Part shown: piece after piece, positions 1-33,805 of the stretch
Layout of the letters: every line of letters begins with the position of its first letter
Position numbering within the stretch: the first letter of the stretch is position 1
Notes under the pieces: generated by a model
The model's database searches: none
Told to the model about the DNA's origin: nothing
The model's input: the letters and a program-made list of their open reading frames with translations, nothing else
Source: an uncultured Monoglobus sp.
Lineage (GTDB): Bacteria; Bacillota; Clostridia; Monoglobales; Monoglobaceae
Assembly: GCA_947630505.1 (NCBI GenBank)
Contig: CANRHV010000031.1
Span: 1-33,805, forward strand
Reading direction: 5' to 3'
Length of the DNA: 33,805 nt
Program-made: the position numbers and the translations under genes

Positions 1-105
1 CCCGCTTCCGAGGCTCCGGCTTCCGAGGCTCCCGCTTCCGAGGCTCCGGCTTCCGAGGCTCCCGCTTCCGAGGCTCCCGCTACCGAGGTTCCGGCTACGG
101 AGGTT
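1..105 (+). repeat. 15-bp coding tandem repeat (Pro-Ala-Ser/Thr-Glu-Ala/Val)
   Basis: Seven consecutive 15-bp units run from base 1 to 105. The first five are nearly identical and the last two drift (Ser to Thr, Ala to Val). They encode a linker and keep frame because the unit is a multiple of three. The array probably continues upstream of the window. Confidence 0.9.
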
Positions 106-3100
106 CCCGCAACGGCCACGCCCGTTCCGGCGACGGCGACGCCCGCTCCGGCTACTGCTGAGCCTATGGAGCCCATCGCGAACGTTGATTTCACAAAGAT
201 GACGGCCGTTCCGGTATACAGCGAGGCAAGCAAGCAGGGCTTTGTCGCGCAGTCAAGCGCGATCAGAGCGACAGGCTTTGAGAGAAAAGTCGCGGCCACA
301 AGCGCGATCACGATCGGCGAGGGCGGCGCGAGCGTGACCGAAAAAGACGGCGCGTATCTCTACAGCAAGAGCAACAGCGACGACGGAGACGACTATAACT
401 ACGGCGGACTTATATACAGAGTTGACACCGGCAAACCCGGAGCTTATCATCTTGAGGTTGAGGTTGCGAACAGCTCCAACACAACCGTCGCTCCCACAGG
501 AATGCAGGCAAGCAGACTGACCGGAACAAGCAACTGGGATAACTGCCTGCACGTTCCCAGAACGGTTTCGGCCAAGTGGAGCGGCAACGTTTGGTCCTAT
601 GACTTCGCCACCGGCGAGGACTTTATAGAGATCGAGATAGAGCCCAAGACCCTGCCCACAAAAGACGCGCCTCAGACGGTTGGCGTTAAGTCTATAAAGA
701 TCACTCCTCTCGGCGTGAATCCCTCAAGCGGAAAGCCCACGATACATATTCTGGGCGACTCGACGCAGAAGGCCTACAGCTTCAACGAGACGATCGGATC
801 ATGGGGACAGATGCTCGGCGAGTACTTTGACTCCTCGAAGGTAAACGTTATAAACTACTCGATGGGCGGCAGAGCCATGAAGAGCAACTACTGCGAGGGC
901 AGAACCATGGAGCCTCTGATCCGCGGCAGAGAGGGCGACTATGTATTCATCCACTCGGCGCACAACGACGAGACCCTGAGCAGCAACAGATTCTCCAGAG
1001 GCTCGGGAATATTGAGCGGCACGCTTGACACAAACAACGCAAGCTATCAGAGATGGCTCGATATGTATGTCAAGATGATAAAGGCGCGCGGCATGATCCC
1101 CGTACTGGTTACCGCAATGCCCAGAACAGGCAACGGCGCTTATTCGGAAAACACAAACAAGCCCAACGGCTTTAACCCCGACTCGCCCGGTCTGATGAGA
1201 GCAAAGGCGACGAGCGACAGCGGCGTTGGTCTGGTTGAGCTCTACGCCGGAGCCAAGACGTATATCGACAGTCTTGAGGACAACGAGGTACTGTACATCT
1301 ATCACACGTACGAAGCCGGCGAAACTCCGGCGAACAACAACGCCAACGGCTCGGAAGGCAAGAAGCACGACGGAACGCACTACAGAGAAGCGGCCGCCAA
1401 GCAGTGGTGCCGCATAATGCTCCAGAGCATCTATGACCAGAGCGTCGCGGCGACAGACACATACACCGACAAAGCGATGATGGCGAATTTGGTTGACTGC
1501 ATGAAAGCTCCCGTCAAGGCGGCAGCGGCGGATCCGAACCATGACTGGTCCGCGGTATTCCCCGAGATGGCAAGCGACGTAAGCGCGGTGGGCGTTGTTC
1601 CCGGAGCGACCAAGCAGACAAACCAAGCGAACTATTATTACAGAAACAACATCGAGAAAGCCCTGCAGATCGGCGCTCTCCATAAGGACAAGGACAACAA
1701 CTTCAAGCCCACTCAGACGATCACTGTAGGCGAGTTCGCGAGAGGCGCCGAGAAGGTATTCGGTCTGGCCGAGAACACGCTGAACAGCTACAGCCTCACC
1801 TATGAGGAGCTTCAGGCATCCGAAGCTCAGCCTATCGAGGCGGCCTCGCTTGACGAGACAGCAGAAGCGGCTGACGGTGAGCTTACGGTAACGGTTCAGC
1901 AGCCCGCAGAAGGCGGCAAAGTCACCGTATATAACGAGACGCAGCATACAACTCAAACCGCAGACATACCTGCCGGAGTTACTGCCGAGCAAATTATCTC
2001 GGACAACGATTACTTCACACTGAAGGCTCCCATAAATGTCACAGCAAAAGCGCCGGGAGCTGACAAGAGTGTTAATTTCGACAATAAAGATATTACCCCC
2101 AACTATGTATATTACAGAAATAAAAGTGACGCGGAGGTAATCTACACCGCAAAAGCATCCGGAAAACTTACCATATACGCAACATTCCATGCCGACAGAC
2201 CCGTTGAGTTGGTAAATGTTGAAGATAAGAACGACATTCAATCTCAGTCCGGCGGCGGAAAAACGAGCGGAACTTTAACTTTTAATGTTGAAAAGGGAAA
2301 AACTTACAAACTTTATCAGAGCGGTTCCGATCAAAAATTGTACGGCGTAATGTATGAGCTTGAAAGTCAGGGCAGCGAAACTTCTATTTCGGCCTCACCA
2401 AACGACACCATTAGAGTTGTTGCAAGCGCGGCTGACGGCTACACGCTGAACTCGATACTGGTAAACGGAGAATCTAAGGCAAACACAAGAGAGTATAACT
2501 TTGAAATCACCGCCGACACCACGGTTTCGGCCACATTCAACAAGGAGCCCGAACTGATCGACCAGACATTGATCGCGTCCGACGCGGCTCTGACGCGTGA
2601 GGCCATGGGCGCTATACTCTATGACGCGTACAAGGCGGCCGAAGAAGCAAACGGCACATGGATCACGAACGCGAAGGTTTACATGAATCAGAAGGGCGGA
2701 GCTCTCTCACCCGACGACCCGAACTATGACCCGAACCTTTCGTATAACGGCGGAACATATCTGCCGCTGACCGGTTGGGGCGTGCTCGAGGACACCGATC
2801 AGGTAAACACCGGACTTTACATGAAGGTTAAAAACGCGTATAACCTCGGTCTGATAAGAACCGAGGAAGGCATCGTGAGAGGCGACATGAAGAACGGCAC
2901 AAAGCTTGAGCCCACGACCGACGTAACAAGAGCCAAGGCGGCGAAAGCGCTGGTATTCTGCTACATCTTAGGCCAGCTGCCCACAGACGAGAACCATCTC
3001 ATCTATATGGAAAATCAGGCCGACAAGACCGTGGCCGACATCATAGCTCCGAATCCGGACGCTCCCTCAACGCCTTATACAAACCTTCCCGAGGAAGATC

Positions 3101-5064
3101 TGCCCACGCCCGTTCCGCCGACCGACACGCCGGCGCCCACGGATACACCCGAGCCCGTTACGTCATCGGCTCCGGTTGAGTCATCGGCTCCCGCTGAGTC
3201 TTCGGCACCTGTTGAGTCTTCGGCTCCCGCTGAATCTTCGGCACCCGCTGAATCTTCGGCTCCCGTTGAGTCTTCGGCGCCCGTTGAGTCTTCGGCACCC
3301 GTTGAATCTTCGGCACCCGTTGAATCTTCGGCACCCGTTGAGTCTTCGGCACCCGCTGAGTCTTCGGCTCCCGCCGAAACCGCGACACCGAACCCGGGCA
3401 CAGTTGTAACTCCCGAACCGGCCGAGTCTTCGGCACCGGTTGAATCTTCGGCTCCCGGTGAATCTTCGGCACCGGTTGAATCTTCGGCACCCGTTGAGTC
3501 TTCGGCACCCATTGAATCCTCGGCTCCCGCTGAGTCTTCGGCACCCGTTGAATCTTCGGCTCCCGCTGAGTCAGCGACACCCGAACCGGGAACAGACGCT
3601 ACTCCCACTCCGGGTACCGACGTTACACCCACTCCGGGTACTGACGCTACTCCCACACCGGGTACTGACGCTACTCCCACACCGGGTACAGACGCTACTC
3701 CCACTCCGGGTACCGACGCTACTCCCACTCCGGGTACCGACGTTACTCCCACACCGGGCATAGACGCTACTCCCACTCCGGGTACCGACGCTACTCCCAC
3801 TCCGGGTACCGACACTACTCCCACACCGGGTACCGACGCTACTCCCGAACCGGGCACAGACGCTACTCCCACTCCGGGTACCGACGTTACTCCCGAACCG
3901 GGTACAGACGCTACTCCCACTCCGGGAACAGACGTTACTCCCGAGCCGGGCACAGACGCGACAGCGACACCCGAACCCACAGCTACGCCCAAGCCTCTTG
4001 ACGATCAGAAGTTTGACGGCGCGGCTCCCGAGGATGTTATCATCACGCTGCCCGACACATCGGCTAATGTATCTCAGGTAACCCTCAACGGCGTGGCAAT
4101 TCCCGCGGACAGCTACAAGGTTGAAAACGGCGTGATCACCTTCACACCCGAATTCCTCAGCACGCTGCCCAACGGAACAAATACCGTTATTATCAATGAC
4201 GACAAAGGCAACGCTTACTCTGTTGACATCAACGTAACCAACACGTTTGAGCCTACCGCGGCTCCGGTTCCCACCGAAGAGCCCGACGAGCCCACGGCGC
4301 AGCCTTCAAGCGAGCCCGCCGAGCCCACAACGGAGCCTTCGGGCGAGCCCACATCGGCTCCCACTCCCACGCGCAGACCTTCGTACAGCAGCGGCGGCTC
4401 GGGCGGTTCAAGCTCGAACTTCTCAACGGGCGGCGCGACGGCAACAGCCGGACCCGCGGCGACCGCCGAGCCCGGCGCCTCAACCGAGCCTTCGGCAACT
4501 CTTGTACCCGGAAACGCGACAGTGGCTCCGGTTCAGCCCGGAACGCAGGTATTTGAGGATGTTCCCGAGAGCTACTGGGCATACGGCTATATCATGGACC
4601 TCTACAACGCGGGAATCATCAACGGCGAGACACCCACGCTGTTCATGCCCGAGAACCCGATCACCAGAGCGGAGTTCACCAAGATAGCCGTAATGCTGTT
4701 CGGTATCACTCCCGGCGGCGCCTCGACATTCGTCGATGTTGCGGACACAGACTGGTTCGCGCCTTACGTCGCGGCGGGTCAGGCGGCAGGCATAGTGAAC
4801 GGCACAAGCGAGACCACATTCAGCCCCGACGACAACATCACGCGCGAGCAGATCGCGGCGATAGTCGGCAGACATTTGAATCTCAGCTCGCAGACCGCGG
4901 TAAGCTATGGCGACGCGGCGGCGATCGAGGATTACGCGCTGCCTTATGTGGCGGCGCTCTCCGAGCAGGGAATCCTGACAGGTTCGGACGGAATGTTCAA
5001 TCCCAAGGATCCCGCGACGCGCGCGGAAGCCGCGACAATAATGTCAAGAGTTAAAAATCATTAA
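1..5064 (+). CDS. SLH-anchored SGNH/GDSL esterase, rhamnogalacturonan-acetylesterase-like (5' end missing)
   Basis: The reading frame is open from base 1 and starts inside a Pro-Ala-Ser-Glu-Ala linker, so the true start and signal peptide lie upstream. Residues are counted from base 1. Order: linker 1-55; beta-rich N-terminal module about 60-240; SGNH hydrolase about 245-475 with GDST (Ser254), NYSMGG, HND (Asn322) and DGTH (Asp457, His460), so all catalytic blocks are present. Next come an SLH-like repeat about 544-590, an inserted beta-rich module plus an InlB-B-like repeat about 600-850, more SLH-like sequence about 855-990, Ser/Pro and Thr/Pro linkers about 1034-1324, an Ig-like module about 1344-1412, and three canonical SLH domains about 1518-1687. 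The family removes acetyl groups from pectic rhamnogalacturonan. The C-terminal SLH domains imply attachment to cell-wall polymer. It is a paralogue of the gene at 8356. Family assignment is firm; substrate is inferred. Confidence 0.85.
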   Translation, partial: PASEAPASEAPASEAPASEAPASEAPATEVPATEVPATATPVPATATPAPATAEPMEPIANVDFTKMTAVPVYSEASKQGFVAQSSAIRATGFERKVAATSAITIGEGGASVTEKDGAYLYSKSNSDDGDDYNYGGLIYRVDTGKPGAYHLEVEVANSSNTTVAPTGMQASRLTGTSNWDNCLHVPRTVSAKWSGNVWSYDFATGEDFIEIEIEPKTLPTKDAPQTVGVKSIKITPLGVNPSSGKPTIHILGDSTQKAYSFNETIGSWGQMLGEYFDSSKVNVINYSMGGRAMKSNYCEGRTMEPLIRGREGDYVFIHSAHNDETLSSNRFSRGSGILSGTLDTNNASYQRWLDMYVKMIKARGMIPVLVTAMPRTGNGAYSENTNKPNGFNPDSPGLMRAKATSDSGVGLVELYAGAKTYIDSLEDNEVLYIYHTYEAGETPANNNANGSEGKKHDGTHYREAAAKQWCRIMLQSIYDQSVAATDTYTDKAMMANLVDCMKAPVKAAAADPNHDWSAVFPEMASDVSAVGVVPGATKQTNQANYYYRNNIEKALQIGALHKDKDNNFKPTQTITVGEFARGAEKVFGLAENTLNSYSLTYEELQASEAQPIEAASLDETAEAADGELTVTVQQPAEGGKVTVYNETQHTTQTADIPAGVTAEQIISDNDYFTLKAPINVTAKAPGADKSVNFDNKDITPNYVYYRNKSDAEVIYTAKASGKLTIYATFHADRPVELVNVEDKNDIQSQSGGGKTSGTLTFNVEKGKTYKLYQSGSDQKLYGVMYELESQGSETSISASPNDTIRVVASAADGYTLNSILVNGESKANTREYNFEITADTTVSATFNKEPELIDQTLIASDAALTREAMGAILYDAYKAAEEANGTWITNAKVYMNQKGGALSPDDPNYDPNLSYNGGTYLPLTGWGVLEDTDQVNTGLYMKVKNAYNLGLIRTEEGIVRGDMKNGTKLEPTTDVTRAKAAKALVFCYILGQLPTDENHLIYMENQADKTVADIIAPNPDAPSTPYTNLPEEDLPTPVPPTDTPAPTDTPEPVTSSAPVESSAPAESSAPVESSAPAESSAPAESSAPVESSAPVESSAPVESSAPVESSAPVESSAPAESSAPAETATPNPGTVVTPEPAESSAPVESSAPGESSAPVESSAPVESSAPIESSAPAESSAPVESSAPAESATPEPGTDATPTPGTDVTPTPGTDATPTPGTDATPTPGTDATPTPGTDATPTPGTDVTPTPGIDATPTPGTDATPTPGTDTTPTPGTDATPEPGTDATPTPGTDVTPEPGTDATPTPGTDVTPEPGTDATATPEPTATPKPLDDQKFDGAAPEDVIITLPDTSANVSQVTLNGVAIPADSYKVENGVITFTPEFLSTLPNGTNTVIINDDKGNAYSVDINVTNTFEPTAAPVPTEEPDEPTAQPSSEPAEPTTEPSGEPTSAPTPTRRPSYSSGGSGGSSSNFSTGGATATAGPAATAEPGASTEPSATLVPGNATVAPVQPGTQVFEDVPESYWAYGYIMDLYNAGIINGETPTLFMPENPITRAEFTKIAVMLFGITPGGASTFVDVADTDWFAPYVAAGQAAGIVNGTSETTFSPDDNITREQIAAIVGRHLNLSSQTAVSYGDAAAIEDYALPYVAALSEQGILTGSDGMFNPKDPATRAEAATIMSRVKNH
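3166..3585 (+). repeat. 18-bp coding tandem repeat (Glu-Ser-Ser-Ala-Pro-Val/Ala)
   Basis: Two blocks of a six-residue repeat, interrupted around 3380-3420 by a Thr/Pro-rich stretch, form a long extended linker. The high Ser and Pro content is typical of wall-spanning, possibly O-glycosylated stalks. Such a region is prone to length change by slippage, and short-read assemblies may get its length wrong. Confidence 0.9.
3586..3966 (+). repeat. 24-bp coding tandem repeat (Gly-Thr-Asp-Ala/Val-Thr-Pro-Thr/Glu-Pro)
   Basis: About fifteen copies of an eight-residue unit follow the Ser/Pro block directly. Units alternate Ala and Val at position 4 and Thr and Glu at position 7. This is a second type of stalk between the enzymatic part and the Ig-like and SLH modules. 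Confidence 0.9.
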
Positions 5065-5074
5065 TCGGTTTTTC

Positions 5075-5105
5075 GGCTCTCCCTTTTTGGGAGAGCCTTT
5101 TTTTT
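5075..5105 (+). terminator. Rho-independent terminator of the SLH esterase gene
   Basis: A perfect 9-bp stem (GGCTCTCCC at 5075-5083 with GGGAGAGCC at 5089-5097), a TTTTT loop and an eight-T tract lie 10 bp after the stop codon. Confidence 0.93.
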
Positions 5106-5106
5106 G

Positions 5107-5258
5107 CTAATCACTATTCACTAATCGCTAATCCCTACGTTGACACCTCATCCGACTTTTTGCCCGAATGGGCAAAAACCCACCTTCCCCTCAAGGGGAA
5201 GGCAAAAAAGGCTTCCCCTTGAGGGGAAGCTGTCAGACGAAGTCTGACTGATGAGGTG
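5107..5258. repeat. MITE-like repeat, copy 1 (7-bp strings plus 115-bp core)
   Basis: Heptamers of the form CTAATCN run at about 5107-5138 and lead into a 115-bp core at 5144-5258 bounded by CACCTCATC and GATGAGGTG. Inside are nested hairpins: TTTTTGCCC/GGGCAAAAA, CTTCCCCT/AGGGGAAG twice in opposite order, and GTCAGAC/GTCTGAC. The core has the same length and order as copy 3 at 15542-15656. There is no coding capacity. Confidence 0.85.
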
Positions 5259-5280
5259 GGAACATAGGACTAGGGCACCC

Positions 5281-5354
5281 CCTACGACCATGGTGCGTAA
5301 AATGTCGTAGGGGCGGACGACCCCGGCCGCCCGGCTCTCCCCAAGGGGCGAGCC
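5281..5354. repeat. GTAGGGGCGG palindromic repeat, intergenic copy
   Basis: CCCTACGAC (5281-5289) pairs with GTCGTAGGG (5305-5313). It is followed by GGGGCGG...CCGCCCG and a CTCTCCCCAAGGGGCGAG palindrome ending near 5354. The same unit lies inside the coding frame at 13900-13953 and 14536-14694. Confidence 0.8.
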
Positions 5355-5361
5355 AAACCAT

Positions 5362-5445
5362 ACGTTCGCGGGAATATGCGAATGAATTTCGCCAAATCAA
5401 CTCCGCGTAATCCCTATTTGCTAATCTCTAATTACTATGTTGACT
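5362..5445. repeat. ACGTTCGCGGGAATATGCG repeat unit, copy 1
   Basis: This unit runs from ACGTTCGCGGG through the CTCCGCGTAATC block into a short heptamer string and ends in GTTGAC. Two further copies lie at 15750-15829 and 15862-15941. Its end supplies the -35 hexamer of the ygiQ promoter. Confidence 0.8.
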
Positions 5446-5468
5446 TAAATCATTTACAATGCTATAAT
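5440..5468 (+). promoter_or_regulatory. sigma-A promoter of ygiQ
   Basis: TTGACT (5440-5445), 17-bp spacer, TATAAT (5463-5468). Transcription would start near 5475, which is the first base of the best-supported start codon, so the mRNA may be leaderless. Confidence 0.75.
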
Positions 5469-5474
5469 AAAATC

Positions 5475-7388
5475 ATGAATAAATCAGACTTTTTGCCCGT
5501 TTCGCGGGAGGATATGAAAGAGCGCGGAATAGAGCGCCTCGACTTTGTGTATGTTATCGGCGACGCCTATGTGGACCATTCGGGCTTCGGGCACGCCGTT
5601 ATTTCGCGCGTTCTCGAAAGCCGCGGCTACACGGTCGGCATTATTTCTCAGCCCGACTGGCACGACTGCGAGGGCTTTAAGATACTCGGCAGACCGAGGC
5701 TCGGGTTTCTGGTGTCATCGGGCAATATCGACCCGATGGTGAACCGATACACCGCCGCCAAAAAGGTGCGCAACACCGACCTGTACTCCCCCGGCGGAAA
5801 GGCGGGCAGACGCCCCGACCGCGCGACGATAGTCTACTGCAACCGAATACGCGAGGCGTTCGGAGATGTGCCGATCATAATCGGCGGCATCGAGGCCAGC
5901 CTGCGCCGCTTCGCCCATTATGATTACCACAGTGACAAGGTCCGCCGCAGCATACTCATCGACAGCGGCGCCGATCTGCTGTCGTTCGGCATGGGCGAGC
6001 GCTCGACCGTTGAGATCGCCGAACTGCTTGACGCGGGCGTGCCTGTTTCGGAGATCAAGGGCGTCTGCGGCACCGCGTATATAGAGAGCGACAGCTCCGC
6101 GCTGCCGCCTGACGGAATAACGCTGCCGTCGTTCGCGGAGGTCAGAGACGACAAGTATAAATACGCCGAGGCCACAAAAACTCAATATGACGAGCAGGAC
6201 CATATCAGAGGCAGACCGCTTATACAGCTTGACAGCGACAGATATATTGTGCAGAACCCGCCCGCCGCTCCGCTCTCGACACAGGAGCTTGACGACGTGT
6301 ACGAGCTGCCCTACGCGGGGACCTATCACCCGTCCTATGAAAAATTCGGCGGCGTGCCCGCGATAAAAGAGGTCGAGTTTTCGATAACCTCGTGCCGCGG
6401 CTGTTTCGGCGGCTGCAATTTCTGCGCCCTGACTCTGCACCAGGGGCGGACGGTGACCGCGCGGAGCAAAGAGTCGATATTGCGCGAGGCCGCGAGGCTG
6501 ACAAAACGAAAAAACTTCAAGGGATATATCCACGACGTGGGCGGCCCGACGGCCAACTTCCGCGCGCCGTCGTGCAAGGAGCAGGAAAAGCGCGGCGTGT
6601 GCAAAAACAGACAGTGCCTGTTCCCCGAGCCCTGCCCCAATCTCATCGCCGACCACAGCGATTATATCGAGCTTCTGCGCGAGCTCAGGGCGCTGCCGGG
6701 CGTAAAAAAAGTGTTCGTGCGCAGCGGCGTCAGGTTCGACTATGTTCTGGCCGACAAGGACGAAACGTTTCTCAGGGAGCTTTCGGCGCACCACATCAGC
6801 GGACAGCTGCGCGTGGCGCCGGAGCATATCTCGGACACAGTCCTCGGATATATGGGCAAGCCGAGGCACGCGGTCTATGAAAAATTCCGCAAAAAGTTTA
6901 ACGCGATAAACGCGGAGCTGAAAAAAGAGCAGTACATGGTGCCTTATCTGATGTCGTCGCACCCCGGCTGCGCGCTGAAAGACGCGGTAAGGCTTGCGGA
7001 ATACCTGCGCGACAACGTCATAAGCCCCGAACAGGTGCAGGATTTTTATCCAACGCCCGGCAGCATTTCGACCTGCATGTATCACACGGGTATCGACCCG
7101 CGAACCATGAAACCGGTGTACGTGCCCAAGTCCTACGAGGAAAAACAGATGCAGCGGGCGCTGCTCCGGTACCGCGACCCCAAGAATTACGAGCTTGTGC
7201 GCCGCGCCCTCATCAAAGCCGGAAGGCGGGACCTTATAGGCTATGACAGAAAATGTCTAATAAAACCGTATAATAATAACAATCAAAATACACACAGGAG
7301 GAAAACAAACAATGGCAAAAATTCTCAGCGGAAAAACAGTATCGCAAAGAGTAAAGGACGAGCTCAGAGACGAGGCGGCGGAGCTTAA
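5475..7388 (+). CDS. ygiQ: YgiQ family radical SAM protein
   Basis: A 637-residue member of the UPF0313/YgiQ family, whose exact reaction is not established. The N-terminal half has the conserved GDAYVDH and GGIEASLRR blocks. The radical-SAM cluster motif CxxxCxxC is formed by Cys310, Cys314 and Cys317, and the C-terminal half is also family-typical ([14 protein letters not shown]). The ATG at 5475 is chosen because FLPVSREDM just after it matches the family N-terminus; in-frame starts further upstream fall in repeat DNA. No ribosome site precedes 5475. A second in-frame ATG at 5514 has GGGAGG only 2 nt away and would delete the conserved start. The last 26 codons overlap folD in another frame and encode a basic Lys/Arg/Asn tail. 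Confidence 0.9.
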
Positions 7389-8160
7389 AGCCCGGGGCAA
7401 GCAGACCGGCCTCGCGGTGGTTCTGGTTGGCGACGACTCGGCCTCGAAGGTCTATGTGCGCAACAAGGAAAAGGCGTGCGAGGACCTGGGGATATATTCC
7501 GAGATACACAGACTGCCCGAGGAAACCACCGAGCGGGAGCTGCTGGATCTGGTCGAAAAGCTCAACAATGACGACAAGATCGACGGCGTTCTGGTTCAGC
7601 TGCCGCTGCCCGAGCACCTTGACGACAGCGTTATAATAAACAACATCAGGCCCGACAAGGACGTGGACGCCTTTCACCCCGTCAACGTGGGCAAGATAAT
7701 GATAGGCGACTATGACTTTCTGCCCTGCACGCCCGCGGGCATTATGGAGCTTATTCACGAGAGCGGCGTCAGCGTTGACGGCAAAAACTGCGTCGTTATC
7801 GGCCGCAGCAATATCGTGGGCAAGCCGATGTCTATGCTGCTGCTGCACGAGAACGGCACGGTGACGACCTGCCACTCGCACACCCGAAACCTTGCCGAGA
7901 TAACAAAGCGCGCCGACATTCTGGTCGCGGCGGTTGGCATAGCCAAATTCGTCAAGGCCGACATGGTAAAGCCCGGCGCGGTCGTTATCGACGTGGGTAT
8001 GGACAGAGACGAAAACGGCAAGCTGTGCGGCGACGTGGACTTTGACGAGGTCGAGCCCATAGCCGGAGCTATCACCCCGGTGCCGGGCGGCGTTGGTCCG
8101 ATGACGGTGGCAATGCTGATGCGCAACACGGTCACAGCCTCGAAAAAGCATATGATGTAA
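7312..8160 (+). CDS. folD: Bifunctional methylenetetrahydrofolate dehydrogenase / methenyltetrahydrofolate cyclohydrolase
   Basis: FolD interconverts 5,10-methylene-, methenyl- and 10-formyl-tetrahydrofolate in the cytoplasm, serving one-carbon metabolism. The 282-residue length is typical. Visible motifs are Tyr48-x3-Lys52 (YVRNK, catalytic lysine), VQLPLP, DVDAFHP (the usual Gly is Ala here), PCTPAG, the nucleotide-binding [10 protein letters not shown], and [11 protein letters not shown] near the end. AGGAGG lies about 8 nt before the ATG. The gene starts 77 nt inside the 3' end of ygiQ, so the two are probably co-transcribed. A strong terminator follows. Confidence 0.97.
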
Positions 8161-8173
8161 GCGCGAATCTGTC

Positions 8174-8200
8174 GCGGGCGGGCAATTCCGCCCGCTTTTT
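8174..8200 (+). terminator. Rho-independent terminator after folD
   Basis: A perfect 8-bp stem, GCGGGCGG (8174-8181) with CCGCCCGC (8188-8195), loop GCAATT, then five T. Confidence 0.92.
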
Positions 8201-8251
8201 GCTTGCTTTAACAAAAACTTAATATTTTTTCAAAAAAATGCAAAGTTTCTC

Positions 8252-8280
8252 TTGCAAAAGGCGGCATAATATTGTATAAT
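8252..8280 (+). promoter_or_regulatory. Promoter of the SGNH pseudo-esterase gene
   Basis: TTGCAA (8252-8257), 17-bp spacer beginning AAGGCGG, TATAAT (8275-8280). It is followed by a leader of about 70 nt and GGAGG (8341-8345) 10 nt before the ATG. The spacer GGCGG and the TTGCAA -35 recur in the pectate lyase promoter at 33043-33071. Confidence 0.75.
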
Positions 8281-8355
8281 TTAATATGTATGATATTTTA
8301 TAATTTTGTGCTATTTGAATAAATTTGAGCTTTATTTAAAGGAGGAAATATAATC

Positions 8356-11300
8356 ATGAAAAAAAGATTTCTCGGTATAACGCTTGTTATCGCCATGCTG
8401 ATCTCCGCGCTGCCGTGCGTTTCGTTTGCCGAAGGCGAAGCGGAACCGCTAAATTCGGTCAGCGTTAACTTTGTAGACGGATTTAACAGCGGAGCCAAAA
8501 ACACCGACTACTTCTATTCTCCCGAGAAAAAACAGGGCTTCGTTACGGAGTCGGGCATGATAATGCCTCCGGGAGAGGAACGAGAGGTCGCCTCGGCGAG
8601 CATGGTGCGCAAGCTTACCGAAGACGGCATGAACGCGACCGAAGGAACAGGCAAATATTTGAGCAGCAGCGCCGAATATCCCAACCACGGCGGACTTATC
8701 TACAGAGCCGATCTGCCCGCGGGCGCCTATCATATCGACGTTCAGCTGGGCGGAAGCAGCAACAGAGACAACACCTGGGTCACGCCGACCGGCATGGAAT
8801 ACGACCGAATCAGAAGGACCTCCGGCTGGGACGACGCGGGAAACGTTAAAAGAAACACCACGGTCACATGGAGTAATAACAATACAAAATGGTCATATGA
8901 CTTTGCCACAGGCCAGGATTTTGTTGAGATAGACGTAGAGCCGATCGCCATGCCTTCAAAGACGAGCAGCCAAACCGTCACGGTGGAGTCGATCTCGATA
9001 ACGCCGATCGCCAACAACGAGCCCGGCGACAAGGCCACAATATACATCCTCGGCGGCTCGACCGAAAAGACATACACCAACGAGTCCTCCTACTCCTCCT
9101 GGGGACAGGTGCTTGAATATTATTTCGACCCCGACAAGATCGCCGACGTCGTGAACTACTCGATGGGCGGCAGAAGCATGAAAAGAAGCTACACCGAGGG
9201 CAGATTCAACGACATACTGCTGACCGGCAAGCCCGGGGATTATGTTTTCCTGACCTCGGCTCAGGGCGACGAGGCCGACGGCCACACAAGATTCGACAGA
9301 GGCCTCAACTACGGCACTCCCGCCGAGAACAACGCCCTTTATAAGCGTTGGCTCGATATGTATATAAAGGCGATAAAAGCCAGAGGAATGCACCCGATAC
9401 TGGTTTCGGCAGTTCCCAGAAACAACGGTTTTTCGCCCGAGGGCGCCGACAAGCCCAACGGCTTTAACCCCGACGCCACCGGTATCATGCGCGACACGGC
9501 CAAGACCGACGAGGGCGTCGGATACATCGGTATGTATGAGGGCGTCAAGGACTATGTGAGCAAGCTGGGCGAGAACGAGCCGCTGTACATATTCAGCTCA
9601 TACGAGGCAGGCGAGACCCCCGCCGAAAACTCGGCCAACGGCGTTTCCAACTGGGACGGAACCACATACAAGGAAGCCGCGTCAAAGCAGTTCGCCAGAA
9701 TAATGATGGAATACATCTGCGACGAGGCGACCTCGGACGACGACGTGTACACCAGCAAGGAGTTTATGAAAACTCTGTTCTCGTACCTGCTCCCCGAGGC
9801 GCAGCAAGCGGCGCGATCGGGCGACTGGACCTCGATATTCCCCGAGATGGCGGCGGATGTCGGCCAAGTCGACGTGGCACCCGGAGCGACGCCTCTGCCG
9901 GAGGAAAATTATTACTACAGAGACAATATCGAGAGGATACTGCGCGTCGGCGCGATGCACAAAAACAGCGAGAATCTGTTTAAGCCGAACGACCTTATCA
10001 CCGTGGGCGAGTTCGCGCGCGGCATGGAAACGGTCTTTGAACTTGAGCCCGGCTCGCTCGGCAGCTATAACCTGACATACGCCGAGCTTCGGGAAAAATA
10101 CGGCCCCGAGGTCGAAACCGCCTCGGTCGAGGCCGCCGAACCCGCCGCGGGTCAGCACAGGATCACAATAACCCAGACAGACGGCGGCACGATCACCGCC
10201 TATAACGAGAGCCAATTCGACCAAATCAGCGAGGATATTCCCGCGACCATCGAAGCGGGCGGCGTTATCGACAACGCGTATATGACAGTCACCGCGCCTT
10301 CGCAGAATTTCGTGAAAGGCGTCGACACATCCGCGTCATTCCCCGAAAACAGCGCTGTTACGCAGAATTATATAGAGTTCAGAAACACCACTCCCGAAAA
10401 GCCCGTGACCTATTTCTCAAAGGCGAAGGGCAAGCTGGCGCTGTATGTTCGCTTTAACGACAACAAGAATATCGAGCTTAAAAGCAATGTGGACGGCACG
10501 ATACAGTCAAAGCTGATAAACAACACGATCGACGGCGCGGGAAACACAATATACGGCACGGTCGAGTTTGACGTTGAGCAAAACACCGGATACACCCTCA
10601 CCGCCCACGGCGGAAACGGCCGCCTGTTCGGTCTGAGATACTACTCGCTCGACTATCCGCAAAGCTCCGAGACTCTTATCGTGAACGACAGAGACGAGGT
10701 CAGAATAACCGCCGTGGCCGACCCGGGATATCTGAACGACCAAATCTTTATAAACGGCGAACCGGTGACAAACGAAAAGGAATACCGCGACTATATTGAT
10801 AAAGATATAACGATAACCGCCACATACATCAAAGAACCCGATTTTGCAGACACCGGAGCCATCGCGTCCGACGCGGCTCTGACGCGCGAGGCTATGGGCG
10901 CGATACTCTATGACGCTTATTATCTGAAATACGGCAAAAACGAAAGCGGCGCGTGGAACAAGCTCGAGTACATGACAAACAATGGCGGACTGCCCGCGCC
11001 CGGAGACGCAAACTATGACCAGAACGCGATCTATGAGGGCACGCCCTACTTCCCGCTTGTCGGCTGGGGCGCTCTCACAGACAAAGACGATATTTCGCCC
11101 GTGCTGTACGGCAAGGTGAAAGAAGCGTATAACCTCGGCCTTATGCGCAGCGAGCAGGGAATCGAGCGCGGAGCGGTCAAGCTCGGCACGGTCCTTGAGC
11201 CCAAAGCAAAGGTAACGCGCGCGAAGGCGGCAAAAACTCTGCTGTTCGCCTATATCCTGGCGCAGCCGATGAACGCCGAAAGTCAGACGCTTCAGAATCA

Positions 11301-12627
11301 CGGAGCCGAGACTGCCGAGATCGCGGTTCCCAACCAAAGCGTTGAAGCTCTGCCCTACAGGATAGAGACAACTCCCACGCCCGAGCCCACTCCGTATATC
11401 ACGCCCGAGCCTACGCCTGTTCCCACGCCTATCCCCCTCAAGGGCGAAAAATGGGACTTTAACTCGATTGCGAAGGACACAGCATACGCGGACAAGGGAA
11501 TAATCATAAACGAAAACGGCAAGGAGCTGACAATTAACCACAGAACGCAAGCGAACGAGGGCGCCGTTGCTCCCTCAATATCCGAAAAGTCAGAAGGCGA
11601 TAACTACCTCAAATTCACCGACACAGGCGGCGGTCAGGACGGATTCACATACAATCCCTCCCCCGCTATCGACTCGGATATAATCGTCATCGAGCAGGAT
11701 TTCAATATCGGAACACCCGTAAAAGACAATATCCTTCTGAGATTCTACGACAAAAACAACGTCGGCCCGAACAACAGCTACTCCGACGACGGCAGAGCCT
11801 TTGAGGTAAAGACCGGCGACGGCGCGACTCTTAAACTCACCGACTACTTCTCATCGGGCGGCGATGACACAAATGAAAAAGGATATGACTACGTTATACC
11901 CGATTTCAACTTCGCACCCGGCAGGTGGTTCACTCTGAGAGTTGAGTACCACAAAGCGGATAACGCCGTTAAGGTATACACCAAAAAGGAAGGCGAGGAC
12001 TATGTTCTAAGCCGTGAAATACAGCTGGCTCAGGGCACAATAAAAGTTGAGGAAAGCGCGATCCCGCGCCTTGTTATGACCGGCATGTCCGTTATGACAA
12101 AGGGCACAAACGATGAGGGAGAAACAGTCGAGCTCGGAGTTGACAACATATACGTTGCCGAACTTGACAACGAGCCGGAGCCCTCGGCAACGCCGGAGAT
12201 AACGTCGGAACCCGAGCCGTCGGCAACGCCGGAGATAACGCCGGAACCCGAGCCGTCGGCAACGCCGAATATAACGCCCGAACCCACGCCTTCGGATATC
12301 CCGGCACAAACGCCCGAGCCGTCTCCGACGGACACGCCGAGCGAGCATGAATATCCGTATGAGATAACAAGAGCGGCATTCGGAGCGGACGGAGCTTTGA
12401 ACGCGGAAATAAAATACTACGGCTCTGACGCCGCGCCGAAGGCCAAGCTGATCATCGGCGTTTACAGCGACGATATGATCTTGACCGCCGCGAGCATATA
12501 TGACATAAACGGCACGGAAATTAAAGACCTTGATTTCAAGAAGCCCGCGGGCACGGTCAAGCTGTTTATCTGGGACAGCGAAAACGGCATGAAGCCCCTG
12601 AGCAACAACGCAGTGATCAGAGATTAG
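8356..12627 (+). CDS. Secreted multidomain SGNH-fold protein, probably catalytically inactive esterase paralogue
   Basis: 1423 residues with a clear signal peptide (MKKRFLGITLVIAML..., cleavage after VSFA). Order: beta-rich N-terminal module about 30-220; SGNH fold about 226-460; SLH-like repeat about 519-565; inserted beta-rich plus InlB-B-like module about 580-830; further SLH-like sequence about 835-967; Pro-rich linker; concanavalin-like module about 1029-1270; PEPSATPEIT linker; C-terminal module about 1333-1423 ending in LFIWDSENGMKPL. It aligns with the protein at 1-5064, but GDST is GGST (Ser235 kept), HND is QGD (residues 303-305) and DGTH is DGTT (His replaced by Thr437). Loss of the Asn and His ligands argues against hydrolysis; pectin or wall binding is inferred. 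It lacks the canonical SLH triplet. The stop codon lies in the flanking heptamer repeat. Confidence 0.85.
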   Translation: MKKRFLGITLVIAMLISALPCVSFAEGEAEPLNSVSVNFVDGFNSGAKNTDYFYSPEKKQGFVTESGMIMPPGEEREVASASMVRKLTEDGMNATEGTGKYLSSSAEYPNHGGLIYRADLPAGAYHIDVQLGGSSNRDNTWVTPTGMEYDRIRRTSGWDDAGNVKRNTTVTWSNNNTKWSYDFATGQDFVEIDVEPIAMPSKTSSQTVTVESISITPIANNEPGDKATIYILGGSTEKTYTNESSYSSWGQVLEYYFDPDKIADVVNYSMGGRSMKRSYTEGRFNDILLTGKPGDYVFLTSAQGDEADGHTRFDRGLNYGTPAENNALYKRWLDMYIKAIKARGMHPILVSAVPRNNGFSPEGADKPNGFNPDATGIMRDTAKTDEGVGYIGMYEGVKDYVSKLGENEPLYIFSSYEAGETPAENSANGVSNWDGTTYKEAASKQFARIMMEYICDEATSDDDVYTSKEFMKTLFSYLLPEAQQAARSGDWTSIFPEMAADVGQVDVAPGATPLPEENYYYRDNIERILRVGAMHKNSENLFKPNDLITVGEFARGMETVFELEPGSLGSYNLTYAELREKYGPEVETASVEAAEPAAGQHRITITQTDGGTITAYNESQFDQISEDIPATIEAGGVIDNAYMTVTAPSQNFVKGVDTSASFPENSAVTQNYIEFRNTTPEKPVTYFSKAKGKLALYVRFNDNKNIELKSNVDGTIQSKLINNTIDGAGNTIYGTVEFDVEQNTGYTLTAHGGNGRLFGLRYYSLDYPQSSETLIVNDRDEVRITAVADPGYLNDQIFINGEPVTNEKEYRDYIDKDITITATYIKEPDFADTGAIASDAALTREAMGAILYDAYYLKYGKNESGAWNKLEYMTNNGGLPAPGDANYDQNAIYEGTPYFPLVGWGALTDKDDISPVLYGKVKEAYNLGLMRSEQGIERGAVKLGTVLEPKAKVTRAKAAKTLLFAYILAQPMNAESQTLQNHGAETAEIAVPNQSVEALPYRIETTPTPEPTPYITPEPTPVPTPIPLKGEKWDFNSIAKDTAYADKGIIINENGKELTINHRTQANEGAVAPSISEKSEGDNYLKFTDTGGGQDGFTYNPSPAIDSDIIVIEQDFNIGTPVKDNILLRFYDKNNVGPNNSYSDDGRAFEVKTGDGATLKLTDYFSSGGDDTNEKGYDYVIPDFNFAPGRWFTLRVEYHKADNAVKVYTKKEGEDYVLSREIQLAQGTIKVEESAIPRLVMTGMSVMTKGTNDEGETVELGVDNIYVAELDNEPEPSATPEITSEPEPSATPEITPEPEPSATPNITPEPTPSDIPAQTPEPSPTDTPSEHEYPYEITRAAFGADGALNAEIKYYGSDAAPKAKLIIGVYSDDMILTAASIYDINGTEIKDLDFKKPAGTVKLFIWDSENGMKPLSNNAVIRD

Positions 12628-12811
12628 CGATTAGGGACTAGGAAACACCTCATCAGTCTGCTTCCCCTCAAGGGGAAGCCTTTTTCTGCCTTCCCCTTGA
12701 GGGGCCGCCTTTTTTGCCTTCCCCTTGAGGGGAAGGTGGGTTTTTGCCCGAAAGGGCAAAAAGTCGGATGAGGTGTTCCCTAGTCCCTAGATCCTATTCC
12801 CTAGTCCCTAC
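12622..12811. repeat. MITE-like repeat, copy 2 (reverse orientation)
   Basis: Core 12646-12775 is bounded by CACCTCATC and GATGAGGTG. The TTTTTGCCC hairpin is at the right-hand end, so orientation is opposite to copies 1 and 3, and an extra CTTCCCCT/AGGGG unit is present. Heptamer strings flank both sides. The left string contains the TAG stop codon of the upstream gene (12625-12627). No separate terminator for that gene is visible, so these hairpins may serve. Confidence 0.85.
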
Positions 12812-12833
12812 GTTGTCACTACTTGTCACTTCT

Positions 12834-12857
12834 TTTCAATTAAACTTTTAATTGAAA
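12834..12857. promoter_or_regulatory. Perfect 11-bp inverted repeat upstream of the CHC2 gene
   Basis: TTTCAATTAAA (12834-12844) and TTTAATTGAAA (12847-12857) are perfect arms with a 2-nt centre. The right arm runs into the ribosome site AAAGGAAG of the CHC2 gene. It could be a repressor operator or an RNA hairpin masking the ribosome site. No convincing sigma-A promoter was found here; TTGTCA at 12823 with a weak -10 is the best guess. Confidence 0.6.
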
Positions 12858-12870
12858 GGAAGTGATTTTT

Positions 12871-13410
12871 TTGATTGACTTCAAAACTCTCAAATCGACG
12901 GCGCGTATCGAGGACCTGGCTCGGCTGTTCGGCGGGGTGCCCGACAGGCGCGGAATGTGCCGCTGCGTGCTGCACGACGACAAGACGCCCAGCATGAAGA
13001 TCGACGCCGAAAAGCAGCTGTTTTACTGCTTCGGCTGCGGCGCGGGCGGCGATATAATAACTCTGGCGCAGCTGCACGAGGGCTTGAGCGCGCCCGAAGC
13101 GGCGAGGTTTATTGACTGCGCCCTCGGCCTCGGCCTTGACCGGGATATATCCGACGCCGAACGGCGCGACACAATGCTTCGAGCCAAAAAGCGGCATTAT
13201 TGGGAAATGCTCAAACGCGACGAGGAAGCCGAAAAACAAAAGCGGCTTTACTCCGAGCTGTGCGGCGAAATGCACCGCCTCAGAGAGGCGATGAACGCCG
13301 AGCCGCCAAACGACAAAAAAGCCGAGTTGGCAGAAAAGCTCAACAGGGTCGAGTACCTTATAAACTTGATCGAAATTAACTGTTTCGGAGGTGAAAATAA
13401 TGACCGATAA
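12871..13410 (+). CDS. CHC2 zinc-finger (DnaG-type primase N-terminal domain) protein
   Basis: 179 residues from a TTG start at 12871, chosen because AAGGAAG ends 8 nt upstream; the GTG at 12862 overlaps that site. Residues 1-95 resemble the zinc-binding domain of DnaG primase, with Cys32, His35, Cys53 and Cys56 in the pattern C-x2-H...C-x2-C, plus KTPSM and CFGCGAGGD. No TOPRIM catalytic domain follows; the remainder is charged and helical (about 110-179). Free-standing CHC2 proteins of this size usually belong to phage- or element-type replication modules, and here the gene is coupled by an 11-nt overlap to a DUF927 ATPase. It probably helps prime or recruit the helicase; this role is inferred. 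Confidence 0.82.
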   Translation: MIDFKTLKSTARIEDLARLFGGVPDRRGMCRCVLHDDKTPSMKIDAEKQLFYCFGCGAGGDIITLAQLHEGLSAPEAARFIDCALGLGLDRDISDAERRDTMLRAKKRHYWEMLKRDEEAEKQKRLYSELCGEMHRLREAMNAEPPNDKKAELAEKLNRVEYLINLIEINCFGGENNDR

Positions 13411-15289
13411 AAATTATATTAAAAATTTAATATCCGAGATCATGGAAAACAGCGGCGACAACGAGACCGAGTTTGAGGGTCAGCCCCTAAAGCTGCGCTG
13501 CGGCGAGTGGACCGCGGACGAGAGCGGCGCGCGCCTTGAGTATATCGACAGCCGCGGAGCCTTTATAAAAAGAATTGCCTCGACCGTGCCGATCATGCCG
13601 ACCGCGCTGCTGTACGATCCCGAGACCGAGCTTGCCTCGGTGGAGCTCAAGACGCGCGTCCGCGGCAGGTGGCGCGCCGTGATATGTCCGCGCTCTCAGA
13701 TCTCAAGCGCGGTGAAGATAGTGCAGCTGGCCGACAAGGGTATAGAGGTCACGAGCGAGAGCGCGGCGAATTTGGTGAAATTTCTGGCCGAGGTGATAAG
13801 CCTTAATCCCGACAGGATACCCGAGCGAAAAACGGTCTCCCGCCTGGGTTGGTTCGACGGCGACTTTTTGCCGTACGCCGCGTCCGCCTCGCATAACGCC
13901 GTAGGGGCGGACGACCCCGGCCGCCCGTCTGCCTCGCCCCAAGGGGCGAGCCTATTTTCGGTACACATCAACGCGGGGGACAACAAACACCTGCTCGAGC
14001 CGGTGCGCGAAAACGGCTCCCTCGAAAAATGGGTATCGGGCATGGGTAAATACCGCGAAAGCCTCGCGTTCCGCCTGATGATGGGCGCGTCGTTCGCCTC
14101 GCCGCTTCTGGAGCCGCTGAACCTGCAGCCCTTCGTTTTCCACCTTTGGGGCCCGACGGGCTGCGGCAAGACATTGACGCTGCAGGCGGCGATGTCGGTC
14201 TGGGGCGACCCGAGGATAGGCGGCATGACCAAAACCATGAACATGACGACAAACGCCATGCTCAGCACATCGGCGTTTTTGCGCAATCTGCCCTTCGGAG
14301 GCGACGAGCTTCAGATAATCAAGAACAGGCGCGAGAACTACGACCGCCTTATCATGAGCTGCACCGAGGGCATGGACCGCGCGAGAATGACATACTCAAG
14401 CCTCAACAGGACGCGGACATGGCGGTGCGCGTTTCTGTTCACCGGAGAGGAACCCTGCGTGGACACGTCGTCGGGCGGCGGCGCCGTCAACCGAGTGATA
14501 TGCGTTAACGCCGCCGCGTCAGCCTCGCAAAATACCGTAGGGGCGGACGACCCCGGCCGCCCGTCTGCCTCGCCCCTTGGGGAGAGGTGGATTTCCGCCG
14601 GCGGCGGAAAGACGGAGAGGGGTCAACGATGTGATTCGGAACACAAACCCCTCTCAGTCAGCTACGCTGACAGCTCTCCCCAAGGGGCGAGCCTTTCTTC
14701 TGTTCCCTACCCCGCGGAACTGGCGGGGCTGTTTTCCGAAAACTACGGCTCGGCGGGGCGGCGGTTCATTGAGGAATACCAAAAGGAGCCGAACTTCGCG
14801 AAGATGATCTACGACGAGTATTTCCAAAAGCTAATCCGTCTCGACGCCACGGGCAAGCAGACCTCGGCAATGGCGGCTATCCTGACGGGCGACAGCCTGG
14901 CCTGCCGATACCTTTTTAAAGACGAACAGCCGATATCGGCCGAGACAGCCGCGCGGTTTATGAAGTCGGACAGCGCGGTCAGCGTCGCGAAGCGGGCGCG
15001 GGAATTCACCGAAGGCCTTATCGCCGCCAACATCAACATGTTCTCGCCGAGCAATATAAGCCGCGAAATATGGGGCAAGATAGACGACAACGCGGTGCTT
15101 ATCAACAAAACGATACTCTGCCGCGAACTTAAAAACGAAGGATATACCTTCGAGGCCGTGAAATCCGAATGGGCAAACGACGGATTTTTGGTGAGGAACC
15201 CCGACGGAAGGTTTGACCATTGTACCAGTTGCTATGGCACGAAGGCAAGATATATAAAATTGCAAAATGATTATAATTCAATCGAATAA
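13400..15289 (+). CDS. DUF927-type replicative ATPase/helicase with two in-frame repeat insertions
   Basis: 629 residues from ATG 13400 (GGAGGTGA 5 nt upstream; the GTG at 13391 lies in that site). The frame overlaps the upstream stop by 11 nt. Walker A is GPTGCGKT (residues 251-258), and an acidic GGDE (Asp302, Glu303) fits Walker B. Flanking sequence (LGWFDG, TAMLS-like TNAMLST, ENYGSAGRRFIE) resembles DUF927 proteins of mobile elements and phages. Two stretches do not belong to the family: about residues 160-190 and 370-440. Both contain [13 protein letters not shown] and are encoded by copies of the palindromic intergenic repeat. They sit before and after the ATPase core, probably in loops, and leave the motifs intact. 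Whether the protein is functional is unknown. Confidence 0.78.
   Translation: MTDKNYIKNLISEIMENSGDNETEFEGQPLKLRCGEWTADESGARLEYIDSRGAFIKRIASTVPIMPTALLYDPETELASVELKTRVRGRWRAVICPRSQISSAVKIVQLADKGIEVTSESAANLVKFLAEVISLNPDRIPERKTVSRLGWFDGDFLPYAASASHNAVGADDPGRPSASPQGASLFSVHINAGDNKHLLEPVRENGSLEKWVSGMGKYRESLAFRLMMGASFASPLLEPLNLQPFVFHLWGPTGCGKTLTLQAAMSVWGDPRIGGMTKTMNMTTNAMLSTSAFLRNLPFGGDELQIIKNRRENYDRLIMSCTEGMDRARMTYSSLNRTRTWRCAFLFTGEEPCVDTSSGGGAVNRVICVNAAASASQNTVGADDPGRPSASPLGERWISAGGGKTERGQRCDSEHKPLSVSYADSSPQGASLSSVPYPAELAGLFSENYGSAGRRFIEEYQKEPNFAKMIYDEYFQKLIRLDATGKQTSAMAAILTGDSLACRYLFKDEQPISAETAARFMKSDSAVSVAKRAREFTEGLIAANINMFSPSNISREIWGKIDDNAVLINKTILCRELKNEGYTFEAVKSEWANDGFLVRNPDGRFDHCTSCYGTKARYIKLQNDYNSIE
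13900..13953 (+). repeat. Palindromic repeat inserted in frame in the DUF927 gene, copy A (54 bp)
   Basis: CGTAGGGGCGG...CCGCCCG followed by CTCGCCCCAAGGGGCGAG, matching the intergenic copy at 5307-5354. The length is 54 bp (18 codons), so frame is kept. The preceding 20 bp (GCCGCGTCCGCCTCGCA) also match copy B, so the inserted unit may begin near 13877. Confidence 0.85.
14536..14694 (+). repeat. Palindromic repeat inserted in frame in the DUF927 gene, copy B (159 bp composite)
   Basis: This starts like copy A up to CTCGCCCC. It then holds about 105 extra bases bounded by TTGGGGAGAG and CTCTCCCCAA, with inner hairpins TTTCCGCC/GGCGGAAA and GTCAGCTACGCTGAC, and ends in the same AAGGGGCGAGCCT. 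The 159 bp equal 53 codons. The reading used by the gene has no stop through the whole insert. Confidence 0.85.
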
Positions 15290-15298
15290 ACGTTAAAA

Positions 15299-15471
15299 AT
15301 GTCTCGCATATCTCGCAATGTCTCGCGTAATTTTGAATCATGCGAGACATCGCGAAGCCCGTGGATACGTAGGTTTCGGGATAATGTCTCGCATTCTCAC
15401 ATAATTTTCAAATATATATGTATAGGAATAAAATAAAAAATTTATAAGAGTAATGTTTTGATGTAAGAATG
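15299..15471. repeat. ATGTCTCGCAT short repeats and AT-rich region, possible origin or iterons
   Basis: ATGTCTCGCAT occurs at 15299-15309 and 15384-15394 and inverted at 15340-15350. Degenerate copies lie at 15309-15317 and 15318-15327. An AT-rich stretch (about 15400-15460) follows, bracketed by CATTCTCACAT (15392-15402) and the near-inverse ATGTAAGAATG (15461-15471). Position right after primase- and helicase-like genes fits an origin or iteron array; this is inference. Confidence 0.5.
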
Positions 15472-15483
15472 TGAAGAATGTGG

Positions 15484-15694
15484 GGACTAGGGGATAGCGT
15501 CGGCCTAGTCCCTAGTACCTATTCCCTAGTCCCTACGTTGACACCTCATCCGACTTTTTGCCCGTTCGGGCAAAAACCCACCTTCCCCTCAAGGGGAAGG
15601 CAATAAAGGCTTCCCCTTGAGGGGAAGCTGTCAAGCGGAGCTTGACTGATGAGGTGGGAACGTAGGGACTAGATATTAGTAACTAGGGACTAGG
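15484..15694. repeat. MITE-like repeat, copy 3 with 25-bp terminal inverted repeats
   Basis: The terminal inverted repeats at 15526-15550 and 15648-15672 match at 23 of 25 positions, from CTAGTCCCTACGTT to CACCTCATC. The core 15542-15656 is 115 bp, as in copy 1. Heptamer strings extend outward on both sides (from about 15484 and to about 15694). Together with the next tandem repeat and the short repeats before it, this accounts for most of the 650-bp gene-free stretch 15290-15940. Confidence 0.88.
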
Positions 15695-15717
15695 AACCCC
15701 TCTCAGTCGCCTTCGGC

Positions 15718-15941
15718 GCCAGCTCTCCGCAGGGGGCGAGCCTAACCCTACGTTCGCGGGAATATGCGAATGAATTTCGCCAAATCATCTCCGCGTAATC
15801 ACTATTCGCTAATCACTAATCACTACGTTGCCAGCTCTCCCCAAGGGGCGAGCCTAACCCTGCGTTCGCGGGAATATGCGAATGAATTTCGCCAAATCAT
15901 CTCCGCGTAATCGCTATTCGCTAATCACTAATCACTACGTT
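15718..15941. repeat. 112-bp direct tandem repeat, two copies
   Basis: 15718-15829 and 15830-15941 are near-identical. Each consists of GCCAGCTCTCC.../GGGGCGAGCC, the ACGTTCGCGGGAATATGCG unit and a heptamer string ending CACTACGTT. The second copy ends on the first base of the reversed stop codon of the P-type ATPase. Confidence 0.9.
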
Positions 15942-18049
15942 TATTTTTTGAACAACATTCTGACGGAGTTCAGGATGCAGAGCATGGCTACGCCGGTGTC
16001 GGCGAATACCGCGAGCCACATGTTTGAGTAGATGCCCGTGATTCCCAGTATCATGACCGCTATTTTTATCGCCAGGGCGAACACCACGTTCTCTCTCGCA
16101 ATGCGGGCAGTGCTTTTTGAAATCGCGATCGATTCGGGCACCGCCTCGGGGTTTGAGCCCATGAACACCACGTCGGCGGCCTCGATGGCTGCGTCGGCTC
16201 CGCTTCCCATAGCGGCTCCCACGTCCGCTCCCGCCAGGACTGGCGCGTCGTTTATGCCGTCTCCCACGAACATGACGCTGCCGCTCTCGGCGCGTATCTC
16301 GCGCAGCTTGTTGAGCTTGTCGGTTGGCAAAAGCTCTGCGTAGGCCTTCTCGATTCCCGTTTGATTAGCGACCGCCTCGGCGGCCGATCGGGCGTCTCCC
16401 GTGAGCATGGCGGTTCTTATTCCGCCGCGACTCAGCTCCGCCACCGCCTCGGCAGCTCCCGACTTCACTGCGTCGGCGACCGTTACGCGGCCGACATATT
16501 TGCCGCCCGAGGCTATATAAACCGTTGTGCCCGTATTCGCGGAACCCGAGGCGCACTCGACGCCGTTTTCGGAAAGCAGCTTATCGCTGCCGACCAAAGT
16601 CTCAACGCCGTCTATGACCGCCTTTATGCCTTTGCCCGAAATCTCGCTGACCGATTCGGGGCGGCTCGGCTCTATCCCGCGCTCCCGCGCCTCGGAAACT
16701 ATGCTTATGCCTATCGGGTGGGTGGAATCAAGCTCGGCCGAGGCCGCGAGGGCCAGGATCGTTTTTTCGTCGAGCGAGCCTTCAATATCTCGCACCGCGA
16801 ATCTACCCTCGGTGACCGTGCCTGTTTTGTCCATGACAACGGCCTTTATGTTCGCAAGCTGCTCCATGACGATGCCGCCCTTGAATAATATTCCCGACTT
16901 TGACGCTCGGCCTATGCCGCAGAAAAACGCCAGAGGCACGCTGAGCACAAGCGCGCAGGGACAGCTCATTACCAGAAATGTCAGCGCGGTGTATATCCAC
17001 GGATAGAACTCTCCGCGCGTCACAAGCGGGATAACAAACGCCGTGACAAGCGCGACCGCCACGACTATGGGCGTGTATATCTCGGCGAATCTCGTGATAA
17101 ACGCGTCGATTTTCGGCTTGCTCTCGGCCGCGCTCTCGACCGATTCGAGAATGCGCGACACCATCGAATCCCGAAGCTCGCTGTCAACCCTGACCTTTAT
17201 CGCTCCGGTTGTGTTGACGCAGCCCGAGATCACCTTGTCTCCCGCGGCCGCTCGAACGGGCAGCGGCTCTCCGGTCACCGCCGAGGTGTCGATACCCGTC
17301 TCGCCCTCGACTATCGTTCCGTCAAGCGGCACCCTGTCGCCCGGGCGCACGAGGATCATGTCGCCTATCGCGGCTGATTCGGCGGGAATTGTTTTAACAT
17401 CTTCGCCGCTTATCAGATTCACCGTGTCGGGGCGCATGTCGGCGGCCTCCATTATTTTGCCGCGGCTGCGCTTGACCGCGATATCCTCGAACAGCTCGCC
17501 TATCCTGAAAAACAGCATAACGCCGACCGCCTCGGGATATTCGCGTATCGCGAACGCGCCGAGCGTGGCTATCGCCATCAGGAAGTTTTCGTCAAATATC
17601 TTGCCCCTCAGGATATTTTTCCCCGCCGTCAGCAGCACTCCGCCACCCAGCGTCAGATACGCCGCGGCGAGCAGCGCTATCTTTATCCACTCCGCCGAAT
17701 CAAAGACCCCAAAGGCGCCGAGCGCGAGCGCCGCGACATACAGCGCGGCTCCGACGATAAGCGTTATAAGCTCGGATTTTTCGTCCTCCTCTTCCTCCCG
17801 CTTTTGCTTCTCGGGCGTGAAATTTATCTCGTCCTCCACCGTGCGCGCGGTCTTGAGTATGGCGGGCATCAGCCTGTCGGGATCGTCGGCCGTGACCGAA
17901 AGCCGCATCAGCGGAAACGACAGCGCCGCAGCGCTCACCCCGTCCATCTCGGATATGAGCTTTTCTATCTTCGCGCCGCAATTTGCGCAGTCTAAATTCT
18001 CGATCTTATATTTTTTGGTGACCGCTTTTTTATGATCGTCGCTTTTCAT
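15941..18049 (-). CDS. Heavy-metal P1B-type ATPase, Zn/Cd/Pb class (CadA/ZntA-like)
   Basis: 702 residues; exports divalent soft metals across the cytoplasmic membrane using ATP. An N-terminal HMA domain carries Cys21-x2-Cys24, and a Glu/Lys-rich spacer precedes the membrane part. The ion-path motif is Cys363-Pro-Cys365, the phosphorylated Asp407 lies in DKTGT, and HP (STHPIG), TGD and GDGIND motifs follow. The last membrane segments contain a Lys (LAIKIAV) and DTGVAML...LN, as expected for the Zn/Cd/Pb subclass rather than Cu. The start at 18049 has GGGAGGA 8 nt upstream. Promoter and operator lie just upstream, but no ArsR/SmtB regulator gene is adjacent. The stop codon abuts the 112-bp repeats. 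Confidence 0.95.
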   Translation of the reverse strand: MKSDDHKKAVTKKYKIENLDCANCGAKIEKLISEMDGVSAAALSFPLMRLSVTADDPDRLMPAILKTARTVEDEINFTPEKQKREEEEDEKSELITLIVGAALYVAALALGAFGVFDSAEWIKIALLAAAYLTLGGGVLLTAGKNILRGKIFDENFLMAIATLGAFAIREYPEAVGVMLFFRIGELFEDIAVKRSRGKIMEAADMRPDTVNLISGEDVKTIPAESAAIGDMILVRPGDRVPLDGTIVEGETGIDTSAVTGEPLPVRAAAGDKVISGCVNTTGAIKVRVDSELRDSMVSRILESVESAAESKPKIDAFITRFAEIYTPIVVAVALVTAFVIPLVTRGEFYPWIYTALTFLVMSCPCALVLSVPLAFFCGIGRASKSGILFKGGIVMEQLANIKAVVMDKTGTVTEGRFAVRDIEGSLDEKTILALAASAELDSTHPIGISIVSEARERGIEPSRPESVSEISGKGIKAVIDGVETLVGSDKLLSENGVECASGSANTGTTVYIASGGKYVGRVTVADAVKSGAAEAVAELSRGGIRTAMLTGDARSAAEAVANQTGIEKAYAELLPTDKLNKLREIRAESGSVMFVGDGINDAPVLAGADVGAAMGSGADAAIEAADVVFMGSNPEAVPESIAISKSTARIARENVVFALAIKIAVMILGITGIYSNMWLAVFADTGVAMLCILNSVRMLFKK

Positions 18050-18082
18050 TATTCTGTCCTCCCTTATAATCATTTAAACATC

Positions 18083-18096
18083 TGAACATCTGTTCA
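18083..18096. promoter_or_regulatory. Palindromic operator, ArsR/SmtB (CadC/CzrA)-like
   Basis: TGAACA-TC-TGTTCA is a perfect 6-2-6 palindrome. It lies about 15-28 bp downstream of the -10 box of the P-type ATPase promoter and before its ribosome site. ArsR/SmtB metal sensors recognise TGAA-type inverted repeats at such positions and release on metal binding. The family assignment is inference from sequence and target gene. Confidence 0.65.
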
Positions 18097-18110
18097 ATTG
18101 TTATATTGAT

Positions 18111-18139
18111 ATAATACCACTTTATTATACGCTTGTCAA
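18111..18139 (-). promoter_or_regulatory. Promoter of the P-type ATPase
   Basis: On the minus strand: TTGACA (18139-18134), 17-bp spacer, TATTAT (18116-18111). The start of transcription is expected near 18104, directly before the palindromic operator. Confidence 0.8.
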
Positions 18140-18178
18140 GGGAAATTGTTAAAATATTTTTAAATATTTTTTGACATA

Positions 18179-18207
18179 TTGACTTTTATATTATGCGGTG
18201 ATATAAT
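18179..18207 (+). promoter_or_regulatory. Promoter of the CNNM/CBS protein gene, extended -10
   Basis: TTGACT (18179-18184), 17-bp spacer ending TGA, TATAAT (18202-18207), giving an extended TGnTATAAT element. It is divergent from the ATPase promoter; about 40 bp separate the two -35 boxes. Confidence 0.8.
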
Positions 18208-18235
18208 GATATTTGTAAAAATTTATGTAAAAGAA

Positions 18236-18272
18236 AGGAGTGGCGCGGATTTTTGCGCGCCGGCTTATTATG
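18236..18272 (+). promoter_or_regulatory. Ribosome site separated from its ATG by a hairpin
   Basis: AAAGGAG ends at 18240, 29 nt before the ATG at 18270, too far for normal use. Between them GGCGCG (18242-18247) pairs with CGCGCC (18256-18261). Folding removes about 20 nt and leaves 8-9 unpaired nt between GGAG and ATG, a normal distance. The alternative GTG at 18240 overlaps the ribosome site itself. Confidence 0.5.
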
Positions 18273-19502
18273 GACAGTTATGTCGGGCTTAGCCTTGTAA
18301 TTATTTTTCTTATCGCTTTTTCGGCGTTTTTTTCCGCGACCGAAACGGCCTACACGTCGATCAATCGTATTCGTATAAAAAATCTCGCCAAAGAGGGCAA
18401 CAAAAAGGCGAAGCTTGTTGACAGGCTTTCGGACAACTACGACAGGCTGCTGTCCACTATTCTGATAGGAAACAATATCGTTAATATTCTCTCTTCTTCT
18501 CTCGCGACCGTGCTGTTCACGGGCCTTTTGGGAAACGCGGGCGTCACGGTCTCGACCGTTGTTATGACGGTGCTCGTCCTTATTTTCGGCGAGATAACGC
18601 CCAAAAACGTGGCAAAGGAGAGCCCCGAGAAATTCGCGATCGCGGTGTCAAAGCCGATCTCGTTTTTCGCGATCATACTCACGCCGTTTAACTATCTGTT
18701 CGGGCTGTGGAAAAAGCTGATCGACAGGATAATCACGTCGGACGACGGCGGCGGCATAACCGAGGAAGAGCTGATAACCATAGTCGACGAGGCCGAGAGC
18801 GGCGGCGAGATAGATTCCGAGGAGCGCGACCTGATAAAGAGCGCCATCGAGTTCAACGACCGCGAGGTCGAGGACATACTGACCCCGAGGATAGACGTCT
18901 GCGCCGTGGAGCTTGGCACCGACAGGAGCGAGATAATCGACACCTTTCTGGACACGGGATATTCGCGCTTGCCCGTTTTCAAGGACACGATCGACAACAT
19001 TATCGGCGTTATCCACCAGAAGGACCTGTTCCACCAGATGCAGAAGGGCACGGGAGAAAAGATAGAGGATATCATATCGCCCGTCAACTACATTCTGCCC
19101 TCGATGAGCGTTTCGGACCTTATCAAAACGCTGCAAAAATCCAAAAATCACTTCGCGGTGGTCGTGGACGAATACGGCGGAACCGAGGGTATCGTGACGC
19201 TTGAGGACGTGCTCGAGGAGCTCGTGGGCGAGATCTGGGACGAGCACGACAAATTCGTGGAGAACTTCAAAAAGCTGTCGGACGGCGCGTACGAGGTGCT
19301 TGGCTCGTCCGACCTTGATGATTTTATGGAGCTTATAGGCGAGGAGCCCGACGAGGACGACCCCAACACGGTGTCGGGCTGGGTCATGGAAAAGCTCGCC
19401 AGAATGCCCGAATTGGGCGATCGGTTCGAATACAACGGCCACAAGGTCATGGTGACGGGCATGGAGAACCGAAGGGTCGCGAAAATCAAGCTTATAATAT
19501 AA
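18270..19502 (+). CDS. CNNM/CorC-HlyC family membrane protein with CBS pair
   Basis: 410 residues from ATG 18270, where MDSYVGL matches the usual family N-terminus. Order: DUF21/CNNM membrane domain about 1-175 with several hydrophobic segments and GEITPK; CBS pair about 200-316 (LTPRIDV, GYSRLPVF, VDEYGGTEGIVTLEDVLEELVGEI); CorC_HlyC transporter-associated domain about 334-409. The family is linked to Mg2+/Co2+ or Na+-coupled Mg2+ efflux; older annotation as hemolysin is misleading. It sits divergent to the metal ATPase but has its own promoter and no palindromic operator. No terminator follows it, so transcripts may continue into the isomerase gene. Confidence 0.92.
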   Translation: MDSYVGLSLVIIFLIAFSAFFSATETAYTSINRIRIKNLAKEGNKKAKLVDRLSDNYDRLLSTILIGNNIVNILSSSLATVLFTGLLGNAGVTVSTVVMTVLVLIFGEITPKNVAKESPEKFAIAVSKPISFFAIILTPFNYLFGLWKKLIDRIITSDDGGGITEEELITIVDEAESGGEIDSEERDLIKSAIEFNDREVEDILTPRIDVCAVELGTDRSEIIDTFLDTGYSRLPVFKDTIDNIIGVIHQKDLFHQMQKGTGEKIEDIISPVNYILPSMSVSDLIKTLQKSKNHFAVVVDEYGGTEGIVTLEDVLEELVGEIWDEHDKFVENFKKLSDGAYEVLGSSDLDDFMELIGEEPDEDDPNTVSGWVMEKLARMPELGDRFEYNGHKVMVTGMENRRVAKIKLII

Positions 19503-19509
19503 GTTTTTG

Positions 19510-19538
19510 TTGACTTACCGAAAAATATATATTAAAAT
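19510..19538 (+). promoter_or_regulatory. Promoter of the fucose-isomerase-family gene
   Basis: TTGACT (19510-19515), 17-bp spacer, TAAAAT (19533-19538), then an AT-rich leader and GGAGGT 6 nt before the ATG at 19585. Confidence 0.68.
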
Positions 19539-19584
19539 AAACTAGAGAATATTATATAAATTTTAAATAAACGGAGGTACTAAT

Positions 19585-21072
19585 ATGATCAACAACATTC
19601 CAAAAGTTAAAATCGGCATCGTGGCCGTGAGCCGCGACTGTTTCCCCGAATCTCTGTCCGTGAGCAGACGCGAGGCGCTTGTTAAGGCTTACGCCGACAA
19701 GTATGACGCGGCGGATATTTACGAATGTCCCGTCTGCATCGTTGAGAGCGAGATACATATGAAGCAGGCGCTCGAGGATATCAAAAAGGCGGGCTGCAAC
19801 GCGCTTTGCGTATATCTTGGCAACTTCGGCCCCGAGATATCCGAGACCATGCTTGCTCAGCAGTTCGAGGGCCCCAAGATGTTCGTGGCCGCCGCCGAGG
19901 AGAGCATCGGCTGCCTCAGCGACGACAGAGGCGACGCCTACTGCGGTATGCTCAACGCCAGCTACAATCTGTATCTGAGAGGCACAAAGGCCTATATCCC
20001 CGAATATCCCGTGGGCACCGCCGAGGAATGCGCCGAGATGATACACGGATTCCTGCCGATAGCCAGAGCGGTCATCGGTCTGTCGGACCTCAAGATAATT
20101 TCGTTCGGCCCCAGACCCCTGAACTTCATGGCCTGCAACGCGCCGATTTATCAGCTGTTCAAGCTCGGCGTCGAGATCGAGGAAAACTCGGAGCTTGATT
20201 TGTTCGAATCGTTCAACAACCATGCGGGCGACGAGAGAATACCCGAAGTTGTGGCCGACATGGAAAAAGAGCTCGGCGAGGGCAACATGAAGCCCGAGAT
20301 ACTGCCAAAACTGGCGCAGTATGAGCTGACATTGCTCGACTGGATCGAGAATCACAAGGGCTCAAAGAAATATGTGGCCGTGGCGGGCAAGTGCTGGCCC
20401 GCGTTCCAGACCCAGTTCGGATTTGTTCCCTGCTATGTGAACAGCCGTCTCACGGGCCGCGGTATTCCCGTTTCCTGCGAGGTCGACATCTACGGCTGCC
20501 TCAGCGAGTACATCGGAACCTGCGTCAGCGAGGACGCCGTGACGCTGCTTGACATCAACAACTCGGTTCCCGCCGACATGTTCAAAGAGGACATCGAGGG
20601 CAAGTTCGACTATACCCACAAAGACACGTTTATGGGATTCCACTGCGGAAACACATGCTCGTCCAAACTGGCGGCCTGCTCGATGAAGTACCAGAAGATA
20701 ATGGCGAGAAGCCTGCCCGTTGAGGTGACAAACGGCACTCTCGAGGGCGACATAGCGCCCGGAGACATCACGTTCTTCCGCCTCCAGAGCACATCGGACG
20801 CCAAGCTGCGCGGCTATATCGCCAACGGCGAGGTGCTGCCCGTGGCGACGCGCTCGTTCGGCTCGATCGGCGTGTTCGCGATCCCCGAGATGGGTCGGTT
20901 CTACCGCCACGTGCTTATCGAGAAAAACTATCCGCACCACGGCGCCGTGGCGTTCGGACACTTCGGCAAGGAGCTGTTTGAGGTGTTCAAGTATATCGGA
21001 GTTCCCGTTGAGGAGATCGGATACAACCAGCCCAAAGGCGTGAGATACCCCACCGAGAACCCCTGGGGATAA
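19585..21072 (+). CDS. L-fucose/L-arabinose isomerase family protein
   Basis: 495 residues, full length. The N-terminal part (KIGIVAVSRDCFP) and the C-terminal half resemble the L-fucose isomerase-like family, which interconverts aldose and ketose sugars using Mn2+. Candidate metal ligands are Glu299 (CEVDIYG), Asp323 (LLDINNS) and His451 or His452 (PHHGAVAFG), arranged as in FucI/AraA. No kinase, aldolase or transporter for fucose is beside it. The substrate is therefore open: fucose is plausible, but related sugars from pectin side chains are also possible. It has its own promoter and ribosome site and ends in a strong terminator. Confidence 0.85.
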   Translation: MINNIPKVKIGIVAVSRDCFPESLSVSRREALVKAYADKYDAADIYECPVCIVESEIHMKQALEDIKKAGCNALCVYLGNFGPEISETMLAQQFEGPKMFVAAAEESIGCLSDDRGDAYCGMLNASYNLYLRGTKAYIPEYPVGTAEECAEMIHGFLPIARAVIGLSDLKIISFGPRPLNFMACNAPIYQLFKLGVEIEENSELDLFESFNNHAGDERIPEVVADMEKELGEGNMKPEILPKLAQYELTLLDWIENHKGSKKYVAVAGKCWPAFQTQFGFVPCYVNSRLTGRGIPVSCEVDIYGCLSEYIGTCVSEDAVTLLDINNSVPADMFKEDIEGKFDYTHKDTFMGFHCGNTCSSKLAACSMKYQKIMARSLPVEVTNGTLEGDIAPGDITFFRLQSTSDAKLRGYIANGEVLPVATRSFGSIGVFAIPEMGRFYRHVLIEKNYPHHGAVAFGHFGKELFEVFKYIGVPVEEIGYNQPKGVRYPTENPWG

Positions 21073-21090
21073 TAAAGAGAATATAAATAG

Positions 21091-21117
21091 CGGGCGGCCA
21101 ATTGCCGCCCGTTTTTT
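21091..21117 (+). terminator. Rho-independent terminator after the isomerase gene
   Basis: A perfect 8-bp stem, CGGGCGGC (21091-21098) with GCCGCCCG (21104-21111), loop CAATT, six T. Confidence 0.93.
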
Positions 21118-21134
21118 GTGTTTGCCTCGCCCTA

Positions 21135-21160
21135 CCGTAGGGGCGGATAATATCCGCCCG
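21135..21160. repeat. Short GTAGGGGCGG palindrome
   Basis: GGGCGGATA (21141-21149) and TATCCGCCC (21151-21159) are perfect 9-bp arms around one base, preceded by CCGTAG. This is a minimal member of the repeat family found at 5307 and inside the DUF927 gene. Confidence 0.8.
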
Positions 21161-21162
21161 CC

Positions 21163-21428
21163 CTATTCGCTATTCGCTAATCACTAATCACTATGTTGAC
21201 ACCTCATCAGTCAAGCTTCGCTTGACAGCTTCCCCTCAAGGGGAAGCCTCTCTTGCCTTCCCCTTGAGGGGATAATCAGCAAGCTTGCTTGCGGGTTCAA
21301 AGCTATCTTTCAAAATTGCTTGCAATTTTGACCAAGAGCTTCCTTAGCGGTGGGTTTTTGCCCGTTCGGGCAAAAAGTCGGATGAGGTGTTTCCTAGTCC
21401 CTAGTTCCTATTCCCTAGTCCCTACGTT
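21163..21428. repeat. MITE-like repeat, copy 4 (reverse, enlarged core)
   Basis: Core 21200-21389 (190 bp) is bounded by CACCTCATC and GATGAGGTG. It has an extra middle part with hairpins such as CAAAATTGC/GCAATTTTG. Heptamer strings flank it (about 21163-21196 and 21391-21428). The right-hand string ends CTACGTT, whose last two bases are part of the reversed stop codon of the GT2 gene. With the terminator and the short palindrome it fills the gap 21073-21426; no gene is seen there. Confidence 0.85.
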
Positions 21429-22833
21429 AGTTGAAATCTATGCTTTGGCGCTCGATCTCGCCCCAGTCGGTTTTCTTTTTGCGGTAGCCGATCAGCGACG
21501 TCATTCTCACCCACGCCAATATAAATCTCAGGCACGACACCTCGGCCGCGCACAGGCCTATCGCCTTTAAAACATCGGTAAAGCTCAGGCGCCGGTCTAT
21601 CGTGTGTATTCTCGCGAAAAACGCCGTCAGCGACAGTATTGACGAATACGCCACGTATATGCCCAGATACAAAAGCATAAACGGCACGTTCAGAAAATCG
21701 AGCAGCATCGCGACGACCATTGTGAGAACGCCGAGCACCTCGATATAAGGCGACAGAAGCTCGTATATCAAAAAGTACATATATGACACAAAGCTGACAA
21801 GCCCGTAGCGGGGGTTTCCAAGAATACTTCTGTGGGTCATCATGCTCTGGAACAGGCCTATGTGCCACCTGCGCCGCTGCTTGCTCAGATCGCCGAGCTT
21901 TTCGGGGACCTGCGTCCAGCATATGGCGTCGGACGCGTATCTTATCCGGTAGGGCATCATATTTTCGCGGCAGAAAACATGGAGCTTTACCACCAGCTCC
22001 ATATCCTCTCCCATCGTGTCGGCGTCGTAGCCCCCGGCGCTTATGACCGCGCTTTTTTTGAACAGGCCGAACGCGCCCGAGATCATTATGCTGCCGTTGA
22101 ATTTGTCGAACAATATTCTCGCCGCCAAAAATGAGCGGTCATACTCGAGCACCTGCATACAGGACAGTATCTTGTTCGGCAGGCGGTATTTTACCACTCG
22201 GCCGTTTTTTATCTCGGCGCCGTTGCACGGCCGCACCGCGCCGCCCACCGCTATCACGTTGTCGTCCTCCAAAACGGGGCGCACGATTTTTCTGAGCGAA
22301 TCGAACTGCAGCACCGAGTCGGCGTCAATGCTGAGAAAATACGGGTATCTGCCCGCGTTTATCCCCACGTTGAGCGCGTCGGCCTTGCCGCCGTTCTGCT
22401 TTCGAATCAGCGTTATCGGAATACTCTTGACCTCGGTCTCGTAGATCTCGGTCACGGGCCTTGTCATGATCTGCCGCTGTATCGGGCGGTTGGTCTTTTT
22501 CATGTCAAAGGCGTCAAGCACCGCCTTGGCGGTATTGTCCTTCGAGCCGTCGTCCACCACGATTATCTCATACAATCTGTAATCCTGCATCAAGAGAGAT
22601 CTGACCGTTGAGACGATGGTCTCCTCCTCGTTATAGGCGGGCACAATGATGGTGACGGGCACGTAGTAATCGTTGAGTATCTCGTTTTTCAGCGTGTTTC
22701 GGCGCTTTGTGCTATAGAGCGACGTTGAGCCGACTATGACCGCCAGAAACAAAAAGCTGGCGTAGCCTATCATATAGAGAACAAAAAATATTCCCACAAA
22801 GTTGAAAAATACCTGCAATATGTCTCTCATCAC
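21427..22833 (-). CDS. Processive family 2 glycosyltransferase (membrane polysaccharide synthase-like)
   Basis: 468 residues. There are one or two N-terminal membrane segments (about 8-38), a GT-A catalytic domain about 60-330, and three or four C-terminal membrane segments. Motifs: VDDGSKDN, SIDADSV (metal-binding DAD), GEDMEL (catalytic base region) and QRRRW. These are the D, DxD, ED, QxxRW signature of processive synthases such as PgaC, cellulose or hyaluronan synthase. It probably extends a polysaccharide from a nucleotide sugar at the inner face and threads it outward. The start is GTG 22833, 7 nt after GGAGG; its last bases overlap the TGA of the HEAT gene (GTGA), so translation is coupled. 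Last gene of the operon. The polymer is unknown. Confidence 0.92.
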   Translation of the reverse strand: MMRDILQVFFNFVGIFFVLYMIGYASFLFLAVIVGSTSLYSTKRRNTLKNEILNDYYVPVTIIVPAYNEEETIVSTVRSLLMQDYRLYEIIVVDDGSKDNTAKAVLDAFDMKKTNRPIQRQIMTRPVTEIYETEVKSIPITLIRKQNGGKADALNVGINAGRYPYFLSIDADSVLQFDSLRKIVRPVLEDDNVIAVGGAVRPCNGAEIKNGRVVKYRLPNKILSCMQVLEYDRSFLAARILFDKFNGSIMISGAFGLFKKSAVISAGGYDADTMGEDMELVVKLHVFCRENMMPYRIRYASDAICWTQVPEKLGDLSKQRRRWHIGLFQSMMTHRSILGNPRYGLVSFVSYMYFLIYELLSPYIEVLGVLTMVVAMLLDFLNVPFMLLYLGIYVAYSSILSLTAFFARIHTIDRRLSFTDVLKAIGLCAAEVSCLRFILAWVRMTSLIGYRKKKTDWGEIERQSIDFN

Positions 22834-23954
22834 ACAGCCGCCTCCGCCAATACGTTTTCGCTTTTTATCTCTTCCTCTTCAGCGCCCAGACGATAGGCCA
22901 GCATCTCTTTGGCGTATCTGTCTTTTCCTACTATATGCTCGATATCCGAATACTCAACGCCCTTCGCCTCAAGGCTCAGCGCCGCATTGTAGCGCACATG
23001 CCAGTTGGGGCTGAGCATCGCGTCGGTCAGGACCTTTATCACGTCGTCGCCGTCGTAGGACGCCAGAGCCGTGACGCCGATGGCCGCGTATTCCCAGTGC
23101 ACGGGGTCGGCGTCGGAACCGAACTCCAGGAGCTTTTCCCTCGCGGGCTCGTACGGGTATTTGGCGAAATACCGCACCGCCGCCAGCCTCATCTCCTTGC
23201 CCCGCTCCTCGTCGAGCATGATGTCAAGCATTCTTTGCTTATACTCGCCGTTTTCGAATCTTATGTAGTTCAGGATCGCGACGCGGGTCTCCTCGCTGAA
23301 ATCGTCGAATCGGCTCCAAAGCAGATCGATCAGCTCATGGTGGTCGCCCTCGAACATAAGCAGTCCGTCCTGCAATATCTTATCGTGCAGAAAGGCGCCG
23401 TTCCGATCGCTTCGGCTAACCGCCTCAACGACCGATCCGGCGCTGCCGAACGAGTACAGCGCGTGCATCGTGTTGACCCTGCAGTACAGGCTATCCTTTT
23501 CCATATACTCGATCATGATCCTTTGCAGGTCCTCGGCGGGAACATGGTCCCTCAGCTTTTTGCCGCCGATAAAATAGGCGAAATACGCCGCCTGCAGGTT
23601 CTCGCGCTTGCTGTAGGTATAGGCCAGGTCGACAAACACGGGCGCCAGCTCGTTTAAATACTCGCCCGCGGCGGCCTTTTCGACGCTGTCGAAATGCTTG
23701 TCGAGAGCCGCGTCAAACGCCATAAGGCCGCTCGTTTTGGAAAGCACGCGGGTCATGTATTTTATATGCTCCTCGGTCACCCGCGCGCCTCGCCTGATCT
23801 TGTTCAGCTCGCCGGATATTATTTTGTCATAACGCGCGACGCGCAGCTTCATTCTCTCGTCGCTGCCGCGCATAACGATATTGTAAACTATGTTAAACGC
23901 TATCATGCTGAGGCAAACAAAGCCGTATATGTATAGCAGCGCCTCACTGCCCAT
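22830..23954 (-). CDS. Membrane-anchored HEAT-like repeat protein
   Basis: 374 residues. One N-terminal membrane segment (about 5-27) is followed by a soluble helical part. From about 150 onward, paired helices repeat every 30-40 residues (for example MRLAAVRYFAKYPYEPAREK and WHVRYNAALSLEA), as in HEAT-type scaffolds. The tail is acidic. No catalytic motif was seen. Position between the glycosidase-like gene (11-nt overlap) and the glycosyltransferase (4-nt overlap) suggests a scaffold for the synthase complex on the cytoplasmic side; this is inference. The ATG at 23954 has GGAGGTGA 6 nt upstream. Confidence 0.8.
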   Translation of the reverse strand: MGSEALLYIYGFVCLSMIAFNIVYNIVMRGSDERMKLRVARYDKIISGELNKIRRGARVTEEHIKYMTRVLSKTSGLMAFDAALDKHFDSVEKAAAGEYLNELAPVFVDLAYTYSKRENLQAAYFAYFIGGKKLRDHVPAEDLQRIMIEYMEKDSLYCRVNTMHALYSFGSAGSVVEAVSRSDRNGAFLHDKILQDGLLMFEGDHHELIDLLWSRFDDFSEETRVAILNYIRFENGEYKQRMLDIMLDEERGKEMRLAAVRYFAKYPYEPAREKLLEFGSDADPVHWEYAAIGVTALASYDGDDVIKVLTDAMLSPNWHVRYNAALSLEAKGVEYSDIEHIVGKDRYAKEMLAYRLGAEEEEIKSENVLAEAAV

Positions 23955-26244
23955 CAGCGTTCACCTCCGTTTTTTGTTGTTCTGCGGGATTTTTCTGCTC
24001 CGCGTTCCAAAAGTCCTTCAACATATAATAGGACTTTTTAAATCTCTCGTGGGTCTTGACGGTCTTATACCACGGGTCAAGCTCGACCTCGCCCATCGAC
24101 ACGGGCGAGCCTTTGTCGGCCGACGCGCCAACGCTCATTTTGTCTATGCTCAGATTTTCGATTCCGTAATGCTCGTAGTAGTCGTCGTGTATCATCATCT
24201 CGGACGGATTGCTGAAATTCAGCAGCTGCCACGGAATGCGTATCTCAACGGCGTTATCGCCGAACGCGAAGTCGGCCAGAGAGTCATAGCTGTCAGAATC
24301 GGGATTGGCGTTTCCGAGCCTCAGCCGTCCTGTATTCGACTTCCTGCCCGTGGGCTGAGCGTTGGCTCTGTCGCGGATATACTCCTGCATGGTTATCGGC
24401 AGATATATGTCGACAAACTTCGAGCTGTCGCGGGCGGGCGGGTCCGAGTAGGGTATCTCGCCGTAATATGTGTCGCCGTAGATCGCCTTTAGGACCTCGT
24501 ATCTCTCGTTTACCACCACGCGGCTGTCGTCCGCCCCGTGTATGACCATCAAAAAGTCGGACGGCTTTTCGAAATGGACGTCATAATCCTCGCAGTAAGC
24601 GCTGCCGCTTTTGGGCGTGGTGTCGATCGGGATATACAGCGTGTCCTCTCCCGGTTTGAGATTGTCGCCCCGGGCGAGAAAATATATAAACTTCTCGTCA
24701 TACTTGACATAGAGATCTGTACCGTTGTTGCTCGCGACCGGTTTGTCGCCCTCCCACTCGGAAATATCGCCGTCCGCGTAGCACACGCTTTTTTCTTTTC
24801 CCGGGTCGAAGGTCAGAACGCCGAAAAACTGCTCGTTGGTCTGATAGTCGCTCCAGTAGGGAGTTTTGTCGAGATCGACCGCATGCATCGTGTTCCAGTT
24901 TCTTTTGAACCACTCGTCCTGCCAGGTGAAAAGGCAGCTGCCCGCGCAGCCCGCGTTCATAATGTCGCTGTAGCATTCGATCAGGCCTTGGCCCTGCTCC
25001 GCCTCGGACATGTAGCCCTGAGTTCGGCCGACGCTGTCGCCGTCCTGAGACAGGCCGCGTCCCGTCGCCAGGCCGTACTCGGCTATAACCACCGGCATCG
25101 TGTGATACGAGGTGAGCGCCTTTAAGTAGGCCAGATAGGTGTTGTATCTGCCGTATTGATCAATATAGCTCTCGTCGCTCACATAGTCCTCGATACGCGG
25201 GCCTTTGAGCTTTGACGTACGGTACTTGACGGTGGCCCAGCGGGTGCTGCCAAGACGCTCGTTGATCTCGGCGTCGCTGTACCGGCTTGTGTCGCGCATA
25301 ACGTTCAAATAATCGGGAAAATACGAATACACGTGGTACGAGGCGAACATTCCCGAAATAAAATTCTCGGCGCTCGGCTTTATGTGCTCAACATCGACCG
25401 AGGCGACCTTCTGACGAGCGAAAACAACGCTCGGCGGGTACACGAACGGGTCGGTGTTTGCCCGGTTGGCGAAGGCCACCAGTCTCTGCTGCTTGTAGCG
25501 CTCCGATTCATACTCCACCGCCTTGTCGCCAACCTCCGCCAGGAACGCCTCAAAGGGCGTCGCGTCCTCGGTGGTGCTGAAATATTTTCCGCTGTATTTT
25601 GCGCGGCCCTCGTTTTTCTGATTGGTGTAGGTGACCGTGTACTGCTCCCAGTCGACGCCCAGGATATACCCGATGACCCACGGGCTCACATCCTTGCGGA
25701 AGCTTCCGTTTCCCTTGTTTCCGTAGCTCAGCGCAAGGCTCTTTTTGCCGTGGATAACGTCTATCATGGTGCGGCAGTCGTCGGAAAATGCGGTCATGAT
25801 GTCCTGATCGAACGCGTCCATGTGCGAGAACATGTCATAGTCGCTTATCCAGACGCCCTGCAAAAGATACAGCGGCTTGTCGTTATACTTATTGTACTCG
25901 TAAAACGCGTTGTAAAAATCATCATTGAGGATGGTGTACACGCGCACCGTGTTGGCGCCCATGTCCTGAATTTCCCTGAACCACCTCAGATAGGTTTTTT
26001 TGTCTATCGCGAAATCGCTGGGCCACTCTCCGGGTATGCCGGGCTCCAGGTCCACGCCCCGTATCTCAAAGGGCGCGTACTCCCCGTCTTTTTGCATATA
26101 GATATTTTTCTCGTCGGTTTTCATGAAGGTCGAAACCGGCTCGTTTGGGTGAAGGTCTATGTATATTCCCAAGCGGTAATAGGCGGTGTTCCATATAAAC
26201 GCCGCCACTATGAAAATACCGACGGCAATAAGATATTTTTTCAC
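23944..26244 (-). CDS. Membrane-anchored glycoside-hydrolase-like TIM-barrel protein
   Basis: 766 residues from a GTG start at 26244 (GGAGGAG upstream). An N-terminal signal-anchor (about 4-24) places the rest outside the cell. Residues about 55-450 look like a GH-A clan barrel: RGVDLEP, MGANTVRVYT and PVVIAEYG with Glu389 in the usual nucleophile position at the end of strand 7, followed by LFTWQDEW. Residues about 485-690 form a beta-rich module like carbohydrate-binding DOMON/CBM9 domains (DGDISEW). The exact GH family is not recognised. Synthase operons often carry such a hydrolase to trim or release the polymer (as with PgaB or BcsZ). The role here is inferred from the barrel and from the coupling to the glycosyltransferase. 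Confidence 0.72.
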   Translation of the reverse strand: MKKYLIAVGIFIVAAFIWNTAYYRLGIYIDLHPNEPVSTFMKTDEKNIYMQKDGEYAPFEIRGVDLEPGIPGEWPSDFAIDKKTYLRWFREIQDMGANTVRVYTILNDDFYNAFYEYNKYNDKPLYLLQGVWISDYDMFSHMDAFDQDIMTAFSDDCRTMIDVIHGKKSLALSYGNKGNGSFRKDVSPWVIGYILGVDWEQYTVTYTNQKNEGRAKYSGKYFSTTEDATPFEAFLAEVGDKAVEYESERYKQQRLVAFANRANTDPFVYPPSVVFARQKVASVDVEHIKPSAENFISGMFASYHVYSYFPDYLNVMRDTSRYSDAEINERLGSTRWATVKYRTSKLKGPRIEDYVSDESYIDQYGRYNTYLAYLKALTSYHTMPVVIAEYGLATGRGLSQDGDSVGRTQGYMSEAEQGQGLIECYSDIMNAGCAGSCLFTWQDEWFKRNWNTMHAVDLDKTPYWSDYQTNEQFFGVLTFDPGKEKSVCYADGDISEWEGDKPVASNNGTDLYVKYDEKFIYFLARGDNLKPGEDTLYIPIDTTPKSGSAYCEDYDVHFEKPSDFLMVIHGADDSRVVVNERYEVLKAIYGDTYYGEIPYSDPPARDSSKFVDIYLPITMQEYIRDRANAQPTGRKSNTGRLRLGNANPDSDSYDSLADFAFGDNAVEIRIPWQLLNFSNPSEMMIHDDYYEHYGIENLSIDKMSVGASADKGSPVSMGEVELDPWYKTVKTHERFKKSYYMLKDFWNAEQKNPAEQQKTEVNADGQ

Positions 26245-26278
26245 GCGGCTCCTCCTTCCGCTACCTAAATCAAAGTCG

Positions 26279-27775
26279 TTACGGGTTCCATCTCTTGGTG
26301 TTGGACGGGTGCCCGAAAAATCTCAGCACGTCTATGTTCTGATCGAGCCACGCGCCTCTCTCGGTCAGCCAGCCCTTGAGAACGCCGACCGCCTGCTCGG
26401 GCGTGTACTGATTGCGGTTGACGACCTCCGCGCCGTCGGTCTCAAGGCTCAGCATATCGGTGTCAAACGCGTTTTTCCAACGGTCGTAGTTTCTCGCGAC
26501 CGCGGGGCCAAGCCAGGCGTTCGCCTCGTCGATGTAGCTCGTTATGTTTTGGTCGCTGAGATATGTTTTTCGCAGCTCCTTGTATCTTTCGATAACTCTT
26601 TCGCAGAACGCCTCGTCCTTGAACAGCATGTTGTAATATCCGCTCTCGGCCACGAAGAATCCCGCTCGGCCGTATATATCGTTTGGGAAGTTGTTGCACG
26701 CGTTGTTAAAATCCCAAACGCACATCTTGTACTTGCCGCCGGGCTCCTTATAAAGATACGTCGAAAAGTTGCCAACGTCAGCGTTGCTCGTGAACTCGTT
26801 TATTATATAGTAATCAATAAAGTTGTCAACGTCGATCCAGTTTTGGTAGCCGTAGTTCTCGTTGTCGTAGTCATAAGAATATATGGATTTCTCAAACTTC
26901 GAAAAATCCAACTCTATCTCCTTCGCCAGGGACGGGGTGAGATTGGTTTTTCCGGGATAGCGCACAGCCACGTCGCCTCCCGTGATCTGCAGCCGCTCGC
27001 TGAGAACGTTTATGTCTCTGATGGTCTCAAGGTCCGCCTCAACCGGGCGGTCAACGCGCAGCAGATAACCCGTGAACGTCTCACCCTTGACGATAGTTTT
27101 AAGCTGCAGTCTAGAGTTTTCGCCCTCGGATATGGTCTCGGTCATCAGATAAACGCCTCTGTAGTCGCCGTTTAAAAACACCTCGCAGAACCGCACGTTC
27201 GGCGCGTACTCCATGATGTCGCCCGACAGGTTGTACCACAGATAATTCCTCAGAAGGGTCTTGTCGAGATACGGGCCGCTGAGCGCCCATTCGTGGTGAG
27301 GCGCCATGCCCATGACCGAGATCTCGCGGTCGGCGCCGCTCTCGTCGATAAACTTCATCAGATACGGCGCTTTTTCGAACCTGCGCGACGAGTGGCCGCG
27401 GACCCTGAACAGCGATTCGGTGGTGAAATCAGGCTCGTCGGTCAAATGGTTGTTTCCGCTCTCGTTGTCGATCACCGATATGTTCACTTTGGCGTAATCC
27501 GAGCCGTCCTCAGCCTTGGTGTAGACGCTCTCGTCAAATATGTCAAACTCTCCGCTCTCTACTCCGGGCACCGCCCTGCCCTCGGTGTCGATCAGCACAA
27601 GCGGCAGGTGGGAGCAGAAAACATCATCGCCGTGGGTCGAGCAAGCCGAATATCCGGGTTCCTCGCGGTGCTGATGATAGCGGTGTACAGGATCGTCCTT
27701 GTCAACGTTCGCCGTGATACAGGCGGCCAATATAACGACCGCCGCTGCGGCGATACCGATAATTTTATATTTCAT
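26279..27775 (-). CDS. CotH kinase family lipoprotein
   Basis: 498 residues with a lipoprotein signal (lipobox LAAC, Cys19), so membrane-tethered on the outside. The CotH-type protein-kinase-like fold is indicated by RGHSSRRFEKAPY, WALSGPYLDKTLLRNYL, NGDYRGVYLMTE, WIDVDNFIDYYIINE and VWDFNNA. Bacillus CotH phosphorylates spore-coat proteins; many clostridial homologues are not spore-coat proteins and have unknown targets. A His/Cys-containing stretch follows the lipobox (HRYHQHREE). It lies 34 bp before the GH-like gene and 58 bp after DUF4956. It may modify a surface protein or the polymer machinery; the target is unknown. Confidence 0.9.
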   Translation of the reverse strand: MKYKIIGIAAAAVVILAACITANVDKDDPVHRYHQHREEPGYSACSTHGDDVFCSHLPLVLIDTEGRAVPGVESGEFDIFDESVYTKAEDGSDYAKVNISVIDNESGNNHLTDEPDFTTESLFRVRGHSSRRFEKAPYLMKFIDESGADREISVMGMAPHHEWALSGPYLDKTLLRNYLWYNLSGDIMEYAPNVRFCEVFLNGDYRGVYLMTETISEGENSRLQLKTIVKGETFTGYLLRVDRPVEADLETIRDINVLSERLQITGGDVAVRYPGKTNLTPSLAKEIELDFSKFEKSIYSYDYDNENYGYQNWIDVDNFIDYYIINEFTSNADVGNFSTYLYKEPGGKYKMCVWDFNNACNNFPNDIYGRAGFFVAESGYYNMLFKDEAFCERVIERYKELRKTYLSDQNITSYIDEANAWLGPAVARNYDRWKNAFDTDMLSLETDGAEVVNRNQYTPEQAVGVLKGWLTERGAWLDQNIDVLRFFGHPSNTKRWNP

Positions 27776-27833
27776 ATTATGCCTTATCCTTTCACTGCCT
27801 TGAATTTATAAGGCGCGCGTAATGAATGTCATT

Positions 27834-28511
27834 CTAGCTGCTGATCTCGTCGTTCTGCATAACGGTGTTAAAATACTCAACGCCGCCGAGGGCGTATATC
27901 TCATCGCTGACGCTGCCGCCCGTTCTCTCGCCTTTTTCAAGATTCTTTTTGCTTATCTCGTAGATCAGCTCAACCGTGTCGTCGGTGGTGTTCCTTACTC
28001 TCAGATTGGCCTTGCGCATATAGCGCTTGAAGATCAGCGCGGCTATTTTTTCCTCATTGGTTCGCGCAGCTCTTATGATTATCAAAATGCGGTTGTCGTT
28101 TTTGATGCGTCCGAAAACAAGCAGCAGAACAAAAGCGAACGCGCTGCCTATTCCCGCCACGAGATAGTCGCCCGCGCCGCAGCATATACCCACAACGACA
28201 GTCCAGAATATGTAGACCGTGTCGCGGGAATCCTTGATCGCCGTCCTGAAACGAACGATGGACAGCGCGCCGACCATACCGAGCGACAGAGCTATGTTAT
28301 TTCCTATTACTATCATGACCGTGGTGGTGACTATAGTCAGCGCCACAAGCGAGACGTTGAACTTTTTGCTGTATATGCTTCCGTCGTGGGATAATTTGTA
28401 CGACAGAAATATAAAGCACGCGATGATCGACGCCGCCACAAGGCGCAGCGCGATCATCTGAGCGGTCAGTTCGCCGCCCGACTCAAGGGTCTGCAACAGA
28501 TATTCTCTCAT
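27834..28511 (-). CDS. DUF4956 membrane protein
   Basis: 225 residues. Three to four membrane segments lie between about 17 and 135, with the strongly conserved stretch GMVGALSIVRFRTAIKD and DTVYIFWTVVVGICCGAGDY. A soluble alpha/beta C-terminal domain follows from about 140. The function of DUF4956 is not established. The family is commonly found next to VTC-domain genes, as here (16 nt apart). AGGAGGA lies 8 nt before the ATG. It may be the membrane partner of the VTC-like enzyme; that is inference. Confidence 0.93.
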   Translation of the reverse strand: MREYLLQTLESGGELTAQMIALRLVAASIIACFIFLSYKLSHDGSIYSKKFNVSLVALTIVTTTVMIVIGNNIALSLGMVGALSIVRFRTAIKDSRDTVYIFWTVVVGICCGAGDYLVAGIGSAFAFVLLLVFGRIKNDNRILIIIRAARTNEEKIAALIFKRYMRKANLRVRNTTDDTVELIYEISKKNLEKGERTGGSVSDEIYALGGVEYFNTVMQNDEISS

Positions 28512-28527
28512 AATGTTAGTCCTCCTA

Positions 28528-29214
28528 TTAATTCATTGTGGCGAGCCGCGCCAGACAGTATTTGCTGACCGACAATTCCGAGCAGTTGACCGCGCTCACC
28601 ATGTTTTTTATATAGCCCGGCAGAAATCCGTTGTACTTGACTTCAAGGACCGAGTTATACGGGTCGAGGGCGGGATAGAGCGGCAGACGCTCCGAAAATA
28701 TGTCAAAGTCCGCCTCGCTGCCCGTGATCCCCGAGTCGATAGTGACCCGTATCTTATTCTCTTTGGCGATGTAGGCCCTGCGGGAATACTCCACAACGGC
28801 CTTGGGCCGATAGCACAGCCGATTCATAAGGCCGTAGCACTCGGCCGCGAAGGGCTCGCCGTATTTGAGCAGCGGGCCGTAGCGTCCTTTTATAAGCTCC
28901 TCGGCGTCGGCGCGGCTTATCCTGAGCGAGCGTTTTTTCTGGTACGCCCCCTCTTTTTGCTTCATTTCAAGCATTGCGAAGTCGGAGCTTGGGTCGTATA
29001 TCCTGAGCCGTATTTTTCTGCGCAGCTCCAGGCCGTCTACTTTTCCGTAGTAATCCAGATCCGCGGGCGTGTCGAAATACAGCGAGCGTATTTTATAGCC
29101 GCGAGGCCCGTTGTGAGGGTCAAGCATCATTATTTTTTCAAGCCGTCCCCGCAGTGCGGCCTCGGCGGACGCGTTAAGCAGGAACTTTTTTTCCTGCCTC
29201 AGTACCTCGTTCAA
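28528..29214 (-). CDS. VTC-domain (CYTH-like, polyphosphate-polymerase-type) protein
   Basis: 228 residues from a TTG start at 29214 (LNEVLRQEKKF matches the family N-terminus; GGGAGTGA about 7 nt upstream). A longer reading from ATG 29274 has no ribosome site. The VTC/CYTH tunnel fold is suggested by alternating basic and acidic strands: YKIRSLYFDT, RRKIRLRIYD, FAMLEMKQKEG, QKKRSLR, VVEYSRRAYI, RVTIDSG, VLEVKYNG. In yeast Vtc4 this domain makes polyphosphate from ATP. Whether bacterial stand-alone versions do so is uncertain. First gene of the six-gene operon. Confidence 0.88.
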   Translation of the reverse strand: MNEVLRQEKKFLLNASAEAALRGRLEKIMMLDPHNGPRGYKIRSLYFDTPADLDYYGKVDGLELRRKIRLRIYDPSSDFAMLEMKQKEGAYQKKRSLRISRADAEELIKGRYGPLLKYGEPFAAECYGLMNRLCYRPKAVVEYSRRAYIAKENKIRVTIDSGITGSEADFDIFSERLPLYPALDPYNSVLEVKYNGFLPGYIKNMVSAVNCSELSVSKYCLARLATMN

Positions 29215-29232
29215 AATCTGTTCACTCCCATA

Positions 29233-29309
29233 CAAAAACCCCGCAAAGAACAACACACTCCGACGCCCGCGCATTATAACAATACGCGCGCTTACGTGTT
29301 TATGCGGGG
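29233..29309 (-). promoter_or_regulatory. Structured leader with terminator-like closing stem
   Basis: In the RNA read from the minus strand, CCCCGCA (29309-29303) can pair with TGCGGGG (29245-29239), directly followed by TTTTTG and then the ribosome site of the VTC gene. A second hairpin (GCGC...ATT/AATGCGC) sits in the loop. This could be an attenuator or ligand-controlled leader. No known riboswitch class was recognised. Confidence 0.4.
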
Positions 29310-29337
29310 ATGTATTAACTCTTTGCCTCGGTTATTC

Positions 29338-29366
29338 AGTATAATGAGACAATCTTGATTTGTCAA
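29338..29366 (-). promoter_or_regulatory. Promoter of the VTC-DUF4956-CotH-GH-HEAT-GT2 operon
   Basis: On the minus strand: TTGACA (29366-29361), 17-bp spacer, TATACT (29343-29338). It gives a leader of about 115 nt before the TTG start. The remaining bases of the gap up to 29521 are AT-rich and hold only the pectate lyase terminator. Confidence 0.8.
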
Positions 29367-29473
29367 GACAAATTGACGATTTTCTTGCAAATTGCACAAT
29401 AAAAAAACAAAAAATCATATTTAAATTTTTAATTTTAACGCCGCTCCTCTTACAAATTTTTCTGTTTTAGCGC

Positions 29474-29504
29474 AAAAAAGGCAGGCCCTTTTTTAGAGCC
29501 CGCC
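29474..29504 (-). terminator. Rho-independent terminator after the pectate lyase gene
   Basis: On the minus strand GGCGGGC (29504-29498) pairs with GCCTGCC (29486-29480, one G-U pair), followed by six T (29479-29474). Confidence 0.8.
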
Positions 29505-29521
29505 GATTTGCGTTGTTTGCG

Positions 29522-32500
29522 TTATCTGACGTTTGTGTACGGCTGCAGATCTCCGCTGCTCCAGAGATAGAACCTGACGTCGGCGTAGTCCTTGTCAAAC
29601 GCCATATCGCTGACGATATACTCGGAATCCGACACGGGTATCTCCGCGATCTTCGCGTCCGCCAGAACGCCGTTTTCGTAGGCCGCGGCTATAAACATGG
29701 CGCCGCCCTGCTCGCCGACGTTCTTTATCGACGCCTTGACCGCCCTGCCGTCCATGGTCGGCTCGCTCACATAGAACACCTTGTCGCTTGAGAATTCCTT
29801 TTCAAGCCTCATGTTGGCGAAGTATGTGGGGTCGGCGGTTTTTACCAGACGTATCGAGCGCAGGGTCGTGTCTCTGCCCTCAATGCCGCCGATCGTCGTC
29901 TCGCCCAAGATCGTGCCGTCCTTCTTTGAGGCTGTCATTGTGATAAACTCGTCGGTTCCCGCCTTTGAGTAGTCTATCTTGGTGTCAAAGTGTACCCAGC
30001 CGCTGCCGCCTATCTGATCATATGTAATAAACGGATTGGCTCGGTCATCGAGCGCGGGGCCCTTGTTGATCTGATTGTTCGCGTTGTTGATTATCTCGGC
30101 GAACACGTTCTCGCCGTTCTGCCAGTTGCCCGCCTTGTTCTCGAAATAAACCCTGAAGCTGCGGGCCACGTCTTTGTCAACATAAACGTCGAAGTCAAAA
30201 TCCACAACTCCGTCGCCGTAGGGCTCCGCAAGCTCGCGGTACACGTTGAAGGTCTCAACATAGAGGGCGGGCTCGCCGTCCTTATAAACGACGCTGTTGG
30301 CGCTCAGCGCTCCGTTCTCGGTGGATGCGCCGTCCTGCCAGATGTCATATTGCGAGGCGGTGCCCGGGTCGACCGTGGGAGCCGGAGTGGGCGTGGGCTC
30401 GGGCGTGGGCAGACCCGCGAAATTTGACTTGTTGTCAAGCTTTAAATCGCTGAAGCTCGCCATCGAGTAGTACGCCTTGGGTGACGCGTCAGACTGACCC
30501 TGGTGCGAGTCGATCGCGACGCCGACATACATACTTTCGGGTAGACCATTGATGTTCATGATATAGGGCTGCCTGATATTGTCGTAGTAGTTTTCGCCGC
30601 CGTTTGAAACCGAGAACACCAGATTATCGCCGTCGCGCTGTATCCTGAGATAGTTCGGCAGCTCGTGCGCCTCGCCGGGCAGCCAGTTGTATCCCTTTTT
30701 GTTGCCGTCGTTATACTCGCCCAAAACGTTCGCCGAGATAACGCCGCCGTTTTTGTCCTTAAAGAATATGCCCGTTTTCATATCGGTCGAGTTGGTCTCG
30801 TCGGGGTCGGTGGCGAGAGCTCCGCCCTTGGCGGTCCTTGCGACTATCCTGGGATTTCTGCCGAGCTTTATCCAGCCGTCCACCAGAGCCGCCGATACCG
30901 AGTTGGCGTCCAGAGTATTGCGGACCATAAGACCCATAACGGGACCGTTCTCGTTACCCATCATGTCCTGCATCTTGATCGAGATGTCGAAGTTGCCCGA
31001 CACCTGCTTGTACATAAAGGCGCAGCTGTCGGCCTTTCCGCCTATCTTGCCGCTGCCGCCGATCGTGTATATCCCGTTTTCGTTGACCGAGGCCGCGCCG
31101 TTTCCGTATGTGGGCGAGCCGATCTTTGCCATCTGCCAGCCCTCGGGGGTGGCGCTGCCGTTCACGTACACGATCGAGGTGGTGCTGCGGGTGCTCTCGT
31201 CCGCGTCATTATACGCCACACAGGACAGATAATGCTCGCCGATGTCGAGAGATATCGCGTCGTCTATCGCCGAGGCTCCGGGATATTCCTTTATCATGAT
31301 CGGGCCGTCCCACAATTCCATTTTGGTTATCGCGGTGCCGCCCACGGGTGACGCCTGCGCCTTATAAGCCACGGTCTGCGTGTCGTTTATGACCGTCCAT
31401 CTTCCGTTGTTGACTGTCGTGTCGCCAATCTTGCCGTTTATCGAGGCGATCGCGGGCGATGTGACAACGATCTCCGGATTGGTCGGCAGCGTCGCGCTCT
31501 GCTCCGCCGTCCACCGGTTGACATAAGCCTCTATCCATGTGTAGCCCGCGTTTTCGCCATCCTGTATAATATCCTCGTCCTTCGCGGCTCCCATGTTGTT
31601 CGCGGTTTTCCAGTCCGCGGGTATCTCAAACGGTTTTTCTACGGTTTCAAATCCGCTGATGCCGCCGACCTCGTCGGAGTTGTTGATTATTCTGCCTGTT
31701 CTGTTTTTCGCGTCGGCAACTATCCTGGCGTCGGTCGCGTCGCGCTTGGGCAGCGTGGCTCCGATGCCGGGCAGTATCGCGTCCTTGACCTGCTCGCCCG
31801 GGATAACCTCGCTGACATTCAGGTCGGGATAAAGCTCGTCGCCCAGCGAGAACGGCTCGCTCATTCTTTCGACCTGATCCGCCGCCTTGTTGACCGCCTT
31901 GTCCAGCCAGTTGTCAGCCGTCACGTCGGAATAGCCGTCAACATAGTTGTTTTCCATATAGAATTGGCTCTTGTATGTGACGCCGTCAACCGTTTTCGCC
32001 AGCTTGTCAAAGTCGTAGATTCTCGGCTTTCTGTCCTCGCGGGTGCTTGGACCGAAGCTGTAATAGTTGTTGGCGTAGTTGATCTTTGAGGGATTGAGCA
32101 CCTGATTGTGGGGCGAGGTCGGCTCGCCGCCGTAGGCCGAGTTGGTAACGCCCCAGTTGTAGATCATGTTGTTTTGAATATCGGTCTTTTGCAGCACGCG
32201 GTCAAGTCTGGGCGAGCGGCTGTCGTGATGAGCGAACAGATTGCGGTAATAGGTCGCGTTGGTGCCGCCCAGGATTCCGCCGTAGCCGTGAGCGCCCTTG
32301 AAGTGGCCCGAAAGCCTCATGCTCTCGGCGGCTATCGTGTCCTGAACCGTGAGGCGCTGACCCTGCTTGTATGTGGCGTTCTCGGCGCTGCCCGCGTAGA
32401 GCGTCAGGCCCTCGTCCACGAACCAACTTGTTGAGCAGTGGTCTATGATAACGTCTTGGTTCCACTGGCCTCCGATTCCGTCATACTCGCCGCCGTTCTT

Positions 32501-33001
32501 GTTGGTGGGGCGCACGCGCATATAGCGTATCATAACGTTCTTTCTGCCGTTGCCTATCCTGAGATCTCCGCCCGTCAAGGTAACGCCGTCTCCGGGCGCG
32601 GTCTGGCCGAGCAGAGTGATGTTATTTCGATTGATATAGAGCGTGTCTGGCACCTCGATAATGCCTCCCACGTCAAACACAACTATCCTGCCGACCGTCT
32701 CGGAATCGTCGCCTTCCTTTACGCTGTCGCCCACAGCGTCGGCTAAGCTGCCCGGGCCGTCAGGGTCAAGATTCGTTACATGGTACACCTCGACGGCGCC
32801 GCCGTTGTCCAAAGCGCCTCTCGCGCCCTTGGTGTATTTTCCTCCGCCCTCGGCGCCCGGGAAAGCGGGCAGCGGATCGATCGCCGCCGCGACCGCCGCG
32901 CTCTCGGGCGCGGTTTTCTCGCCCTCGGCAAAAACCGGGCATACCGAAAATACGGAAAATGCCACGCATAATACCAGAATACAAGACAATAATTTTTTCA
33001 T
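29522..33001 (-). CDS. Secreted multidomain pectate lyase (PL1-like)
   Basis: 1159 residues from ATG 33001 (GGAG 8 nt upstream; six codons shorter than the longest frame). Signal peptide MKKLLSCILVLCVAFSVFSV, cleavage after VFA. The lyase domain about 44-460 begins FPGAEGGGKY and has IIDHCSTSW and NLFAHHDSRSPRL, typical of PL1 beta-helix enzymes that cleave polygalacturonate by beta-elimination with Ca2+. Next come an Ig-like module about 530-610, a concanavalin-like module about 615-857, a Thr/Pro linker about 864-880, another beta-sandwich about 885-1070, and a C-terminal module about 1073-1159 (VRFYLWSSGDLQPY) related to the end of the protein at 8356. No SLH domain is visible, so it is probably released or bound through the C-terminal module. 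It has its own promoter and terminator. Confidence 0.93.
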   Translation of the reverse strand: MKKLLSCILVLCVAFSVFSVCPVFAEGEKTAPESAAVAAAIDPLPAFPGAEGGGKYTKGARGALDNGGAVEVYHVTNLDPDGPGSLADAVGDSVKEGDDSETVGRIVVFDVGGIIEVPDTLYINRNNITLLGQTAPGDGVTLTGGDLRIGNGRKNVMIRYMRVRPTNKNGGEYDGIGGQWNQDVIIDHCSTSWFVDEGLTLYAGSAENATYKQGQRLTVQDTIAAESMRLSGHFKGAHGYGGILGGTNATYYRNLFAHHDSRSPRLDRVLQKTDIQNNMIYNWGVTNSAYGGEPTSPHNQVLNPSKINYANNYYSFGPSTREDRKPRIYDFDKLAKTVDGVTYKSQFYMENNYVDGYSDVTADNWLDKAVNKAADQVERMSEPFSLGDELYPDLNVSEVIPGEQVKDAILPGIGATLPKRDATDARIVADAKNRTGRIINNSDEVGGISGFETVEKPFEIPADWKTANNMGAAKDEDIIQDGENAGYTWIEAYVNRWTAEQSATLPTNPEIVVTSPAIASINGKIGDTTVNNGRWTVINDTQTVAYKAQASPVGGTAITKMELWDGPIMIKEYPGASAIDDAISLDIGEHYLSCVAYNDADESTRSTTSIVYVNGSATPEGWQMAKIGSPTYGNGAASVNENGIYTIGGSGKIGGKADSCAFMYKQVSGNFDISIKMQDMMGNENGPVMGLMVRNTLDANSVSAALVDGWIKLGRNPRIVARTAKGGALATDPDETNSTDMKTGIFFKDKNGGVISANVLGEYNDGNKKGYNWLPGEAHELPNYLRIQRDGDNLVFSVSNGGENYYDNIRQPYIMNINGLPESMYVGVAIDSHQGQSDASPKAYYSMASFSDLKLDNKSNFAGLPTPEPTPTPAPTVDPGTASQYDIWQDGASTENGALSANSVVYKDGEPALYVETFNVYRELAEPYGDGVVDFDFDVYVDKDVARSFRVYFENKAGNWQNGENVFAEIINNANNQINKGPALDDRANPFITYDQIGGSGWVHFDTKIDYSKAGTDEFITMTASKKDGTILGETTIGGIEGRDTTLRSIRLVKTADPTYFANMRLEKEFSSDKVFYVSEPTMDGRAVKASIKNVGEQGGAMFIAAAYENGVLADAKIAEIPVSDSEYIVSDMAFDKDYADVRFYLWSSGDLQPYTNVR

Positions 33002-33042
33002 GATCCTCGCTCCAATCATTAATTTTTTGTTCTTTAATACAA

Positions 33043-33071
33043 ATTATAACACATTTATCCGCCCATTGCAA
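33043..33071 (-). promoter_or_regulatory. Promoter of the pectate lyase gene
   Basis: On the minus strand: TTGCAA (33071-33066), 17-bp spacer beginning TGGGCGG, TATAAT (33048-33043). Same -35 and same GGCGG position in the spacer as the promoter at 8252-8280. Confidence 0.8.
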
Positions 33072-33080
33072 CAAAAAGTT

Positions 33081-33107
33081 AAATAAAACCGCCGGCGGTG
33101 CCGACGG
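33081..33107 (-). terminator. Rho-independent terminator after the hydrogenase gene
   Basis: On the minus strand CCGTCGGC (33107-33100) pairs with GCCGGCGG (33096-33089, one G-U pair), followed by TTTTATTT. It lies just upstream of the pectate lyase promoter and separates the two transcripts. Confidence 0.82.
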
Positions 33108-33124
33108 TTTTTGTTTGCCGTAAT

Positions 33125-33805
33125 TTAGAACAGGCCTCTGCTCGTGTATGTCGTGTGGAGCAGCTCGTGAGCCCTGTGGGAGCCCGGCTTTTCGAGGTAC
33201 TCGTTATAGAGAGTTATCATATCGGGATTCTCGTGGCTCTTTCTGATGCCGCTTGCTCTGTCCTCGGAGTATATGGCCTTGGCGCGCTCAACGCGGACGT
33301 CCTTATCCATCTTGTCCTTGGAGCTTACAATCGGCTGTCCGCCGCCGTTTACGCAACCGCCGGGACACGCCATGATCTCGATAAAGTGATAGTCGGCCTT
33401 GCCGTCTCTGACGCTCTCGAGCAGCTTTCTGGCGTTGCCCAGGCCGTGAGCTACCGCGACCTTGACGTCTGTGCCGCCCATGTTGACCGTGGCCTCTTTG
33501 ATCCCCTCAACGCCGCGCACGCCGTGGTACTCGATCTCCTCCACCGACTTGCCGCCGAGAGTGTCGGCCGCGGTTCTGAGCGCCGCTTCCATAACGCCGC
33601 CCGTCGCGCCGAATATAACGCCCGCGCCGCTGGCTCTCTCGAAGGGCTGATCGAAGTCCTCATCGGGCAGCTTGCTGAACATTATGCCCGCTTCCTTTAT
33701 CATATCCGCGAGCTCGCGGGTGGAGATCACCGCGTCAACGTCTCTCAGGCCGCCGCACTCCATCTCGGGTCTGCCCGCCTCAAACTTTTTGGCGACGCAG
33801 GGCAT
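33125..33805 (-). CDS. [FeFe]-hydrogenase catalytic subunit, C-terminal part (cut by window edge)
   Basis: 226 residues of the C-terminal half. The fragment begins at MPCVAKKFE, the second H-cluster motif (MPCxxKxxE), so the N-terminal iron-sulfur domains and the first motif lie outside the window. The third motif, MACPGGCVNGGGQP, is present and supplies the remaining H-cluster cysteines. The C-terminus (about 185-226, YNEYLEKPGSHRAHELLHT) is the small-subunit-like helical tail. The enzyme makes or consumes H2. The tail fits monomeric HydA or the catalytic subunit of electron-bifurcating NAD(P)-linked hydrogenases; the missing half is needed to decide. A terminator follows. Confidence 0.95.
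   Translation of the reverse strand: MPCVAKKFEAGRPEMECGGLRDVDAVISTRELADMIKEAGIMFSKLPDEDFDQPFERASGAGVIFGATGGVMEAALRTAADTLGGKSVEEIEYHGVRGVEGIKEATVNMGGTDVKVAVAHGLGNARKLLESVRDGKADYHFIEIMACPGGCVNGGGQPIVSSKDKMDKDVRVERAKAIYSEDRASGIRKSHENPDMITLYNEYLEKPGSHRAHELLHTTYTSRGLF

Follow-up and report, generated by a model that had tools for sequence, protein, structure and literature searches.

In-frame REP-like palindromic repeats at two sites of a DUF927-type helicase gene in Monoglobus

Short hairpin repeats that are normally intergenic keep becoming protein stretches in gut Monoglobus. In the window analysed here (the whole stretch of DNA, 33,805 nucleotides), the gene of a predicted primase-helicase contains two in-frame inserts that are almost entirely composed of such repeats. 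It is probable that REP-like hairpins and palindromes entered two permissive linkers of the functional helicase before at least four species diverged from their ancestor, and that their content has since been replaced. The four congeners, together with outgroups in which the sites are empty, constitute a natural series where the same codon positions are occupied by different repeat modules. It offers a means to test how selfish DNA repeats are converted into protein, at which rate they are turned over and whether the resulting peptides are tolerated or used.

The helicase gene and its two inserts

The reading frame of the gene ends at 15289. Translation could start at a GTG at position 13391 but more likely starts at the ATG at 13400, ahead of which a GGAGG-like site is found, yielding a protein of 629 residues. 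In Pfam this protein matches DUF927 (E 4e-25) and HTH_56, the HTH domain of Cch (E 3.5e-10). It also matches a phage primase/helicase in PHROG (E 2e-122) and, among solved structures, PDB 8tch (E 8e-18). The Walker A motif GPTGCGKT is common to every congener that possesses a DUF927 gene. By its domains, its Walker A motif and its homology to solved helicases, the product is predicted to be a helicase of the DUF927/Cch type. The coordinates of the gene, of its inserts and of the related features are compiled in Table 1.

Table 1. Location of the helicase gene, its partner gene and the repeat elements in the window
Feature	Position	Strand	Basis or remark
DnaG-type CHC2 zinc-finger protein gene, partner directly upstream of the helicase gene	12862..13410	+	Pfam Zn_ribbon_DnaG, E 1.4e-13
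DUF927/Cch-like primase-helicase gene with both inserts	13400..15289	+	Pfam, PHROG and PDB matches; core dN/dS
Insert site 1 (81 nt, 27 residues)	13883..13963	+	Gap in distant relatives; 95% matched by repeats elsewhere
GTAG-headed REP-like hairpin, unpaired GTAG and 6-bp stem GGGCGG/CCGCCC, read as VGADDPGRP	13901..13927	+	
Short palindrome arm pair CTCGCCCC/AAGGGGCGAG	13933..13950	+	
Insert site 2 (198 nt, 66 residues)	14513..14710	+	Gap in distant relatives and in G005; 96% matched by repeats elsewhere
Second GTAG hairpin, core identical to the first, same frame (VGADDPGRP)	14537..14563	+	
Composite palindrome CTCGCCCCTTGGGGAGAG...CTCTCCCCAAGGGGCGAG with inner hairpins, in-frame read-through	14569..14692	+	
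Intergenic GTAG hairpin and CTCTCCCCAAGGGGCGAGCC arm	5307..5354	+	

The 27-nt core GTAGGGGCGGACGACCCCGGCCGCCCG is present without mismatch at positions 5307-5333, 13901-13927 and 14537-14563 of the window and had no match in 100 shuffled windows. The latter two cores lie inside the open helicase frame, as a previous sequence-only reading of the window had proposed, and both encode one 13-residue peptide. The 54-bp and 159-bp units described in that reading are indeed stop-free in the frame used, but they are only parts of inserts that measure 81 and 198 nt. They have their first 40 nt in common, differ in length by 105 nt and are preceded by 25 nt that are also similar between the two genic copies. 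The equation of both units with the intergenic repeat at 5307-5354 holds for the core, which is identical, but not for the arm, which is CTCTCCCC there and CTCGCCCC in the genic copies. The same reading derived the long unit from the short one by insertion of a nested palindrome, and this order is probably to be reversed. In the G000 sample, arm CTCGCCCCTTGGGGAGAG occurs in 76 places and the short fused form in three; since the long form is common and the short one rare, the short copy has probably arisen by collapse of a long one.

Only one of the six frames of the composite palindrome is open, and it is the frame in use. In the alignment, site 1 separates the N-terminal region from the AAA+ core; it lies past the GWF-FLPY strand, and Walker A is reached about 85 residues further on. 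Site 2 directly follows NRVICVNA (the NRV motif), past the sensor-1-like FLFTGEEP stretch. An AlphaFold2 model computed with eight sequences reached a mean pLDDT of 51 with an ATPase core that was not resolved, and is too poor for loop placement. The window had no match in Rfam, nor had the site-1 DNA any in the phage records searched.

The genomic surroundings of the gene are variable. In G003, G006 and G008, the CHC2-DUF927 pair is found near dnaJ-like and HPr-kinase-like genes, as judged by peptide reading. Comparison of the window locus (12862-15289) with loci L031, L032, L033 and L040 places the pair of the window genome in another neighbourhood, which suggests that the pair has moved. 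Stray C-terminal fragments of the DUF927 gene with 60-84% identity (G000:C41:7104-7214, G006:C4:52108-52290, G005:C100:389-478 and G005:C7:4621-4701) are perhaps relics of earlier copies or of a mobile unit.

Insert content in orthologous genes

Besides the host genome (G000), the DUF927 gene was found in four congeners, G003, G005, G006 and G008, each species being represented by one genome. The insert-bearing genomes are draft assemblies, some of them from rabbit-gut metagenomes. G003, G006 and G008 contain intact ORFs with inserts at exactly the two sites of the window, made of repeats that are unlike in each species. The site 1 peptide starts with SASRNAVGADIVRPSASPLGE... in G003, SASPQSVGASLSF... 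in G006 and SASSRSVGDGALDVPPASSGEE... in G008, and the window has yet another one. The content of site 2 is likewise species-specific, that of G008 including VGADDPGRP. For each of the eight inserts (four species, two sites), 74-97% of the sequence is matched at two or more other places in the sampled genomes. All eight have a length divisible by three and no stop codon in the frame used.

This distribution bears on the possibility that repeats were mis-joined into the gene during metagenome assembly. The host genome (2.70 Mb) is divided into 119 contigs, and repeats commonly cause breaks. Such an artefact, which the sequence-only reading had itself named as a danger, was nevertheless excluded because three other species, independently assembled, have repeats in frame at the very two codon positions concerned, flanked by gene sequence on both sides; its probability is close to nil. 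Decay of the gene is a further explanation: the inserts would persist since the helicase no longer matters, and the stray C-terminal fragments of G000, G005 and G006 could be taken as its debris. Yet full ORFs are maintained in five species, every insert is a stop-free multiple of three, and the dN/dS of the core among the four insert-bearing Monoglobus species, 0.12-0.14, is well below 1 and contradicts decay. The core of the helicase gene is under purifying selection, and a gene in decay is very improbable.

Alignment with homologues, the check that had been proposed for the inserts, supported their status as insertions. G005, four relatives from phage contigs and PDB 8tch show gaps or a non-repeat linker at both sites, and no repeat-free homologue has an equivalent peptide at these positions. 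In G005, whose genome contains only 14 hairpins, site 1 is taken up by a short linker free of repeats, and site 2 is empty. As the outgroups are without inserts, the inserts are derived. The common ancestor of all four species probably had them already, with replacement of their content in the time since.

The repeat family and its coding copies

A search of G000 with the DNA unit, also suggested beforehand, retrieved 29 copies of the core at up to three mismatches and none with a reversed-pattern control. With a looser hairpin pattern, 84 copies were found in G000 and 47-216 in seven other congeners, most of them outside CDS. The number varies from 0 in G001 and G002 through 14 in G005 to 216 in G010, and no obvious Y1 transposase accounts for this spread. 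The Y1 transposase profile PF01797 has no match in G000 and, among 12 genomes, matches only in G004 and G007; in G004, one of the matching copies is accompanied by two GTAG motifs, both on the same side and no further away than about 0.5 kb. In an order-wide search, 26 of 51 genomes contained a hairpin match, nearly all within the family of the host.

The three main hairpin subtypes all fold with GTAG unpaired. Stems GGGCGG/CCGCCC (90 copies) and GGGACG/CGTCCC (42) give like folds despite two compensated pair differences. In 2.44 Mb from four species, 165 of 7,828 GTAGs (2.1%) head a GC-rich 6-bp hairpin, compared with 0.16-0.28% for six control tetranucleotides, i.e. an enrichment of about 8-13 times. 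Inverted neighbouring hairpins are frequent by inspection, without formal count. The reversed direction, in which the coding linker would be the source of the intergenic repeats, could explain why the 25 nt upstream are alike in both genic copies. It is nonetheless hardly probable: the repeat is frequent in G004, G007, G009 and G010, where no orthologue was detected, it is present in other genera of the family, and a hairpin with compensated stems fits DNA or RNA rather than a peptide.

Degenerate heptamers (CTAATCACTATTCGCTAATCACTA...ACGTT or CTAGTCCCTAGTCCC...) form a second repeat family beside the palindromes in intergenic regions; in the window it is found at 5107-5152, 12780-12825, 15505-15550, 15795-15840, 15907-15952 and 21163-21208. 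Repeats of another kind are present in the ORF at 166-5064, which codes for an SLH-domain protein. Its 18-nt and 24-nt tandem arrays (3085-4029; ESSAPV and TPTPGTDA repeats) are likely a wall spacer of variable length.

Copies inside genes were surveyed in the 2.44-Mb sample, drawn from the four insert-bearing species. Coding calls were made by a home-made hexamer scorer and gave a coding density of about 0.85 (0.847). LYAVW-type protein repeats and repeat clusters inside tandem-repeat proteins were left out of the count as ordinary protein repeats. At this density, only 11 of 251 repeat clusters are inside genes. Since orthologues descend from a common ancestor, the number of independent events is below the number of copies. 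Two cases were rejected as insertions: in L241 (G009) and L043 (G000), the repeats inside large open frames proved to be upstream of a start codon.

Two families account for all 11 genic clusters. One is the helicase, with its two sites in four species, and the other is a giant surface protein of the BspA type (G000, G003). In the latter, which contains LRR_5 and CBM77 domains, the repeat modules are situated just after the signal peptide. Its frames comprise 3,960-7,815 codons in the sample, and those of relatives reach 10,597. By inspection, the same modules also occur in the surface-protein spacer of G004, G006, G007, G009 and G010; GAPSGELSGVSLTEGG and VVGDGALDVPQ are examples of the peptides encoded. 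The spacer is built differently in each of seven species (L208, from G000:C4:57372 onward, L209, L210, L218, L220, L221 and L222).

The coding copies are biased in frame and in loop. The hairpin is readable through five of its six frames by inspection, and the coding copies use one strand and one frame throughout; phase 0, giving VGAD or VGDG, was found for each of the eight GTAG hairpins that were scanned on the sense strand of CDS. In intergenic clusters, a given frame is open in only 21% of cases at 80-129 nt and in 10% at 130-200 nt. For the palindrome CTGTCAGGC-loop-GCCTGAC, 189 intergenic copies were compared with seven simple sense copies in genes. The loop measures 3 nt in 139 of the intergenic copies and 4 nt in four of them, whereas six of the seven genic copies have a 4-nt loop (GACA, GAAA, GTCA). 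The difference is significant (Fisher p 2e-8; about 1e-4 with related copies collapsed to 3 events). Read in the frame used, the commonest 3-nt loop form, CTG TCA GGC GAA GCC TGA, ends on a stop codon, whereas the 4-nt loop form is open. The 4-nt loop is a coding-specific, frame-preserving change and a compact mark of selection on the reading frame.

These biases could indicate adaptive domestication, the repeats serving as linker-building cassettes and changes in length and content of loop and spacer being beneficial. Identical sites in all four species, the restriction to two protein families, the constant frame giving hydrophilic peptides rich in Pro, Ser, Gly and Asp, and the open-frame loop form of the coding copies are in line with this. 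The same pattern is, however, expected if the sites are merely the rare places where insertion is harmless, and the free variation of content between species is contrary to a sequence-specific function. Adaptive domestication is rather improbable. A related and slightly less doubtful, though still unlikely, proposal is that the repeat pool supplies interchangeable linker cassettes for the two helicase loops and the surface-protein spacer, which would be rewritten lineage by lineage through recombination with intergenic repeats and selected for length, frame and hydrophilic composition.

According to the preferred model, ancestral entry into permissive linkers followed by replacement, the GTAG-tagged REP-like hairpins and palindromes would be intergenic repeats that move or recombine in Monoglobus and the rest of its family. 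They would enter permissive linkers, and those keeping the frame open would survive. The content of the inserts may then be replaced in each lineage, either because new copies insert or because gene conversion draws on the repeat pool of the genome. Selection would act mainly on the open frame; the peptide would be no new active part but a spacer, probably disordered, that is tolerated.

Comparison with known palindromic repeats

In-frame palindromic repeats have so far been reported mainly from Rickettsia and from some REP-rich, mostly Gram-negative species. GTAG-tagged REPs are defined by an unpaired GTAG beside a stem-loop whose stem measures 5-13 bp, with compensatory variants, and whose loop measures 2-20 nt (Di Nocera 2013, PMC3733652). 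They include intragenic in-frame copies, many of them in replication or repair genes, and different REPs have been found at about the same recB site in two Xanthomonas species (PMC3733652). The Monoglobus hairpin resembles them by its unpaired GTAG, its short GC-rich compensated stem and a loop in the published range. It is likewise dispersed, mostly intergenic and often paired, with in-frame intragenic copies. GTAG families are associated with a transposase, RAYT, a Y1 tyrosine transposase (PMC3733652); by contrast, the Monoglobus host genome is without a RAYT-type transposase by Pfam, and the class assignment is therefore limited to 'REP-like'. Firmicutes and Clostridia are not mentioned in PMC3733652, and our literature search found no study of Monoglobus repeats.

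Rickettsia palindromic elements (RPEs) are in-frame palindromes that add peptides to functional genes and leave the gene intact (PMC10969869, PMC3733652). The likeness to RPEs pointed out in the sequence-only reading is a good analogy, limited to the mode of action, the Monoglobus inserts being in-frame palindromic repeats in a gene that is still intact. The host is different, as the sequences presumably are, and RPEs are found in many unrelated genes whereas two gene families are hit repeatedly here. The accompanying statement that the repeats form an unrelated sequence family needs a qualification, as the hairpin fits the class of GTAG-tagged REPs, for which in-frame copies are published (PMC3733652). 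QMITE elements of Coxiella burnetii, which also form in-frame insertions, are MITEs of 150-400 bp; they often overlap ORFs that have been annotated and are situated at gene ends or within hypothetical ORFs (PMC5896051). Like them, the Monoglobus repeats are small and non-autonomous and add residues to proteins.

As in-frame REPs, RPEs and Coxiella MITEs are already published, the phenomenon is of a known kind and the present case is a variant of it. Beyond the GTAG-tagged REPs of PMC3733652, four orthologues bear different composites at two sites, and the coding copies have a loop of their own. What is new here is the clostridial host, the turnover of content at fixed loops in four orthologues, the second protein family and the coding-specific loop.
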